Assembly (NCBI RefSeq): GCF_913060805.1 | Contig: NZ_CAJXTC010000002.1 | Location: 62,001-126,000 of the forward strand | Source: an uncultured Draconibacterium sp. | GTDB taxonomy: Bacteria; Bacteroidota; Bacteroidia; Bacteroidales; Prolixibacteraceae | Length of the DNA: 64,000 nt | Direction: 5' to 3' | In this document: positions 1 through 64,000 of the stretch, in pieces | Position numbering within the stretch: position 1 is the first letter of the stretch | Layout: each line of letters begins with the position of its first letter | Program-made: the position numbers and the translations under genes | Notes under the pieces: generated by a model | Database searches by the model: none | Seen by the model: the letters and a program-made list of their open reading frames with translations, nothing else | Told to the model about the DNA's origin: nothing

Positions 1-225
1 ACCTGGGATGATACCTGGGAGTTTGTTTTAGGTTACGTTGGCGAGAATGGTGAAGGAACGATTGCTGGCTGGACCGACGGAGTAAGCGTTATTGATGAAG
101 GAGGCTCTGCATTTTTAATTATTCCATCGGAATTAGGCTATGGCGAAACCGGCGCTGGAAACATTCCGCCAAATACTACGATAGTTTTTTCGGTAGAAAT
201 GGTAGAAATAAAACCACTTAATTAA
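1..225 (+). CDS. FKBP-type peptidyl-prolyl isomerase, C-terminal part (5' end outside window)
   Basis: Only the last 74 codons are visible, open from the first base to the TAA at 223-225. The fragment shows the C-terminal half of an FKBP fold: a GYVGENGEGTIAGW stretch, the conserved LIIPSELGYGETGAGNIPPN segment (equivalent to the usual IPxxLAYG...G.IPPN active-site edge), and a final strand VFSVEMVEI. FKBPs catalyse cis-trans isomerisation of prolyl bonds and act as folding helpers. In this phylum they are usually envelope lipoproteins, but the N-terminus that would show this is missing. A second FKBP gene follows 60 bases downstream, so the two probably form a tandem pair. Confidence 0.85.
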   Translation, partial: TWDDTWEFVLGYVGENGEGTIAGWTDGVSVIDEGGSAFLIIPSELGYGETGAGNIPPNTTIVFSVEMVEIKPLN

Positions 226-285
226 ATTTGCAGCGAATTTAAGTTGAATCACACTATTTTATAGATAGAAATAATTAAAGATCAG

Positions 286-822
286 ATGAAGAAAACAGTA
301 TCATATATTTTATTGATGTTAGGGGCTGTTGCCTTTTTTGCCTGCAACGACGGAATTGATTACCAAAAAATGAGGGATGATGAATTGGCGTTGTTAGATG
401 ATTACATGGCAATTGCACACCCGGGAGCGGAACCTACGGCATCTGGTCTTTATTATTTTAATGAACCGGGTACTGGCGAAGGCGACACCATAAAAGCTGG
501 CGATCAGGTTCAGCTATTTTATGCCACGTGGTCATTAGTTGATGGTCCTGACAGTGTTTTGGTTGACGAAACAAACGGTTATCTCGACGGACACCGATAC
601 GAACCTTATCAGGTTACTGTTGGTGCCGGAGGATCGATTCAGGGGCTTGAAGAAGCATTGACCTATATGCAGCCCGGAACACGTTCAAGTCTGGTTATCA
701 ACTCAGAGTTGGCCTATGGTCAGAGTGGTTCCGGTTATGCTATCGGAGCTTTTCAAACGGTTTTAATGGAGGTAGAAATTTATAAGGTTATTCCTTTTGA
801 AGTTCCTACCGACGAAGAATAA
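286..822 (+). CDS. FKBP-type peptidyl-prolyl isomerase lipoprotein
   Basis: 178 residues. The N-terminus is a lipoprotein signal peptide with the lipid-accepting Cys at residue 20 (AFFAC), so the protein should be membrane anchored and face the periplasm. Residues about 70-170 form one FKBP domain: GDQVQLFYATW, then the GGSIQGLEEAL segment and a strand ending VLMEVEIYKV. The usual IPPN loop is changed to GYAIGAF, so catalytic efficiency is uncertain. The size and lipobox resemble GldI-type FKBP lipoproteins, but I cannot assign GldI from one sequence. It follows another FKBP gene and precedes the YciB-Nudix gene by 20 bases, probably in one transcript. Confidence 0.85.
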   Translation: MKKTVSYILLMLGAVAFFACNDGIDYQKMRDDELALLDDYMAIAHPGAEPTASGLYYFNEPGTGEGDTIKAGDQVQLFYATWSLVDGPDSVLVDETNGYLDGHRYEPYQVTVGAGGSIQGLEEALTYMQPGTRSSLVINSELAYGQSGSGYAIGAFQTVLMEVEIYKVIPFEVPTDEE

Positions 823-842
823 TCTCTCGCTCTTTGTTTGCT

Positions 843-1910
843 ATGAACAGAGCACAATTATTTAAAAAATTACTGCCTGGTTTTATTCCTCTGTTTGTTT
901 TCATCGCTGCTGATGAAATATGGGGGACTAAAATCGGGCTTTTTGTTGCTATAGGCGTAGGTGTGGCCGAAATGGCCTGGATTGCCGTTAAAGAAAAGCG
1001 ATTCGAGAAATTTGTGCTTTTCGATACTTTATTGCTGGTGGTTCTGGGCGGCGTTTCCATTCTGCTCGATAACGATATTTTCTTTAAGCTGAAACCCGGG
1101 TTGATCGAATTGATCCTGGTGGCTGTTCTGGCCATTTCTGCATTCTCAAACGTAAATATAGTTGGATTGATGGGGCAACGCTACATGAAAGATGTGGAGT
1201 TTAACACCGCCCAAATGCAGCAAATGCGACAAAGCATGAAGAGCCTGTTCTTTATCTTTTTGGTGCATACTGTTTTGGTGTTCTATTCGGCCTTTTTTAT
1301 GAGCAAAGAAGCCTGGGCTTTTATCAGCGGAGGTTTATTCTATATTATTTTTGGCGTTTATTTTTTATACGAGTTTCTGCGTCAGAAACAAAAACAAAAG
1401 GCACTTACAAACGAAGAGTGGGTGCCACTGGTTGACGAACAGGGAAAAGTTACCGGTCAGGCACCGCGCAGCCAGGTGCATAATGGAAGCAAATTATTAC
1501 ATCCGGTGGTGCATTTGCATGTAATGAATAACAACGGAAGCATCCTTATTCAAAAGCGTCCTGCCGGTAAACTTATCCAGCCCGGAAAATGGGATACAGC
1601 TGTCGGCGGTCATATTTCCGCCGGAGAGACTTTGGAACAAGCGCTTAAAAAAGAAGTTTTTGAGGAAATCGGGTTAAAAGAATTTTCAGCAAAACTGCAG
1701 AAAGTGTACAAATGGGAATCGGAAGTGGAAGCAGAATTGATTTACCTGTTTACTACCTACGATTATAAAGGTTTTGGCATCCAGTCTGACGAAGTGGAAG
1801 AACTTCGTTTCTGGACTAAAAACCAGGTGGAGAAAAACCTTGGAAAGGATGTTTTTACTCCAAATTTCGAGTTGGAGTTCCGATTACTTCAGGAGCTCAA
1901 ACTAATCTGA
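843..1910 (+). CDS. YciB/IspZ-like membrane domain fused to a Nudix hydrolase
   Basis: 355 residues from the ATG at 843; an in-frame TTG lies three codons upstream but ATG is preferred. Residues 1-180 are a five-helix membrane region like YciB (IspZ), with LPGFIPLFVF, an EKRFEKF loop and LLDNDIFFKLKP matching the E. coli pattern; YciB acts in cell-envelope and septation maintenance. Residues about 190-355 form a Nudix hydrolase of the IPP-isomerase/YfcD type. The Nudix box runs from Gly256 to Leu278 (GGHISAGE...KEVFEEIGL), with Lys270 in place of the usual Arg and the metal-binding EExG glutamates intact. The Nudix domain should be cytoplasmic and tethered to the inner membrane. The substrate is unknown. 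See findings for the fusion. Confidence 0.85.
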   Translation: MNRAQLFKKLLPGFIPLFVFIAADEIWGTKIGLFVAIGVGVAEMAWIAVKEKRFEKFVLFDTLLLVVLGGVSILLDNDIFFKLKPGLIELILVAVLAISAFSNVNIVGLMGQRYMKDVEFNTAQMQQMRQSMKSLFFIFLVHTVLVFYSAFFMSKEAWAFISGGLFYIIFGVYFLYEFLRQKQKQKALTNEEWVPLVDEQGKVTGQAPRSQVHNGSKLLHPVVHLHVMNNNGSILIQKRPAGKLIQPGKWDTAVGGHISAGETLEQALKKEVFEEIGLKEFSAKLQKVYKWESEVEAELIYLFTTYDYKGFGIQSDEVEELRFWTKNQVEKNLGKDVFTPNFELEFRLLQELKLI

Positions 1911-1917
1911 GAAATTT

Positions 1918-2619
1918 TTACCCCAACAAAAAGATTACCGGTTGTTTGTGTAAATCGGGTACGCCGGCTTTTTTCCAATCCTGAATAGACTTAGTTTGAA
2001 TAAATTCATTCTCGCCGGTAATATTGGCAGCTATGCAAAATAAAGTAGATGGTGAGCAACCTTTTAAAATATCGCTTACCAGTTGGTTATTTCGGTATGG
2101 TGTTTCGATAAATATTTGCGTTTGCCGGCTGCTCTTGATAGTTCTTTCCAGCGATTGTAATTCTTTTACCCGTTCCTGAGGTTTAACGGGCAAATATCCC
2201 TTAAATGCAAAATTCTGCCCGTTCATTCCTGAGGCCATTAATGCCAAAAGAATTGACGAAGGTCCAACGATCGGCACAACTTTTATTCCTTTTTTATGGG
2301 CAATTTTTACTACATCGGCACCGGGATCAGCTACACCGGGGCAACCTGCCTCGGAAAGTACTGCCACATTATGTCCTTCGTTTATGGGCATTAAAAAGCG
2401 GGGCAGATCGGCGGCATTCGTGCGTTTGTTTATCTCGTAAAATGTACACTCGTCAATATTTATCTCGCGGTTCACCTGTTTCATAAAGCGTCGTGCAGTA
2501 CGAATATTTTCTACAATAAAATATTTAGTGTTGGTTAAAATCGGTTCTACCTGTGCAGGTAAAACGGTTTGCCAGTCGCCATCGGCCAAAACATTTGGTA
2601 CGAGATAAAGTGTTGCCAT
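1918..2619 (-). CDS. SAM-dependent methyltransferase, tetrapyrrole methylase/RsmI-like family
   Basis: 233 residues. The sequence fits the tetrapyrrole-methylase superfamily branch that includes RsmI (16S rRNA C1402 2'-O-methylation): MATLYLVPNVL at the start, the SEAGCPGVADPGADVV SAM-binding loop (about residues 90-105), VPIVGPSSILLALMASG, and FIETPYRNN. It is shorter than E. coli RsmI (286 residues) because it lacks the C-terminal extension, as is common for a second RsmI-like paralogue in Bacteroidota, so the exact RNA or other target is uncertain. Its promoter overlaps that of the divergent PhnP-like gene. Confidence 0.85.
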   Translation of the reverse strand: MATLYLVPNVLADGDWQTVLPAQVEPILTNTKYFIVENIRTARRFMKQVNREINIDECTFYEINKRTNAADLPRFLMPINEGHNVAVLSEAGCPGVADPGADVVKIAHKKGIKVVPIVGPSSILLALMASGMNGQNFAFKGYLPVKPQERVKELQSLERTIKSSRQTQIFIETPYRNNQLVSDILKGCSPSTLFCIAANITGENEFIQTKSIQDWKKAGVPDLHKQPVIFLLG

Positions 2620-2636
2620 TCGTTAAAAGATTTTTG

Positions 2637-2665
2637 CAAAAGTAGTGATTATACTTGTTTGACAA
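2637..2665 (-). promoter_or_regulatory. Promoter of the RsmI-like gene
   Basis: On the minus strand TTG (2665-2663), an 18-base spacer and TACTTTTG (2644-2637) match the Bacteroidota sigma consensus TTTG/TAnnTTTG. Transcription should start about 13 bases upstream of the ATG at 2619. It overlaps the plus-strand promoter at 2655-2683, so the two cannot be occupied together. Confidence 0.6.
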
Positions 2666-2683
2666 TTGGTTTTGTTAATTTTG
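2655..2683 (+). promoter_or_regulatory. Promoter of the PhnP-like gene, nearly leaderless
   Basis: TTG (2655-2657), an 18-base spacer and TAATTTTG (2676-2683). The expected start of transcription, 4-6 bases past the -7 element, falls at or within 2-3 bases of the ATG at 2690, which predicts a leaderless or near-leaderless mRNA. Confidence 0.55.
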
Positions 2684-2689
2684 CCCGAA

Positions 2690-3472
2690 ATGGCAAATCC
2701 TTCAATAAAAATAAAAGCAACTTTACTCGGAACCGGCACTTCGCAAGGAGTGCCGGTTGTGGCCTGCGACTGCGACGTTTGTACATCAACCAACAATAAA
2801 GATAAACGGCTGCGATCTTCATTACTGTTAAACATTAACGATAAAAATTTTGTGATTGACGCGGGACCTGATTTCCGCCAGCAGATGTTACGCGAAAAGG
2901 TGAAAACGCTTAGGGCAATTTTGTTGACTCACGAGCACGTCGATCATATTTTTGGTTTGGATGATATCCGGTCGTACAACTGGGTGCAAAAGAATCACAT
3001 GGAGATTTATGCTGAAGAACGGGTTCAGAAAGCCATCAAACGCATTTTTAATTATGTGTTTGCCACCTTTAAATATCCGGGCATCCCGAAGATGGAATTG
3101 CACGAAGTTAATGATGTGCCGTTCGCTGTTGATGGCGTTGAGTTTGTGCCGATTCGTTGCTGGCACCATAAATTGCCGGTTTATGGTTATCGTGTGGGCG
3201 ATTTAACGTACATAACCGACACGAATTTTATTGAAGACAGTGAATTGAAGAAAGTTGAAGGAACCAAAATCCTGATCATAAATTGCCTGAGAAAAGAAAA
3301 GCACTTGTCGCATTTTAACCTGGCAGAAGTTCTGGAAATTGTGGAGAAGATTAAACCTGAGCAAACTTATCTTACACACATTAGTCACGCTTTGGGACGC
3401 TACGACGATGTGATGCAAGAACTGCCGGAGAATGTTTTTCTGGCTTATGATGGATTACAACTGGAACTCTAA
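2690..3472 (+). CDS. MBL-fold metallo-hydrolase, PhnP-like
   Basis: 260 residues from the ATG at 2690; earlier in-frame codons lie inside the promoter. It is a metallo-beta-lactamase-fold phosphodiesterase: LGTGTSQGVPVVACDCDVC near the N-terminus (the Cys cluster typical of PhnP, which binds a structural zinc), the metal motif LLTHEHVDHIFGLDD (HxHxDH, about residues 90-104), a later WHHKLPVYGYR histidine, YITDTNFI supplying the bridging Asp, and a C-terminal THISHALG histidine. PhnP hydrolyses cyclic ribosyl phosphates, but no phosphonate genes are nearby, so here it is more likely a general cyclic-phosphodiesterase or housekeeping hydrolase. It ends convergently with the HAD gene, overlapping by 4 bases. 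Confidence 0.85.
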   Translation: MANPSIKIKATLLGTGTSQGVPVVACDCDVCTSTNNKDKRLRSSLLLNINDKNFVIDAGPDFRQQMLREKVKTLRAILLTHEHVDHIFGLDDIRSYNWVQKNHMEIYAEERVQKAIKRIFNYVFATFKYPGIPKMELHEVNDVPFAVDGVEFVPIRCWHHKLPVYGYRVGDLTYITDTNFIEDSELKKVEGTKILIINCLRKEKHLSHFNLAEVLEIVEKIKPEQTYLTHISHALGRYDDVMQELPENVFLAYDGLQLEL

Positions 3473-4089
3473 AGAAACATCACGAGTTCAGCAAAATTCT
3501 CAATTTTATTGGAGTTATCCAGCTCGGTATATTTTTCTAAACGATCATAAATAACCGTGTCGATTCCGAGTTCTTTGCCGGCCTGAATTTCTGATTTAAT
3601 ATCATCGCCAACTATCAACACTTCTTCTTTTGGTAAGTTGTATTTTTCCAAAAGCTGTCTAAAAATATCCTTTTTGGTATCGTTTGATTGTTGCAGGTCG
3701 AGAATAATAATTTCTTCGAAATCGCTACGAATGCCCAGATTATCGATTTTGCTGTGCTGCAGTTTGCTAAAACCCGACGTAACCAGAAACTTTGTTTGTG
3801 GCAGTTTTCGCGCAATTTCATAATCGGGGAAATACTGCATCGGGTCATCGTAAGTCAGGTTGATGTGTACTTCCATACATTCTTTCAGCAACTGCTCGCT
3901 AAATGAAAATGTATTGGCTACTTTCTGAAATGGAGTACGTTGTATTTCCAGTTTAATAGCTTCAAGGTCTCCTTTGTATTCGCCACTATTTTCAATAACA
4001 GCATAAAGTTTTTCAAATAACTTTTCAGCTATCGAACTAACGGGATAAATCGTATTATCAAGATCGAATATCAATACCGTTTTATTCAT
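3469..4089 (-). CDS. HAD-family hydrolase, pyrimidine 5'-nucleotidase-like
   Basis: 206 residues. The nucleophile motif DLDNT follows the start (IFDLDNTIYP), with motif II VTSGFSK, a lysine in the KKDIF segment, and motif IV VGDDIKSEIQAGKELGID. The IYP after the motif I and the helical cap resemble the SDT1/YjjG pyrimidine 5'-nucleotidase group, which dephosphorylates nucleotides. The ATG is at 4089 and shares one base with the stop codon of the upstream MFS gene (TAATG), a layout typical of translational coupling, so this start is preferred over an ATG 27 bases further upstream. Confidence 0.8.
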   Translation of the reverse strand: MNKTVLIFDLDNTIYPVSSIAEKLFEKLYAVIENSGEYKGDLEAIKLEIQRTPFQKVANTFSFSEQLLKECMEVHINLTYDDPMQYFPDYEIARKLPQTKFLVTSGFSKLQHSKIDNLGIRSDFEEIIILDLQQSNDTKKDIFRQLLEKYNLPKEEVLIVGDDIKSEIQAGKELGIDTVIYDRLEKYTELDNSNKIENFAELVMFL

Positions 4090-5264
4090 TATACTTCTTT
4101 TTTTGTTCGTAGCCATGGCAACGAAACAGCCGTTGCTGCAACGATATATATGATCCCTGCCAGTAAAAATGCCTTATTTAAACTCACATTGTCAGTAATC
4201 CATCCCAGCAGTGGCCCAATGCCGGCAAAAGCCATACGAATAATAAAATTCCTGACCGAAAGCATGGTTGCCCTCACTTCACTATCGGTGTAAAGGTTAA
4301 TGTAATTCTTGAGGATAGGAGTGGCTAAACCGCGCACCAGATAAAAGAGGAATAGGAACACAAAACCATAGTAGGAGATAGAGATTCCTGCAAAGAAATA
4401 GCCTAATGACAGTAAAACAATAACAACTAAAACTGACCGGCGTTTACCCAAAAATAATTCAACTTTATAGGCGAAAACCGAAGAAATGCCTACACTTAAA
4501 TTCAGGGCTGTCCAAAATATACCAAACAACTCTTCCGGCAAACCAATTGCTACAAAAAAGGGTTGTACCAACCAGGCAAAGGTAAGCGTGGCCGTTCCGG
4601 TAAGCGCTGATAGCAATATGGCAACTCTAAGGTTCGTGTTCGAAACCAATGAGTTTTTGATATTCGTAACCAATTTCCTGATGGAATGCACATGCTCCAC
4701 TGCATGTACTTTAGGTTCGATTAGTGTAAATGCCGCAGGAATTGCCAGGGCTGCCACTCCAAACTGAAAATAGAATGGTGTTCGCAAACTAAAATAAACC
4801 AGTAAGCCACTAACCACACCCGCTATGGCTTCTGCAAAATTTCCGGCAGAGGTTATTCGCCCCTCTTCACGAGTATATTTGTCAGTTTTGTTATCGGCTT
4901 TTAAACTATCGTAAAGTAAGGCCGAATCTGCCCCCGAAATAAACGAAAGTCCTATGCCCAGTACAATTTCAGCTGCAACAAATGCCCAGAAATCATAGGA
5001 AAAACTGTAGATAAGAAAGCCAAGACTTCCTAAAATGCTTCCAAGAATAAGTGTTTTTTTGCGCCCCCATACATCGGCCATCCATCCCGAGGGGATTTCC
5101 ATAACAACCACGGCAACCGAATAAATGGCTTTTAGCACAAATAATTCGTACGATCCCAGTCCGTTACTTTTATAAAAAAGCAACATAATGGGCATTACCA
5201 TATTAAACCATTTCGAGATTTTTATTACGTAAAGGCGCGGTATGTTCTTACTGAAATTCGTCAT
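4089..5264 (-). CDS. MFS transporter
   Basis: 391 residues with about 12 predicted membrane helices. The loop between helices 2 and 3 reads GWMADVWGRKK, a form of the MFS signature GxxxDRxGRR, and a later loop (VELFLGKRR) marks the second half. Proton-driven export or uptake of a small molecule is expected. The substrate cannot be read from the sequence; the closest general type is the DHA/multidrug-like set of Bacteroidota. It is the first gene of a two-gene unit with the HAD hydrolase, whose ATG overlaps its stop. A -7-like element (TATTTTTG on the minus strand, 5283-5276) lies just upstream. Confidence 0.8.
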   Translation of the reverse strand: MTNFSKNIPRLYVIKISKWFNMVMPIMLLFYKSNGLGSYELFVLKAIYSVAVVVMEIPSGWMADVWGRKKTLILGSILGSLGFLIYSFSYDFWAFVAAEIVLGIGLSFISGADSALLYDSLKADNKTDKYTREEGRITSAGNFAEAIAGVVSGLLVYFSLRTPFYFQFGVAALAIPAAFTLIEPKVHAVEHVHSIRKLVTNIKNSLVSNTNLRVAILLSALTGTATLTFAWLVQPFFVAIGLPEELFGIFWTALNLSVGISSVFAYKVELFLGKRRSVLVVIVLLSLGYFFAGISISYYGFVFLFLFYLVRGLATPILKNYINLYTDSEVRATMLSVRNFIIRMAFAGIGPLLGWITDNVSLNKAFLLAGIIYIVAATAVSLPWLRTKKEV

Positions 5265-5398
5265 TAAATCAGGCGCAAAAATAGTGTTTACATTTAACTC
5301 TGCTTAGTTTTACCGGGGAATGGAATAGTTTTTATTGGACAAAACAACAGTATTGGTGATTGAAATGTTCGGCAATTTGAATAATTTCAGATTTGGTA

Positions 5399-5429
5399 TT
5401 TGTTATTTGCGTTTAGATTTATACTTTTG
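5399..5429 (+). promoter_or_regulatory. Promoter of tRNA-Arg
   Basis: TTTG (5399-5402), a 19-base spacer and TACTTTTG (5422-5429) form a full Bacteroidota consensus promoter. The tRNA begins 18 bases downstream. Confidence 0.75.
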
Positions 5430-5446
5430 CAGCGCAAAATAAGGCT

Positions 5447-5520
<74 letters not shown>

Positions 5521-5522
5521 CT

Positions 5523-5562
5523 AAAAAACGACTGATAATCTTTTGATTACAGTCGTTTTTTT
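5523..5562 (+). terminator. Intrinsic terminator of tRNA-Arg
   Basis: AAAACGACTG pairs with CAGTCGTTTT around an inner TAATC/GATTA stem and a TTTT loop. It ends in a run of T and begins 2 bases after the tRNA. Confidence 0.9.
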
Positions 5563-5767
5563 ATTTGGTAGAAATGGTCATCCCGTCTCATGTTCTCAAT
5601 TAATATAATCATAATTTATCAATAAAAGGCAATGGTTGAATGTTGTATATTCTTGTAATTCAATCTATTGTTTTGTAAATTGTACTTGCTTTTTGATAAT
5701 AATTTATCTACTCCTAATTATTTCTGTGATGTGCCAACCGGATTTTATTAACTAAAACCATTACATC

Positions 5768-6370
5768 ATGACAGAAAAAAGTAAACCACAGGAATCGGAT
5801 TGCAGAACCGGATTAAAACCTCTTGAAGTAATCTTTGGGATAACAATCGTAGTTATTTGGCTCGTAATTTTTATTAGCGGAATACTTATCAATTCAGAGC
5901 CATACCGAAATGTAATTACAGGTGAGGTACAAGATTTATCGCTAATTGGCAATGAGCCAAGTTTGTTTAAAGCATGGTTTGTTGTTCTTTTTTCGTACAC
6001 ACCATCAAACCTGTTGATGTTATGCGTATTCGCAGGAATGATTGGTGCGGTTTCGCGAATTGCCAAATTACACGTTACCAAAAATGGCGAAGTGGAAATA
6101 CCAAGCGATAAAACCAGCCCGATTATGTCGGGCGTATTCCGAGGCATGTTTATTTACTTATTGATGCTTTCCGGGGTTTTGGTGTTAGACGAAGCAGCAC
6201 TAACGGCTCCAACACAAGATCAGTACGCTCGTTTGGCGGGTATTGTTTCGCTTTTTTGTTTTCTGATAAGTTACGATCCAAGTCGTTTCAGAACACTTTT
6301 AGATCGGGGATTTAAAAAGATGCAGAATGATGAAAATAACAACGGAAAAAATAATGATACCTCGGATTAA
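5768..6370 (+). CDS. Hypothetical inner-membrane protein, about four helices
   Basis: 200 residues; family not recognised. Predicted membrane segments lie near residues 20-42 (EVIFGITIVVIWLVIFISGIL), 68-92 (WFVVLFSYTPSNLLMLCVFAGMIG), 120-140 (GMFIYLLMLSGVLVL) and 150-166 (LAGIVSLFCFLIS). The N-terminal tail is polar and the C-terminal tail is rich in Asn and Asp. A loop between helices 1 and 2 (INSEPYRNVITGEVQDLSLIG) should face the periplasm. It is a single gene between the tRNA and nhaA and ends convergently with nhaA one base apart. No enzyme motif is visible. Confidence 0.7.
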   Translation: MTEKSKPQESDCRTGLKPLEVIFGITIVVIWLVIFISGILINSEPYRNVITGEVQDLSLIGNEPSLFKAWFVVLFSYTPSNLLMLCVFAGMIGAVSRIAKLHVTKNGEVEIPSDKTSPIMSGVFRGMFIYLLMLSGVLVLDEAALTAPTQDQYARLAGIVSLFCFLISYDPSRFRTLLDRGFKKMQNDENNNGKNNDTSD

Positions 6371-6371
6371 A

Positions 6372-7694
6372 TCAAGGTATTTCGTTACTGATATTTCCGG
6401 GAATTGCACTTTTCTTTAGCGCATAGCGAATAACAAAATAGCCACTTATACCGGCAATCAGCGAACCGATAAGTATTCCCAATTTTGATGAATCTTGTAA
6501 ATGAACCGACTCGTAAGAGAGGTTGGAGATAAAAATGGACATCGTAAAACCGAAGCCGCCCAAACAGGATAATCCAAATATCTGTCGGAAGTCGACATTC
6601 TCTGGCAGAACGGCTATTTTAAGTTTTACCGCCAGCCAGGTAAATAAACTGATCCCGATTATTTTACCACAAACCAAACTCACAGCAATACTTATCGATA
6701 ACGGAGTAAAAGCACTTTCTTCGCCAATGAAATTAATGCCCGAATTGGCAAAAGCAAATAGCGGAATAATTAAAAAGGAAACCACGGTACTTAATCGGTT
6801 TTGCAGGTGTTGCAAAGGCGACTGTATCTCGGAGGTAATCTTGTGTAAAATATTGATGGCGGTTTTATGGTTTTTAAATTCCACTACCTTTTTTCCTATC
6901 AATTGCGACAATTCATTGAGGGCATTTTTCCCTTTCGCAATTACGTCAACCAGTCTTTTTTTTCGATGCGAAGGAATGGTAAATGCAAAAAGAACTCCGG
7001 CAATGGTGGGGTGGATGCCCGACTCCAAAAACAGGAGCCAGATAGCAATACCAACAGGAATATAAATGTATCGGGAATAAAAATTTCTGACAGACAAGAG
7101 CGATAACGCAAGTAATAAAACCAGTGCAATGGCAACCAGCTGCCAGTAAATCAGCGAACTGTAGAAGAATGTGATTACCATAACCGCGCCCAGATCGTCG
7201 ATAATGGCAAACGCTGCAAGAAATATGGTGAGACCAAACGGTACGCGCTTTCCGAGAATGCCTAAAATACCCAACGAAAAAGCAATATCGGTGGCCATGG
7301 TTATGCCCCAGCCATGCATACCTTCTTTGCCGTAATTCAGCAGAAAAAATATGGCAATGGGAAAGATCATTCCACCAATGGCAGCTACAATGGGCAAAAT
7401 GGCTTTTCGCGCCGTGCTGAGTTCTCCGATCAGAAACTCGCGTTTTATCTCCAGCCCGATTACAAAGAAGAAAACGGTCATTAAGCCGTCGTTAATCCAT
7501 TCCAGTGCCGATTTTGATATATGGAATTCGCGAAAACCGATTAGAAATTCCAGTTCTAAAAATTGTTGATAATAGGTATGCAGGTTGGTGTTGGAGACAA
7601 TGAGCGCCGCAATGGCAGCCAAAAGCATACAAATGCTGCTCAGTGATTTAATCTTTATAAACCGGCGTAACGGATCAAATTTTATCTCCATCAT
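6372..7694 (-). CDS. nhaA: Na+/H+ antiporter NhaA
   Basis: 440 residues, longer than E. coli NhaA (388), with the extra length mainly in a cytoplasmic loop around residues 240-300. NhaA expels sodium in exchange for protons to control pH and salt. Diagnostic segments are FFFVIGLEIKREFLIGEL, MATDIAFSLGIL with Asp136, AIIDDLGAVMV with the paired transport aspartates Asp166-Asp167, and PLFAFANSGI. Two ATGs stand in tandem at 7694 and 7691; either may be used. A 28-codon open frame on the same strand overlaps the start (see findings). The window also carries the end of nhaD. Confidence 0.95.
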   Translation of the reverse strand: MMEIKFDPLRRFIKIKSLSSICMLLAAIAALIVSNTNLHTYYQQFLELEFLIGFREFHISKSALEWINDGLMTVFFFVIGLEIKREFLIGELSTARKAILPIVAAIGGMIFPIAIFFLLNYGKEGMHGWGITMATDIAFSLGILGILGKRVPFGLTIFLAAFAIIDDLGAVMVITFFYSSLIYWQLVAIALVLLLALSLLSVRNFYSRYIYIPVGIAIWLLFLESGIHPTIAGVLFAFTIPSHRKKRLVDVIAKGKNALNELSQLIGKKVVEFKNHKTAINILHKITSEIQSPLQHLQNRLSTVVSFLIIPLFAFANSGINFIGEESAFTPLSISIAVSLVCGKIIGISLFTWLAVKLKIAVLPENVDFRQIFGLSCLGGFGFTMSIFISNLSYESVHLQDSSKLGILIGSLIAGISGYFVIRYALKKSAIPGNISNEIP

Positions 7695-8046
7695 TCATTA
7701 AGTTTTCTGTCTCCAACGTTGCCTTAATAAATTTATGAGCTTCGTTTAAATCTAATTCCATTGTATCCTATAAGAGAAACTCCATAAAACAAGAATAACG
7801 GAAATTCCTGCGGTCAATAAAATCAGTTAAGTTTTTAAGTTCATACATCAATCGTTTTATCAGAACCTTTCGTTTTTCTTGTATTTACGAGTATGCACTT
7901 GTTAGAGTTTCTAATTTATTGGAGGGGAAATTTTACGAATTTCTAGTCCGTTTATATTCTTTAAACATAAATCCTCTTATCGAAAATATTATTACATTGG
8001 CTCCCGAAGAAAACAATTAAAAACCGATCAATAATTAATCCGAAAA
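7695..8046. other. Intergenic region between divergent nhaA and zinc-ribbon genes
   Basis: 352 AT-rich bases. A 28-codon open frame on the minus strand (7761-7675) runs into nhaA. I see no RNA gene, clear terminator or full promoter consensus elsewhere in the stretch. Confidence 0.5.
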
Positions 8047-8607
8047 ATGGAACTGGTTAAGTGCACGCATTGTAACGAAGACAATAAAACCAATGCCAAA
8101 TACTGCCGCTATTGTGGCTACGAACTCCCAAAAGTTGAGTCCAAAGAAACCATAGAACAGCCGGTGGTTAAACAGACAAAAAATTCACCCAAAAAGAAGT
8201 TGATCGTTGCACTTGTTAGTGTGGTCGCTTTTGTAGTTGCCTTTTTTGTAGTGCAGCAATTGATGCAACGTGTTTTTAGTTTCGATAAGGTTTTAATGAA
8301 AACTGCCAGCGAATTAAACGAAGCCTGCCCCTTAATGGTTGATGCCGAAACCCGCCTCGACAATGCTGCGGCAATGCCCAATAATACTTTTCAGTACAAC
8401 TATTCGCTAATGACTTTGGTAAAAGACTCGATTGATATCAGCAGTTTTGAAGCGTTCCTGAAACCGCAAATAACCAACAATATTAAAACCAATCCCGATA
8501 TGGAATTATTCCGTGTTAACCAGGTAACCATGAACTACAAATATGTGGATAAGAATGGGGTATTTGTAACCAAAATTTCGGTTGGGCCTGAGCAATATAA
8601 CGAGTAG
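8047..8607 (+). CDS. Zinc-ribbon membrane protein, function unknown
   Basis: 186 residues. The N-terminus is a treble-clef zinc ribbon, CTHCNEDNKTNAKYCRYCG (two CxxC pairs, residues 6-25), followed by a charged linker (KNSPKKK) and one transmembrane helix (LIVALVSVVAFVVAFFVV, about residues 58-75). The remaining 110 residues should lie across the membrane and contain no motif I know. Proteins with this plan (cytoplasmic zinc ribbon, one helix, extracytoplasmic domain) are common and uncharacterised in Bacteroidota. It is a single gene; nothing around it suggests a role. Confidence 0.75.
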   Translation: MELVKCTHCNEDNKTNAKYCRYCGYELPKVESKETIEQPVVKQTKNSPKKKLIVALVSVVAFVVAFFVVQQLMQRVFSFDKVLMKTASELNEACPLMVDAETRLDNAAAMPNNTFQYNYSLMTLVKDSIDISSFEAFLKPQITNNIKTNPDMELFRVNQVTMNYKYVDKNGVFVTKISVGPEQYNE

Positions 8608-8714
8608 GTAAAACTCGAAAAAGAAAGAATCAGCCCTCATAATTTGAAAAAGTTAACGATCGGATGCTTACATTTTTTCAATGTAAACTTTATCTAAAAT
8701 CAATCCAGATAAGC

Positions 8715-8744
8715 TTGCATTTATCAAAAATCAATTTATATTTG
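8715..8744 (+). promoter_or_regulatory. Promoter of the methionine leader/operon
   Basis: TTG (8715-8717), a 19-base spacer and TATATTTG (8737-8744) fit the Bacteroidota consensus. The predicted start near 8749 leaves about 17 bases before the leader ATG at 8766, so the leader peptide is the first thing translated and about 190 bases of untranslated or leader RNA precede the first enzyme-like gene. Confidence 0.7.
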
Positions 8745-8765
8745 CGTTAAACAAATTCGGCAAGA

Positions 8766-8858
8766 ATGAACATTGACAAAAGAAATACTACTTCTTCTAT
8801 CGCAGCAATCCGTTGCGGAGCAATGTTTATGTCGTCTATGTTTATGTCTATGCGATAG
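8766..8858 (+). CDS. Methionine-rich leader peptide (candidate attenuator peptide)
   Basis: A 30-codon frame from ATG 8766 to TAG 8856. After the start it has no Met until codon 20; codons 19-30 then read AMFMSSMFMSMR, five Met in eleven sense codons (20, 22, 25, 27, 29). It sits about 17 bases after a consensus promoter and 83 bases before a methionine operon (aspartokinase-like protein, metY, metA). The run of the codon for the pathway's end product is the hallmark of amino-acid attenuation leaders such as thrL and hisL. The codons for the last Met, the Arg and the stop (8851-8858) form one arm of a perfect stem. Too short for ordinary gene calling. Translation is inferred. Confidence 0.7.
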   Translation: MNIDKRNTTSSIAAIRCGAMFMSSMFMSMR

Positions 8859-8891
8859 CCTTCATTCGATGGTTAATCGTTGTTTGAAGGC
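8797..8891 (+). promoter_or_regulatory. Alternative RNA stems of the methionine leader
   Basis: Stem A pairs CTATCGCA (8797-8804) with TGCGATAG (8851-8858), 8 of 8 bases, enclosing the Met codons. The CGCA of its left arm can instead pair locally with TGCG (8814-8817), and GCAA/TTGC (8805-8808 with 8813-8816) also folds. Hairpin B pairs GCCTTCA (8858-8864) with TGAAGGC (8885-8891), with an inner CGAT/ATCG (8867-8870 with 8876-8879); it begins at the last base of the stop codon. No T-run follows hairpin B, so this is not a standard intrinsic terminator; control of Rho access or of translation of the next gene is the alternative. Confidence 0.5.
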
Positions 8892-8941
8892 ATTCCGTAC
8901 AAGCGTTTATTACACAAACAAAATTTCAAAAAAATATTTTT

Positions 8942-10294
8942 ATGTCGGATAATGTTATTCGATTTGGTGGAAGCCATATTGGCAACCAAATAGCATTACA
9001 AAATTTAAAAGCCTTTTTAGCAGGCAGCAACAGTCGCAATTATGTGGTGGTTTCGGCCATTCCCCAATTGCTCGAGCTTATTCAGTATAATCTGCAACAG
9101 GTATTTTTGCAAGAGCTGGATGAAGAGGAATTACTGAACGAGATTTACGGATTTTATATCGGTACAGTTGATGAACAGCCATCAGAAGTGTATTCAAACC
9201 TAGCCAAACAGTTGGTAGGTTTACTAAAAGGAATTGGGCTTATCGGTGATTATTCGCACGGTTTAAAAGACCAGGTGTTGAGTTTTGCCGAAAAATTGTC
9301 GGTTGAGATTCTGTCGTCGCTTTGGAACGAAGCAAGTATTTTACATCCTGAAGACATTGATTTTCAGGTGTCGTCCGATTTTGGAAATGCAACTTTCCTT
9401 TCGGTTGATACGGCTAAACTCAATAACCTGGAAGCTGGTGTTTACCTGATCCCCGGTACTTTTGGGATAGATGAAAACAAAAAACTGGCACGAACCGGTA
9501 AAACGGCAGCCGATTATACGGCAGCATTTCTTACCAAAGAACTCGGAATTGATACCTTAAAACTTTGGGGGCTTGATAACGATTTTCAGCGGGCGAAACC
9601 TGAGATTATCGAAAATCCCGAGATCATTAAGCGCCTCACATATTCCGAGGCCAGTGAGTTGGCATATTTCGAGCACTATTCGTTTCACCCGCGAACCGTG
9701 GAACCACTGGAGCACTCTCACATCCCGATTAAGGTGCTTAGTCCGGAAACAGCTGATGGCGAAGTTGAAACCATCATCAACACCGAGACTTACATTGAAA
9801 AGCAGATTGTAAAAAGCGTAGCCTGCACCGACGATATTTCGCTGCTAAAGCTTGATGGACCGGGCGTTGGTTTAAAACCTGGTATTCTGGCAAAAGTTAC
9901 CAACCAGCTAAACGATGCCGGGCTAAACATTAAGTCGGTGATTACTTCGCAAACGTCCATCAATTTTATTCTAAGCAAAGAAAATGGTGCAAAAGCATTA
10001 AAACTCGTGCACAAATTGGGCTTTTCGGCTGTTACTGATATCAAGGTTGTGAACGACGTGGCACTGATCGGCATTGTAGGGCACGGAATGCAACAGGCTT
10101 ATGGCGTGTCGGCCAAGATATTTGCTGCGGTGGCCAACAATAAAATTAATGTAATACTAAGCGGCTCCGGCGCATCCGACCTGGTAAGCTATTTGGTGGT
10201 GCAGGAATCCGACAAAGAAAAAAGTGTACGCGAAATTTATAACGCTTTTTTTCTAACCCAACAGATCCTTGAAAGAGGAGTAAGTCCCCTTTAG
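8942..10294 (+). CDS. Divergent aspartokinase-family protein with C-terminal ACT domains, probably catalytically impaired
   Basis: 450 residues with the amino-acid-kinase fold and two ACT regions (about 295-365 and 370-440), as in monofunctional aspartate kinases, which phosphorylate aspartate at the head of the Met/Thr/Lys pathway. Fold markers remain (AEKLS at 116-120, LTYSEASELAYF at 232-243, FHP at 248-250), but the catalytic motifs are altered: KFGGTS is RFGGSH (Arg7 for the catalytic Lys), the glycine-rich GRGGSDYTA is RTGKTAADYTA (184-194), and the TDxDG...DPR nucleotide-binding segment is replaced by GLDNDFQRAKPE (210-221). The ACT region looks intact (GVGLKPGILAKVTNQL). Loss of kinase activity and a regulatory role are inference; a divergent active enzyme is not excluded. 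First enzyme-like gene after the Met leader. Confidence 0.75.
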   Translation: MSDNVIRFGGSHIGNQIALQNLKAFLAGSNSRNYVVVSAIPQLLELIQYNLQQVFLQELDEEELLNEIYGFYIGTVDEQPSEVYSNLAKQLVGLLKGIGLIGDYSHGLKDQVLSFAEKLSVEILSSLWNEASILHPEDIDFQVSSDFGNATFLSVDTAKLNNLEAGVYLIPGTFGIDENKKLARTGKTAADYTAAFLTKELGIDTLKLWGLDNDFQRAKPEIIENPEIIKRLTYSEASELAYFEHYSFHPRTVEPLEHSHIPIKVLSPETADGEVETIINTETYIEKQIVKSVACTDDISLLKLDGPGVGLKPGILAKVTNQLNDAGLNIKSVITSQTSINFILSKENGAKALKLVHKLGFSAVTDIKVVNDVALIGIVGHGMQQAYGVSAKIFAAVANNKINVILSGSGASDLVSYLVVQESDKEKSVREIYNAFFLTQQILERGVSPL

Positions 10295-10307
10295 GGGATT
10301 TAGGGGT
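10283..10307. repeat. REP-like palindromic element
   Basis: TCCCC-TTTA-GGGGA (10285-10298) followed by TTTAGGGG repeats the GGGG half once more. Short elements of this form are widespread between genes in Bacteroidota. This copy contains the TAG stop of the aspartokinase-like gene (10292-10294), so the protein's last residues (VSPL) are encoded by the repeat. Confidence 0.6.
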
Positions 10308-10309
10308 AA

Positions 10310-11641
<1,332 letters not shown>

Positions 11642-11653
11642 ACAGAACAATTT

Positions 11654-11718
11654 ACCTGCTGACTCAGGGTCAGCAGGTGAATAAATATTTTCCAACTTCG
11701 GAATGTTGGTTAATTTTG
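11654..11718 (+). promoter_or_regulatory. Hairpin and possible second promoter between metY and metA
   Basis: ACCTGCTGAC (11654-11663) pairs perfectly with GTCAGCAGGT (11669-11678) around a 5-base loop; no T-run follows, so it may be an mRNA-stability or partial termination element. Further on, TAATTTTG (11711-11718) is a full -7 match, but only a weak TTTT stands at the -33 position. It would start metA mRNA near 11723. Confidence 0.4.
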
Positions 11719-11792
11719 CACGAACTCAAAAAAAACGAAGCGGGAGATTGAAAAAACTGGTCCGCTTGTTTCGAAAAAAAAACGACTATAAA

Positions 11793-12710
11793 ATGCCATT
11801 AAATATAAACGACAAATTACCGGCAATTGAAATTCTTCGCGAGGAGAATATTTTTGTAATGGATTCATCGCGGGCATCGCACCAGGATATTCGACCACTA
11901 AAAATTGTGATCTTAAATCTGATGCCGCTGAAAATATCAACTGAAACAGATTTGCTTCGTTTGTTATCCAATTCTCCTTTGCAGATTGAAATCGACTTTC
12001 TGAAAATAAAAGGGCATACGCCAAAGAACACGCCATCGGAACACATGAGTGAGTTTTACGACACTTTTGATGAACTGAAAAATAAAAAGTACGATGGTAT
12101 GATCATTACCGGTGCGCCTGTTGAACAGCTCGATTTTGAGGAAGTAACCTATTGGGACGAAATGAAGGAGATCCTTGACTGGGCCGAGCACCACGTTACT
12201 TCGTCGTTGTTTATTTGCTGGGCGGCACAGGCGGCTTTGTATCATTATTACAAGGTGCCAAAATACCCGCTCGACAAAAAAATGTTTGGCGTTTTCGAGC
12301 ATCGTATGTCAGACAATACCCTGCCAATTTTCAGAGGATTTGATGATGCCTTTTTTATTCCGCATTCACGTCATACCGAGATACGTAAGGAAGATGTTGA
12401 GAAAGTGGATGCGCTAAAAGTAATTTCCTGTTCGGATGATGCGGGTGTGTCGATTGTAAAAGCCAAAAACGGCCGACAGTTGTTTATCACCGGGCATTCG
12501 GAATATTCGCGCAACACACTCGATGGAGAGTATAAACGCGATGTAGCAAAAAATCTACCCATAGAAATTCCTAAAAATTACTATCAGGATAATGATCCGT
12601 CGAAAACTCCGGTTATGCGTTGGAAATCAACGGCAAATCTATTGTTCTCAAACTGGCTGAATTACTACGTTTACCAGGAAACACCGTACGATCTGGAGCA
12701 GATAAGTTAA
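11793..12710 (+). CDS. metA: Homoserine O-acetyltransferase (MetA family)
   Basis: 305 residues from the ATG at 11793, which aligns with the start of known MetA proteins; the in-frame TTG-type start 30 codons upstream lies in the promoter region. Catalytic residues fall at the family's standard numbers: Cys142 (LFICWAAQ), His235 and Glu237 (TGHSEY). Residue 111 is Glu (TGAPVEQLDF). In this family Glu111 selects acetyl-CoA and Gly111 succinyl-CoA, as shown for the Bacillus cereus enzyme, so the product should be O-acetylhomoserine, the substrate of MetY next door. Databases often label this family homoserine O-succinyltransferase, which would be misleading here. Confidence 0.93.
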   Translation: MPLNINDKLPAIEILREENIFVMDSSRASHQDIRPLKIVILNLMPLKISTETDLLRLLSNSPLQIEIDFLKIKGHTPKNTPSEHMSEFYDTFDELKNKKYDGMIITGAPVEQLDFEEVTYWDEMKEILDWAEHHVTSSLFICWAAQAALYHYYKVPKYPLDKKMFGVFEHRMSDNTLPIFRGFDDAFFIPHSRHTEIRKEDVEKVDALKVISCSDDAGVSIVKAKNGRQLFITGHSEYSRNTLDGEYKRDVAKNLPIEIPKNYYQDNDPSKTPVMRWKSTANLLFSNWLNYYVYQETPYDLEQIS

Positions 12711-12787
12711 GAACTGATCATAATTGTAATTTCTGTTTCTCTTTTTATCTTGTAACTTTGAAATACAAACATTAAAACAGAGGAATA

Positions 12788-13435
12788 ATGAAGAATATAG
12801 CAGTAGTATTAGCCGGAAATGGTGTTTATGACGGCGCCGAAATTCACGAAGCCACATTAACTTTATTGGCCATCGCGCAACAAGGTGCGGCTTACCAGTG
12901 TTTTGCTCCCAATGTGGATCAGGCGCATGTGGTTAATCATATTTCGGGTGAAGAAATGCCGGAAACCCGCAATGTGATGGTAGAAGCTGCCCGCATTGCG
13001 CGTGGTAATATTAAGGCATTGTCGGAATACAGAGCTGCCGATTATGATGCTATTATTTTTCCCGGTGGTTTTGGTGCTGCCAAAAACCTTTGCACTTTCG
13101 CTTTTGATGGACCCGATTGTAAAGTAAATCCTGATGTCGAGAAAGCGATAAAAGCTACTGTTGAAGCAGAAAAGCCTGTTGGAGCACTGTGCATTTCTCC
13201 GGCAATAATCGCCAAAGTTTTAGGAGATGTAAAACTTACCATCGGTCAGGACAAAGGAACTGCCGATGCACTGGAAACGCTGGGGGCCACACACGTTACC
13301 ACAACCCACGGCGAAATTGTGGTCGACGAGAAATACAAAGTGATTACAACTCCTTGTTATATGCTTGATGCAACTATCACACAAATTGCTGACGGCGCTT
13401 CAAATGTGGTTGCTAAAATGCTGGAGATGGCGTAA
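12788..13435 (+). CDS. elbB: Isoprenoid biosynthesis glyoxalase ElbB
   Basis: 215 residues, near the usual 217. ElbB belongs to the DJ-1/PfpI superfamily; the E. coli protein has glyoxalase activity and raises lycopene yield when overexpressed, but its physiological role is unclear. Markers are VVLAGNGVYDGAEIHEA at the start, FAPNVDQAHVVNH, the IIFPGGFGAAKNL loop and the nucleophile-elbow-like VGALCISPA with its Cys. A -7 element (TAACTTTG, 12753-12760) precedes it, with only a weak upstream box. It sits after the methionine operon but probably has its own promoter. Confidence 0.9.
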   Translation: MKNIAVVLAGNGVYDGAEIHEATLTLLAIAQQGAAYQCFAPNVDQAHVVNHISGEEMPETRNVMVEAARIARGNIKALSEYRAADYDAIIFPGGFGAAKNLCTFAFDGPDCKVNPDVEKAIKATVEAEKPVGALCISPAIIAKVLGDVKLTIGQDKGTADALETLGATHVTTTHGEIVVDEKYKVITTPCYMLDATITQIADGASNVVAKMLEMA

Positions 13436-13466
13436 TTGAGAAGAGTTTAGCTAACAAAATTGGTTT

Positions 13467-14156
13467 ATGAGTACAATTCCCTATATCGATATTCACACAC
13501 ATCCGTTTCATAAAGAAATTGAAACGATAACAGTACAAAATATATTTCCGGGCGATGGATTTGCGGCTTTCAACGGGCGTAATTTTTATTCGGTCGGTCT
13601 TCATCCGTGGCACATTGGCAGTAAACAGGAAAACAACGAAGCGCTGCAAATGGTGGAGGAAGCGCTTGAATTCGATCATGTGATTTTTGTTGGAGAAGCC
13701 GGCCTCGACAAAATTAATGGCGGTGATTTTATCGAACAACTTCGGGTGTTTGAAGCGCAGGCCGTTATTGCCGAGGAGTATGAATATCCGTTGATTATTC
13801 ATTGTGTGAAAGCGATGAATGAGGTAATTGCACTGCGAAAAAAAATGAATCCTGCCATGCCCTGGATCATGCACGGATACAACGGAAGCCTTGAAATAAC
13901 AAAGCAACTTGAGGATAAAGGATTCCTGTTCTCGTTTGGTAAAAATCTTTTCAGAGAAGGCTCAAAAGCTGTGAAATCATTTAAATACCTTCCATTGAAT
14001 AAAATATTTTTCGAAACGGATGAGTTGGATTTAAATGTCGACACCATTTACGAGCAGGCAGCCGCTTTAAAAGAAATGCCGGTTGAAGTGCTAAAAGAAG
14101 CGGTGTGGAAGAATTTCAACCAGATAGAAAATTCGCTGATACCCGGGAAAATTTAA
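13467..14156 (+). CDS. TatD-family metal-dependent hydrolase
   Basis: 229 residues. The family consists of TIM-barrel metallo-enzymes including 3'-5' DNases and RNases. The first metal motif is DIHTHPF (HxH), followed by YSVGLHPWHI, GEAGLD with the bridging Glu, IIHCVKA, a PWIMHGYNGS histidine and FETDELD with the final Asp. At 229 residues it is shorter than E. coli TatD (about 260), as is normal for the Bacteroidota version. It begins 31 bases after elbB and is followed closely by tcdA. Confidence 0.85.
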   Translation: MSTIPYIDIHTHPFHKEIETITVQNIFPGDGFAAFNGRNFYSVGLHPWHIGSKQENNEALQMVEEALEFDHVIFVGEAGLDKINGGDFIEQLRVFEAQAVIAEEYEYPLIIHCVKAMNEVIALRKKMNPAMPWIMHGYNGSLEITKQLEDKGFLFSFGKNLFREGSKAVKSFKYLPLNKIFFETDELDLNVDTIYEQAAALKEMPVEVLKEAVWKNFNQIENSLIPGKI

Positions 14157-14202
14157 GCACAATTTTGTTTCTTTGCCCCACGAAAATTTAGTTTTAAAGG
14201 TA

Positions 14203-14916
14203 ATGCATTGGTTAGAACGAACTGAGTTATTATTGGGAGAAGAAAAACTGGCCAAATTGAAGAACGCAAATGTTCTGGTGGTTGGTTTAGGTGGAGTTGG
14301 AGCTTATGCGGCAGAACAATTGTGCCGAGCCGGAATTGGAAAAATGACCATTGTTGATGGCGATGTGGTGGAAGATAGTAACCGAAACCGCCAGTTACCG
14401 GCACTTATAAGTACAAAGGGGCAGCCAAAAGCAGAAATTCTGGAAAAACGTTTTATGGATATAAATCCCGAGCTGGAACTGACAATTGTAAATGAATACA
14501 TTCGCGACCAGCAGACAATCGATCTTTTAAATAGTGCGCCTTTTGATTATGTTGTTGATGCCATCGATACACTTTCGCCTAAAGTGTTTTTGGTTTATCA
14601 TGCACTGCAGCTAAAGCTTCGTGTAATTAGTTCGATGGGGGCCGGAGGTAAAATGGATCCGTCGAAAATTGAGATCACCGACATCAAAAAATCCTACAAT
14701 TGCAAACTGGCTAAAATGATGCGTAAACGGTTAGGGCGTCTCGGAGTTAAAAAGGGAGTAAAAGTGGTATTTTCTTCAGAAGAAATCGACGAAACTGCCG
14801 TTCGCATTGAGGAAGGCCGGAATAAAAAATCGACTGTAGGAACCATTTCGTACATGCCGCCGCTGTTTGGAGGCTTCATTGCCAGCGCGGTAATTCGCGA
14901 TCTGATTGCGGAATAA
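14203..14916 (+). CDS. tcdA: tRNA threonylcarbamoyladenosine dehydratase (ThiF/E1 family)
   Basis: 237 residues from the ATG at 14203; a TTG 10 codons upstream is unlikely. TcdA (CsdL) uses ATP to cyclise t6A37 in tRNAs to ct6A. It has the E1-like Rossmann core: WLERTELLLGEEKLAKLKNANVLVVGLGGVGAYAAEQL, then IVDGDVVEDSNRNRQL (adenylation residues), a VVDAIDT segment and the family-specific SSMGAGGKMDPSKI. The expected partner, a CsdA/CsdE-type sulfur transfer pair, is not in the window. The gene follows tatD by 46 bases. Confidence 0.9.
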   Translation: MHWLERTELLLGEEKLAKLKNANVLVVGLGGVGAYAAEQLCRAGIGKMTIVDGDVVEDSNRNRQLPALISTKGQPKAEILEKRFMDINPELELTIVNEYIRDQQTIDLLNSAPFDYVVDAIDTLSPKVFLVYHALQLKLRVISSMGAGGKMDPSKIEITDIKKSYNCKLAKMMRKRLGRLGVKKGVKVVFSSEEIDETAVRIEEGRNKKSTVGTISYMPPLFGGFIASAVIRDLIAE

Positions 14917-14946
14917 ACGTATGTTTAAGAAATATGTTAATTTTAG

Positions 14947-15202
14947 TTTGTTAGTTCGAATAAAGGATTACCTTTGGGCTGTTAATTTTTAGAAAAGTCT
15001 GGCAATTAGCATTTTGGTCTTTTTTTATTGATATTTAGTAAACCGGACAGTTTATCTCTCTTGTGTTTTTCCCGACGTTATTTCAATCGTAAATAAAGCT
15101 TCTTTTATATTGTATTAAAGTAACACCAGGACGTGATACATTTTGATTGGTTCTTCTGGTGATCAGTAAGATGGATATATTAACTTTAAATTATAGTATA
15201 AA
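14947..15202 (+). promoter_or_regulatory. Promoter and long 5' leader of the RRM protein gene
   Basis: TTTG (14947-14950), an 18-base spacer and TACCTTTG (14969-14976) form a consensus promoter. Transcription from about 14981 would give a 5' leader of about 220 bases with no open frame of note. It contains a CACCAG/CTGGTG stem (15124-15129 with 15156-15161). Such long leaders are seen on cold-inducible RNA-binding protein genes; whether this one is temperature- or self-regulated is inference. Confidence 0.5.
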
Positions 15203-15517
15203 ATGAACATTTACATTGGAAATTTGCCCTTCAATTTGGGCGAAGAAGATTTGAGAGAAATTTTTGAAGAGTATGGTGAAGTTGCTTCAGCTAAAATTAT
15301 CATGGATAAATTTACTGGAAGAAGCAAAGGTTTCGGTTTCGTTGAAATGGAAGACGATGCAGAAGCTAACAAAGCTATCGAAGAATTGAACAACGCTGAG
15401 GTTGCAGGTCGTAACATCAAAGTTAACGAATCAAAACCTCGCGAAAACAATAACCGTGGTGGCGGTGGTTACAACCGTGGTGGCGGTGGTGGTTACGGAC
15501 GTCGTGACCGTTACTAG
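15203..15517 (+). CDS. Small RRM RNA-binding protein
   Basis: 104 residues. Residues 1-78 form one RNA recognition motif with RNP2 (IYIGNL) and RNP1 (KGFGFVEM) intact, including the aromatic residues that stack on RNA. The C-terminal tail is Gly/Arg-rich (RGGGGYNRGGGGGYGRR), like eukaryotic and cyanobacterial glycine-rich RNA-binding proteins. Bacteroidota carry several such proteins; they bind many mRNAs and can shape global RNA levels. The gene is monocistronic with a long leader and a strong terminator. Confidence 0.93.
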   Translation: MNIYIGNLPFNLGEEDLREIFEEYGEVASAKIIMDKFTGRSKGFGFVEMEDDAEANKAIEELNNAEVAGRNIKVNESKPRENNNRGGGGYNRGGGGGYGRRDRY

Positions 15518-15546
15518 GATCAGAAAAGAATTTTTTGATAATATAG

Positions 15547-15582
15547 AAAAGGGGTTCAATTTATTGAATCCCTTTTTGTTTT
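15547..15582 (+). terminator. Intrinsic terminator of the RRM gene
   Basis: AAAAGGGGTTCAAT pairs with ATTGAATCCCTTTT (one G-T pair) and is followed by TGTTTTT. It lies 30 bases after the stop codon. Confidence 0.88.
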
Positions 15583-15642
15583 TATAAGACCAGAATTCAA
15601 ACTTTTTCTATTTTTGAGATTCAATTCAACCCGATTAAAATT

Positions 15643-16476
15643 ATGAGCAATATCGTTTATCTGAACGGAGAATTTATAGCATCCGACGAAGCAAAGATCT
15701 CACCAAATGACCGCGGATTCCTTTTTGCCGATGGTGTTTACGAAGTGGCCAAATATTACAATGGCAAGGCTTTCCGTTATCAAGATCATTTGGATCGGTT
15801 AAACCGCAGTTTAAAGGAAGTTAGTATTGATTACAATACTGAAAACCTCGAGGCTGTTTTTATGGAATTGATTCAGAAAAACGATATGCTTGATAAACAT
15901 GCCGGAATTTACCTGCAAATTTCGCGTGGAACAGCCAAACGTTCGCATAATTTCCCCGCTGAAATTGCACCAACAGTTTATGCTTATGCTTTTGATCTGC
16001 CTTCAGCAAGCGAAAAGCTGGAGAATGGGATAAAAGTGATTACCCGCGACGATATTCGCTGGCAGCGTTGCGATATTAAATCGGTTTCGTTGTTGCCCAA
16101 TACAATGCTTTATAACGAAGCGCACAAAAGCGGGGCCGGAGAGTGTATTTTAATTCGCGATGGAAAGGTTACAGAAGCAACACATTCAAGCGTGCTTTGT
16201 GTAAATAATGGTGCTGTGGTTACGCGACCTTTATCGAACCTGATTTTGCCGGGCATCACCCGAAAAGTAATTATGGAACTGTGTGCTGCCAATAACATCC
16301 AAGTTGAGGAACGCTTGTACTCGCAAGAAGAACTTTACGAAATGGACGAAGTTTTTATCGCAGGTACGGGTAGTGAAATTTGTCCTGTTGTGCAAATCGA
16401 GGACAAATTGGTTGGCAACGGAAAACCAGGCGAAATAACACGTTTATTGCAAAAGCTGTTTTTTGAGTTGACTTAG
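15643..16476 (+). CDS. dat: D-amino-acid transaminase (class IV PLP aminotransferase)
   Basis: 277 residues. The enzyme exchanges amino groups between D-amino acids and 2-oxo acids, supplying D-Glu or D-Ala for peptidoglycan. The PLP lysine is Lys146 in RCDIKSVSLLPN, matching the Lys145 region of Bacillus D-amino-acid transaminase; other markers are DRGFLFADGVYEV, YLQISRGTAKR, EAHKSGAGECILIRDG, TEATHSSV and ILPGITRK. The RCDIKS motif and YLQISRG (the carboxylate trap of the D-specific enzymes) favour this over branched-chain aminotransferase. It ends convergently with the aldo/keto reductase, overlapping by 4 bases. Confidence 0.88.
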   Translation: MSNIVYLNGEFIASDEAKISPNDRGFLFADGVYEVAKYYNGKAFRYQDHLDRLNRSLKEVSIDYNTENLEAVFMELIQKNDMLDKHAGIYLQISRGTAKRSHNFPAEIAPTVYAYAFDLPSASEKLENGIKVITRDDIRWQRCDIKSVSLLPNTMLYNEAHKSGAGECILIRDGKVTEATHSSVLCVNNGAVVTRPLSNLILPGITRKVIMELCAANNIQVEERLYSQEELYEMDEVFIAGTGSEICPVVQIEDKLVGNGKPGEITRLLQKLFFELT

Positions 16477-17468
16477 ATTTCCAGTACAAGTTGCTCCAGC
16501 TCGTTTCGGATGAAAGTAAACTCTTCATCCGAAATGTTTAATGCTGCAGCTTTCAGGTTTTCCAATACCTGTTTTTCATTGCGGGCACCGGCAAGTACAC
16601 AAGTTATACCCGGTTGGTTTATGGTCCAGTTTAAAACCAGTTGTGCTAATGTTGCTTGTTTGGCTTCAGCAATCGGTTTTATTTTATCCAAAAATGTATT
16701 AATTCGCGACAAATTTGGCTCCTTAAAAAACGGTGTAGTCGGGCGATGATCGCCTTCTGCAAATTTATAATCGGCAGTAATTTTGCCGGTTAAAACGCCT
16801 CTTTGCAGCGGGCTATAGGCAATTATTGCTTTATCGTTAGCAATACAGTACGGCACCACTTCTTCTTCAATTTTACGGTTAACCATACTGTACGGAACCT
16901 GGTTCGATGAAAGTTTAAAATACTTTTCTGCTTTTTCCATTTCGCCCATCGAATAATTACTAACTCCACCGGCACGAATTTTCCCCTGATCTTTCAATAT
17001 TTCTAATGCCTCCATGGTTTCTTCAACCGGAGTAGAACTGTCGGGCCAGTGTTGCTGATAAAGATCGATATAATCGGTGCCAAGTCGCCGTAAACTATCT
17101 TCGCACTCTTTTATTATGCTTTCTTTTCTGCCCAAACGATACAAACTTACCTCGTTTCCCTCGTTGTCAAAAGTCTTTTCGTAATGTACATGCCCCGATT
17201 TCCGGTCCCACACCAACCCAAACTTTGTTAGCAGTTCAACTTTGCTGCGTTTGCCTTTTATGGCTTTACCTACAAACTCCTCGCTTTGCCCAAATCCGTA
17301 AACCGGCGCGGTATCGATGGTTGTCATGCCGTTTGCGATAGCTGCTTCAATGGCTTTAATTGATTCTTTTTCTTCGGCTCCGCCCCAAAACCATCCGCCA
17401 ATGGCCCAGGCTCCAAAAGTAATTGGTGTAATTTTTACGTCTGATGCAGGTAACTGTACTTTATCCAT
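16473..17468 (-). CDS. Aldo/keto reductase
   Basis: 331 residues, a TIM-barrel NADPH-dependent oxidoreductase. The catalytic tetrad is visible: Asp in TIDTAPVYGFG with Tyr, Lys in LLTKFGL and His in YQQHWPD; the cofactor-binding C-terminal half has AYSPLQRGVLTGKI and VLAGARNEKQVLEN. The subfamily is that of YghZ/IolS-like reductases, which act on small aldehydes and sugars; the substrate is unknown. It is a single gene and ends convergently with dat. Confidence 0.88.
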   Translation of the reverse strand: MDKVQLPASDVKITPITFGAWAIGGWFWGGAEEKESIKAIEAAIANGMTTIDTAPVYGFGQSEEFVGKAIKGKRSKVELLTKFGLVWDRKSGHVHYEKTFDNEGNEVSLYRLGRKESIIKECEDSLRRLGTDYIDLYQQHWPDSSTPVEETMEALEILKDQGKIRAGGVSNYSMGEMEKAEKYFKLSSNQVPYSMVNRKIEEEVVPYCIANDKAIIAYSPLQRGVLTGKITADYKFAEGDHRPTTPFFKEPNLSRINTFLDKIKPIAEAKQATLAQLVLNWTINQPGITCVLAGARNEKQVLENLKAAALNISDEEFTFIRNELEQLVLEI

Positions 17469-17516
17469 GATTTTAACTTTTCGGGTGACAATGTCCCGGG
17501 AAGTTAGGGATAAAAT

Positions 17517-19619
17517 TTAACTTATCGAGCTCCAGTCGAAGCTTGTATCCTTTGATGATAACAGATTTTTAAGAAGTAGTTGATTTTGCTCTTTTTGCAA
17601 AAACGGATCGTCGTCGAGAATATCGTTGGCAATGTTTCTGGCCTTTTGAAGAATCTCACCATCTTTTCCGAGGTTGGCAATTTTCAGGTCGAAGCCCATA
17701 CCGCTTTGCTGTGTACCTTCCAAATCGCCCGGACCACGTAGTTTCATATCAACTTCTGCAATTTCAAAACCGTCGTTGGTGCGCACCATTGTTTCCAGTC
17801 GCTTGCGGCTTTCGGTGCTGATTTTATACGACGACATCAGAATACAATATGATTGTTCGGCGCCTCTTCCTACGCGGCCACGTAACTGGTGCAGCTGCGA
17901 GAGACCAAAACGTTCGGCACTTTCAATTACCATAACTGCTGCATTTGGAACATCAACACCCACCTCAATTACAGTTGTGGCAACCATAATCTGCGTTTCG
18001 CCACGTTTAAAAGCCTGCATGGCATTTTCTTTAATGTTGGGTTTCATTTTCCCGTGCACCATGCTGATCTTGTAATCGGGGAAAGTTTCCGAAATATGAC
18101 GATAACCTTCTTCCAAATTTTTCAGGTCCATTTTTTCCGACTCCGAAATCAACGGGTAAACAATATAAACCTGTGTGCCTTTATCTATTTGTTGTTTTAA
18201 GAAACGGTTTAACTGCGCTCTTCTGTTCTCGAAAAAGTGCATGGTTTGTATCGGTTTTCGTCCCGGTGGCAATTCATCAATTATTGATACTTCAAGATCA
18301 CCATAAACAGTCATAGCCAGTGTTCGCGGAATAGGAGTGGCCGTCATAACCAAAATGTGTGGCGGGATCAGATCGTTCTTTTTCCAGAGTTTTGCCCGTT
18401 GGGCTACCCCAAAACGATGTTGCTCGTCGACGATTACAAGTCCCAGTCGCTTAAAACTAACTGTATCTTCAATTAAAGCGTGTGTACCAATTACAATCTG
18501 CATTTCGCCCGATTGCAGTGCGGCATGCAATTCGCGGCGTTGTTTGGCTTTTGTCGATCCGGTAAGAAGCCCAACATTCACGCCCATCCCATCCAGCATT
18601 CGTGAAATGGACTGATAGTGTTGCTGAGCCAGAATTTCGGTAGGTGCCATTAAACAACTCTGGAATTCGTTGTCCATAGCCAAAAGCATTGTCATTAATG
18701 CCACCAGCGTTTTCCCACTTCCCACGTCGCCCTGCAGCAAACGGTTCATTTGCGATGTGCCGTTAACATCGCGCCTGATTTCTTTAATCACTTTTTTTTG
18801 TGCGTTGGTCAGGTCAAACGGTAGGTATTTTTCGTAAAACGTATTGAAATTAAAGCCAACCTTTTCAAAGTGAAATCCCTTAAATTTTTGATTACGATTA
18901 TGCTTTAGCGCCAGTATTTTCAACTGAATAAAAAACAGCTCTTCAAACTTTAAGCGGAAGGTGGCGTTTTTAAGCTCAATTGGTTTTTCCGGTTTATGAA
19001 TGGCCGATAGTGCCTGCTCAAGTGGCATTAACTTTAGCTCGCTTGTGAGGTACTCGGGCAGCGTTTCTCTGATTTTTCCTTTTGCTAATCCCAGCAACGT
19101 GAGTTGAAATTTGTTAATGGTTTTCGAGGTGAGAAACTGTTTTTTCATTTTCTCGGTGGTGTTGTAATGCCCCTGAAAAAGCCCGATCGGCTTCAATTGC
19201 ATTTCCTGCTCGGTTTCCATTTCAGGGTGCACCACACTAATGCGGCCGCTAAACAAGGCCGGTTTGCCAAAAACAATGTAAGTTTTGTTAATGCGAAGTT
19301 GCTCCTTTTGCCATTTTATTCCCCTGAACCAAACCAATTCCATGGTGCCGGTACTATCCGAAAAACGGGCCACAAGTCGCTGTTTGCTTCCGGTGCCAAC
19401 GGTTTCCATCGAGCGAAGAACGCCTTTCACCTGAATGTATGCCATCTCGGTACTGATGTCGGAAATGTTATAAAATTTGGTGCGGTCGATGTATTTGTAC
19501 GGGTAATAATAAATCAAATCTCTGAAGGTTTTTATTTTCAGTTCTTTGAATAAAATTTCCGCACGTTTTGGCCCCACGCCGGGTAAAAATTTTATTTCCT
19601 GATCGAGAAATTCTGGCAT
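17517..19619 (-). CDS. recG: ATP-dependent DNA helicase RecG
   Basis: 700 residues from the ATG at 19619 (MPEFLDQEIKFLPGVGPKRA); a longer frame upstream adds 20 residues unlike the family. RecG remodels stalled replication forks and Holliday junctions. The N-terminal wedge/OB region has GVGPKRAEIL and the RDLIYYYPYKYIDR segment. Helicase motifs are I (LLQGDVGSGKTLVAL), Ia (MAPTEILAQQHY), II (VDEQHRFGVAQR), III (MTATPIPRTLAM), V (ATTVIEVGVDVPNA) and VI (QLRGRVGRG), with the RecG-specific LRGPGDLEGTQQSG near the C-terminus. It is a single gene, as usual. Confidence 0.97.
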   Translation of the reverse strand: MPEFLDQEIKFLPGVGPKRAEILFKELKIKTFRDLIYYYPYKYIDRTKFYNISDISTEMAYIQVKGVLRSMETVGTGSKQRLVARFSDSTGTMELVWFRGIKWQKEQLRINKTYIVFGKPALFSGRISVVHPEMETEQEMQLKPIGLFQGHYNTTEKMKKQFLTSKTINKFQLTLLGLAKGKIRETLPEYLTSELKLMPLEQALSAIHKPEKPIELKNATFRLKFEELFFIQLKILALKHNRNQKFKGFHFEKVGFNFNTFYEKYLPFDLTNAQKKVIKEIRRDVNGTSQMNRLLQGDVGSGKTLVALMTMLLAMDNEFQSCLMAPTEILAQQHYQSISRMLDGMGVNVGLLTGSTKAKQRRELHAALQSGEMQIVIGTHALIEDTVSFKRLGLVIVDEQHRFGVAQRAKLWKKNDLIPPHILVMTATPIPRTLAMTVYGDLEVSIIDELPPGRKPIQTMHFFENRRAQLNRFLKQQIDKGTQVYIVYPLISESEKMDLKNLEEGYRHISETFPDYKISMVHGKMKPNIKENAMQAFKRGETQIMVATTVIEVGVDVPNAAVMVIESAERFGLSQLHQLRGRVGRGAEQSYCILMSSYKISTESRKRLETMVRTNDGFEIAEVDMKLRGPGDLEGTQQSGMGFDLKIANLGKDGEILQKARNIANDILDDDPFLQKEQNQLLLKNLLSSKDTSFDWSSIS

Positions 19620-19856
19620 GCAGCAAATATACATATTCACACAAAGTGCAGCAACAGTGATTTGTGACGAAATATTCAAAAATAATTAACTGTTGGGTAC
19701 AGTTTTTGTTACCAAGCGAAAAGATACTTATGATAATAATTCTTAAAAAATGCTATTTCCGGCCGTTAACCGCTCGGAAAATCATATTTTTATCATCGAT
19801 TCGTTTATTACGTGTAATGTGACAGAAAAAATACTACAAATACATAAAACAAAGCT

Positions 19857-20558
19857 ATGCCGGAAAAAATTATTCATTTAGAGAACATTGTAAAAACGTA
19901 TAAAGTTGGAACGCAGGAAGTTCGCGCCCTCCGTTCGGTTTCTATTGATATTCACAAAGGCGAATATGTGGCTATTATGGGCGCCTCGGGTTCGGGGAAA
20001 TCAACCTTAATGAACATTATTGGCTGTTTAGATACGCCTACCAGCGGCACTTACGTGTTGAACGGAAAAGATGTGAGCAGCTTGTCGGACGATCATTTAG
20101 CAGAAATCAGAAACTCGGAAATCGGTTTTGTTTTCCAGGTATTTAACCTGTTGCCACGTAACTCTGCTCTCGAAAATGTGATGCTTCCACTAGTTTACGC
20201 CGGAAAGCGCAAAGCAGAGCGTAAGAAAATGGCGGAAGAAACTTTGGTTGATGTAGGTTTGCAAGATCGTATGGAACACAAACCCAATGAACTTTCGGGT
20301 GGTCAGCGCCAACGTGTGGCAATTGCCCGTGCGCTGGTAAATAAGCCGGCTTTGTTGTTGGCCGATGAGCCAACCGGTAACCTCGATTCAAAAATATCGG
20401 AAGAAATTATGAAACTTTTTGCTGAAATTCACCGAAAAGGGAACACGCTGGTTATGGTAACACACGAAGAAGATATTGCCGAGCACGCACATCGTATTAT
20501 TCGATTAAAAGACGGAGAAGTTGAGTCGGATGTAATTAATGAGAATCCGATTTATTAA
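19857..20558 (+). CDS. ABC transporter ATP-binding protein, LolD/MacB type
   Basis: 233 residues. Walker A is GASGSGKST (42-50), the signature LSGGQ (146-150) and Walker B LLLADEP (167-172), with the LNG-type spacing of the MacB/LolD subfamily ([22 protein letters not shown]). Such ATPases power mechanotransmission exporters or lipoprotein release rather than substrate pores. No permease is adjacent, so its membrane partner must be encoded elsewhere, a common arrangement in Bacteroidota. It is followed by its own terminator. Confidence 0.9.
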
Positions 20559-20584
20559 CTTTGTAAGGTCATTTACGATATTAC

Positions 20585-20616
20585 ATCCCGAATGGTAAAC
20601 ATCTCGGGATTTTTTA
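20585..20616 (+). terminator. Intrinsic terminator of the LolD-type gene
   Basis: ATCCCGA (20585-20591) pairs with TCGGGAT (20604-20610), followed by TTTTT. It lies between the ABC gene and the adenosyltransferase start at 20643. Confidence 0.85.
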
Positions 20617-20642
20617 TGTTTTCACTTTACAAAAGAAGTAAC

Positions 20643-21200
20643 ATGTCAGGAGATTTTAAAATATATACAAAAACCGGCGACGACGGAACTACCGGATTGG
20701 TTGGTGGCAGCCGTGTGAAAAAATACGATTTGCGTTTGGAGAGTTATGGAACAGTTGATGAATTAAATGCCTGTATTGGCGTTATCCGATCGTTCGAAAT
20801 TGATCCGGCGGTGAAAGATTTACTGCTAAAAATTCAGAATAAACTTTTCAACATCGGTTCGCGACTGGCTTCGGATGAAAAAGGAGAGGAGTTTACCGCG
20901 CAACTTATTGTTAAAAATGAAGATATTGAAGTGCTTGAAAAAGCAATTGACGAATATCATGAAACCTTGCCCGAACTGCGCAATTTTATTCTTCCGGGAG
21001 GAGAACTGTCAGCAGCTCAGTGTCATATGGCACGAACGATATGCCGTAGAGCGGAGCGCCGAATCGTTGAATTTTCAGAACAAACACCTGTTCAACCCGA
21101 ATTGATAAAGTATATTAACCGGCTTTCGGATTATCTGTTTGCTTTGGCCCGAAAACTCGCTCATGATAAAGGGATTGACGAAACAACCTGGCAGTATTGA
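20643..21200 (+). CDS. Cob(I)yrinic acid a,c-diamide adenosyltransferase, PduO type
   Basis: 185 residues from the ATG at 20643; a longer frame upstream crosses the terminator and is rejected. PduO-type enzymes transfer adenosyl from ATP to cob(I)alamin, making adenosylcobalamin. The ATP-binding N-terminus IYTKTGDDGTTGLVGG, the RLESYGTVDELNACIG helix, FILPGG and the CRRAERRIVE helix with the salt-bridge arginines are all present. No cobalamin riboswitch or B12 enzyme gene is adjacent; it probably serves B12-dependent enzymes elsewhere in the genome. Confidence 0.93.
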   Translation: MSGDFKIYTKTGDDGTTGLVGGSRVKKYDLRLESYGTVDELNACIGVIRSFEIDPAVKDLLLKIQNKLFNIGSRLASDEKGEEFTAQLIVKNEDIEVLEKAIDEYHETLPELRNFILPGGELSAAQCHMARTICRRAERRIVEFSEQTPVQPELIKYINRLSDYLFALARKLAHDKGIDETTWQY

Positions 21201-21294
21201 TATTTTTTTTTCAGGAAAGTTTTTTCGTATCTATTTTTTGCTATATTCGCGCCAAAGTAAAAAATCGAGTTTAACCACATAAAACTGTAGACAC

Positions 21295-21516
21295 ATGTAT
21301 TGGACTCTGGAATTAGCATCGAAGTTAGAAGATGCACCTTGGCCGGCAACAAAAGACGAATTAATTGATTACGCGATACGTTCGGGCGCTCCACTTGAAG
21401 TTATTGAAAACTTGCAAGAGATTGAGGACGAAGGTGAGATGTACGAAAGTATTGAGGATATTTGGCCGGATTATCCGAGTAAGGATGATTTCTTTTTTAA
21501 CGAAGATGAATACTAA
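21295..21516 (+). CDS. DUF2795-like small acidic protein
   Basis: 73 residues: MYWTLELASKLEDAPWPATKDELIDYAIRSG... with a conserved acidic tail (EDIWPDYPSKDDFFF). It matches the DUF2795 family plan (a short helical domain, PWPATKxELIDYA), which is very conserved in Bacteroidota and has no known function. There is no signal peptide, so it should be cytoplasmic. It has its own promoter-like region and ends at the terminator shared with the convergent dsrE-like gene. Confidence 0.85.
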   Translation: MYWTLELASKLEDAPWPATKDELIDYAIRSGAPLEVIENLQEIEDEGEMYESIEDIWPDYPSKDDFFFNEDEY

Positions 21517-21538
21517 CAATCAAATGATAGTATATAAA

Positions 21539-21568
21539 GCATCCGTCTGAAGGCGGATGTTTTTTTTA
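21539..21568. terminator. Terminator between DUF2795 and DsrE genes
   Basis: CATCCG (21540-21545) pairs with CGGATG (21554-21559), followed on the plus strand by eight T. It serves the DUF2795 gene. Confidence 0.85.
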
Positions 21569-21575
21569 TCCTTTT

Positions 21576-21995
21576 TTACAGGCTTAAAGTTTTCCAACCG
21601 TCTTTTAAATAGTCGGATAACGGAACACCCATACCTTTAACATCAACACCCAGTTCGGCCAGCTTTTCGTCGACCTCGTACATTTTTGCGCAGTATAAAC
21701 AGGCTTCGGTTTTTATGCCGGCTTCCTGCATCTTTTTAATGTAGTCCTGAATCATTTCGTTTTCGGCCGTTAATTTTGCCGATGGACCCCAAATAATCAG
21801 AACAACCTCGTCGAACCAACCTTGCGTTTTGGCATTGTAGGTATACATAAACGCCATTTTTTCTGCTACTTCCGGATCGCCGCTGGTCCACAGCACCGCT
21901 AATTTATTTTTATTTTCTTCCATCGTTTTGTTATCGGTTGCTATTGCCACGCTGCAAAGCAGGGTTAAAAATACAAGTACTAAATTTCGTTTCAT
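21576..21995 (-). CDS. Exported DsrE-family protein
   Basis: 139 residues. A signal peptide (MKRNLVLVFLTLLCSVAIAT) should send it to the periplasm. The rest is a DsrE-type fold: LAVLWTSGDPEVAEKMAFMYTYNA, VVLIIWGPSAKL and the EACLYCAKMY segment, where a CxxC places the family's sulfur-carrier cysteine beside a second Cys. DsrE/TusD-like proteins relay sulfur or sense redox state; a periplasmic form with CxxC may bind thiols or metals. It lies 11 bases after the YkgJ gene, probably in the same transcript. Confidence 0.8.
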   Translation of the reverse strand: MKRNLVLVFLTLLCSVAIATDNKTMEENKNKLAVLWTSGDPEVAEKMAFMYTYNAKTQGWFDEVVLIIWGPSAKLTAENEMIQDYIKKMQEAGIKTEACLYCAKMYEVDEKLAELGVDVKGMGVPLSDYLKDGWKTLSL

Positions 21996-22006
21996 AATCC
22001 AAGGTT

Positions 22007-22519
22007 TTAAATATGTTTTGCCAATTCTTTTATTGGAATCAAATCAAACTCTCCATAATCTGTTAGCTTGTTTTTTGCGATGAATTCTTTATTCAACAAA
22101 TACAATTTGCTGTTGAATTTATCTTGCGGGAAAGTGTTTTCTTCCGTGAATTCTTCCATATCAAATTCGGTGAAATTCAATTCGCACGCTGATAATTCCC
22201 AGCCATTGTCTTCATTCATATATAACAATGGCAGACCGTGCGTCCGGCAGATTATTGGACGATCAGCGTAAATTTCGCACTTGTGGTTATTCAGAAAAAT
22301 GCAACTTGCTTCATCCTTGTCGGTATTGAAGGTCGGTTTATCCTTACGTTCTTTTAGCGCCTCAACAATGTTGTGAAATTCAATTGGGAAAATGCTGTAA
22401 TCCATACAACACAGGTCGCAGCCTGCTTTGCATTTCATATGCTTTTGGTGTTGTTTTTCCAGTTTTTCCGATAATTGGTCAATGTTGTTTCGTAATGTCT
22501 TGTATGCTGTATAATCCAT
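22007..22519 (-). CDS. YkgJ-family cysteine-cluster protein
   Basis: 170 residues. The YkgJ family is defined by CKAGCDLCC near the N-terminus and later CIF...CEIYADRPIICRTHGLP; together eight or so Cys are thought to bind zinc or an iron-sulfur centre, with no proven function. The N-terminal helix is long and charged. A -7 element (TACCTTTG, minus strand 22552-22545) stands upstream of the ATG. The exported DsrE gene follows directly, which suggests a thiol- or metal-related job for the pair. Confidence 0.85.
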   Translation of the reverse strand: MDYTAYKTLRNNIDQLSEKLEKQHQKHMKCKAGCDLCCMDYSIFPIEFHNIVEALKERKDKPTFNTDKDEASCIFLNNHKCEIYADRPIICRTHGLPLLYMNEDNGWELSACELNFTEFDMEEFTEENTFPQDKFNSKLYLLNKEFIAKNKLTDYGEFDLIPIKELAKHI

Positions 22520-22690
22520 CTGTTTTCAATTGTTTGTGTAATTGCAAAGGTAAACAATCAAAACAAATGGCTGGAATTGCGAAATTTATCTGGCTTTGAA
22601 AGAGAAGTGTCTTTTTTTAGAAAGTAAATCGATCAATTAGTCGTATATTTGCGTTTAGCTACAGAATAGAACAGAATAGCAATTTATAAC

Positions 22691-25303
22691 ATGAAAAAAT
22701 CAATTCTAAACCTAATCCTAATTTTTTGTGCTTTTTCTGTATTTGCACAAAATGAAAATCTCGATTTTTTAGACCCATCGCTTCCGATGGACGAGCGTGT
22801 TGACTTGCTGGTGTCGCAAATGACCCTGCAGGAAAAAGTTGATCAATTGGAGTATACTTCAAAAGCGGTTGATCGTTTACAAGTGCCGGAATACAACTGG
22901 TGGAACGAATGTTTACACGGAGTGGCCAGGGCTGGTTACGCAACGGTTTTTCCGCAATCGATAAGTATTGCTGCATCGTGGGATGCCGACTTGGTAAACC
23001 GGGTGGCAGTTGCCATTTCTGATGAAGCACGTGCAAAACACCATGAGTTTGTTCGTCGAGATAAACGAGGCATTTACCAGGGACTTACGTTTTGGTCGCC
23101 AAACATTAATATTTTCCGCGATCCACGCTGGGGACGTGGGCACGAAACTTATGGAGAAGATCCGCACCTCACCGGAATTTTAGGAACTCAGTTTGTTAAA
23201 GGGCTTCAGGGTGATGATCCAAAATACCTGAAAGTTGTGGCTACTGCAAAACACTATGCGGTTCATTCAGGTCCCGAGCCATTGCGTCACGAGTTTAATG
23301 CGCTGGTAAGCGAACGCGATTTGCACGAAACCTATTTACCGGCATTTCGCATGTTGGTGAAAGACGGCGGTGCATACTCGGTAATGGGAGCGTACAACCA
23401 GTTTCGCGGTTTTCCGTGTTGTGCCAGCGACGAGTTATATGGCATTTTGCGCAACGACTGGGGATTTGATGGTTACATCGTTTCCGACTGTTGGGCAATC
23501 TCTGATTTTTACACTTACCAGGGATTTTCAAAAGATGCTGCCGAAGCAGCCGCAGTGGCTGTTAAAGCTGGTACCGATTTAAACTGTGGAAATTCATACC
23601 GTCATCTAACCGAAGCTGTTGAACGTGGCTTGATTACTGAAGACGAGATTGATGTTGCTGTAAAACGCATATTTAAAGCACGTTTTAAGTTGGGTATGTT
23701 CGATCCGGATGAAGACGTGCCTTATGCACAAATTCCATTTTCGGTAAATGCATCAAAAGAAAATGATGAGCTGGCATTGGAAGCGGCCCGCAAAAGTATT
23801 GTTTTATTGAAAAATCAGGACGAAACATTACCACTTTCAAAAGACATTAAAACGCTCGCTGTTATTGGCCCAAATGCCGATAACTGGGAGTCGTTGGTTG
23901 GAAACTACAATGGAATTGCCAAAAATCCGGTGACAGTTTTAAAAGGATTACAAAATAAGTTACCGAACACCAAAATTTTATATGCCGAAGGAAGTCACCT
24001 GGCAAAAGGAGTTAGTAATCTGCACGCAATTCCATCAGTGTTTTTGCAAACTGAAAATGGTACACAAGGTGTAAAAGGTGAATATTTCAACAATGCCAAA
24101 CTGGAAGGCGAACCGGTGTTTACCAGAATCGATGAAAACGTAAATTTTTACTGGGAAGCTGATGCGCCAACTCCTGATATGAACGACGATGATTTTAGTG
24201 TGCGTTGGACAGGCTACATTGTTCCGCAAGTTTCAGGTGAGTACAGAATTGGCTGTTGGGGAATGCCAAAACTAGATATCTGGTTGGAAGGAGAAAAGAT
24301 ACTTGGTCACAACTCCGAACATCATGCTTTTCATCACGAGAAAGCAGTGAAAATGGAGGCCGGTAAAAAATACAAATTTGTGTACGAGTATGCTAATGAT
24401 CATGGCGATGGCGACGCAAAATTGTTGTGGGCCATTCCAAACCAAAATCTGCAGCAGGAAGCTGTTGAGGCAGCTCAAAAAGCCGATGCTGTTGTATTGG
24501 TACTTGGCCTTTCTCAACGTTTGGAAGGAGAAGAAATGCAATTGGAAGTTGATGGTTTTGAAGGAGGCGACCGCACGCATTTAAAACTTCCGGAAACGCA
24601 ACGTGAGTTGATGAAAGCTGTTAAAGCTACTGGCAAACCTGTAATTCTTGTTTTGCTTAACGGAAGTGCGCTGGCAGTTAACTGGGCCGACGAAAATCTG
24701 GAGACAATTCTTACGGCCGGATATCCGGGGCAGGAGGGCGGAAACGCTGTGGCCGATGTGTTGATGGGCGATTATAACCCTGCGGGACGTCTGCCGGTTA
24801 CCTATTATAAGTCGGTTGATCAGTTGCCGCCATTCGAAGATTACGATATGGTAAACCGCACTTACAAGTACTTCAACGACGAGCCACTTTATCCGTTTGG
24901 CTTTGGTTTGAGTTATACTTCATTTTCGTATTCGGATGTAAAACTGGCTAAAAAGGCAAAAATTGGCGATGCTGTAGAAATTAGTGCAAAAGTTACGAAT
25001 AGCGGGAATGTAGCAGGCGAAGAGGTTGTGCAGTTGTATTTAAAAGACCTGGTCGCTTCAACACTGCGTCCGAAATACCAGCTGGAAGGTTTTGAGCGGA
25101 TTGCTTTAAAACCGGGCGAAACAAAAAACGTGAAATTTGTTTTGGAACCTCGTCAGTTTTCCATTATTGGCGCCGATGATAAACGGGTTATCGAACCGGG
25201 TGATTTTACACTTTTTATTGGAGGTAGTCAGCCTGAAGGAAAGGGAATTAATGTAATTTCAAAAACAATAGAACTAAAAGGAAAGAATACTTTAATAGAT
25301 TAG
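22691..25303 (+). CDS. Exported GH3 glycoside hydrolase with PA14 insert (beta-xylosidase/beta-glucosidase type)
   Basis: 870 residues with a signal peptide cleaved near AFSVFAQ. The GH3 N-terminal domain (about 30-330) has YNWWNECLHGVAR, VFPQSISIAASWD, DPRWGRGHETYGEDP, KHYAVHS and the nucleophile Asp266 in IVSDCWAI. The second domain (about 360-740) is interrupted by a PA14 domain (about 450-595), which in other GH3 enzymes shields the active site for short oligosaccharides. A fibronectin-III-like domain closes the protein. The NECLHG and TVFPQ motifs favour xylosidase or a mixed specificity. There is no SusCD pair or regulator nearby, so it is not in a polysaccharide utilisation locus. A -7 element TATATTTG (22644-22651) precedes it. 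Confidence 0.92.
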   Translation: MKKSILNLILIFCAFSVFAQNENLDFLDPSLPMDERVDLLVSQMTLQEKVDQLEYTSKAVDRLQVPEYNWWNECLHGVARAGYATVFPQSISIAASWDADLVNRVAVAISDEARAKHHEFVRRDKRGIYQGLTFWSPNINIFRDPRWGRGHETYGEDPHLTGILGTQFVKGLQGDDPKYLKVVATAKHYAVHSGPEPLRHEFNALVSERDLHETYLPAFRMLVKDGGAYSVMGAYNQFRGFPCCASDELYGILRNDWGFDGYIVSDCWAISDFYTYQGFSKDAAEAAAVAVKAGTDLNCGNSYRHLTEAVERGLITEDEIDVAVKRIFKARFKLGMFDPDEDVPYAQIPFSVNASKENDELALEAARKSIVLLKNQDETLPLSKDIKTLAVIGPNADNWESLVGNYNGIAKNPVTVLKGLQNKLPNTKILYAEGSHLAKGVSNLHAIPSVFLQTENGTQGVKGEYFNNAKLEGEPVFTRIDENVNFYWEADAPTPDMNDDDFSVRWTGYIVPQVSGEYRIGCWGMPKLDIWLEGEKILGHNSEHHAFHHEKAVKMEAGKKYKFVYEYANDHGDGDAKLLWAIPNQNLQQEAVEAAQKADAVVLVLGLSQRLEGEEMQLEVDGFEGGDRTHLKLPETQRELMKAVKATGKPVILVLLNGSALAVNWADENLETILTAGYPGQEGGNAVADVLMGDYNPAGRLPVTYYKSVDQLPPFEDYDMVNRTYKYFNDEPLYPFGFGLSYTSFSYSDVKLAKKAKIGDAVEISAKVTNSGNVAGEEVVQLYLKDLVASTLRPKYQLEGFERIALKPGETKNVKFVLEPRQFSIIGADDKRVIEPGDFTLFIGGSQPEGKGINVISKTIELKGKNTLID

Positions 25304-25324
25304 CATAAAAATATATTTTTAGTT

Positions 25325-25361
25325 AAAAGGGCCTGCTAATAATTGACTAGCAGGCCTTTTT
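25325..25361 (+). terminator. Intrinsic terminator of the GH3 gene
   Basis: GGCCTGCTA (25330-25338) pairs with TAGCAGGCC (25348-25356), then TTTTT. Confidence 0.9.
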
Positions 25362-25557
25362 GTATGCTCTTCTATCAGGAAGGAGTTTTTAATAGAGAAA
25401 AATTATCTGTATTAAAAGTATTGGTTTTACTGGCAATTTGTCAAAATAATGAACATATAATTGCTTTAGGATTAGGGCATGTCTAGGAAATAATGAAATT
25501 ATGTCATAAATTTATGTAAAACCAATCGCTGTTTAATTGTTAAAACCTTTATTAATC

Positions 25558-26736
25558 ATGAAAAAGTATTTAGTATTAATTGTAATGGCGCTGGCCATTG
25601 TAATTGTTTCTTGTGAAAAAACGGATGAGATTTCTGTAACAAACCCCGATCAGGTGGAGTTTATAACTCATTCTGAAGTTGTAATCCCCGGGCAATATAT
25701 CGTATTGCTCGAATCCTCTAACTTAAAATCTGCTTATAAAACGAAAGCCGAGGCAGATCTTGCAGTGGCAACAAAAGCACTAAAAATCAGCAACGCAGCC
25801 CAAATAAACTTGGGAGAACCTAAAATGGTTTACAGCCAGGCAATTGAAGGTGTTGTTGTAAATATCACTGAAAAAGAAGCCAACGCCCTGAAATCTGCTG
25901 AAGGTGTTGCCGGTGTTTACGCCGACAAAATGGTGACATTGAAAAAACCGGGTACCGATCCTGCTGATCCACCGGCTGAAACGATCCCTTACGGAATTAC
26001 AAGAGTTGGTACTACTACCTACTCCGGACCGAATAAAGCATGGATAATCGATACAGGTATTGATTTGGATCACCCAGACTTAAACGTGGATGCAGCAAGC
26101 GGCGCTACTTTTATAACCAGAACTACAACTCCGGATGATGATAATGGACACGGATCACACTGTGCTGGTATTGTTGCAGCAATTGACAACGATTATGGTG
26201 TTGTAGGAGTCGCAGCAGGCGCTACCGTTGTTCCTGTTAAAGTTTTGGATAGAAAAGGTTCCGGAGCTTATTCGGTAATTATTGCCGGTGTTGATTTTGT
26301 TGCTGCGAATGCAGTAGCCGGTGATGCTGCGAATATGAGTTTAGGTGGTGGTGTTTATGATCCTATTGACCTTGTAGTAGAAAATCTTGGAGCTCAAGGC
26401 ATATACGTGGCACTTGCTGCAGGAAATGAATCGGATGATGCTGATAATCATTCGCCTGCAAGAGCAGAGGGAGCTAATCTTTATACTGTTTCTGCAATGG
26501 ACAGCAATGATGTTTGGGCTTATTTCTCAAATTATGGAGACCATGTTGATTATTGTGCTCCCGGAGTAAACATCTTGTCTTGTTATAAAGGTGGCGGTTA
26601 TGCAACTATGAGCGGCACTTCAATGGCTGCACCTCACGTTTGCGGATTGTTACTTGCAACCGGCGGACATTTGTCAACAGATGGATATGTAATTGACGAT
26701 CCTGATGGAACTGATGATCCAATTGCGCATATGTAA
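25558..26736 (+). CDS. S8 (subtilisin-like) serine protease lipoprotein
   Basis: 392 residues from the ATG at 25558. A lipobox (IVIVSC, Cys19) predicts membrane anchoring. Residues about 45-130 are an I9-type propeptide (QYIVLLESSNL...GVAGVYADKMVTL) that should fold and inhibit the enzyme before self-cleavage. The catalytic triad is Asp165 (WIIDTGIDLDHPDL), His198 (DDDNGHGSHCAGIVAA) and Ser355 (SGTSMAAPHVCG), with the oxyanion Asn290 (AAGNE). It is a compact proteinase-K-like enzyme without a type IX sorting domain. It is a single gene with a terminator at 26773. Confidence 0.92.
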   Translation: MKKYLVLIVMALAIVIVSCEKTDEISVTNPDQVEFITHSEVVIPGQYIVLLESSNLKSAYKTKAEADLAVATKALKISNAAQINLGEPKMVYSQAIEGVVVNITEKEANALKSAEGVAGVYADKMVTLKKPGTDPADPPAETIPYGITRVGTTTYSGPNKAWIIDTGIDLDHPDLNVDAASGATFITRTTTPDDDNGHGSHCAGIVAAIDNDYGVVGVAAGATVVPVKVLDRKGSGAYSVIIAGVDFVAANAVAGDAANMSLGGGVYDPIDLVVENLGAQGIYVALAAGNESDDADNHSPARAEGANLYTVSAMDSNDVWAYFSNYGDHVDYCAPGVNILSCYKGGGYATMSGTSMAAPHVCGLLLATGGHLSTDGYVIDDPDGTDDPIAHM

Positions 26737-26772
26737 ATAAAATAATTAAATGAAAACCCCGATTGGTACATT

Positions 26773-26802
26773 AAGGTGCAGCAATTAGCTGCGCCTTTTT
26801 TT
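26773..26802 (+). terminator. Intrinsic terminator of the S8 protease gene
   Basis: AAGGTGCAGC (26773-26782) pairs with GCTGCGCCTT (26788-26797) with one T-G pair, followed by a T-run. Confidence 0.88.
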
Positions 26803-26889
26803 TAGCTGAATTCACTTCCAAAATAACTCACAGTTTTAGCTATTTTTATTAGAACCGAACTCAGGTTATATTACCCTTCGCATAGTAAA

Positions 26890-29511
26890 TTATCTTCCAA
26901 TACGGTACGAAAATTTAACCAGGAAGACATTATGTGGTTTCTCGTCAAAGAGATCAGTTATGTCGTTGGCAAAATCGAATTTGCCCATATTATCGTAACA
27001 TCCACGGTTTTGCGACCACACCAGGTAGAGCATCGATCCGGGACGATATTCCCAGCGAACTACCAGGTTTGACAAAAACTCTTTTACATTAAAATCGGGG
27101 TTGTTAAAACTATAGTCGGTTTGGCCATTTACTGTCTCATCAATGTTATAAACACTGTTTTTGGCATCGTAAGTAATCTGTTCACCCGAATACAGTGCAA
27201 ACCGGTCGTTTATATCCGCTGCCTTACTATCTGTTACATATTTAAAGGCATCGTAATCGCCCGTTGCTATAAACGGCTGTCCCCAAAACTGTACCGTCAG
27301 ATCCGGCGTAACATTATAATTTATGCGAATTGAGGTACTGAATGTTTTGCGTTGTATCGATCCCATGATGTAACGTTTGTCGTTTTGGTGATCTTGCTGC
27401 GTAATATATTGAAGCTGATTGTCGCTTACGCCGTATTCCGGACTAATTTCAATTTGCATGGCTTTTACAGGGCGATAACCAAATTCTACCTCAAAACTTT
27501 TACTTGAGTAGAATCCATTTTCGTTACTCCAGTTCATTCCTCCATCGGCTCCGTATGTGAATTTCTTCTGAGGATTGGAGAACATTCCCGCATAAAAACT
27601 ATGGTTACCGGAAAGTTTCATTGAAGGACCACCGCGAAGTGCTGAGTGTGAAAGTTGCTCGCCATTAATGTTTATACTTGAAAAGGCATTCCAGAAGTTA
27701 TTGAATTGTACATGGCCATTTATGTTGCCTCCGGCACCTAACAAATTGCCACCAAAATCATAATTGGTCCACTGGTTAAAATTTAGATTCATATTTCTGA
27801 AAATGGAGAAGGGCTCGTACCAGCGGTATCCCACCCAAAAGGCTTGCATAATGTCGTCAACTTCGGGAGTGTAGCCAATATCGTTAATTTCCAGACCCGG
27901 CGATTTCCAACTAAATATTCCGGCAAATTTCAGCCTTCCTCCTGTTTTACCTAAGGTGAATTTTCCTCCGGTACCCGAAAGTGAAGTTCGCGTTGAATCG
28001 AGCGTTACATAATCGGCATCGGGCCTTTGATAAGTGCGCGAATAAGATGTTTGCGTATTGAGAATCGCTTCTTCGCTGCCTTCAACGCGGCTAAAATAAA
28101 CTCCGGCGTCAACAAACCAGTCTTTGTTGTGCCACTTATGCACAAAGTCAACTCCACCGGTGTAGGCGCTTTTATGCAGGAATTTCAGATGCTCATCATT
28201 AATATTTCTGTTTACGGCGGTAAGCATTCCTCCGAGGTAGGTATTTCCCTCGTTAAAATCCTTTTGAACTCTTCCCACAAAATAGTTGGTTAAAGGTTCA
28301 ACCACCTGCTTTTTGTTGTCCGATAATCCTTTAATTTCAGCTTTTTCTTTGGCAGTAACACTCTCGATTACTCCAACAGACCAGCCATTTTTTGTTTTTC
28401 CGGTGATTTTTGCAGCACCCAAAATTCGCGTAAAATCAGGGTTGTCGGCATATTCATTATCATTTAATTCCGGCGAGTAATGAGGGCGACGTCCGATTCT
28501 GCGCGAGTAGAATAAGTTATTGGCTGATTGATCGCCATCGCCAAATGCCAGTTTGTACGAAAGAATATTATTTCCCTCGATAAAGAACGGGCGTTTTTCC
28601 CTGAAAAAAGTTTCGTAAGTACTCAGGTTTACCTGCGAAGGGTCGGCTTCAACCTGCCCAAAATCCGGATTGATGGTGAGGTCCATTGTCAGGTAGTTGG
28701 TCAGGCCGATTTTGGCATCTAAACCCGCATCAAAACCATTTGATTTTCCCGATTCCAAAAAAGGATTTTCAGGTACCTTTTCAAAACGTTCGGTGCGGGC
28801 AACCATGTATGGAGTTACATTCAGCGAGTTTTGTGGTTTAATATTTTCAATTCCCCGCAAAATGCCAAACTGCGAAGTAAAACCGGCTGTTTCGCGCTTC
28901 ATTGGCTGCCACGATGAAAGTTCATCTTCCCTGAAAATATAGCGGAAAACATTCAGTCCCCAAATCTGTTCGTCGTTTTCATCGAACCGAAGCTGGGTGA
29001 GGGGAATTCGCATTTCGGCATTCCACCCGTTTTTAGTAAGCGATGTTTTTGCATACCAAATGGGATCCCAGGTGTTGTCTTCGTTGTCGCCATCGTTGGT
29101 ACTTACCATATCCGACCGTACTCCGGCCGCCGAAACCACAAAGGCAAACGAGGTTCGTTTGTCATTATACGAGTCGATATACAAACCGGCAAGATCACCT
29201 TCCGTTTCATCGCGACGTGTCATTCGCATCGAGATGCTGTCAGGATCATCCAACGATCGTATTGCCACGTAAAGATTATTGGCATCGTATAAAATAGCGT
29301 ATTCTGTTTGTTTGGTTGGAGCTTCGCCTTCGATGGGTTCGTGCTGAATGAAGTTGTTCTCCCAATTCGCATTTTGCCACTCAGGTTCATCAAAAACGCC
29401 ATTAACCGTGATGTTCAGGTTTTCGGCGGTTGTAGCTGTATAAGTTCGTTTTTCCTGTGCAGATATGGTTTGTATAAATACAAAGAATAAGAGGACAGTC
29501 GCAAGTTTCAT
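26890..29511 (-). CDS. DUF5916 outer-membrane protein with N-terminal CBM9-like domain
   Basis: 873 residues. After a signal peptide (ending QTISAQ), residues about 35-220 are a CBM9-like beta-sandwich (VNGVFDEPEWQNA, YAILYDANNLYVAIRS) and the remainder is a DUF5916 beta-barrel with many short amphipathic strands, PFFIEG and IGRRP landmarks and an aromatic C-terminal strand (VFLVKFSYRIGR). Members are abundant in Bacteroidota outer membranes and are of unknown function; a role in carbohydrate binding or transport is inference from the CBM9-like part. Single gene. Confidence 0.88.
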   Translation of the reverse strand: MKLATVLLFFVFIQTISAQEKRTYTATTAENLNITVNGVFDEPEWQNANWENNFIQHEPIEGEAPTKQTEYAILYDANNLYVAIRSLDDPDSISMRMTRRDETEGDLAGLYIDSYNDKRTSFAFVVSAAGVRSDMVSTNDGDNEDNTWDPIWYAKTSLTKNGWNAEMRIPLTQLRFDENDEQIWGLNVFRYIFREDELSSWQPMKRETAGFTSQFGILRGIENIKPQNSLNVTPYMVARTERFEKVPENPFLESGKSNGFDAGLDAKIGLTNYLTMDLTINPDFGQVEADPSQVNLSTYETFFREKRPFFIEGNNILSYKLAFGDGDQSANNLFYSRRIGRRPHYSPELNDNEYADNPDFTRILGAAKITGKTKNGWSVGVIESVTAKEKAEIKGLSDNKKQVVEPLTNYFVGRVQKDFNEGNTYLGGMLTAVNRNINDEHLKFLHKSAYTGGVDFVHKWHNKDWFVDAGVYFSRVEGSEEAILNTQTSYSRTYQRPDADYVTLDSTRTSLSGTGGKFTLGKTGGRLKFAGIFSWKSPGLEINDIGYTPEVDDIMQAFWVGYRWYEPFSIFRNMNLNFNQWTNYDFGGNLLGAGGNINGHVQFNNFWNAFSSININGEQLSHSALRGGPSMKLSGNHSFYAGMFSNPQKKFTYGADGGMNWSNENGFYSSKSFEVEFGYRPVKAMQIEISPEYGVSDNQLQYITQQDHQNDKRYIMGSIQRKTFSTSIRINYNVTPDLTVQFWGQPFIATGDYDAFKYVTDSKAADINDRFALYSGEQITYDAKNSVYNIDETVNGQTDYSFNNPDFNVKEFLSNLVVRWEYRPGSMLYLVWSQNRGCYDNMGKFDFANDITDLFDEKPHNVFLVKFSYRIGR

Positions 29512-29577
29512 TGAATAGTTTTTTCAATAAGACTGCCAAATCAGAGATGTGTTACAGATTATTTTGATTTTTTCCGA

Positions 29578-30258
29578 TTATCTGTTCACATGATTCGTTT
29601 GCATATTGATTTTACTTGCTCCCAAATAGAAAAACCAGGCCGCAACAGCCATTAAAACGTGGCTTGCAGAAATGTGGTTAAACCATTGATGTATGGAAAT
29701 TTTATTCATGAAAAATAAAGCGGCAACAGCTGCAAAAGCAACTCCAATCAAAATAAATTTGCTGGCTTTGTTACGTGTTTTAACGTATAAAAATCCTTCG
29801 AGCGAGAGCACAACAAACATTAAACCGTAGCCGGAATGAAATTCAACAAAGAAGAAATTGAGGGTAACGATGGTTAATGTTAAAAAGGTAAGGAACTCAA
29901 TGATATTAAGGATGCTGAGAATCTTAACGATCTGTTTTGAGAGTTGAATACGGGTGTGTTCAATTGCGGCCCGCTCAACAAACATTATCGAAAACATACT
30001 GGTTATCCAGCCGGGTAATTTCCAGTAAAAATTAAAATGATACAAAAAAGCGTGACCGATCAATCCTCCAAAAGCCGTGGCAATTCCCATTATCAGGAAA
30101 TATAGTTTGAAATAGGTAAATACTTTTTCTGATCTGTTATTGTTGTGAATTTTGTAGGCAAAAATGAAACACAACACCGAAACAAGAAGGTCGGTGAGTG
30201 TTACAATAGGCTCGTCAATTTTAATTCCGAAAAGGAATATCGTGTTTATTTCTTCCAT
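29578..30258 (-). CDS. Seven-helix membrane protein of unknown function
   Basis: 226 residues with about seven predicted helices: TDLLVSVLCFIFAYKI, FKLYFLIMGIATAFGGLIGHAFLYHF, a WITSMFSIMF segment, IEFLTFLTLTIVTLNFFF, YGLMFVVLSLEGFLYV, FILIGVAFAAVAALFFM and HVLMAVAAWFFYLGA. Histidines and acids lie near helix ends (GHAFLYH, ISIHQWFNHISASHVLMA). That spacing recalls metal-binding membrane hydrolases of the CREST/ceramidase kind, but the match is loose and I do not assign it. Single gene. Confidence 0.65.
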   Translation of the reverse strand: MEEINTIFLFGIKIDEPIVTLTDLLVSVLCFIFAYKIHNNNRSEKVFTYFKLYFLIMGIATAFGGLIGHAFLYHFNFYWKLPGWITSMFSIMFVERAAIEHTRIQLSKQIVKILSILNIIEFLTFLTLTIVTLNFFFVEFHSGYGLMFVVLSLEGFLYVKTRNKASKFILIGVAFAAVAALFFMNKISIHQWFNHISASHVLMAVAAWFFYLGASKINMQTNHVNR

Positions 30259-30399
30259 TCATTTTGGTGTGGTTAATTAAATAACACATTATGTTTTAAC
30301 AATAATGGACTGCTATTATTTTTGTTCAAAACCGGTATTGATTTTTATATATTGAGTAGCTTTATCAAAAATCCAAATAACCAACGAGAAATCCAAATT

Positions 30400-31233
30400 A
30401 TGATACGAGCTTACATTTTTATTTTCCTAATTCTTTCAACTTCTTGTTTTTCATGGACCAACAAACTGGAACAGGAAAAACGTTTTAATATTGAAAAGGA
30501 CTTGCTGGTGATGCAGTTCGATTGCAAAACCGATGTCGACGATATTCATTCGGCTGCGGCTTTTAAAACCTTGCTTTCATCTCCGGAATTTAGTGCGATC
30601 AATTACTTTGCAGTTGCCGGAACTTACGGCATTCAGGAAGGACTATATGTACCGCCAAACAAGCTTTTTCAGCAGGCTTTTGAGGATAACTGGACCGATG
30701 CAGATGCAAACAAAACAAAGGCCGTTGAGCGGATGAAAAATGTAGTACTCGAGTGTTTGCAAAAAGGAGGAAATGTCTGGATTGCAGAAGCCGGACAATC
30801 TGATTTTTCGTCGGAGTTTATAAAAGCGATTCAAATGTCTACTCCGGAAATAAATACTGCCGAGCGAATTCATATTGTGCAACACAGCGACTGGAATGAA
30901 GAAGTGACATCGGCGAGCAGTTTGGCATTTGTGAAAGCAAACAGCAATTACCATAAAATACCCGATGGAAACGTAGAAGGAAATGGTACTCCGGGTTTTC
31001 GTACTCCGGGCTACAACGATTGGAAAACGAAAGTAAAAGATACCGAGCTTTTGAGCCTTTGGAAACTGGCGGTTGAAATCGGTTTAAAATACAACGGTAA
31101 AGATGGCCGGTACAATAATGAGGCTGTTGCCAGTGGCGGGCTCGATTTTTCTGATCTTTCAGAAGTTTGCTGGATTTTGGGATTGCAGGATATGAAAGAC
31201 ACTGAAGAATTTTTCAATACTTTTGCCCGGTAA
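30400..31233 (+). CDS. Nucleoside-hydrolase-like exported lipoprotein
   Basis: 277 residues from the ATG at 30400 (MIRAYIFIFLILSTSCFS), which gives a lipoprotein signal with Cys16; upstream in-frame codons give no signal. Residues about 38-48 read MQFDCKTDVDD, a variant of the calcium-binding DxDxGxDD motif of inosine-uridine hydrolases, and the C-terminal FSDLSEVCWIL supplies the Asp that would complete the site. Between them the sequence is unlike well-known nucleosidases, so the substrate is open. It is followed at 14 bases by an alpha/beta hydrolase, and the pair is probably cotranscribed. Confidence 0.65.
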   Translation: MIRAYIFIFLILSTSCFSWTNKLEQEKRFNIEKDLLVMQFDCKTDVDDIHSAAAFKTLLSSPEFSAINYFAVAGTYGIQEGLYVPPNKLFQQAFEDNWTDADANKTKAVERMKNVVLECLQKGGNVWIAEAGQSDFSSEFIKAIQMSTPEINTAERIHIVQHSDWNEEVTSASSLAFVKANSNYHKIPDGNVEGNGTPGFRTPGYNDWKTKVKDTELLSLWKLAVEIGLKYNGKDGRYNNEAVASGGLDFSDLSEVCWILGLQDMKDTEEFFNTFAR

Positions 31234-31247
31234 AAAACGGATTTCGC

Positions 31248-31976
31248 ATGAGTTTTAACGGGCACTTAAAAACGAGTTTGGTAGTATGCTTTTTGCTGTT
31301 AGCATTTTCAGTGGTATCGGCACAAAAACACACGGTTTATCTAATTCCGGGGCAGGGAGCCGACGCTCGTTTGTATAAAAACCTAAAGCTCGACACGGCG
31401 TTTCAGGTAAAAAACATCGATTATTTTACACCCGATAAAGAGTGGGATATGCAAACTTTTGCCCGCGAACTGGCGAAACAGATCGACACCACCGAAACTT
31501 TTTCGATAATCGGCGTGTCGTTAGGCGGGATGCTGGCAACCGAAATGGCCGATTGTCTGCATCCCGAAAAGGTTATAGTTATTTCGAGTGCAAAAAGCAG
31601 GAAGGAATTTCCGGGGCGCTATCGTTTTCAAAAGGTAGTGCCTGTTTATTGGGTAGTACCGGGATTTGCAATAAAAGCAGGAGCACGAATTTTACAACCT
31701 ATTGTAGAACCCGACAGAAACAAAGACAAAGCAACTTTTAAAAGTATGTTGCGCAATAAAGATCCTAAGTTTTTGAAACGAACAACAACGATGATCTTAA
31801 CCTGGAAACGAGAAAGCTACAACAATAAAATCGTTCATATTCATGGTGACCTGGACAAGACATTGCCTCCTCGTTTTGTTCAATACGATTACCTGGTTGA
31901 AGATGGTTCGCACATGATGGTGCTAACACGTGGCGAACTCATCAGCGAAATCGTAAATAATATTATGAAAGAATAA
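31248..31976 (+). CDS. Exported alpha/beta hydrolase
   Basis: 242 residues with a signal peptide ending VVSAQ. The fold starts with HTVYLIPGQGADARLY (oxyanion region), the nucleophile elbow GVSLGGM holds the Ser, and the C-terminal HIHGDLDKTLPP and GSHMM supply the Asp and His of the triad. A lipase/esterase or peptide-amidase activity is expected; substrate unknown. It lies 14 bases after the nucleoside-hydrolase-like gene and 68 bases before a DUF900-like gene on the same strand. Confidence 0.85.
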   Translation: MSFNGHLKTSLVVCFLLLAFSVVSAQKHTVYLIPGQGADARLYKNLKLDTAFQVKNIDYFTPDKEWDMQTFARELAKQIDTTETFSIIGVSLGGMLATEMADCLHPEKVIVISSAKSRKEFPGRYRFQKVVPVYWVVPGFAIKAGARILQPIVEPDRNKDKATFKSMLRNKDPKFLKRTTTMILTWKRESYNNKIVHIHGDLDKTLPPRFVQYDYLVEDGSHMMVLTRGELISEIVNNIMKE

Positions 31977-32044
31977 ATTGCCCTGCTTCTCGGATTCTTC
32001 TTTGGTTTTCCTTAACTTACCATCAGAAACAGAAATATTCGATT

Positions 32045-33115
32045 ATGCACAATACTTTAAAACTCCTGACATTTATTTTAGCAAGCATTATTTTGCCAAC
32101 ACAAGTGATAGCACAGATAGAAACAACTATCTTTGAAGTGGGCAAAAAGGATGATAAAAATGTTGTCTCGTTTTTTACCAACCGTGTGATAGAAGTTAAT
32201 GCTGACAATTCATACACATTTAAAAACAGTAGTACGCAACAAACTAACACACTTTATTTCTGTAATTACAATTACAACACCGATTCCATTGGATTAAATT
32301 TAAGGGCCGTTAATCTTTCTGATAAATATCCGACCGAAAAGTTAAAGCACAATATTATGTACGATATATACGATTATAATCGTATACAAAAAGGAATCAA
32401 GAACTTTTATATTGTTGTTGGCGGATACGGGAAAACTTTTGATAAACAGATACATGAATACATGCATCGTTTAAAAACAAACTACGGTGATTCGCTTTTC
32501 CATCAGGCTTCAATAACTGTTTTTGCATGGGGAACGGAAGACAAAGTTTATAAGTATTATAGTGCGCTGCGTGTGTCGAAACGGGGGGCAGCCGATTTTG
32601 CCATATTTCAGCACATGCTCGATGAGTTTATGGGGGATACGGAATTTTGGGAAATTCATCCCAAAGACATTACCATAAGCATTCTTTTTTCGTCGATGGC
32701 AAACGAAATGTTTCGAAGTTATATTCTCGAACGAGACAAACAGAATATTCCTCTCGTAAAAACGTATAATAGTATCGTATTTGTAGGAAGTGTTGCTCCG
32801 CGCAATGTTTTTGAAGAAGGCAAGGCTTTTCATAATCTTGGTGAAATGGCTGATTCAGTGCGTTTGGTTGTTAATTCAAAAGATATTTTACTAAAAATGT
32901 CGAGTTTGGCTCACCTGAAGAATCGCATTGGAAACAAGGGTCCTAAAAATCCCGATGAATTACCTGACTTTGTAAAAATGTCGAATATCAAGTCATTAAT
33001 CACAAAAGAAGATATGAAGCGTATGGGGCACGACTATGTGCTTACCAATCCTGTGGTTCAGGATGCTTTGCTTGAAATGGCTGAAAATAATATTGCCAGC
33101 AAGAAGTCTGACTAA
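32045..33115 (+). CDS. Exported protein with a degenerate DUF900-like alpha/beta hydrolase fold
   Basis: 356 residues, with a signal peptide ending TQVIAQ. From about residue 115 it follows the DUF900 hydrolase plan: FYIVVGGYGKTFDKQIHEYMHRL (usually HGYN...), ITVFAWGTEDKVYKYYSALRVSKRGAADF, and ISILFSSMANEMFRSYI where the family has IHLIAHSMG. The HG of the oxyanion region is GG and the His before the elbow is missing, while a Ser remains at the nucleophile place. It may be an inactive or altered hydrolase. The assignment is by pattern only. It is the third exported hydrolase-like gene in a row. Confidence 0.5.
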   Translation: MHNTLKLLTFILASIILPTQVIAQIETTIFEVGKKDDKNVVSFFTNRVIEVNADNSYTFKNSSTQQTNTLYFCNYNYNTDSIGLNLRAVNLSDKYPTEKLKHNIMYDIYDYNRIQKGIKNFYIVVGGYGKTFDKQIHEYMHRLKTNYGDSLFHQASITVFAWGTEDKVYKYYSALRVSKRGAADFAIFQHMLDEFMGDTEFWEIHPKDITISILFSSMANEMFRSYILERDKQNIPLVKTYNSIVFVGSVAPRNVFEEGKAFHNLGEMADSVRLVVNSKDILLKMSSLAHLKNRIGNKGPKNPDELPDFVKMSNIKSLITKEDMKRMGHDYVLTNPVVQDALLEMAENNIASKKSD

Positions 33116-33207
33116 ATTATCTCAATCTTGTTTTTTGTTTGAATGGAGAAGTCGAAACGAGTGGTTTTGGAATAAATCCTTAGTTTTGGCACTTCAATTT
33201 AAAAACT

Positions 33208-34083
33208 ATGGCTAAAAACAAATTATTGTGGGGAGCCGTGATGGCAATTTTTCTGGCATCGTGCGGAGCACCAAAAGTATTGACCACCCAAAAAACGGAA
33301 GCAACAAATTTTGAAGCAACAGGAAATTATTCGCAGGCATTAGCGGCCTGGGCGAGTTATTTCGATGCAACAGCAATTGAAGAGGTTGCAGGTTCGGATT
33401 TTGCTCAGGCTGCAAAAACGGCATTTAAAGCCGACAACGCTGCGCAGGCAATCAGTTGGTTCGATCAGGCGCGTTATAAAAATTATGCCGATGCCGAGAT
33501 GTACCAAACGCTGGCAGCCATTTATCAGCAGCAGGATAACTTATCGAAAGAATTGTCGTCACTGGAATACATCACTGAAAATTACGGAACTGACAACGAT
33601 GAAGTAAATGCACGTTTACTGGCCATTTACACCGAAATTGATGCCAACGATAAAGCACTGGCAGTTTGGGAAACAATGGATAGTGCATCGAAAAATAGTG
33701 AGGCGAACCTTGATAATTATTTTGCAGTAAATAGAGCATTGGAAAACGAAGCCGTTTGCGACAGTTTAGCTGAAGTATTACTCGAAAAAAATCCGGAGCA
33801 TCTGGAGGCTTTGGAATGGAACGCCAAAAAATATTACTGGGCCGGACAAAACCGTTACGAGCGAGAGATGGCAAAATATAATGCGAACAAAACCCGCAAA
33901 AACTACAATACGCTTTTAAAAGAACTTGATTTGGTAACTGCCGATTTCAAAAAGGCTTTACCTTATTTAAATAAACTTTGGAAGCTAAATCCCGGAAAAG
34001 AATACGCCGGTTATCTGGCAAATATTTATGCCCGGTTTGGCGACGAGGACAAAACGGAATACTATAAGAACTATATGAAGTAA
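33208..34083 (+). CDS. TPR-like lipoprotein
   Basis: 291 residues. Lipobox IFLASC (Cys19). The mature part is all-helical with tetratricopeptide-like repeats (FEATGNYSQALAAWASYFD, AFKADNAAQAISWFDQARY, IYTEIDANDKALAVWETM, and a last LNKLWKLNPGKEYAGYLANIYARFGDEDKT). Such proteins act as scaffolds at the inner face of the outer membrane; the partner is not known. Single gene ending at a strong bidirectional terminator. Confidence 0.8.
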   Translation: MAKNKLLWGAVMAIFLASCGAPKVLTTQKTEATNFEATGNYSQALAAWASYFDATAIEEVAGSDFAQAAKTAFKADNAAQAISWFDQARYKNYADAEMYQTLAAIYQQQDNLSKELSSLEYITENYGTDNDEVNARLLAIYTEIDANDKALAVWETMDSASKNSEANLDNYFAVNRALENEAVCDSLAEVLLEKNPEHLEALEWNAKKYYWAGQNRYEREMAKYNANKTRKNYNTLLKELDLVTADFKKALPYLNKLWKLNPGKEYAGYLANIYARFGDEDKTEYYKNYMK

Positions 34084-34121
34084 AAAAAATGGCTGCTAAT
34101 TGATTAGCAGCCATTTTTTTT
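34083..34121. terminator. Bidirectional terminator between TPR lipoprotein and efflux operon
   Basis: AAAAAAATGGCTGCTAAT pairs with ATTAGCAGCCATTTTTTT with a 2-base loop. A-run and T-run on either side let it work for both converging transcripts. Confidence 0.93.
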
Positions 34122-34127
34122 GAGGAA

Positions 34128-35510
34128 TTACCATCCTCCGCCAAGTGCCTTGTAAAGGTTTATATTGGCTTCAAGACTTTTTTGTAAAAGCTCGGAATAA
34201 TACAATTCGATATTAAAAAGAGCACGTTCAGCATCAAGCACTTCCAGGTAGCTGGTAACACCGCCATCATAGCGTTGACGCGAAAGTTCAGCCGCATTTT
34301 GCGATGCCTCCAATTGGTGACGTGTAAATTTTAGTTCATCGGCCAATGTGGTAATGTAGATCAACGCATCTTCCGTTTCCCGAAAAGCCGAAAGTACAGC
34401 TTTTTCATAGTTGTATTTCATTTGCTCGGTTACTTCCCGTTGTGCTTCAACGCGGCGTTTGTTTTTCCCGAATTGGAATATCGGTCCAAACAGATCGGCA
34501 CCGGCTGAACCAATAAAAGCGTCATCCGAATTAAAATCGGCCAAGTCGGCGCTGGCAATACCCAACAGTCCTGTTAAACTGATTGATGGAAAACGCATTG
34601 CTTGAGCCACACCGATACGGGCATTTTGTGCTTTAAGCATTTGTTCCGCCTGAAGAATATCCGGGCGCCGCTCCAGTAATTCCGACGGCAATCCTGTTGG
34701 AACAGGACCAGGTAACTGAAGCTCTTCAATAGTTGTTTCAGTTATTATCGGTGCCGGATTTTGCCCGATTAAAACACTAAGTGCATTTTCAGTAAAAGCG
34801 ATTGAACGCTGATAAACCGGAATCGCTGCAGCCGCAGTAGCTTCCTGTATTTGTGCCTGGTTAAGATCGATCTCCGGAACGATACCTTTCTCGAAACGTT
34901 CCCTGATAATCCGGTGCGACTCCTTTCTTGATTCAAGCGTGCTTTCTGCAATTGCCAGTCGGTTTTTATAATCGAGCAGCGTATGATACGAAATGGCTAC
35001 TTGCGAAACTAAACTCAACTCCAGGGCTTGTAACCCATATTCCGAAGCCAGTAAATCAGCTTGTGCCGCTTCTGTAGCTCTACGGTATTTGCCCCAAAAG
35101 TCAAGCTCCCAATTCAGGTTTGTAGTTGCTGTAAGCGACGACATTGCCGAAAGGGCAGGAGCCTGTGTATTTCCATAAGCGAATGATGCTGAATAAGAAA
35201 ACTGCGGATAAAGATCGGCTTTGGCCATGCCAAGGTAGGCACGGGCTTCGTTTATGCTTGATACAGCCATTAAACGGTCGAGGTTTTTTGCCAGTGCCGA
35301 GTCGATCAGATCGGCCAATACCGGGTCATTAAAAAGTACCTGCCAGTTTATGGTATCTGCTTCTGTCGCCTCACTATTCTGAAAACGATAATTTTCCGGA
35401 GTCTGCATCTCCACCTGCTGAAATTTCGGACCAACCATGCAGCTGCTCACAATAAGCAGCAATGTTACACTCAATAAACTGTATATTTTATTTCGTTTCA
35501 TTTTCATCAT
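34128..35510 (-). CDS. RND efflux outer-membrane factor, NodT/OprM-type lipoprotein
   Basis: 460 residues. The lipobox (LIVSSC) followed by MVGPKF is typical of OprM/CusC-like outer-membrane channels. Two repeated helical-hairpin halves are visible, with FNDPVLADLIDSAL early, TTNLNWELDFWGKYRRATEAAQADLL, GLPSELLERRPDILQAEQML in the middle and GGVTSYLEVLDAERALF near the end. It forms the trimeric exit duct of the tripartite pump. It is the last of three genes (adaptor, pump, channel) and starts 8 bases after the pump gene. Confidence 0.93.
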   Translation of the reverse strand: MMKMKRNKIYSLLSVTLLLIVSSCMVGPKFQQVEMQTPENYRFQNSEATEADTINWQVLFNDPVLADLIDSALAKNLDRLMAVSSINEARAYLGMAKADLYPQFSYSASFAYGNTQAPALSAMSSLTATTNLNWELDFWGKYRRATEAAQADLLASEYGLQALELSLVSQVAISYHTLLDYKNRLAIAESTLESRKESHRIIRERFEKGIVPEIDLNQAQIQEATAAAAIPVYQRSIAFTENALSVLIGQNPAPIITETTIEELQLPGPVPTGLPSELLERRPDILQAEQMLKAQNARIGVAQAMRFPSISLTGLLGIASADLADFNSDDAFIGSAGADLFGPIFQFGKNKRRVEAQREVTEQMKYNYEKAVLSAFRETEDALIYITTLADELKFTRHQLEASQNAAELSRQRYDGGVTSYLEVLDAERALFNIELYYSELLQKSLEANINLYKALGGGW

Positions 35511-35518
35511 CTTTAAGA

Positions 35519-38500
35519 TTAGCTCTGTTTCTTTTTCTGTGCTGTTACCTCTTTTGCTTCGCGTTTCTTTTCATACCCGGCAATTTTTCCGATAAATACG
35601 AATAACATGGGGTAGAAGAAAACTCCGAGTAGAGTCGCCAAACTCATTCCTCCAAGTAGTGCCAGTCCCATAACTTTACGTGCTTCAGCACCTGAACCGG
35701 ATGCAACTACCAATGGGAAAATTCCCAGAATAAAAGAAAAGGCAGTCATAAGAATTGGACGGAAACGTGAGCGGGCAGCTTCAATAGCCGCATCAAACAG
35801 GCTCTTTCCTTTATCAAATTCTTCTTTTGCAAACTCAACGATAAGAATCGCGTTTTTTGCAGCCATACCAATCAGCATTACAAAACTTACCTGCGCAAAA
35901 ATGTTGTTCTCGAAAGTAGGACTTCCCAGGCGGCCTAACCATAGTGCGAACAAAGCACCAAAAATGGCAAATGGTGTTCCCAGCAAAATACTGAATGGTA
36001 ACGACCAACTTTCGTATTGTGCAGATAAGATCAGGAATACAAAAAGCAAGGAGAAGATCATGATAACTCCCAGCGATCCGGAAGCTTGTTTTTCCTGGTA
36101 CGACATGGCATTCCATTGGTAGCCCATGTCGGCAGGCAGCACTTCAGCTGCAACTTCTTCCAGCGCTTTCATTGCCTGTGCTGATGTATAACCTTGTGCA
36201 GGAGCACCGGTAACTTCCACCGCACGATATAAATTGAAACGGTTGGTGTATTCCGGCCCCGAAATTGGTTCAACTGTGGCGAGGGTAGCCAGAGGAACCA
36301 TATCTCCGTTATTGTTTTTTATAAAGAAACTGTTTATGTCTTTCTCTGATACACGGTACTCGTGTTCGGCCTGAATGTATGTTTTATATAGTCGTCCGAA
36401 GCGGGTAAAGTCGTTTACATAGGCTCCACCCATAAATGCTCCAACTGTGGTATATAAATCGTTGAGCGAAACGCCCATTTTGAGTGCTTTTTCTTTATCG
36501 ATATTTAAATAACGTTGCGGAACGTTAGCCTGAAAAGTGGTAAACGCATTTGCAATCTCTTCACGGGCATTGGCGGCTTGCATAAACAAGGCAGCATTTT
36601 GGGCCAGGTAATCAGGCGTGTTTCCGCCTCGGTCTTGTAGCATGATGCTAAAACCTGATCCGTTCCCTAAGCCAGGAATGGCAGGAGGACCAAAAGCAAA
36701 AACTTGTGCAGCATTTATTTCTGTGGCCAGTCGAATGTTGATCTCGCGTATAAGTTCAGCGGCTGTTTTTTCACGTTCATCCCAATTACGAAGAGCAACG
36801 AACATAAAACCGGTGTTTGTTGCCATTGCTCCTGATAACATACTAAATCCTGTAGCATTTGTAACATATTCAACTTCCGGATATTCTTCCAGAATACCTT
36901 CAATCTTTTTTGCAACAACATCCGAACGTTGCAGTGATGCAGCATCGGGCAATTGCATGTTAATAAAGAGGTAACCCATATCTTCTGCCGGAATAAAACC
37001 ACCCGGAACCAATTTCCCGAAAACGGCCATTCCTACGGTAATTACCAAAATGAAAACAACACCACGTTTGAGCTTTCGGGTGAAGATATTTGTGAGCTTC
37101 ATGTAACCTTCGGTTGATTTGCCCATCCATTTGTTGAACTTACCAAAAAACCATCCCAATGGACCTTTATAAGGTTTTGGTTCTTTTAGTAACAGTGATG
37201 CCAGGGCGGGACTCAGCGTAAGTGCGTTAACCGAAGAAACAATTACCGAAACCACGATCGTAATCGCAAACTGCTGATATAATCGTCCTGTAATTCCGGC
37301 CATACCTGCAACCGGAATAAACACAGCTACCAAAACTAGCGTGGTTGCCACAACCGGTGCCGATACTTTTCGCATGGCATCGAGTGTTGCTTCTTTTGTC
37401 TCCATACCGTTTGCAATATTCACCTGAACGGCTTCAACAACAACAATGGCATCGTCAACCACAATACCGATGGCAAGCACCAATCCCAGCAATGATAATA
37501 CATTAATCGTAAAACCCAGGAGTGGAAAGAAAATAAAGGCTCCAACCAAGGAAACGGGAATTGCAATTGTAGGAATAAGTGTTGCCCTCCAATCCTGAAT
37601 GAAGATAAACACCACAAGAATTACCAGAATCAATGCAATGATCAAGGTTTCTACAATATCATTTATACCTGCAGTAATTGCTGCGGTGGTATCCAACGAA
37701 ATGTCATATTTTATTCCTTCAGGAAATGAACCTGAAAGCCGTTCAATTTCTTCACGAATCTGACTAGCCAGTTCAGTAGCATTCGAGCCCGGTGCCTGGT
37801 AAAGTGCGATTATTGAACAGGCCTCGCCATTCATTCGGGTAAAGGCGCTGTAGGTTTCTACACCTAAAGTAATCTCTGCAATATCTCTCAGTCGTACCTG
37901 CGATCCGTCGGACTGTGTACGAACTACGATCTCTCCAAATTCCTCAGGCGAGTTAAAACGCTCAGGCATACGAACGGTGTAAGTAAATTCTGTTCCCGGA
38001 GGAGATGGTTCTGCTCCGAATTTACCTCCCGGAACAACCGCATTTTGTTGGTTGATCGCATTTAATATTTCAGGAATTGTGAGTTCCATAGCTGCCAAAC
38101 GGTCGGGTTTTACCCAAATACGCATGGAATAATCCGAGGCTCCGATTACATTTACACGCCCGATTCCTTTAATGCGCGCCAGCTGGTCTTTAATATTTAT
38201 CAATCCGTAGTTTCCCAGAAAATCCTGGTCGTAACGACCATCAGAAGTCAATGCAATCAACATTAAAACATTGGGTAGTGACTTCTCAGTGGTAACACCA
38301 AGTTTTTTTACCGATTCCGGAAGTTTCGCCGATGCAGCCGATACACGATTCTGTGCCAATACCGTGTTCATATCCGGATCGGTTCCCACATCAAACGAAA
38401 TCTGAATGTTCATGGTTCCGTCGTTCGCATTGGTCGATTTCATGTAAATCATGTTATCAACACCGTTAATTTGCTGCTCTAACGGAGTAGCCATCGATTC

Positions 38501-38686
38501 TTCAACAGTAAGCGCGTTGGCTCCGGTGTACGATCCACGAACCTGAACGATAGGAGGAGTGAGGTTCGGATATTGCTCAATTGGTAAACCACTGAGCATT
38601 ACAAAGCCGACGATAACAATTACAATGGCGATTACCATTGCAACTATTGGCCGGTGTACAAAGAAATTTCCTTTATTATCTGACAT
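35519..38686 (-). CDS. RND efflux transporter permease, AcrB/HAE1 family
   Basis: 1055 residues, the usual length. Proton-driven inner-membrane pump exporting drugs, detergents or lipids. The start FFVHRPIVAMVIAIVIVIVGFVML, SYTGANALTVEESMATPLEQQINGVDNMIYM, GRVNVIGASDYSMRIWV and the helix-4 proton relay (GLVLAIGIVVDDAIVVVEAV, two Asp) are present, as is the second-half FVMLIGMAAKNAILIVEFA with its Lys. The HAE1 pattern argues for organic substrates, not heavy metals. No regulator gene adjoins the operon, so control is unknown. Confidence 0.96.
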   Translation of the reverse strand: MSDNKGNFFVHRPIVAMVIAIVIVIVGFVMLSGLPIEQYPNLTPPIVQVRGSYTGANALTVEESMATPLEQQINGVDNMIYMKSTNANDGTMNIQISFDVGTDPDMNTVLAQNRVSAASAKLPESVKKLGVTTEKSLPNVLMLIALTSDGRYDQDFLGNYGLINIKDQLARIKGIGRVNVIGASDYSMRIWVKPDRLAAMELTIPEILNAINQQNAVVPGGKFGAEPSPPGTEFTYTVRMPERFNSPEEFGEIVVRTQSDGSQVRLRDIAEITLGVETYSAFTRMNGEACSIIALYQAPGSNATELASQIREEIERLSGSFPEGIKYDISLDTTAAITAGINDIVETLIIALILVILVVFIFIQDWRATLIPTIAIPVSLVGAFIFFPLLGFTINVLSLLGLVLAIGIVVDDAIVVVEAVQVNIANGMETKEATLDAMRKVSAPVVATTLVLVAVFIPVAGMAGITGRLYQQFAITIVVSVIVSSVNALTLSPALASLLLKEPKPYKGPLGWFFGKFNKWMGKSTEGYMKLTNIFTRKLKRGVVFILVITVGMAVFGKLVPGGFIPAEDMGYLFINMQLPDAASLQRSDVVAKKIEGILEEYPEVEYVTNATGFSMLSGAMATNTGFMFVALRNWDEREKTAAELIREINIRLATEINAAQVFAFGPPAIPGLGNGSGFSIMLQDRGGNTPDYLAQNAALFMQAANAREEIANAFTTFQANVPQRYLNIDKEKALKMGVSLNDLYTTVGAFMGGAYVNDFTRFGRLYKTYIQAEHEYRVSEKDINSFFIKNNNGDMVPLATLATVEPISGPEYTNRFNLYRAVEVTGAPAQGYTSAQAMKALEEVAAEVLPADMGYQWNAMSYQEKQASGSLGVIMIFSLLFVFLILSAQYESWSLPFSILLGTPFAIFGALFALWLGRLGSPTFENNIFAQVSFVMLIGMAAKNAILIVEFAKEEFDKGKSLFDAAIEAARSRFRPILMTAFSFILGIFPLVVASGSGAEARKVMGLALLGGMSLATLLGVFFYPMLFVFIGKIAGYEKKREAKEVTAQKKKQS

Positions 38687-38695
38687 AGCTGTGGT

Positions 38696-39829
38696 TTAAA
38701 GATTTGCGAACTGACTTTTAAATTCAACTGTTTCAGCCACAACCGGCATTCCATTCCGTACCTTCTGAAGACCTTCAATCAGTACTTTGTCGCCGGGTTT
38801 CAGTCCTTCTTTTATGAGCCACATATCGCCAACTTTACCACCCGAAACAATTTGTCTTGTCTCAATTTTATTATCGCTGTTAACAATAAACACTGAATAT
38901 TGTCCCTGCAGTTCTTTCACACATTTTTGAGGAATCACTATCGCATTTTGATGTCGTAATGGAATTCGAACTTTTGCATATTGTCCCGGCCGAATAAGCA
39001 AATCAGGATTAGGGAAGCGTGTTTGAATAAGAATGGTTCCGGTTTTACTGTCAACTCCACGGTCGATAAAATTTATCGCCCCTTTATATTTGTGAATCGA
39101 ATTATCAGCTAAAACCAATTCCAGAACGTTTGAATGTTCTTCGCTTTCCTGATACAATTGTTCGGTACCGCCTAAATAATTTACCACTTGCAAATACTGG
39201 TTCTCGGGCAAGAAAAAATCTACGTGAATTACATCAGTTTTCGATACTGTATTTAGTACTACCAGTGGCGCTTGCCCAACTAAATCACCTACTCTGGCAA
39301 TCGATTTGCCAATTATCCCATTAATTGGCGAATAAACTTTTGTATATCCCAGTTGAATTTGAGCAATTTCAAGATTTGCTTCAGCCGCTTTTACCTGCGA
39401 TTCTGCCGCTTCAAATTGTACCTGTGCGCCATCAAGATCGGCCTGACTAACCGCATTGCTTTCTGCCAAAGGTTTATAGCGGTTTAAATCGCTTTGTGCT
39501 TTAGCGAATTGCGATTTTGCTTCGGCCAACTGACTTTGTTTCGCCGCCACTTCTGCCTCATACGGTTGCGCATCGATTGTGTACAACAATTGACCTTTTT
39601 TTACCGGAAGTCCTTCGCTAAAATGAATGCCTTCAAGAAATCCCGCTACCCGGGCTCTTATGGAAATGTCCTGGTAGCCGTAAACCTGACCTACAAAATC
39701 AACTTTTTCAACAACATCTTTTTGAACAACATCAACTACTTTAACTTGTAGTGAAGGTGCCTGGCTTTGCTGCTTTTGTGCACATGAAACGAGCAAAGTT
39801 GCTGCAATCACAATCAATAAAATTTTCAT
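38696..39829 (-). CDS. RND efflux periplasmic adaptor (membrane fusion protein)
   Basis: 377 residues. A lipobox near LLVSCAQK anchors the N-terminus. The order is that of AcrA/MexA: a lipoyl half (VDFVGQVYGYQDISIRARVAGFLEGIHFSEGLPVKKGQLLYTID), an alpha-helical hairpin (QSQLAEAKSQFAKAQSDLNRYKPLAE ... QVKAAEANLEIAQIQL), the second lipoyl half (TKVYSPINGIIGKSIARVGDLVG) and a beta-barrel/MP domain. It joins the pump to the outer channel. It is the first gene of the operon; the 260 bases upstream hold no regulator. Confidence 0.94.
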   Translation of the reverse strand: MKILLIVIAATLLVSCAQKQQSQAPSLQVKVVDVVQKDVVEKVDFVGQVYGYQDISIRARVAGFLEGIHFSEGLPVKKGQLLYTIDAQPYEAEVAAKQSQLAEAKSQFAKAQSDLNRYKPLAESNAVSQADLDGAQVQFEAAESQVKAAEANLEIAQIQLGYTKVYSPINGIIGKSIARVGDLVGQAPLVVLNTVSKTDVIHVDFFLPENQYLQVVNYLGGTEQLYQESEEHSNVLELVLADNSIHKYKGAINFIDRGVDSKTGTILIQTRFPNPDLLIRPGQYAKVRIPLRHQNAIVIPQKCVKELQGQYSVFIVNSDNKIETRQIVSGGKVGDMWLIKEGLKPGDKVLIEGLQKVRNGMPVVAETVEFKSQFANL

Positions 39830-40036
39830 AAAAATGGTTTTAGATAATAGTTTGCTTACAAGTTAAAACATTTCTGGTTATTATGGTTAAGTAATATCTT
39901 GGAATTTTTATTGATGGATGATTCTCATTAGCTTAAAATAGTCGGCGGAAATATAATCCGGTATTCTTCTTATGTAGCGTTGATGTTATCGATGCTGCGT
40001 TTTAATCATTGTCAGGCATTGTTCGATTAAAGGCAT

Positions 40037-40071
40037 AAAAAAAGGTTTCTGACAGTTCAGAAACCTTTTTC
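40037..40071 (-). terminator. Intrinsic terminator of the DPP-IV gene
   Basis: On the minus strand AAAAAGGTTTCTGA pairs with TCAGAAACCTTTTT, followed by a T-run. It is 20 bases after the stop of the minus-strand peptidase gene. Confidence 0.88.
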
Positions 40072-40090
40072 GTAAATGGATTACAGATAT

Positions 40091-42295
40091 TTATTTATCC
40101 ATCAATTTATCTTTCAGAAAATTCACCATTTTAGTGTACAAGTGCATACTTGTGTTGCCACCGCGAATTCCGTGGTTACGATTGGTGTACATTGCCATAT
40201 CGAACTGCACGCCTGCCTGCACCATTTTCTCCGTCATTTCATAGGTGTTTTGTGCGTGCACATTGTCGTCGGCAGTTCCGTGTACAATTAATAAATGTCC
40301 TTTTATATCTCCTGCGTGAGAAAGCGGCGAATTATCGTCGTAACCTTCCGGGTTTTCCTCCGGAGTGCGCATGAAACGCTCAGTGTAAACCGTGTCGTAA
40401 AAACGCCAGCTGGTTACCGGAGCAACTGCAATACCGGCTTTAAACAGATCGCCACCTTTTTCAAGTGTTAGCAGGGTCATAAATCCACCGTAGCTCCATC
40501 CGAAAATCGAAATATTTTCAGTGTCAACATAGGGCAGGGTGGTTAAATATTTTGCTGCTTCCACCTGGTCGTCCGATTCGTATTTTCCCAGTTGCATGTA
40601 GGTAACTTTCCGGAACTCTTCGCCACGGGCACCTGTTCCGCGGCCATCGACACAAACCACCAGAAAACCTTCCTGTGCAAGGTATTCGTTCCAACTTACG
40701 CCTCCCCACGAGTCGGTAACACTTTGCGAATTCGGACCACTGTATTGTGTCATAAAAACAGGGTATCTTTTCGATGCATCGAAATCGTTTGGTTTTAACA
40801 TCCAGCCATTCAGCTCAACTCCTTCAGAAGTCGTAAAAGTGAAAAATTCCTTTTGTGGAATTTGCATGCTTTTAATAGTATTTTTCAATACCGTATTGTC
40901 TTGCAGAAAGCGTATTTGTTCGCCCTTTTTATTGTCGTGCAAAGTAATGTAATTCGGCACTTTTGCACTGCTGTAATAATTAATGTAGTATTTGAAATTA
41001 GTACTAAAAACAGCGCGGTTTGTACCTTCCAGTGTCGATAGTTTTCCTTGTTCTTCTTTATCCTGGCTAACGTAATAAACCTCGCGGCGCAAAGGCGATT
41101 CGGCCGCAGCCTGGTAGTAGTAAAGTTCTTTGTCGGCATCGTAGCCATAAAAATCGGTTACATCATAATCGCCTTCGGTAAGTTTGGCAATTTCAAAACC
41201 TTGTTTGTCGTATAAATACAAATGCGACCAACCATCGCGCTCGCTTTGTACGACAAAATTTCCATCCTCAAGATAGGTAAATGCATCCAGGAAATTCTCA
41301 GCAATGTAACGGTCGTTCTTTTCGGTTAGGAAATTTCGTGTGTCGCCGGTAAACGGATTGGCGTATAAAATATCGATTTGGTTTTGATGACGATTTAAAC
41401 GCATTACAACCAATTCGTTGTCATCGGGTGTCCATTTTAAGCGCGGAACGTAAATATCTGTCTTTTCGCCAATATCAACTTTAATGGCAATTTTTGTTTT
41501 CACTTCGTACGAATAAACCTCAACTTTAGAGTTGGCCTCCCCGGCTTTCGGGTATTTAAAAGTGTATTCTCCCGGATACAATTTATTGTCGCTAAGCGTT
41601 GGTGCTGCTCCGGCATACATTGGCATTGAAAATTCCGGCACTTCAGTTTCGTCGAATCGAATGTAGGCCAGAAATTTACTGTCGGGCGACCACCAAAAAG
41701 CTTTGTTAAAACCAAATTCTTCTTCATAAACCCAGTCGGGAGCTCCGTTTATAATCTCGTTAAATTTTCCATCGCTAGTTGCTTGATGTGTGCTGCCAAA
41801 TCGTAAATTCTTGATAAAAATATTATTGTCGCGTACATAGGCTATGTAATTGCCATCGGGTGAAAAAGTTGCCAGTTGCTGTGCTCCTTTATCTGAAAGT
41901 TGGGTTAGCTCTTCGGTAACCGAATTCCATACATAAAACTCTGCCGTATATGAGCGGCGGTAAATCGGCTTGCGTTCGGTTGTCAGCAATATTTTGGTTT
42001 CGTCATCACTGAATTCGTATGCCGAGAATGCCGAAATGGGGGCATCTTTTACTTTGGTAATATCAAAAAGCACTTCAACTTCTTCGCCCGTTTGATAGCT
42101 GTATTTTACAATTTGGGTTTGTTGCTCCATTGTAGTGTAATGGATTCCGTCGTTCATCGAACGCAGTCCGTAAACCGACTGTGCCCGAAAAGTACCTTTT
42201 TGTAAAATGTCTTCTAGTGTAATTTTTTGCGTCTGTTGCGCTTGTACCGTAAAAACGGTTAAAAATGTGACCAATAAAATAAGCAGTTTCTTCAT
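40091..42295 (-). CDS. S9 family peptidase, dipeptidyl peptidase IV type
   Basis: 734 residues with a signal peptide (ending VQAQ). DPP-IV removes X-Pro or X-Ala dipeptides from peptides. The N-terminal half is an eight-bladed propeller with the substrate-anchoring DWVYEEE (residues 187-193, the double-Glu motif). The C-terminal alpha/beta hydrolase has the nucleophile Ser601 in GWSYGGF, Asp677 in HGTADDNVH and His708 in NRNHGI. It should act in the periplasm, using peptides released by the extracellular proteases. Single gene with a consensus promoter and a terminator. Confidence 0.95.
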   Translation of the reverse strand: MKKLLILLVTFLTVFTVQAQQTQKITLEDILQKGTFRAQSVYGLRSMNDGIHYTTMEQQTQIVKYSYQTGEEVEVLFDITKVKDAPISAFSAYEFSDDETKILLTTERKPIYRRSYTAEFYVWNSVTEELTQLSDKGAQQLATFSPDGNYIAYVRDNNIFIKNLRFGSTHQATSDGKFNEIINGAPDWVYEEEFGFNKAFWWSPDSKFLAYIRFDETEVPEFSMPMYAGAAPTLSDNKLYPGEYTFKYPKAGEANSKVEVYSYEVKTKIAIKVDIGEKTDIYVPRLKWTPDDNELVVMRLNRHQNQIDILYANPFTGDTRNFLTEKNDRYIAENFLDAFTYLEDGNFVVQSERDGWSHLYLYDKQGFEIAKLTEGDYDVTDFYGYDADKELYYYQAAAESPLRREVYYVSQDKEEQGKLSTLEGTNRAVFSTNFKYYINYYSSAKVPNYITLHDNKKGEQIRFLQDNTVLKNTIKSMQIPQKEFFTFTTSEGVELNGWMLKPNDFDASKRYPVFMTQYSGPNSQSVTDSWGGVSWNEYLAQEGFLVVCVDGRGTGARGEEFRKVTYMQLGKYESDDQVEAAKYLTTLPYVDTENISIFGWSYGGFMTLLTLEKGGDLFKAGIAVAPVTSWRFYDTVYTERFMRTPEENPEGYDDNSPLSHAGDIKGHLLIVHGTADDNVHAQNTYEMTEKMVQAGVQFDMAMYTNRNHGIRGGNTSMHLYTKMVNFLKDKLMDK

Positions 42296-42317
42296 GTTAT
42301 CTCTTTTGTATGGTGAA

Positions 42318-42349
42318 CAAAAATAGAAAAATGTTCATCCAATGCTCAA
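42318..42349 (-). promoter_or_regulatory. Promoter of the DPP-IV gene
   Basis: On the minus strand TTG (42349-42347), 21 bases, TATTTTTG (42325-42318); spacing is at the long end of the Bacteroidota range. Confidence 0.5.
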
Positions 42350-42408
42350 TGACTTTTAAAGAATATCAGAAATTAAAAAGCTCGTCTCGGTGCGGCGCGA
42401 AGAAATAC

Positions 42409-42530
42409 ATTGGTCAATTTGGTTCGCGCTGCTCGTAAACATAAAAATCGATGGTCAATTTCCTTGTCGCCGTAAGGAAATATAAAAATTCATGGTTAAT
42501 TTCCTTGTCGCCGCTCAGTAACATCAACTT
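42409..42530. repeat. 41-base imperfect tandem repeat, about three copies
   Basis: Copies align from TGGTCAATTT at 42411 and 42452 and TGGTTAATTT at 42493, exactly 41 bases apart. Copies 2 and 3 share AATTTCCTTGTCGCCG; copy 1 is more diverged (GGTTCGCGCTGCTCGTAA). Copy 2 also contains the palindrome TTTCCTT-GTCGCCGT-AAGGAAA (42459-42480). Confidence 0.65.
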
Positions 42531-42546
42531 TTACGATGATATTGGA

Positions 42547-42596
42547 TAAAAAAAAGGATGCGATCCTTGTAGCTGTCAGTTACGGATGCATCCTTC
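42547..42596 (-). terminator. Terminator of the chorismate-mutase/aldolase operon
   Basis: AAGGATGC (42554-42561) pairs with GCATCCTT (42588-42595), extended by ATCC/GGAT and GTA/TAC inside. On the minus strand it is followed by a run of T (A-run at 42548-42555). It lies 25 bases past the aldolase stop. Confidence 0.85.
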
Positions 42597-42619
42597 TTCG
42601 CTTTAATCCAAATATATTT

Positions 42620-43570
42620 CTATTCCAAAAGTTCGTAATCGTGCATTTCTTTCATAAACGAAACAAAGTCATCTTTCTTTTCCGAATCCATCCATTGCAT
42701 GGCGCTTCGTGGATGTTCGTTTAAGGCTCCGGTAATCAGGTAAGGAATGTGGTAGCCCCAGTCGATTTTTTCCTGCCATGGTTTTACATGTGTTTGAATC
42801 GCTTCAAGCAACGGAAGCAATCGGTATTTTGGGTTTTTTAGGAATGCGATGAGAATTTCGATAGGGCAGTTTCCGGCACCGCGTCCCATTCCAAGAAGTG
42901 TGGCATCAAGCATGGTAACGCCGTTAATCAGCGATGTAACGGTGTTCGACATAGCCAGTTGCATATTGTTGTGCGCATGAATTCCTAACTCTTTTCCGGG
43001 CAGTGCAGCAGCATATTTTTTTGCCAGATTCTGAATACTTTCGCAGTACAAACTACCAAAACTATCAACCACATAAATAATCGGTACGCGAGATTTCGCA
43101 AGGTCGGCCAACGCTTCGTCCAGATCGGATTCATTTACTTTCGATACAGCCATAAGGTTAATGGTAACTTCGTAACCTTTGTCCATACAATGTTCGGCCA
43201 GCCAAATGGCTTTGTCAACCTGGTGACAGTAACAGGCAACGCGCATCATGTCGATCAGGCTTTCGTTTGCCGGCGGAATATCTTCCGGAGCAATCCGGCC
43301 AATATCGGCCATTGCCGAAAGTTTTAGGTTGGTGTCGTTATCGCCAATAACACGACGCAGATCTTTGTCGTCGCAAAATTTCCACGGACCAACTTCGTCT
43401 CTCGAAAAAGCCGATTCGCTGCTTTTGTAGCCAATTTCCATGTAATCAACACCGGCCTCAACACAGCCTTTATAAACACCACGCACGAAATCGTCGCTAA
43501 ACTGCCACTTGTTCATCAGCCCGCCGTCGCGAACTGTACAATCCATTACTTTTATATCTGCTTTATACAT
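42620..43570 (-). CDS. DRE-TIM metallolyase (4-hydroxy-2-oxovalerate aldolase-like)
   Basis: 316 residues, a TIM-barrel of the HMG-CoA lyase/HOA aldolase superfamily. The metal/DR motif at the N-terminus is MDCTVRDGG, with IGYKSSESAFSRDEV following, and the second metal site is GIHAHNNMQLA; ATLLGMGRGAGNCPIE closes the barrel. It should cleave or condense a 2-oxo acid. It is not the usual dmpG (no acylating aldehyde dehydrogenase partner). Its only neighbour is the chorismate mutase gene 2 bases upstream, so the substrate may be a product of that step; this is inference. Confidence 0.82.
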   Translation of the reverse strand: MYKADIKVMDCTVRDGGLMNKWQFSDDFVRGVYKGCVEAGVDYMEIGYKSSESAFSRDEVGPWKFCDDKDLRRVIGDNDTNLKLSAMADIGRIAPEDIPPANESLIDMMRVACYCHQVDKAIWLAEHCMDKGYEVTINLMAVSKVNESDLDEALADLAKSRVPIIYVVDSFGSLYCESIQNLAKKYAAALPGKELGIHAHNNMQLAMSNTVTSLINGVTMLDATLLGMGRGAGNCPIEILIAFLKNPKYRLLPLLEAIQTHVKPWQEKIDWGYHIPYLITGALNEHPRSAMQWMDSEKKDDFVSFMKEMHDYELLE

Positions 43571-43572
43571 TG

Positions 43573-43878
43573 CTAGCTGTTTTTCAATTTTAATAAATCC
43601 ATTTCGTGGTTAATGTTACTCTCCACCAAAAGCGTGTAAATCTGCTCAAAAACGTTGGCATTCAGTCCTTTCGATTCTGCCCAATCTCTGCGCTGTTGAA
43701 TCACTGCATCTTTCCGTTCCTGTGCAATAATTGCGTCTTTATCGTTTTTAAAGCGAACAACGGCTTCCACATATTTATGCCGCTCGGCAAAAAGTAAAAT
43801 GATATGTTCATCAATTTTGTCAATCTCAGTTCTAAGTTCTTCCAGCGATTGACAATCTTCCGGATCTTTAAACCCCAT
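43573..43878 (-). CDS. Chorismate mutase type II / PchB-like isochorismate-pyruvate lyase
   Basis: 101 residues, the length of PchB. The AroQ fold is visible: LRTEIDKIDEHIILLFAERHKYVEAVVRFK, then ERKDAVIQQRR and WAESKGLNANVFEQIYTLLVE. Active-site residues of the family are present (Arg in ELRTEID, Arg and Lys of the middle helices). The N-terminal PEDCQSLEELR and WAESKGL motifs are closer to PchB, which makes salicylate from isochorismate, than to P-protein chorismate mutases. No isochorismate synthase is visible. It overlaps in operon with the aldolase. Confidence 0.82.
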   Translation of the reverse strand: MGFKDPEDCQSLEELRTEIDKIDEHIILLFAERHKYVEAVVRFKNDKDAIIAQERKDAVIQQRRDWAESKGLNANVFEQIYTLLVESNINHEMDLLKLKNS

Positions 43879-44306
43879 ATTTCAAAAAATTATAATCTAT
43901 CGATTTTTATTGCTGTCTGCCACAAAGAAATCAATAAAATGCCTACAATTCCATTAATGTATAATTAAAAATGCTCATTTAGTATTAATTTAAACAGGTT
44001 CTTGATAGAAATGTTGCAAATTGAAAGTTGCTTTCGACGTTGAATAACATTCGATAGTAGGTCACAACTTTTAGTTAATCTGGCATTTAACAGCCGAGTG
44101 TTGAAAAAACGTTACAATTGCCTAACATGCAGGGGCTCGATTCTTTCTAGTATCAATGTATTGATTATCTTTGCCGCGCAAAAGTAATTTAGGTTTGCAG
44201 AGGAAGATTTTTAATATGAAAACTTCTGACTGTATTTGAATTACACGATTAAAAATAACAGATAGATTTCAATAGCAATTTTGAGACAAAAAATAGTAAC
44301 AGTAAA
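43879..44306. other. Long intergenic region upstream of thrS
   Basis: 428 bases between divergent operons. A -7 match TATCTTTG stands at 44166-44173, with only a weak TTC at the -33 position; it would give a 5' leader of about 130 bases for thrS. I see no T-box, no leader peptide with Thr codons and no clear terminator. Confidence 0.5.
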
Positions 44307-46256
44307 ATGATAAAAATTACACTTCCTGACAACAGTGTACGTGAGTTTGCGGAGCCTGTTAGTGGTTTAGAGATTGCCAAATCGATCTCGAACCGCCTGG
44401 CAAAGGATGTGCTGTCGATTTCGGTTGATGGCGAAGTATGGGATTTATCGCGGAAAATTGACCACGATGCCAAAATAAAACTGCACACGTGGGACGACAG
44501 AGAAGGAAAAGAAACATTCTGGCATTCATCAGCTCACTTAATGGCTGAAGCCATTGAAGCTTTTTATCCGGGTACCAAATTTGGTATTGGTCCAACTGTT
44601 GATACGGGATTTTATTACGATATCGATCTTCCAGAAGGAAAAGTGCTTTCGGAAAAAGACCTGCAAAAAATCGAGCAAAAAATGCTTGAGCTGGCACGTC
44701 AGAAAAACGACATTGTTCGCTCTGATATTTCGAAAGACGATGCTTTGGCGATGTTCACCGATAAGAACGATGAGTTGAAGCAGGAGCTGATCAGCGAACT
44801 GGAAGATGGAACGATAACCTTGTACAACCAGGGAAATTTTACTGATTTATGCCGTGGGCCACACTTGCCAAACACCAGCTACATAAAAGCCATTAAATTA
44901 ACGGCTATTGCAGGTGCTTACTGGCGTGGCGACGAAAAAAATAAAATGCTTACCCGTGTTTACGGTGTTACTTTCCCGAAAGCAAAAATGCTGGAAGAAT
45001 ACCTCGTATTACTGGAAGAAGCAAAAAAACGCGACCACCGAAAAATCGGTAAGGAAATGCAATTGTTCACCTTTTCTGAATCGGTTGGACAAGGTTTGCC
45101 GTTGTGGTTGCCCAAAGGAGCACAGTTGCGCGAGCAGCTGGAGAACTTCCTGAAAAAGGTACAAAAGAAATACGGTTACGAGCAGGTAATTACACCGCAT
45201 ATTGGCGATGTGAAGTTGTACAAAACTTCCGGTCACTTTCAAAAATACGGAAAGGACTCGTTTCAGCCGATTACCACTCCTGCAGAAGGAGAGGAGTACC
45301 TGTTGAAACCGATGAACTGTCCACACCACTGCGAGATTTATAAAGCGTGGCCACGTTCGTATAAAGATCTGCCGGTTAGAATGGCAGAATTCGGAACGGT
45401 TTACCGCTACGAAATGAGTGGTGAGTTGCACGGTTTGACACGTGTTCGTGGCTTTACTCAGGACGATGCACACCTTTTCTGCCGTCCTGACCAGGTAAAA
45501 GACGAATTCAAGAAGGTAATCGATATTATCTTCATCATTTTCAAAGCATTGAGTTTTGAAAATTATACTGCACAGATTTCGTTACGCGACCCGAATAAAC
45601 CTGAAAAGTATATCGGATCGCCTGAAAATTGGGATAAAGCAGAACAAGCGATTATTGAGGCTTGTGAGGAAAAAGGATTGAATACGGTAACCGAACTTGG
45701 TGAAGCTGCATTCTATGGTCCAAAGCTTGATTTTATGATTAAGGATGCACTGGGACGTAGCTGGCAGCTGGGAACTGTTCAGGTAGACTACAACCTGCCC
45801 GAACGTTTTGAACTGGAATACATTGGCTCCGACGACAACCGTCACCGCCCGGTAATGATTCACCGCGCACCGTTCGGATCGATGGAACGTTTTGTGGCTG
45901 TGTTAATTGAGCACACCGCAGGTAAGTTCCCATTGTGGCTTACACCAGAGCAAGTGGTAATATTACCTATTAGCGAAAAGTATAACGATTATGCTAAAAA
46001 AGTTTCAAATTCTCTAAATATTTCCGATATTCGCACCGTCGTTGACGATCGTAACGAAAAGATTGGTAGGAAGATACGAGACAACGAATTGAAACGAATT
46101 CCTTATTTGCTGATTGTTGGAGAAAAAGAAGCAGAGTCGGATTCAGTTGCTGTACGCCGACAAGGCGAAGGCGACAAAGGAACGATGACAACACAGGAGT
46201 TCGCTGAATTTATAAATAAAGAAGTAAGAGATCAATTATCAGGATTGTATAACTAA
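44307..46256 (+). CDS. thrS: Threonyl-tRNA synthetase
   Basis: 649 residues. It charges tRNA-Thr in the cytoplasm. The order is complete: TGS domain ([14 protein letters not shown]), the editing domain with [10 protein letters not shown] (HxxxH) and CRGPHLPNT, then the class II core with the motif 2 arginine ([10 protein letters not shown]), [10 protein letters not shown] with the zinc cysteine, motif 3 ([11 protein letters not shown]) and an anticodon-binding domain starting [14 protein letters not shown]. It opens the thrS-infC-rpmI-rplT cluster, with infC 15 bases downstream. Confidence 0.97.
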
Positions 46257-46260
46257 CTTA

Positions 46261-46274
46261 AGGAGGAACGCATT
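46261..46274 (+). promoter_or_regulatory. Shine-Dalgarno and ATT start of infC
   Basis: AGGAGG (46261-46266), a 5-base gap, then ATT (46272-46274) in frame with the rest of infC. A strong SD is unusual in this phylum, which makes it decisive for the start. Initiation at AUU is the classic autocontrol point of infC, since IF-3 discriminates against non-canonical starts. Confidence 0.85.
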
Positions 46275-46838
46275 ATAGCTATTAAAAGAAGAGGTCCGAG
46301 AAGAAAATTCCAGCCACGTAGAGAGCAGGAACCACAACACCGGATAAATCACAAGATCAGGGTGCCACAAGTACGTTTAGTGGGTGATAACATCGAAGAA
46401 CAAGGTGTTTACCCCTTACGTGATGCACTAAAATTAGCAGACGAGATGGAGTTGGATTTGGTAGAAATTTCACCAAAAGCCGATCCGCCGGTTTGTAAGA
46501 TTATTGATTATTCGAAGTTTCTTTATCAGCAGAAAAAGAAACAAAAGGAGATGAAAGCAAAAACCACAAAAGTTGTGGTAAAAGAAATACGTTTTGGTCC
46601 GCAAACTGATGAGCATGACTTCCAGTTTAAACTGAAACATGCTGAAAAATTCCTTCAGGACGGGGCAAAAGTAAAAGCGTTTGTATTCTTTAAAGGACGT
46701 TCGATCTTATTTAAAGACCAGGGCGAAATTCTATTGCTGAGACTGGCAACAGAATTAGAAGAATGGGGAACGGTAGAGCAATTGCCAAAATTGGAAGGAA
46801 AGAGAATGACAATGTTTATTTCACCTAAAAAGAAATAA
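46272..46838 (+). CDS. infC: Translation initiation factor IF-3 (ATT start)
   Basis: 188 residues from ATT 46272. The first codons ([13 protein letters not shown], then [23 protein letters not shown]) include the conserved RINxxIRVPxVRLVGxxG segment of IF-3; a start at the GTG at 46362 would cut off half of it. IF-3 binds the 30S subunit, prevents premature 50S joining and checks the start codon. Later motifs include [21 protein letters not shown] and the C-terminal [24 protein letters not shown]. It lies 15 bases after thrS and 80 before rpmI. Confidence 0.95.
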
Positions 46839-46918
46839 GTTTCGGTAACGAAGCTTGTTTCATGGTGTTAAACCATATATAATAAAGTTCTTTGATAACA
46901 TTTTAATTAGTAGGAATT

Positions 46919-47116
46919 ATGCCAAAAATGAAAACGAACTCCGGTGCTAAAAAACGTTTTAGATTAACCGGAAGTGGTAAAATTAAAAGGAAGCACGCCT
47001 ACAAAAGTCACATTTTGACTAAAAAAAGTACAAAACGTAAGCGTAATTTGACTTATTGGACAACAATCGATAAGACAAACGAAAGCAACGTTAAACTTTT
47101 GTTGTGCATGAAGTAA
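46919..47116 (+). CDS. rpmI: 50S ribosomal protein bL35
   Basis: 65 residues, the standard length. It is very basic, with the family's [31 protein letters not shown] start and KSTKRKRNL core. It binds 23S rRNA in the 50S subunit. A perfect hairpin of 7 bp (47116-47133) begins at the last base of its stop codon, and the same 16-base motif recurs before rplT. Confidence 0.97.
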
Positions 47117-47133
47117 TCCGTCGGTTGACGGAT
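47116..47133 (+). repeat. Hairpin motif TCCGTCGGTTGACGGA, copy 1
   Basis: ATCCGTC (47116-47122), loop GGTT, GACGGAT (47127-47133). It begins at the last base of the rpmI stop codon, and the same 16-base core occurs again at 47207-47222. Confidence 0.7.
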
Positions 47134-47206
47134 TGATCTTTATTAAACCTTTTAATTGAGAGAGGTAAAAAAAGTTAAAAACCAGATAATTGTGCTTTAA
47201 AGTATT

Positions 47207-47222
47207 TCCGTCGGTTGACGGA
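47207..47222 (+). repeat. Hairpin motif TCCGTCGGTTGACGGA, copy 2
   Basis: TCCGTC (47207-47212), loop GGTT, GACGGA (47217-47222), identical in 16 of 16 bases to copy 1, 90 bases away, and 29 bases before the rplT start. Confidence 0.7.
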
Positions 47223-47251
47223 GAGCGCCGATTATCAAAAAAGTAAAAAGT

Positions 47252-47596
47252 ATGCCAAGAAGTGTAAATCATGTAGCATCACGTGCCCGAAGAAAAAAAT
47301 TACTGAAAAAAACTAGAGGTTATTTCGGTTCACGTAGTAACGTTTGGACGGTTGCAAAAAATACCTGGGAAAAAGGTCAACAGTTTGCGTACCGCGATAG
47401 AAAAGCGAAAAAAAGAACATTCCGTGCATTGTGGATTCAGCGTATTAACGCTGCAGCACGATTGGAAGGAATGTCGTATTCACAATTCATGGGATTGTTG
47501 AAAAAGAACGACATTGAAATTAACAGGAAAGTACTAGCCGATTTGGCTATGAACCAACCTGAGGCGTTCAAAGCAATCGTAGAAAAAGTAAAATAA
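47252..47596 (+). CDS. rplT: 50S ribosomal protein bL20
   Basis: 114 residues, the usual length, basic, with the [27 protein letters not shown] start and the [14 protein letters not shown] helix typical of bL20. It helps early 50S assembly, and in E. coli it represses translation of its own operon by binding the rpmI leader. It closes the cluster, which ends at the terminator at 47628. Confidence 0.97.
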
Positions 47597-47627
47597 AGAC
47601 TTTATTATTTAGGTGAAATACATTGTA

Positions 47628-47658
47628 AGTCCTGACGGTTTCGTCAGGACTTTTTTTA
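47628..47658 (+). terminator. Terminator of the thrS-rplT cluster
   Basis: AGTCCTGACG (47628-47637) pairs with CGTCAGGACT (47642-47651) and is followed by a run of T. Confidence 0.92.
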
Positions 47659-47696
47659 TGCCCTGAAATTTGCTTAAGTTTTAGAACGAACCCTAT

Positions 47697-49313
47697 TTAT
47701 TGTGCCAGTTCGTATAGTAATTTCACATTTGGATCAATGATAATATCTTTAATTCCAGAAGTTGTATTTGCCTGAAATTGCTGCGTTCTTTTTGTTTTGT
47801 CAACCATTACAGTAAGCAGGTCCACCGATCCATCTTCGTAAAGAACATTCATTTCCAGCGGAAAACTGAAAAGTTGTTTACCTCCTTGTTGAATTAGAAT
47901 TTGCTGATCGTCTATTTGTTTTCCAGTGGTTTCTGTGCCCCACGAAACTTTAATAATCGGATGGCCGGCGTTCCACAACCACTGATTAAAAAAACGATCA
48001 AGGTCTTTACCCGAAACAGATTCCATAACCGATTGAAAATCTTTCGTTAGCGCGGTTTTGTTCCTGTAATCGTGATAATATTTCTGCAATCCTTTGAAGA
48101 AAGTGTCATCGCCTAATTTATTTCGCAGCATGTGTAAAAACCAGGCGGCTTTTTCGTACGAATTGGCATTTAAAAGTCGGGTATATTCCTGTACAGTTGT
48201 ATCGATAATCGGTGCATATTTCTGTTTTGAAAAACCTATAACCCGTTCTCTATCTTGTTTTAGTCCTACTTTAAATTGTTCGTCGCCATAAAAGTGCTGT
48301 ACATAAAGGTGGGTAAGATAGGTGGCAAATCCTTCGCTGAGCCACACATGATGCCAGTTTTGCTCGGTAACAGAATTCCCAAACCACTGGTGAGCCACTT
48401 CGTGTGCAAACAACTGCTCCGGGATACGATCGCTTATGGCCGAATTCTCGAAATAAAAAATACAGCTGGCATTTTCCATGCCGCCGTAACGCGTTTTTGA
48501 TTGTACATGAGCCAGTTTCTCATAGGAGTAGGGACCAATCAATTCGGAAAAGTATTCAAGCGCTTTTGTGCCGTATTGGTAATTTAGAAATCCTTTTGTT
48601 TTATTCTCTTCAAATACCCATGAACTTACAGGAATTCCCTGAAACTCTTGATTGTTTCCAACAGCAAAATCGGCCGCGCCAATTACCATTAGTTTGGTCG
48701 AAAGCGGAACATCCTCTTTCCAGTGGGTGAATTCCATTGAATTTTCAAGTTCTTTTTTCTCGACAAGCGAACCGTTAGCAATAACCTCGTAATGCGCCGG
48801 AGCATAAACCAGAAATTCTAAAGTGGCTTTATCCGAAGGGTGATCGACACATGGAAGCCAGTTCTGTGCACGATCGGGCCAGTTATCGCCAAAAAATGTA
48901 CGATCTCCGTAGCGATTCTCTGATATAATCAACCCATCGGCTGGAATACCGGAATAGGCAACTGTGAAATCGATTACGTCGCCCGTTTGTGCTTGTTCGT
49001 TTAAATGGATACCAAGTTTATTGTGAGCCTGATTAAATTCAAGCTCATTACCATCCTTTTTTACCGAATGAACCAACATGCCGTTGTCTCCTGTGTTATC
49101 AACTAAATCGAGCGTGATATCGTTGCTCGGTTGAAGAAATTTAGTTGAAATAGTAGCAAAACCTTCAATATGGTTTGTGGTATCGTTTAAATGGATTTCA
49201 AACTTGTAGTGTTGTACATCAATTTTTTCAAAACGCGATTGATGGTTTTGGGCAGATGAAAAAACAAAGCTGCTTAAAAAGAGCAGCAGAAAGCTAAATT
49301 TTGTACTATTCAT
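47697..49313 (-). CDS. M1 family zinc metallopeptidase, exported
   Basis: 538 residues with a signal peptide ending SSAQ. The zinc site is HEVAHQWFGN (HExxH) with the third ligand Glu in WLSEGFATY, and the substrate-recognition motif YGGMENASC (GxMEN) is intact. M1 enzymes are aminopeptidases; the exported ones remove N-terminal residues from peptides in the periplasm. It is shorter than the typical M1 enzyme (about 600 or more) because it lacks the C-terminal alpha-helical domain. It follows the DUF2891 gene by 23 bases. Confidence 0.92.
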   Translation of the reverse strand: MNSTKFSFLLLFLSSFVFSSAQNHQSRFEKIDVQHYKFEIHLNDTTNHIEGFATISTKFLQPSNDITLDLVDNTGDNGMLVHSVKKDGNELEFNQAHNKLGIHLNEQAQTGDVIDFTVAYSGIPADGLIISENRYGDRTFFGDNWPDRAQNWLPCVDHPSDKATLEFLVYAPAHYEVIANGSLVEKKELENSMEFTHWKEDVPLSTKLMVIGAADFAVGNNQEFQGIPVSSWVFEENKTKGFLNYQYGTKALEYFSELIGPYSYEKLAHVQSKTRYGGMENASCIFYFENSAISDRIPEQLFAHEVAHQWFGNSVTEQNWHHVWLSEGFATYLTHLYVQHFYGDEQFKVGLKQDRERVIGFSKQKYAPIIDTTVQEYTRLLNANSYEKAAWFLHMLRNKLGDDTFFKGLQKYYHDYRNKTALTKDFQSVMESVSGKDLDRFFNQWLWNAGHPIIKVSWGTETTGKQIDDQQILIQQGGKQLFSFPLEMNVLYEDGSVDLLTVMVDKTKRTQQFQANTTSGIKDIIIDPNVKLLYELAQ

Positions 49314-49336
49314 TGTAACGTAAGTTGACTCCGGAT

Positions 49337-50404
49337 TTATTTATTGTGACTTTTTATTAATGCGTAGGTAGCAAACGATGCCAGCCAGTGTGCGCCGGCA
49401 TATTCGCCGGAATCCATTTTTTCGTAACTGTAGTTGAAATGGGCGTCAGCAAAATCAATCAATTGCTGGTTCTGTAAGGCGTATCCCATTTCGTATAAGC
49501 ACCAGGCACGGCTAAAGTTTAACCCATCGAGGTGGGCGAGTTTGCCATCGCTGCGATCGGTAACTTTTGCTATCTCAAGGAACTTTTCAGGATGTTTTTC
49601 AAACTTAGGAAGAAACTTTTTTAGCCACTCATTAAACTCTTTTTCGGGTAATACTTTTAGCATTATCGAAGCTTCCTGCAGGCAAGGCGAAAGAAAATCG
49701 AAACCGCCGGGTTCCCAGGTAAGTGGGCAATCACAATCAGTAATGTAATACTCTTTTGCTTTTCGTTCAATTTGAATGGCCAGTTCTGTATCATATTTTT
49801 TTGCCCAATCGTAGGCAAACGACATCCCGAATGCAATGTTGCTGTGTTCGCCAATTCGGATAGGGTAATTCAGTTTGTCCAAAAATTCGCCAAATTTATC
49901 CGACAGCAGATCAACTAGTGGCGACAGGTTTGCCTGTAATTCCAGTGCAACCGGATCATTCCATTCGCGCAAGGCTTCGTCGAGTTTTAGCAACCAGGCC
50001 CAGCCATAAGTGCGTTCGTAAGTGGTGTTGTGCTCATCGTCGAAATAAGCAACTTCCTGGAGAATGTTTTCTTCGGTAATATTTTTCTTTAGCTTTTTAA
50101 TGATCTCATTGCGGTACTTAAAATCCGGGAATTCAGTTAGTATTTTTACCAGTGTCCAGTGCCCGTGCACCGACGAGTGCCAGTCGAAACAGCCATAAAA
50201 AGCCGGGTGCATAACACGCGGAGGCTGCAGGTAACTGTCGTCGCCCAAAACATGCCCGGTTTTATTCGGGTATTCCTGATCGATACATTCGTAGGCAAAA
50301 TGATAAAGGTATTCGGCTTTCTTTTCATCGAAGCTGAGTTTTGACGTTTGCGCCGAAAGCAGACTGGTCATAAATAAAAATATTAGGGAAAACTGTAATT
50401 TCAT
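49337..50404 (-). CDS. Exported DUF2891 protein
   Basis: 355 residues with a signal peptide ending SLLSAQ. It matches the DUF2891 plan: MHPAFYGCFDWHSSVHGHWTLVKIL, YERTYGWAWLLKLDEALREW, YPIRIGEHSNIAFGMSFAYDWA and LDGLNFSRAWCLYEMGYAL. The helical (alpha/alpha) toroid with conserved aromatic and acidic residues resembles glycoside-hydrolase barrels, but no activity is established. It is upstream of the M1 peptidase in the same orientation. Confidence 0.85.
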   Translation of the reverse strand: MKLQFSLIFLFMTSLLSAQTSKLSFDEKKAEYLYHFAYECIDQEYPNKTGHVLGDDSYLQPPRVMHPAFYGCFDWHSSVHGHWTLVKILTEFPDFKYRNEIIKKLKKNITEENILQEVAYFDDEHNTTYERTYGWAWLLKLDEALREWNDPVALELQANLSPLVDLLSDKFGEFLDKLNYPIRIGEHSNIAFGMSFAYDWAKKYDTELAIQIERKAKEYYITDCDCPLTWEPGGFDFLSPCLQEASIMLKVLPEKEFNEWLKKFLPKFEKHPEKFLEIAKVTDRSDGKLAHLDGLNFSRAWCLYEMGYALQNQQLIDFADAHFNYSYEKMDSGEYAGAHWLASFATYALIKSHNK

Positions 50405-50455
50405 TATTCATCAAATTTTTGATCTCATGAAATTAAAAACAATTCTCAATAACCA

Positions 50456-51052
50456 TTAACAATTGCGGTATTTATCGTTTAAACCGATGTTATTATTAAT
50501 CATCGGGATGATCTTATTCAATCTCGACAGTCTGGTTTTTGCCTGTTTTGCATGTGCGATATAATCAGCAAATTCGCGTTGTTTGCCAGGCGAAAATTCC
50601 TGAAATGAAAGCTTTAGGTGATTGTCCCGATTAAGTGCTTCTTCTAATTCGGGCGGAATAATTAGCTTTTTATTGCGGTTGATCTTGACTCTCTTATTTT
50701 GCTTTTCATTAGAAATGGCTTCGTTTGCATAGGCAATAATCAATTCTGCGTCAATATCGTCAACCGACAAAAAACGCCACTGTCGCAATGCTTTTGTTTT
50801 ATCGTTCTGCGCATTAATAAGCACTTTTGCTTCGTCTTTTAACAGCGCACCCTGAAAGAACCAAATAGCCGCGTAGTCTTTAAAAACTCCCAGCCCGATT
50901 ACATTCTTCCCATTAATGGTGTAACACGGCGCTCCCCATTTTATGGTTTCCGAAAGTTCTGTAGAAGTTAGCAAATCATGCAGTACCATTAAAATATCCT
51001 GCCTTGATTGGGCATTCAGAATATATTCGTCAACTGTTCGTGCACTCGGCAT
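50456..51052 (-). CDS. YdeI/OmdA-like protein with N-terminal DUF1801 domain
   Basis: 198 residues. The N-terminal half (SETIKWGAPCYTINGKNVIGLGVFKDYAAIWFFQG) is a DUF1801-type domain; the C-terminal half (LIIPPELEEALNRDNHLKLSFQEFSPGKQREFADYI) is the bacteriocin-protection/OmdA-like region of the YdeI family. No function is established for this group. It is cytoplasmic by sequence. It starts 6 bases after the DUF4199 gene, so the two form an operon. Confidence 0.85.
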   Translation of the reverse strand: MPSARTVDEYILNAQSRQDILMVLHDLLTSTELSETIKWGAPCYTINGKNVIGLGVFKDYAAIWFFQGALLKDEAKVLINAQNDKTKALRQWRFLSVDDIDAELIIAYANEAISNEKQNKRVKINRNKKLIIPPELEEALNRDNHLKLSFQEFSPGKQREFADYIAHAKQAKTRLSRLNKIIPMINNNIGLNDKYRNC

Positions 51053-51058
51053 AACTCA

Positions 51059-51535
51059 TTATTTTTTCCGGGTGAAAATGGCAATAATTGCAGAAGTTGC
51101 CAATCCCATAATCGGAGCTGTAAGAACACTTTGAATCATATAACTTCTCAGGTTAAAATAACCTTCTGCCTCTTCCTGCGTTTGCAAGCCGTTTTCAACC
51201 GCATAACGAATCATATTTTCGAAATAATGAGGAGTGATCACTTCAACGGTAAGGTATTGGGTGAGGGGAGTAAGAATTGTAACTCCCAAAGTAATGATCA
51301 AACCGCTGATAAAACCCTGAATCCAGGTCATTTTGCCGTCGAAATCATTCTTTCGTTTGTCGAGCAGTGCAACCACATAAACTGCAATGGCCACAAATGC
51401 GAAGAAGTTGGTTGCAATGGCGTGTTTTGATATGTTCTCATCATGAAGTCCGGCAAGTCGTTCTCCAAACATCCATACCAGCTGAACGACGGCAAACAAA
51501 ATGGCCCATTTAATCTCAATTGCAAATTTTTTCAT
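51059..51535 (-). CDS. DUF4199 membrane protein
   Basis: 158 residues with four predicted helices (WAILFAVVQLVWMFG, IATNFFAFVAIAVYVVALL, WIQGFISGLIITLGVTILTPLTQYL, VLTAPIMGLATSAIIAIF). DUF4199 is a small Bacteroidota membrane family of unknown function, with KWAILFAVV and the FNLRSYMIQS region typical. First gene of the pair with the YdeI-like protein. Confidence 0.87.
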   Translation of the reverse strand: MKKFAIEIKWAILFAVVQLVWMFGERLAGLHDENISKHAIATNFFAFVAIAVYVVALLDKRKNDFDGKMTWIQGFISGLIITLGVTILTPLTQYLTVEVITPHYFENMIRYAVENGLQTQEEAEGYFNLRSYMIQSVLTAPIMGLATSAIIAIFTRKK

Positions 51536-51594
51536 CGATAAATAAGTTTTGGTTTCACTTTAAAAATGAATTAAAAGGACATTTTGTTCATTAA

Positions 51595-52656
51595 CTACCT
51601 GGGTTTTGAACGCTTTTTCTCCTTCAGCACCGATTTTATCATTTTGCCAAACTCTTTGTCGCGCTGCCTTTTTTCGTAAACCGTGCTACTGAAATGTTCT
51701 TGCTCGCGCTTCAGTTTTTGATAATTTTCGTAGGCATCTTCGCTTAATTCACCACTTTCAAGAGCTGACAGCATAGCACAGCCACTTTCGTTAGTGTGAC
51801 TGCAATCGCTGAATTTACAATCAGAAGTCAAATCTGAAATCGCATCAAAAGTCATTTCCAGGGCATCGGCCGAGTCTGTAACTCCCAACTCACGCATTCC
51901 CGGTGTGTCAATCACAATACTTTCGGTCTCCAGCACAAACAACTCGCGATGACTGGTGGTGTGCCGGCCTTTGCTGGTACTTTCACTTATCGATCGGGTT
52001 TCGAGCGCTTCTCTGTTCAGCAGGTGATTAATGATTGTTGATTTGCCAACTCCCGATGAGCCAAGGAAACAATAGGTTTTACCGGCTTCCAGTTCATTTT
52101 TTAGAAGGTCCAAACCCTGTTTTGTTTCATTGCTTAAAGCAATTGTTTTAATATTCTTGATTCGCTTTTTAACGTCATCAATTAGCTTTTTACACTCCCT
52201 TTCTTCAACCAAGTCAGTTTTTGAGAGTACCAAAACCGGTTGGATCTTTCCGGCGTAACAAACGGATAAGTATCTTTCCAAACGGTTCGGATTATAATCG
52301 TGCCCAACAGCTTGTACAATAAACGCCACATCAACATTGGCGGCAATAAGCTGTACGTCGCCGTATTTACCGATGGCCTGGCGCTCAAGTTTCGAAAAAC
52401 GGGGCAGAACTTCAAGAATAATCGCATTCTCGTTGTCCATTGGCATAAAACGCACCCAGTCTCCAACAGTTGGGAAATCGGCTGCAGATTGAGCCGCGAA
52501 CCTGATGTTTCCCGTGATTTCAGCCTTCAAAACCGACGTTTCGCTCTGAATAATGTATCGTTCTTTGTGCACAGTAATAACCCGTGCCAGTTCAGTAATG
52601 GGAAGACCATTCTGATTTATATAATTTTCAATCGTTTCAGGAAGTTGTTGTTTCAT
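51595..52656 (-). CDS. rsgA: Ribosome small subunit-dependent GTPase A
   Basis: 353 residues from the ATG at 52656; a longer upstream frame runs into the MATE gene. RsgA is a late 30S assembly factor. It shows the circularly permuted GTPase order (G4 LSKTDL, then G1 GSSGVGKST, then G3 DTPGMRELG), an N-terminal OB domain (IQSETSVLKAEITGNIRF) and a C-terminal zinc knuckle (SDCKFSDCSHTNESGC). It lies 23 bases after the MATE transporter gene and is probably cotranscribed with it. Confidence 0.95.
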   Translation of the reverse strand: MKQQLPETIENYINQNGLPITELARVITVHKERYIIQSETSVLKAEITGNIRFAAQSAADFPTVGDWVRFMPMDNENAIILEVLPRFSKLERQAIGKYGDVQLIAANVDVAFIVQAVGHDYNPNRLERYLSVCYAGKIQPVLVLSKTDLVEERECKKLIDDVKKRIKNIKTIALSNETKQGLDLLKNELEAGKTYCFLGSSGVGKSTIINHLLNREALETRSISESTSKGRHTTSHRELFVLETESIVIDTPGMRELGVTDSADALEMTFDAISDLTSDCKFSDCSHTNESGCAMLSALESGELSEDAYENYQKLKREQEHFSSTVYEKRQRDKEFGKMIKSVLKEKKRSKPR

Positions 52657-52679
52657 GATAAAAGACTTAACAGATAAAT

Positions 52680-54119
52680 TTACACTTTTCTTAGTTTCCA
52701 TTTGCCTTTTCGGAACAAATACAAGGCAGTAATTGCTAAAAACGACTCGGCAATAACAATCGACAAGCTGGCTCCAAACAAGCCCATATTCAGCACAATT
52801 GCCAGAATATAAGCCAATGGTATCTCGAAAAGCCAAAAGCTCATAAAATTGATTTTTGAAGGGGTAATTGTATCGCCGCTTCCGTTAAAACCTTGCATCA
52901 ATACCATTCCGAGCGCGTAAAACAAAAACCCAAAACTTATCACGCGCAGTGCCAGTGTACCATTGTGAACAACTGCCGTTTCGCCGATAAACAGCTTTAT
53001 CCAGAACTCAGGGAAAACAGCCAGTATTATTCCCATAAATCCCATGAAGATCATATTTACGTATCCGGTGATCCACACCGATCGTTCGGCACGTTCAGGT
53101 TGATTGGCACCAAGATTTTGCCCAACAAGTGTTGATGCTGCATTGCTCAATCCCCAGGCAGGCAACAATGCAAAAATGATTATCCTGATGGCAATGGTAT
53201 AACCGGCCAGCGCTTCAGGGCCCGAAACTGCAATAATACGAACCAGCAGAATCCAGCTCGATGTTGCAATAAGGTTCTGCAAAATTCCGCCACCGGATAT
53301 TTTCACCAGTTTCAGCATTACATTAAAACGGATTTTTAAACTGTGCCAGTACAACCGGATGCGGTGATGACCACCAAACAAAAGGTAAAACTGGTACAAA
53401 ACAGCCAAACCGCGCCCTGTTGTTGTGGCAATAGCTGCCCCTGCAAGTCCAAGTTGAGGGAAAGGACCAATACCAAAAATCAGCAATGGATCTAGAATAA
53501 TATTGATAATATTAGCCAGCCACATTACCCGCATGGAAATGGCTGCATCGCCCGAACTACGGAATACCGCGTTAATAATAAACAGCAACATAATTACCAC
53601 GTTTCCGCCAAACATAATGGCAGGGAAGAGGTAACCTTCGGCAGCCATGGAATCGGTGGCTCCCATTAGCTTTAAAAATTCGCCGGCAAATAGAACGCCT
53701 GGAATGGCAATACAAACAGAAAATATAAAACCAACCATCATGGCCTGGAACGCCACAACGCCGGCCTGCTTATTGTTTTTCTCGCCAATTCGTCGTGAAA
53801 CAAGCGCAGTGGTAGCCACGCTAAGTCCCATTCCAACAGCGTAAACAATGGTCATTACCGATTCGGTGAGGCCAACCGTTGCCACTGCATCGGCGCCCAG
53901 TTTCGAAACAAAAAAGATGTCAACTACGGCAAATACCGATTCCATGATCATCTCAAGTACCATAGGAACTGCCAAAATAAAAATGGCTTTGCCAAGACTA
54001 CTCTCGGTGAAATCGCGCTCTGTACCGCCAATTGCTTCTTTTACATCGATCCAGAGTTCTTTAAAATCAATGTCTTTTAGTTTTTGTAAAGACAAAACAC
54101 TTACTCTTTTGCGTAACAT
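52680..54119 (-). CDS. MATE family efflux transporter
   Basis: 479 residues from the ATG at 54119 (MLRKRVSVLSLQ); 18 more in-frame codons upstream are less likely. Twelve helices in two similar halves are predicted, with the NorM/DinF-like segments FILAVPMVLEMIMESVFAVVDIFFVSKLGADAVATVGL and later SNAASTLVGQNLGANQPERA. It would export cationic drugs or metabolites with Na+ or H+. Its promoter has TTTG-N21-TAACTTTG. The second gene of the unit is rsgA. Confidence 0.93.
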   Translation of the reverse strand: MLRKRVSVLSLQKLKDIDFKELWIDVKEAIGGTERDFTESSLGKAIFILAVPMVLEMIMESVFAVVDIFFVSKLGADAVATVGLTESVMTIVYAVGMGLSVATTALVSRRIGEKNNKQAGVVAFQAMMVGFIFSVCIAIPGVLFAGEFLKLMGATDSMAAEGYLFPAIMFGGNVVIMLLFIINAVFRSSGDAAISMRVMWLANIINIILDPLLIFGIGPFPQLGLAGAAIATTTGRGLAVLYQFYLLFGGHHRIRLYWHSLKIRFNVMLKLVKISGGGILQNLIATSSWILLVRIIAVSGPEALAGYTIAIRIIIFALLPAWGLSNAASTLVGQNLGANQPERAERSVWITGYVNMIFMGFMGIILAVFPEFWIKLFIGETAVVHNGTLALRVISFGFLFYALGMVLMQGFNGSGDTITPSKINFMSFWLFEIPLAYILAIVLNMGLFGASLSIVIAESFLAITALYLFRKGKWKLRKV

Positions 54120-54250
54120 TATAAAAGTATGGAAATAAATGAATAAACTAATTGAATAATCTCTCTTGGCCAACCTAGAACGGTCGGCAATTGGTGACGG
54201 TAATATTTATTGAGATATTCATTTTTAGTTCTCTTTTATTTTGAGTGTGA

Positions 54251-54283
54251 CAAAGTTATGGAAATTAATTCTTATAAAACAAA
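54251..54283 (-). promoter_or_regulatory. Promoter of the MATE-rsgA operon
   Basis: On the minus strand TTTG (54283-54280), 21 bases, TAACTTTG (54258-54251). The 5' leader would be about 125 bases. Confidence 0.55.
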
Positions 54284-54365
54284 TCAAATTTCAATAAACT
54301 TTTACTTGCCATCTGTTTGAACACTTCTATTCTACTAACGTTTATAACCTGAAAAGTAACTACAA

Positions 54366-55088
54366 ATGAATCCTAAACTGTATTATGTTTTTCTATTTTT
54401 TGTACTTGTTTCGTGCAATTACAAAGATCAATTTCCAGTAAAAAAGTCGGAGCGCATTTCAAATGCTAATACATCTGTAACACAGTTAGATAATAGTAAT
54501 TACGGGCCTTTTGAAGAACTTTTTACTTTTGTAAACCAGTTTGAAGAGCAAGATTCAGCCTTTGATTTAGAGGCTTTTAAAGCCAGTTATGATCAATTTT
54601 ATGCAAATAAAAACAAAGCCATTTATGATAGTCCGGCATTGCCTGCCTGGATTGAAACTAACGGGTTGTTGCTTGAATTAACCGGTGAGGCAAAATATGC
54701 GCAGGAAGTGGAAAATATTTCTGCAAACGAAAAGATGACGCATTATATAGAACCTTTTGTGCTTACTAAAAATGGAGATTACATATACGTCAACCTGTTT
54801 AAACCGGCAGAAATTAACTACCAGCATTCGCTTGGTGGCGATGTTTCTTTTCGTCAGGAAACCACTTATCCGGAGTCGGGTAGTGTACGCCTACATTTCG
54901 ACAAAGCTGAAAATTGTTACATCGAGTTGTACATACGAATTCCGCTATGGGCTGAAGGAACGAGTGTGATCGTGAAAAATGTAAAATATTTCACCGAGCC
55001 GGGCAGTTACTGTGTAATTGCAAAAAAATGGAAACAAGGCGATGTGGTTGAAATTGAATTACCAATTGAAAATTATCCTAATCAATAA
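54366..55088 (+). CDS. Lipoprotein with a GH127-like (DUF1680) beta-sandwich domain
   Basis: 240 residues. Lipobox VLVSC (Cys17). Residues about 30-100 are helical and charged and have no known match. Residues about 130-240 match the post-catalytic region of GH127/DUF1680 beta-L-arabinofuranosidases: IYVNLFKPAEINYQH, VSFRQETTYPESGSVRLHFDK, LYIRIPLWAEGTSVIVKNVKYF and VIAKKWKQGDVVEIELP. The catalytic (alpha/alpha)6 barrel with its Cys/Glu zinc site is absent, so it is not an active GH127 enzyme. It may be a carbohydrate-contact or scaffold protein, or a relic. It ends 2 bases from the convergent sdaA gene. Confidence 0.65.
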   Translation: MNPKLYYVFLFFVLVSCNYKDQFPVKKSERISNANTSVTQLDNSNYGPFEELFTFVNQFEEQDSAFDLEAFKASYDQFYANKNKAIYDSPALPAWIETNGLLLELTGEAKYAQEVENISANEKMTHYIEPFVLTKNGDYIYVNLFKPAEINYQHSLGGDVSFRQETTYPESGSVRLHFDKAENCYIELYIRIPLWAEGTSVIVKNVKYFTEPGSYCVIAKKWKQGDVVEIELPIENYPNQ

Positions 55089-55090
55089 AA

Positions 55091-56296
55091 TCAGCAGTTT
55101 GGCAAGGCATCAAAAATAGCTAGCCCGCCTTCCGATGTTTCGCGGTATTTACTTTGTAAATCAATTCCGGTTTTGTACATCGTTTCAACTACTTCATCAA
55201 AACTGATACGGTGGCGCCCATCAGTTAGCAATGCGTAATTATTGTGCGATACTGCTCGCTCGGCAGCAAATGCATTTCGTTCGATGCACGGAATTTGTAC
55301 CAATCCGGCTACCGGGTCGCAGGTTAATCCTAAATGATGTTCGAGGCCCATTTCTGCCGAATATTCGATCTGGTAAATAGTTCCGCCCATCATTTGTGTT
55401 GCAGCTCCCGATGCCATAGCACAGGCCGTTCCTACTTCGCCCTGACAACCTACTTCAGCGCCCGAAATAGAAGCATTTGTTTTTACCAGGTTTCCGATTA
55501 TTCCGGCAGTTGCCAAAGCCCGAAGAATAGTTGTTTTATCGCTTTTATGAATTTTTTGAAAATACTTTAATATGGCAGGAAGAACGCCACTTGCTCCGCA
55601 GGTTGGAGCAGCCACTATTTTGCCACCGGCAGCATTTTCTTCCATAACCGCCAATGCATAGGAGAACAGTTGCGAGCGTCGTTTAAAAGGTGTTGCAAAA
55701 TTGTGTCCTTTTGTGTTAAAACTCTGTGCCTTTCGGGGGAGTTTTAAACCGCCCGGCAAAACACCATCGGTTTTTAAACCTCGTTTAATACTTTCGAACA
55801 TCACTTGGCGCACTTCTTCCAGGTAATCCCAAATATCCGGTTCTTCAAACTCGGCCACGTATTCCCAAAAACTTTTTCCGTTGCGGTTGCACCAGTCCAA
55901 TATCTCAGCCATAGTGGTGTGTTCATACACATCTACGGTTTCGGTTTCGGTATAATCATCGATAATTGCACCACCGCCAATGCTGTAGCAAGTCCATTCC
56001 TTCAACAACTTATTCTCATTGTCGAAAGCTTTAAAACACATGGCATTCGGATGTCCGGGAAGAAAAGTTTTAGGTTCCCAGTTAATTTGTAACTGACGAA
56101 TGCCAAAACTTTGTTCAATGGCATAATCAGTGAGGTGACCTCTTCCGGTGGCTGCTAAACTGCCGTACAACGTTACCTCAAAATGATCAGCATCTTTGTT
56201 TTCTGCCAGAAACCTTTCGGCAGCTTTTTTAGGCCCCATCGTATGACTGCTTGAAGGGCCGTGTCCAATTTTATAGATTTCCTTTATCGATTCCAT
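55091..56296 (-). CDS. sdaA: L-serine ammonia-lyase (single-chain, iron-sulfur)
   Basis: 401 residues. It deaminates L-serine to pyruvate with a [4Fe-4S] cluster. The beta-like N-terminal region ([21 protein letters not shown]) and the alpha region in one chain are typical of the single-chain type. Cluster cysteines are in [14 protein letters not shown] and [14 protein letters not shown], and the C-terminal tail ends in Cys, which in the E. coli enzyme enters the active site. It is a single gene. Confidence 0.94.
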
Positions 56297-56380
56297 ACTT
56301 CTACTTCAGTGATTCAATAAAAGAATAGAAATTGTTGTAGTCAATGATATTTAGCAGCTTGTAAACCCCCTGCTATTTGT

Positions 56381-57454
56381 CTACTTCTTGTCTTTAACCC
56401 GCATAAAACGGAACATATTCATAATCCATTTTGGCAGAGGGTGGTAGCCTCGTTTCCGAAGATCGATGTACCAACCAATTTTTTTGACAATTGGTATTTT
56501 ATGGGTCTCTACAAACTCAATCAAAGTTCCTTCCGGAGCCTGTATATAAGCAAAATTTCCGGCCGCCTCACCCATGTCGAACGATTCGGTCGCTTTCGCA
56601 CTGTCAACCGTGAACGGATAACCAATGGCTTTTGCTTTTTCGCGGAATTGATCCATTCCGTTAATATCAAAACAAAGGTGGATAAAACCGGGATCACCCC
56701 AGATTCTTCCTTCGTAAATGTCTTTTGGCTCGTAATCGAAAGCTTGTATCAGTTCGATAACCGACTGCCCAAAGAAAGGACTGAATGCGCCTTGTTTTAC
56801 ATCAGAATGACGCAATAAAACTCTACGGAATTTTTTGTCACCACCCGGGATACCTTTGTAATCTTCAAAAACGCCGGTTTCATCATAAACAATCTCGTCG
56901 TACTGCAGAATTTCCTGGTAAACTTTCAGGCTGGTGTCCATGTCTTTTACACCGATAACCGTTCCCAATACGCCGCCACTTAACGACTTTTCTTTTTTAC
57001 GAAAAACACCTTCCTGGTTTTTAATTTCCCACATGTTTCCGTAAATGTCTTTCATGAAAAAGTGGTCGTTACCAGCCGGATCTTTCGAAATAGGAGTGAG
57101 CAGATTGAGTTTCGAAGCACTAAATTTATCGTAAACAGCCTGTACATTTTCGGTTTTTATTTTCCCGATGTTAATGCCCAAATCGCCCAGCTGAATCTCA
57201 AAATTGATGGGTTCAGGTTTTTTCCCGGTATGTTGCCATATTTCAAAACCTCCGCCACCTTGCATATTAAGCGCCAAAACAGCTCTTCTGTCGCGCGTTT
57301 TTCCTGCTGTATGTGCCAGCATCAACTCTGCTGTGGCTTCATCTTCAAACATTCGAATATCCATCGAGAAATGTTCGCGATACCATTTCCATGCTTCCTG
57401 AAGATCTTCAACACCAACTCCCAATTGCTGGATTCCGTTTATTTGTGCTTTCAT
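56381..57454 (-). CDS. Two-domain VOC family protein (glyoxalase/dioxygenase-like)
   Basis: 357 residues with two vicinal-oxygen-chelate domains (about residues 5-130 and 160-320): IQQLGVGVEDLQEAWKWYREHF, NDHFFMKDIYGNMWEIK in the first, and LGTVIGVKDMDTSLKVYQEIL, DPGFIHLCFDINGMDQFREKA, EGTLIEFVETH in the second. Two VOC units in one chain are found in extradiol dioxygenases and some glyoxalases; the second-domain His and Glu look metal-binding. The substrate is unknown. Single gene. Confidence 0.8.
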   Translation of the reverse strand: MKAQINGIQQLGVGVEDLQEAWKWYREHFSMDIRMFEDEATAELMLAHTAGKTRDRRAVLALNMQGGGGFEIWQHTGKKPEPINFEIQLGDLGINIGKIKTENVQAVYDKFSASKLNLLTPISKDPAGNDHFFMKDIYGNMWEIKNQEGVFRKKEKSLSGGVLGTVIGVKDMDTSLKVYQEILQYDEIVYDETGVFEDYKGIPGGDKKFRRVLLRHSDVKQGAFSPFFGQSVIELIQAFDYEPKDIYEGRIWGDPGFIHLCFDINGMDQFREKAKAIGYPFTVDSAKATESFDMGEAAGNFAYIQAPEGTLIEFVETHKIPIVKKIGWYIDLRKRGYHPLPKWIMNMFRFMRVKDKK

Positions 57455-57565
57455 TCGTTTACAATTGTTGATTTTTACGGTAACTCATGTAACTCGCATA
57501 TTCATCCTCCGCCTATTAAAGCAACTCTTGTTATGCTCGTTTCATTTCTACTAAATACTTATAGT

Positions 57566-58360
57566 TTACAGCGGTTTTACGCGCGAAGCCATGTAATAAT
57601 ACAAACACGGCAAAAAGCGCCTGATGTGTACCATTATAACTTCTGAACCACCTACCAATATTTCTTTTCTCTCTTTTTTCAGTTTTTTGCAAATCACTTT
57701 TGCACATTTTTCGGCCGACATTCCTGTGTCCTGGCCGGCATCCATTTGTGCATGTGTTTTTCCGTCTTTATTGATCGCGTTCACCGAAATGTTCGTCTTT
57801 ATACGTCCGGGAATGATCACCGATACAGCAATGTTGTTTTTCACGTTCTCGGCCCGTAAACTTTCGAAATAGCCGTGTAAAGCTTGTTTCGATGCCGAAT
57901 ACGATGAACGATACGGAAATCCAAATTTACCAACAATACTCGATGTAACTGCAATTTGTCCGCCGCCATTTTCAATCATTTGCGGCAAAACCTTTTTGGT
58001 TAAGGCAATCGTTCCGAAAAAATTTACCTCGAATATTTTACGGTCGACACTAACCGGAGTTTCGGCCACAAATGAACGTTGGCTTATGCCGCCAAACTGG
58101 TAAAGCGCATCAATTTGAATGTTATTTTCCTGGATGAATTGGGCCGCTTCTTCAATCGATTGTTCATTACCTAAATCGAAAGGAAGAATAACGGTTTGGC
58201 AGCCATTTTTTATGCAGAGTTTTTCGGTATCTTTTAAGGCCTCTTCTTTTCTGCCTGAAAGAATGAGTGTTACGTTGTTCGATGATAACTCGATTGCCAC
58301 CGCTTTACCGATGCCCGATGATGCTCCTGTAATCCAAATTGTCTTTCCCGAAAAATCCAT
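57566..58360 (-). CDS. Short-chain dehydrogenase/reductase
   Basis: 264 residues. Classical SDR with the cofactor motif TGASSGIGKA near the N-terminus, the Ser of SSIVG and the YSASK catalytic pair. The usual NNAG motif is FGGI (LYQFGGISQ), which may shift the cofactor pocket. A basic C-terminal tail (IMVHIRRFLPCLYYYMASRV) could bind the membrane, as in DHRS7-like enzymes. Substrate unknown. Single gene. Confidence 0.88.
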   Translation of the reverse strand: MDFSGKTIWITGASSGIGKAVAIELSSNNVTLILSGRKEEALKDTEKLCIKNGCQTVILPFDLGNEQSIEEAAQFIQENNIQIDALYQFGGISQRSFVAETPVSVDRKIFEVNFFGTIALTKKVLPQMIENGGGQIAVTSSIVGKFGFPYRSSYSASKQALHGYFESLRAENVKNNIAVSVIIPGRIKTNISVNAINKDGKTHAQMDAGQDTGMSAEKCAKVICKKLKKERKEILVGGSEVIMVHIRRFLPCLYYYMASRVKPL

Positions 58361-58464
58361 TTACTACATACTTTCAGCGTGCCACGAAGATAGCAGAATA
58401 TTCAGCCAGACAAAATGAATAAGGCCTATTTTTACTGCGTTAAAATTAAAAATCGTTAAGATTG

Positions 58465-59928
58465 TTAAATTCCTTCCGGCTCCGATCCTTTTTCCTTTTC
58501 AGGGAATAGGAAACTAAACAAAACAGCCATTGAAAATGCCAGGAGATAACTGGCCAGTCGTTCCGAAATTCCGGTGACATCAACCAGCCAGGTTTTCCAT
58601 ATTACGGCTGATAAAGTTCCGGTAATTAAGCTGGCAAAAACACCGGCTCTCGACAATCTTTTCCAGAAAATAAGTAATACAATGGCAGGGCCAAATGAGG
58701 CGCCAATACCGCTCCATGCGTATGAGACGAGTCCGTAAACCGTATCTTCCATTGTGATAGCCAAAACAAAACCAACCAATCCAACAGCAAGCGTAAGTAT
58801 TTTATTCAGAAACAACATTCGTTTTTCTTCAATCTGCTTTTTAGTAACGTGCAGGTAGAAATCTTCTGTCATTGATGATGAAACAACCATCAATTGCGAA
58901 GAGGCTGTCGACATCATTGCCGAAACGGCTCCTGATAGCAGAATACCGGCAAGAATTGGATTTAAAAGCGTCATTACCATTATTGGTAATATCTTTTCTG
59001 AATCGCTGGCAACTGAAGCAGCTGCGTCTCCCAAAATGCCATTTTGCACCAATTGGTAACCGATTATACCAATCATAAAAGCGCCAACGTAAGCCAACAG
59101 AGTCCAGATAATTGCCAGCACGCGACTTTGTTGTGTTTCTTTCTGGCTGCGCATGGCCATCATTCGTGTAAGTAACTGTGGCTGTCCGGTATAACCAAAT
59201 GCCCAGCTTAATCCGTTTAAAATAAGCAAACCGCCGGTCGCCTGTTTCACCGAATCAATATTTTGAGGCACGAGATAATTGGCCTGCGAAATGGCTTCCG
59301 CCACGTGAATATTGTTAGTTGCTGCAACTCCGAGTGCAATAATTGGCAGAACAACACAAGTAACTACCATTAAAACTGCCTGAAATGCATCGGTAGCCAC
59401 AACGGTAATAAACCCACCTAACATGGTATATAATGTAACCAGCGCCGAGCCAATTACCATTCCCCAGAAAGGATCGATTTTAAAGGTGTCGTTGAATATT
59501 TTGCCGGCACCACTGAATTGTGCTGCTATGTACAATACAAAAAAGAATATGATAATGAGTGATGAGAGAATTCCAAAACTTCGTTGCGTACCTTTAAATT
59601 TAGCCGAAAACAAACTTGGAACCGTTAAAGCACCTGTTTTATCGGTAAGTTTTTGCAGTGGCTCGGCCAGAAAGATCCATAAAAACAGAATTCCGCTGAC
59701 ACAACCTAAAGCCACCCACAACGACGCCATTCCTTCGGCATATGCATGACCGGTTAATCCTAAAAGTAACCAGGCCGATTCGCCTGTTGCACGTTCGGAT
59801 AAAGCCAGTGAAAAACCGGAGATTTTTTTACCGCCAAGAACAAAGTCGTTGTTCGTTTTCGACCGACGTGCAGAGTAAGCTACAATACCAATTAAAATAA
59901 CCAGGTAAGCAACAAAAACTATAATCAT
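58465..59928 (-). CDS. Sodium:solute symporter, PutP-like
   Basis: 487 residues from the ATG at 59928; 19 codons further upstream lack support. SSS-family transporter with about 13 helices. The Na+/proline-type segments are present: YSARRSKTNNDFVLGGKKISGFSLALSERATGESAWLLLGLTG, TVPSLFSAKFKGTQRS, GQPQLLTRMMAMRS and LLSGAVSAMMSTASSQLMVVSS. These fit PutP (proline) more than the sugar symporters. It is preceded by a consensus promoter. Confidence 0.88.
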   Translation of the reverse strand: MIIVFVAYLVILIGIVAYSARRSKTNNDFVLGGKKISGFSLALSERATGESAWLLLGLTGHAYAEGMASLWVALGCVSGILFLWIFLAEPLQKLTDKTGALTVPSLFSAKFKGTQRSFGILSSLIIIFFFVLYIAAQFSGAGKIFNDTFKIDPFWGMVIGSALVTLYTMLGGFITVVATDAFQAVLMVVTCVVLPIIALGVAATNNIHVAEAISQANYLVPQNIDSVKQATGGLLILNGLSWAFGYTGQPQLLTRMMAMRSQKETQQSRVLAIIWTLLAYVGAFMIGIIGYQLVQNGILGDAAASVASDSEKILPIMVMTLLNPILAGILLSGAVSAMMSTASSQLMVVSSSMTEDFYLHVTKKQIEEKRMLFLNKILTLAVGLVGFVLAITMEDTVYGLVSYAWSGIGASFGPAIVLLIFWKRLSRAGVFASLITGTLSAVIWKTWLVDVTGISERLASYLLAFSMAVLFSFLFPEKEKGSEPEGI

Positions 59929-59955
59929 AATTTTGCAGAATTGTAATGAAGTGCC

Positions 59956-59985
59956 CAAAGATAAAAAGAAAAAGCACTGTAGCAA
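59956..59985 (-). promoter_or_regulatory. Promoter of the sodium:solute symporter gene
   Basis: On the minus strand TTG (59985-59983), 19 bases, TATCTTTG (59963-59956); predicted 5' leader about 23 bases. Confidence 0.65.
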
Positions 59986-60064
59986 TTGTACGCAAAATTT
60001 AATGCATGAAAATCTTTTTGATTGCTAATTTGAAAAGGAGAGGGGATTTGGCGATAAAAATAGT

Positions 60065-60988
60065 CTAATTGTTAACTTTTTGATTTAAGCTTTGAAATCC
60101 TTCGCCAAGTATTTCCTTGGTATCCATAACCGTAATAAATGCATCGGGATCGATTTTACTTATAAATTCCTGAAGGATGGCAACTTCGCGGCGGCTAACA
60201 ACCGTGTAGATAATTCGTTTTTGCTCGCCGGTAAACATGCCTTCGCCGTTCAAATAAGTTCCTCCACGCTCTAAATCAACCAATAATTTATCTTTTATCT
60301 CCGCATGTTTTCGCGAAACAATCAGAAGTGCTTTGTTGTAATTCGCACCTTCAAGTGCTGTATCAATCAGTTTTCCGCAAATGTAAATTACGATTAATGA
60401 GTAGAGTGGGATCGCAAAATCACGGAATGCGAGCAAACCAAAAAATACGATAACCGAATCAACATAAATCATCAGTCTGCCAATTTGCAGGTGCGTGTAT
60501 TTTCCAATGATCATGGCAATAATATCCGATCCGCCGGAAGTAGCGCGCGATTTAAAAATCAAACCAAGTCCGAATCCCATTAAAACGCCTCCAAACAGGC
60601 ACGATAAAAGGATATCATCAACCAGAGGAATATTTGCATCCGGGCGCATCATGGTGAGCAGGTCGGTAAAAACAGCGGTTAATACCGATCCTGTAATGGT
60701 TTTAATTCCAAAGCGGGGACCGAGAATTTTTATTCCGGCAATAATCAATGGAATGTCGATCAAAAGCGCAAAGGTACCTACCGGAATTCCGTCGGGCCAG
60801 AAAGAGAAAACACCTTCGGTTAAGTAGTGCACAACAATGGCAATTCCATAAACTCCACCCGGAACGATTTTATGCGGTGTAACAAAAAATACAAAAGCTG
60901 CGGCTAAAATAAATGAGCCTGAAACTAAAAGCAGATTGTCCTGAATCCACTTTTTGCTGAAAATTTTGTCTTTTGTCAGAAATGCCAT
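60065..60988 (-). CDS. YitT family membrane protein
   Basis: 307 residues from the ATG at 60988. YitT proteins have five or six helices (LLLVSGSFILAAAFVFFV, IALLIDIPLIIAGIKIL and so on) followed by a cytoplasmic DUF2179 domain (residues about 225-300, LLVSRKHAEIKDKLLVDLERGGTYLNGEGMFTGEQKRIIYTVVSRREV). The family is of unknown function. FKSRATSGGSDIIAMII is a typical segment. Single gene. Confidence 0.9.
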   Translation of the reverse strand: MAFLTKDKIFSKKWIQDNLLLVSGSFILAAAFVFFVTPHKIVPGGVYGIAIVVHYLTEGVFSFWPDGIPVGTFALLIDIPLIIAGIKILGPRFGIKTITGSVLTAVFTDLLTMMRPDANIPLVDDILLSCLFGGVLMGFGLGLIFKSRATSGGSDIIAMIIGKYTHLQIGRLMIYVDSVIVFFGLLAFRDFAIPLYSLIVIYICGKLIDTALEGANYNKALLIVSRKHAEIKDKLLVDLERGGTYLNGEGMFTGEQKRIIYTVVSRREVAILQEFISKIDPDAFITVMDTKEILGEGFQSLNQKVNN

Positions 60989-61070
60989 TGTGCTGAAATT
61001 TTCCGCAAAAGAACACAATTTTAATGGATTAAAAAACAGATAATTGTCAGCAAAGATTGATGATGAAATC

Positions 61071-61106
61071 GATACTGGATTCTAGATTCTTGATACTGGA
61101 TACTGG
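61071..61106. repeat. Short direct repeats ATACTGGAT
   Basis: GATACTGGATTCTAGATT, then TTGATACTGGATACTGG: three copies of ATACTGG in 36 bases between yitT and tonB. Such TGGATACTGG arrays are common short repeats between genes in Bacteroidota. Confidence 0.5.
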
Positions 61107-61123
61107 TAACTCGTGACTCAGTC

Positions 61124-62209
61124 CTAATCGAGTCTGAAACGATACGAAATTGTTCCCTGCTGGAATGCAGCTGCATTTTGATCGACGTTAAATTTAGCTT
61201 TTAACGCGGCCTGTTTGGCTTCGTCCCAAAATGCTTTATTGGCAATGGTTGTACCACGAACTCCTGGCTCTGCCGAAGTAACTCGTCCGTTTTTGTCAAC
61301 GATAACTTTTACAACCACGATTCCGGCATCGTTACCCGGATATTCAGGTTTTGGCAACGATATCGCAGAACGTCCGCCAAGATCGAATGAAATTCCAGCG
61401 CCTGTTCCCTGGTTTCCGCCGCCACTGCCGCCTTCGCCATAATTTGTTGCATTCGGATCGCCGGTTGGCACGCCCTGGTTACCTCCGGGGAATGTTACTC
61501 CCTGGCTTTTTCCGTCGCTGTTACCTACACCGCCACTTCCGGAGCCACTGTTGGCAAATGCACCCTGTGTGCGCGAGTTGATCTCAGCTATTTTTCTTTC
61601 TTCTTCCAGCTTGCGTTGGCGCTCTGCCTCTTCACGTGCTTTGCGTTCGGCTTCCTCGCGGGCGATTCTTTCAGCCTCTTCGCGTTGCTGGCGTTCTATT
61701 TCTTCTTGTTTTTTGCGCTCAATTTCAGCTAAACGCTTTCGCTCCGTTTCTTCAGCGTTTTTGCGGTCTAGCTCTTCCTGTTCTCTACGTTTTTTTTCTT
61801 CCAGCTCCTGCTGACGTTTGCGCTCTTCTTCTTTTTTCTTTTTCTCGGCCGCTTCAATGGCTACTGTTTTTTCGTAGACCTGTGTCATGGCAACTTCCTC
61901 GGCAGGTTCCGGTTCCGAAGTTTTCACCGGAGGCGGAGGTGTTTGTTCGGCCGGTGGTGGCGTTGATTTTTTTTGTGCAGTTTGCGGAGGTGGAGGAGTA
62001 GTTTGTTGTTGTCGGCGCGCCGGACTTGGTTCGCGGTCGCCCAATCCATTTTCTGAATTTCCGAAATTAACCAGAATTCCTTCTTCTCCGGGCAGAGGAA
62101 GTGGCGTAAAAAAGCCAAGTACGAGCAATAATATCAGTACAATTGTGTGAAAAACAATCGTTCCAACAAGCCCCTTTTTCTTTTCGCTATATTCCTCTCT
62201 TTCTATCAT
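61124..62209 (-). CDS. TonB-family energy transducer
   Basis: 361 residues. One N-terminal helix (GLVGTIVFHTIVLILLLVLGFF, about 13-34) anchors it. Then come a proline-rich stretch (TPPPPQTAQKKSTPPPAE, about 70-110), a Glu/Arg/Lys-rich coiled coil (about 115-210), a Gly-rich linker and a C-terminal domain like TonB (PEYPGNDAGIVVVKVIVDKNGRVTSAEPGV, KAKFNVDQNA). It couples the proton gradient used by ExbBD to outer-membrane receptors. The coiled coil is TolA-like, so a TolA role is the alternative. It starts 7 bases after exbD. Confidence 0.88.
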   Translation of the reverse strand: MIEREEYSEKKKGLVGTIVFHTIVLILLLVLGFFTPLPLPGEEGILVNFGNSENGLGDREPSPARRQQQTTPPPPQTAQKKSTPPPAEQTPPPPVKTSEPEPAEEVAMTQVYEKTVAIEAAEKKKKEEERKRQQELEEKKRREQEELDRKNAEETERKRLAEIERKKQEEIERQQREEAERIAREEAERKAREEAERQRKLEEERKIAEINSRTQGAFANSGSGSGGVGNSDGKSQGVTFPGGNQGVPTGDPNATNYGEGGSGGGNQGTGAGISFDLGGRSAISLPKPEYPGNDAGIVVVKVIVDKNGRVTSAEPGVRGTTIANKAFWDEAKQAALKAKFNVDQNAAAFQQGTISYRFRLD

Positions 62210-62216
62210 TCTTCTA

Positions 62217-62624
62217 CTATTCAGGCGATGTTGCCAGTATCATTTTATACTTATTTTTACGGGCAATGTTCATTATTTTAACCACTTCGTTAACTGGAAC
62301 AGATTGATCGGCGTGCAACGAAATAAAAATATCGTCGTTGCCCGAACCAAACTTATTGGTTAAAAACGGCTCAATCTCGCTAAATTTTACGCTTTGAAGC
62401 TTGTTGTCGTCGTTGATATAGTATTTCAAATCGGATGTAATCGATATGGTTGTGATTGGCTTGGCAGCTGTTTGATTGTTACTTTGCGGAAGCAACAATT
62501 TCAGTGCATTTGGCGCAATCAGGGTAGAAGTAACCATAAAGAAAATAAGCAACAGAAATACAATGTCGGTCATCGACGACATGCTAAATGAAGCGTTTAC
62601 TTTATTTCTCTTTTTTAGTGCCAT
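62217..62624 (-). CDS. exbD: Biopolymer transporter ExbD
   Basis: 135 residues. One N-terminal helix with the proton-relay Asp in SSMTDIVFLLLIFFMVTS, then a periplasmic domain (VKFSEIEPFLTNKFG, VPVNEVVKIMNIARKNKYKMILAT). It forms a dimer inside the ExbB pentamer and uses the proton gradient to drive TonB. It lies between exbB (10 bases upstream) and tonB (7 bases downstream). Confidence 0.93.
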   Translation of the reverse strand: MALKKRNKVNASFSMSSMTDIVFLLLIFFMVTSTLIAPNALKLLLPQSNNQTAAKPITTISITSDLKYYINDDNKLQSVKFSEIEPFLTNKFGSGNDDIFISLHADQSVPVNEVVKIMNIARKNKYKMILATSPE

Positions 62625-62634
62625 TTACTACAGG

Positions 62635-63327
62635 TTATGCCGGTTCGTTTAACAGATCCATAAATTCAGAAGTGGTAGCTTCCATTTTAAAAACCACTTT
62701 TTCAACATTCGATACCAAAATATTGTAGGCGAAATAGGCGATAATACCAACGATCAATCCGGCAACTGTAGTTACCATTGCCTGGTAAATACCGGTTGAA
62801 AGCAGCGTTACATCAATATTGTTTCCGGCGTTCGACATATCGTAAAATGCCTGAATCATTCCCATAACCGTGCCAAGAAATCCGATCATCGGAGCTCCTC
62901 CGGCTACCGATGCCAAAACAGGAAGTCCTTTTTCCAGTTTCGAGATCTCGAGGTTACCCACATTTTCGATGGCTGCATTTACGTCGGTTAGCGGACGTCC
63001 AATCCGGCTGATTCCTTTTTCCAACATACGCGATGCCGGATTTGGGTTGCTGCGACACAATGCCACGGCAGAATCGATTTTTCCGGATGTGATATAAACT
63101 TTTATTTTTTCAAGTAAACTCGAATCAAATCTTCCCGCCTTTTTTACCGCAAAATAACGGTCCACAAAGATGTAAACGGCTACTACCGACAAAAATAAAA
63201 TCGGAATCATAATCCATCCACCTTTTATAGCCAGATCTATAAATTTTGTTGAAATGCCTTCCGGCTCGGTTGCCACAGCTTCCAACTCTTGTGGAAGATC
63301 AGCCTGAATCATCAATAAGTTAAACAT
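62635..63327 (-). CDS. exbB: MotA/TolQ/ExbB proton channel family protein
   Basis: 230 residues with three helices (GGWIMIPILFLSVVAVYIFVDRYFA, GGAPMIGFLGTVMGMIQAF, MVTTVAGLIVGIIAYFAYNILV) and the conserved LGTVMGM and TTVAGL channel segments with the proton-facing Thr. It starts the exbB-exbD-tonB operon, after the nhaD terminator. Confidence 0.92.
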   Translation of the reverse strand: MFNLLMIQADLPQELEAVATEPEGISTKFIDLAIKGGWIMIPILFLSVVAVYIFVDRYFAVKKAGRFDSSLLEKIKVYITSGKIDSAVALCRSNPNPASRMLEKGISRIGRPLTDVNAAIENVGNLEISKLEKGLPVLASVAGGAPMIGFLGTVMGMIQAFYDMSNAGNNIDVTLLSTGIYQAMVTTVAGLIVGIIAYFAYNILVSNVEKVVFKMEATTSEFMDLLNEPA

Positions 63328-63360
63328 GTTTATCCAATTATTTTTTTACAATTCTTAAAA

Positions 63361-63397
63361 TAAAAAACGAGGTATAACCTTAAATATTATACCTCGC
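63361..63397 (-). terminator. Terminator of nhaD
   Basis: CGAGGTATAA (63368-63377) pairs perfectly with TTATACCTCG (63387-63396). On the minus strand it is followed by a T-run (A-run at 63362-63367). It separates nhaD from the exbB operon. Confidence 0.9.
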
Positions 63398-63476
63398 TAA
63401 AATAAGTAATATTTTGCCCGTTTTGTTTGCTCTGTAAGTCGTATCTCAGTTAGTTATGAACAACTGTTTTTTGATA

Positions 63477-64000
63477 TTACAGGCCAAACATAACAAAGTA
63501 TACCGCAGCACCTGCCAGATAGCCGATTAAAGCCAGCCAGCTAATTTTTTTCAGGTACCAGATAAAATCGATCTTTTCCAATCCCATTGCAGCAACACCG
63601 GCAGCCGAGCCAATAATTAACATACTGCCACCGGTTCCGGCTGTGTAGGCCAGGAATTCCCAGAAAGCGCCATCCTGAACAAAAGAGGCCTGGTAGCCAA
63701 CAGCTCCGGCATCGGCAATCGGATACATTCCCATCGCACCTGCTACCAGCGGAACATTATCAACAACCGACGACAGCACACCAATTGCAAGGTCGATCAG
63801 GTAAATGTTACCCAGTTTTTCGTCGAGATAAGTTGCAAGGATATTTAAGTGTCCTGCTGATTGTAGCGCTGCAACTGCCGAAAGTATTCCGAGGAAAAAC
63901 AATACGGTTGGTACATCGATGCGCTGAATTACAGCAGTAACTTTTAATTTGTCTTTAATTTCTTTTGGTTTGTCTTTGTGTACAATTTCGCCAACAACCC
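63477..64000 (-). CDS. nhaD: Na+/H+ antiporter NhaD, C-terminal part (5' end outside window)
   Basis: About 173 codons are visible, open from base 63998 to the stop. It is the C-terminal third of NhaD: RIDVPTVLFFLGILSAVAALQSAGHL, GNIYLIDLAIGVLSSVVDNVPLVAGAMGMYPIAD, FWEFLAYTAGTGGSMLIIGSAAGVAAMGLEKIDFIWYLKKISWLALIGYLAGAAVY. The DNVPLVA and TGGSMLIIGS segments belong to the transport core of the IT-superfamily antiporters. It exchanges Na+ (or Li+) for H+, mainly at alkaline pH. A TTG within the visible part is not taken as the start because the frame continues beyond the window. Confidence 0.92.
   Translation of the reverse strand, partial: VVGEIVHKDKPKEIKDKLKVTAVIQRIDVPTVLFFLGILSAVAALQSAGHLNILATYLDEKLGNIYLIDLAIGVLSSVVDNVPLVAGAMGMYPIADAGAVGYQASFVQDGAFWEFLAYTAGTGGSMLIIGSAAGVAAMGLEKIDFIWYLKKISWLALIGYLAGAAVYFVMFGL

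Follow-up and report, generated by a model that had tools for sequence, protein, structure and literature searches.

Does the short, methionine-rich open reading frame (ORF) that precedes a methionine operon in an uncultured Draconibacterium act as the leader peptide of an attenuator? The trpL, hisL and thrL leaders are short ORFs rich in codons for the product of the biosynthetic operon that they precede, with hairpins overlapping the ORF end, and the locus studied here is like them in having a product-codon-rich short ORF before an operon and a hairpin over the end of that ORF. It lies within a stretch of 64,000 nucleotides that was analysed as a whole (the window). A first-pass annotation had pointed to a 30-codon frame with five Met in its final eleven sense codons, and direct reading of the sequence confirmed it: the leader ORF (8766-8858, forward strand, as are all stranded window features given below; 30 codons plus TAG; peptide MNIDKRNTTSSIAAIRCGAMFMSSMFMSMR) starts with ATG at 8766 and stops with TAG at 8856-8858, and its Met codon run (8823-8852) has internal ATG codons at 8823, 8829, 8838, 8844 and 8850. 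Among the window's longest ATG-started ORFs of 15 to 60 codons it is the only one with at least five Met in its last eleven codons, 40 Markov-simulated windows contained no such ORF, and a leader this rich in Met is beyond chance by far. The RNA from 8755 to 8960 folds with a z of -2.47, equalled by one of 200 shuffles. An Rfam search over the window returned tRNA alone at gathering thresholds and, in the region 8650-8960, four matches of no relevance, with E values as high as 10; Bacteroid-trp (RF01692), T-box and the other Rfam leader models gave no match at the window leader, and no SAM-I aptamer (RF00162) above the family cut-off was found within the window.

The surroundings of the leader are those of an attenuated operon in that the Met run encodes the end product of the methionine genes downstream. 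The annotation had claimed that these genes make methionine, which domain and profile matches bear out: an aspartokinase-like gene (8942-10294; AA_kinase and ACT domains, with the NCBIfam aspartate kinase models below their cut-offs) is followed by metY (10340-11641; O-acetylhomoserine aminocarboxypropyltransferase, TIGR01326 above cut-off) and metA (11703-12710; homoserine O-acetyltransferase type, NF047918 above cut-off with a match from residue 31), the true start of metA being probably at 11793. With intergenic gaps of 45 and 61 nt, the three genes probably form one operon. On the other side of the leader is a likely Bacteroidota-type promoter at 8715-8744, composed of TTG (8715-8717), 19 nt and the box TATATTTG (8737-8744); a TAnnTTTG box, the Bacteroidota promoter consensus, is present ahead of 76 of the 80 related leaders described below. 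The annotation's "consensus promoter" therefore stands as a likely promoter of this type and falls as one of the sigma-70 type, since an E. coli sigma-70 scan found no promoter between 8650 and 8920.

Conservation of the leader was examined independently of its own sequence by searching 41 genomes, the window's own included, with the aspartokinase-like protein as the query. A full-length gene at no less than 63% identity was present in 18 genomes, all of the same genus and again including the own genome (contig ends truncate another three orthologues from the genus, L019-L021, which stand outside the 18), and all 18 genes have a short ORF of 30-36 codons ending in a Met run upstream. The alignment of the 18 upstream regions places the Bacteroidota promoter box before the leader and a hairpin after it. 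This comparison, which the annotation had proposed as its own check, thus returned a conserved frame and conserved Met codons rather than their loss among close relatives. A covariance model of the 3' part of the leader (R1) gave one strong match in the own genome, together with two weaker chance matches that lie antisense inside genes, and at E<=0.1 it matched 106 of 140 family genomes in 15 of 23 genera, with one match each; the next gene matched aspartokinase (AK), MetY or MetA in 60 of the 60 fetched loci, the weakest included.

We assembled 80 leaders from the 18 found through the downstream protein, 60 of the 106 R1 matches, L035 and L036, most same-genus R1 matches being omitted. Met occurs in all 80 at the last Met codon (the anchor) and in all 80 two codons earlier, in 52 four codons earlier and in 66 seven codons earlier; 62 of these leaders came from a model that itself favours such positions in part. 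The AUG triplets are spaced by whole codons, and the other two frames are almost devoid of Met at those positions; in 75 of 76 leaders the first ATG 3' of the promoter box shares the reading frame of the Met run. Counted across 28 codons, frame 0 contains 1 stop codon, frame +1 has 108 and frame +2 has 74. Outside the Met run the leader peptides diverge. Such conservation of a frame points to a short translated ORF between promoter and operon, as in the trp, his and thr attenuators. Four leaders (L017, L018, L079, L100), in which the stop is lost and the ORF continues into the hairpin, count against an attenuator.

After the last Met, a single codon and then TAG follow in 76 of the 80 leaders, that codon being CGA, CGC or CAA in 77. 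As this AUG-NNN-UAG is the most constant piece of the leader, one may ask whether a constitutive short ORF, or an AUG-x-stop mini-ORF, merely tunes translation or reinitiation downstream without sensing methionine; the rather constant spacer to the gene (median 53 nt, 40 to 80 nt in 69 of 80) and the retention of one internal Met in the group g19, whose leader ends in TSML and is followed by a GCCTTC hairpin, would also fit. However, wherever the downstream gene was identified it belongs to the methionine pathway, several internal Met codons are in frame with the upstream start, and leaders occur in tandem with SAM-I riboswitches (see below), which makes such a methionine-blind element improbable. 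At the window locus the spacer (8892-8941, including AAGCGTTT at 8901-8908) is G-poor, and so it is in the family, with a G content of 0.075 and a C minus G of 0.10 (mean of 15 groups) vs 0.02 (sd 0.07) in 36 upstream regions of the window. A spacer poor in G with C above G would suit Rho and equally an unstructured start site.

Three helices recur around and within the ORF. P1 pairs CGGCA (8758-8762), 3 nt ahead of the leader AUG, with TGTCG (8830-8834), which overlaps the Met codon at 8829; P2 is the hairpin CGCAGC-AATCC-GTTGCG (8801-8817) within the ORF; and P3 (8858-8891) consists of an outer stem, GCCTTC (8858-8863) with GAAGGC (8886-8891), and an inner stem, CGATG (8867-8871) with CGTTG (8878-8882). 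P3 opens with the G of the TAG stop as the first base of its left arm and closes 50 nt short of the gene at 8942, so that the second hairpin of the annotation, said to sit on the stop codon 50 bases before the aspartokinase-like gene, is both present and conserved. The same-genus structure test covered 17 of the 18 sequences, L006 being omitted as near-identical to L003. Within this set P1 is paired in 100% of cells, CGRCA immediately before the leader AUG pairing with TGYCG in the Met run, and in P2 all six pairs are changed on both sides with 89% of cells paired; the four helices together (P1, P2 and both stems of P3) reach 96.5% of cells, none of the five measures was reached in 500 shuffles (a control that ignores relatedness), and sliding the helix partners lowers the paired cells to 31-58%.

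Between genera the sequence of P1 differs on both sides (GGCAU/AUGCC, CGACA/UGUCG, CGGUA/UACCG and, by eye, CGCGCA/UGCGC), and in 14 of 16 groups compared and swap-tested, three leaders without an assigned start being omitted, the own partners paired better than swapped ones in 13, with a mean difference of -3.05 kcal/mol. The sole failure is g221, where a SAM-I aptamer lies directly upstream; f112, which likewise has an aptamer, gave a marginal result. For P3, tested on 46 sequences, none of 500 shuffles equalled the covariation score, but 26 reached the number of changed pairs and 62 the number of pair types; the outer stem GCCTTC/GAAGGC is nearly invariant and thus contributes little covariation, and the inner stem covaries. 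The mean z is -4.78 in the P3 window, where all 16 groups fall below -1, and -1.41 in the P2 window, where 11 of 16 do. Given the covariation in P1, in P2 and in P3's inner stem, and the overlap of one AUG with P1, the AUG triplets might be motifs of a riboswitch-like structured RNA in which the ORF is incidental. Against this stand the frame counts given above (first ATG, stop codons and whole-codon spacing of the AUGs) and the persistence of the Met codons while P1 changes between genera, and we regard such an RNA as very improbable.

Several candidate terminator and switch structures fared poorly in the comparison. The annotation had noted that no T-run follows the second hairpin, which is correct and general in the family: the hairpin is there, but a T-run was found in 1 of 80 leaders, and P3 was accordingly rejected as an intrinsic terminator within the family. 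It had also described an 8-bp stem A whose right arm lies on the final Met-Arg-stop codons. This stem exists (CTATCGCA at 8797-8804 with TGCGATAG at 8851-8858), but it has 8 bp in 3 of 18 same-genus leaders (L001, L002, L007) and 3-5 bp in the others, which excludes prevention of stem A by stalling as a general mechanism, and stem A was rejected as the switch. The search for covarying stems in relatives, also proposed there, thus succeeded with P1, P2 and the inner P3 stem and failed with stem A. No conserved, mutually exclusive antiterminator was found among four alternative pairings swap-tested in 14 groups: own partners outdid swapped ones in 6 groups for region 2 with region 4, and in 9, 7 and 7 groups for the gene start paired with regions 1, 4 and 3. 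Pairing of regions 2 and 4, both with GCCTTC-like copies, is therefore unsupported over these groups, as are general pairings of regions 3 and 4 with the gene start; the leader start region with the gene start (-8.7 vs -6.5 kcal/mol in the window's genus) is not general, and AAGCGTTT does not, by eye, pair consistently with the codons that precede the stop. An exception is g219 (Mangrovibacterium-like), in which region 3 pairs with the gene start at -10.6 vs -2.3; complementarity of the gene start to the stop-codon region hints at a translational output in that group.

The own genome holds a second copy of the arrangement. Its single SAM-I aptamer (C7:48805-48915) is followed by a leader with the peptide MKKLHYKLFFTSYLHGANMCMRQRF, a hairpin GCGGTTTTAACCGC over the stop and an HcyBio gene; two of the four pattern matches in this genome lie inside genes. 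A second covariance model, R2, was scanned over the order at E<=0.1 and matched 77 of 393 genomes; of 30 loci fetched, 14, counting the own locus, carry a Met leader ahead of a met gene, and the rest, viewed except for L155 and L156, look like chance. L139 and L151 were judged chance. R2 also gives a match of 23.8 bits in the own genome. A plain pattern over the order matched 9 of 393 genomes, three of them truly, and in a scan of the class (70 of 395 genomes matched) the own locus and L168 alone hold among 30 fetched. By context checks, Met leaders beyond the family occur in the order families f112, f97, f110, f34 and f8, and one, L168 before MetY, in another order of the class; an Rfam search placed RF00162 just upstream in 9 of 10 such leaders, the exception being L143, before metH. 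Among 84,980 species, a pattern scan found 22 loci, of which 16 precede AK or MetY (blastx), five are chance and the remaining one is L203. Hosts include Draconibacterium sediminis, Draconibacterium mangrovi, Maribellus sediminis, Sunxiuqinia dokdonensis, Sunxiuqinia elliptica, Mangrovibacterium lignilyticum and Gaoshiqia sediminis, and SAM-I precedes the leader in four of seven pattern-scan loci searched (L192, L193, L205, L206).

The association also appears when SAM-I is searched independently of leaders, which placed the aptamer in 64 of 140 family genomes and in 25 of 99 order genomes (28 loci). A Met-rich short ORF follows it in 16 of the 28 order loci vs 68 of 1400 simulated sequences, two of the 16 (L238, L263) looking doubtful, and no such ORF was found behind the aptamer in the other 12. 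The distance from aptamer to leader AUG is 8-15 nt in 14 of 16 measured loci and 39 and 43 nt in two, a set that counts L036 and L206, one locus, twice; L142 and L262 are likewise one locus. For 31 of 32 leaders of this wider or SAM type (L168 dropped), the window after the last Met has a mean z of -1.37, with 16 below -1 and 15 not; windows within the leader lie at about 0 and the aptamer region at -0.85. Profile tests identified the genes after these leaders as metH (L143, L252, L258, L261), metX (L142), AK (L244), metY (L240, L241, L251) and HcyBio (L233). Of the 64 family SAM loci 18 were viewed, and most show a leader before an HcyBio-looking gene (profile check on L233 only); L232, among the 18, and the g19 genomes (L234-L236) have aptamer and leader before AK, the leader of L223 would require a GTG start, and in L225 and L237 the aptamer precedes HcyBio without a leader. 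We lean, by a small step, towards the view that in a good part of the Bacteroidales the expression platform of SAM-I is a Met-codon leader that would integrate SAM and methionine, bound SAM shutting off leader initiation 8-15 nt downstream and charged Met-tRNA settling what becomes of a ribosome that has started, that in the Draconibacterium-like AK-metY-metA operon P1 would replace the aptamer and leave a pure Met-tRNA sensor, and that the HcyBio locus keeps the tandem.

Comparison among relatives establishes the conserved frame and Met codons, P1, P2, P3, the gene context and the tandem with SAM-I, and lends strong support to the main idea of the annotation, a Met-rich leader peptide with attenuation logic before a methionine operon. 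We infer from it translation of the leader, halting of the ribosome and the sign of the response, and consider it likely that the locus works as a ribosome-mediated attenuator responsive to how much charged methionyl-tRNA is available, with the start of the leader gated by P1 here and by the SAM-I aptamer in relatives; its role is probably to signal to the cell that Met is short. When Met-tRNA is plentiful, the ribosome would pass the Met codons, terminate at UAG and depart, P3 would then fold and expression of aspartokinase-metY-metA would fall; when it is short, the ribosome would halt at the last Met codons and mask the UAG together with P3's left arm, leaving P3 unfolded and the operon expressed. 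As P3 begins on the stop codon, it would fold only once the ribosome leaves. P1 would couple the leader's ribosome-binding region to the Met run and shut the leader when the run is free of ribosomes, and in relatives and at the second own locus a SAM-I aptamer before the leader start would close the leader at abundant SAM. In the simplest model folded P3 means low expression, with Rho, pausing or translation of the next gene as candidate routes. Methionine starvation should also lower initiation with fMet-tRNA, which counts against an attenuator.

The same Met-rich end could act as a nascent-chain arrest peptide that stalls in the exit tunnel on SAM or methionine rather than upon shortage of Met-tRNA, much as TnaC is an arrest peptide responding to tryptophan. 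The M-x-M near the end is almost invariant, and outside the family f112, f97, f8 and Bacteroidales MAGs share the end MPLMPMCMR or one very close to it, Pro and Leu being conserved. In the family, however, Met alone is constant (MPSMSMCMR, MSSMPMIMR, MLSTSMFMR, SMFMQ, PMCMC and MIML are among the ends), and pairing in P1 accounts for part of the conservation outside Met (AUGCC), so that we hold arrest to be unlikely and prefer the attenuator reading Met-tRNA.

This attenuator would differ from trpL, hisL and thrL in its Met codons, in the near absence of a T-run (1 of 80), in having no conserved antiterminator among the pairings tested, and in P1, which joins the leader's own ribosome-binding region to the Met run. 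The mgtL leader has Mg2+ and proline inputs, and the SAM-I tandem loci are like it in that a single leader joins an aptamer for a metabolite to a translated short ORF. The SAM-I riboswitch RF00162 itself precedes the same kinds of genes in relatives and the second leader of the own genome, and is absent at the window locus. The tandem is also like the B12 riboswitches with an upstream ORF (uORF) described for metE and ppe2 of M. tuberculosis, where the ppe2 uORF is described as relaying the aptamer to the gene (PMC11260477). Unlike those and mgtL, a SAM aptamer with Met codons would sense product and precursor of one pathway, the start of the tandem ORF trails the aptamer by a short, almost constant interval, and the window copy lacks an aptamer. 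A codon run near the stop is shared with the mycobacterial cysteine leaders and the LEU element of Actinobacteria; the former are reported without a conserved terminator hairpin, Rho being suggested by the authors, and upstream of actinobacterial methionine operons no conserved RNA structure is reported, whereas here the amino acid is Met and covarying hairpins are present (PMC1262725, in the text available). Within Bacteroidota, Bacteroid-trp RNA (RF01692, tabulated in PMC2864571) is perhaps a leader-peptide attenuator, and the accessible text on long 5' UTRs of B. thetaiotaomicron mentions short ORFs reminiscent of leader peptides and names no methionine leader (PMC7366714). SAM-I is noted in Bacteroidetes by two papers in whose available portions the term "leader peptide" is absent (PMC2211319, PMC2258182), and the accessible part of PMC4239095 holds no mention matching the searched terms. 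A search of the PMC literature found no description of a Met leader peptide among the matches listed; subscription papers lie mostly outside that search, and an earlier description is possible.

If the SAM-I tandem is true, it would be a two-input sensor of one pathway, with the leader start site as the target of the riboswitch. Bacteroidota make little use of Shine-Dalgarno sequences. To our knowledge, no leader-peptide attenuator has been described for Met, possibly because every protein also begins with it, and a conserved Met attenuator, if true, would fill that gap. It would also place unannotated short ORFs in the methionine regulon and link the HcyBio genes to it. The near-uniform distance between aptamer and leader, with P1 or the aptamer at the same place, makes the proposal directly testable. 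Farther upstream, a palindrome (TTATCT-N11-AGATAA, 8690-8712), spotted by eye when the 18 upstream regions were aligned, lies ahead of the promoter and is partly conserved within the genus; it is a possible operator for some regulator.

A second Met leader is present in the genome from which the window derives (locus L233; G000:C7:44800-49400, minus strand), where a SAM-I aptamer is followed by the leader, a hairpin spanning the stop codon and a gene of the HcyBio family (PF01837); the leader peptide ends in ANMCMRQRF-stop. Other leaders linked to SAM-I were seen in relatives: three loci (L234, L235 and L236) have minimal leaders (MITIYYITRTNTSML-stop and kin) with one internal Met each, flanked by the aptamer on one side and a GCCTTC hairpin on the other, and in L223 the aptamer precedes a possible leader with a GTG start and the end FMHFSNRCMR-stop, followed by a gene of 250 residues.

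Four Mangrovibacterium-like loci (L081, L085, L087 and L091) show complementarity between the leader stop-codon region, TAGCCTTC, and the beginning of the aspartokinase gene, which reads GAAGGCTATG or AGGCTATG. A mid-leader QPC segment, encoded around AACAGCC, is common to two genera (L089, L092, L107-L109, L113-L115, L118 and L123), several of these loci displaying an extra hairpin 3' of P3 (P3 itself being the hairpin that begins on the leader stop codon).

Two sites flank the window leader. The palindrome TTATCT-N11-AGATAA (8690-8712), located 5' of the promoter and partially conserved in the genus, is a candidate operator and, if functional, would provide an additional layer of control at the level of transcription. 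The motif AAGCGTTT (8901-8908) lies a short distance 3' of P3; it was found again in several genera (groups g1, g220, g226 and g212) and is missing from others.

The nine weak matches to the leader covariance model R2 in another genome, G358 (L147, G358:C1), five of them of equal score, probably represent a repeated element. Elsewhere in the window, the metA ORF as listed (11703-12710) is probably 30 codons too long; its family match begins at residue 31. A tRNA gene is located at 5447-5520 (RF00005, 72.5 bits).
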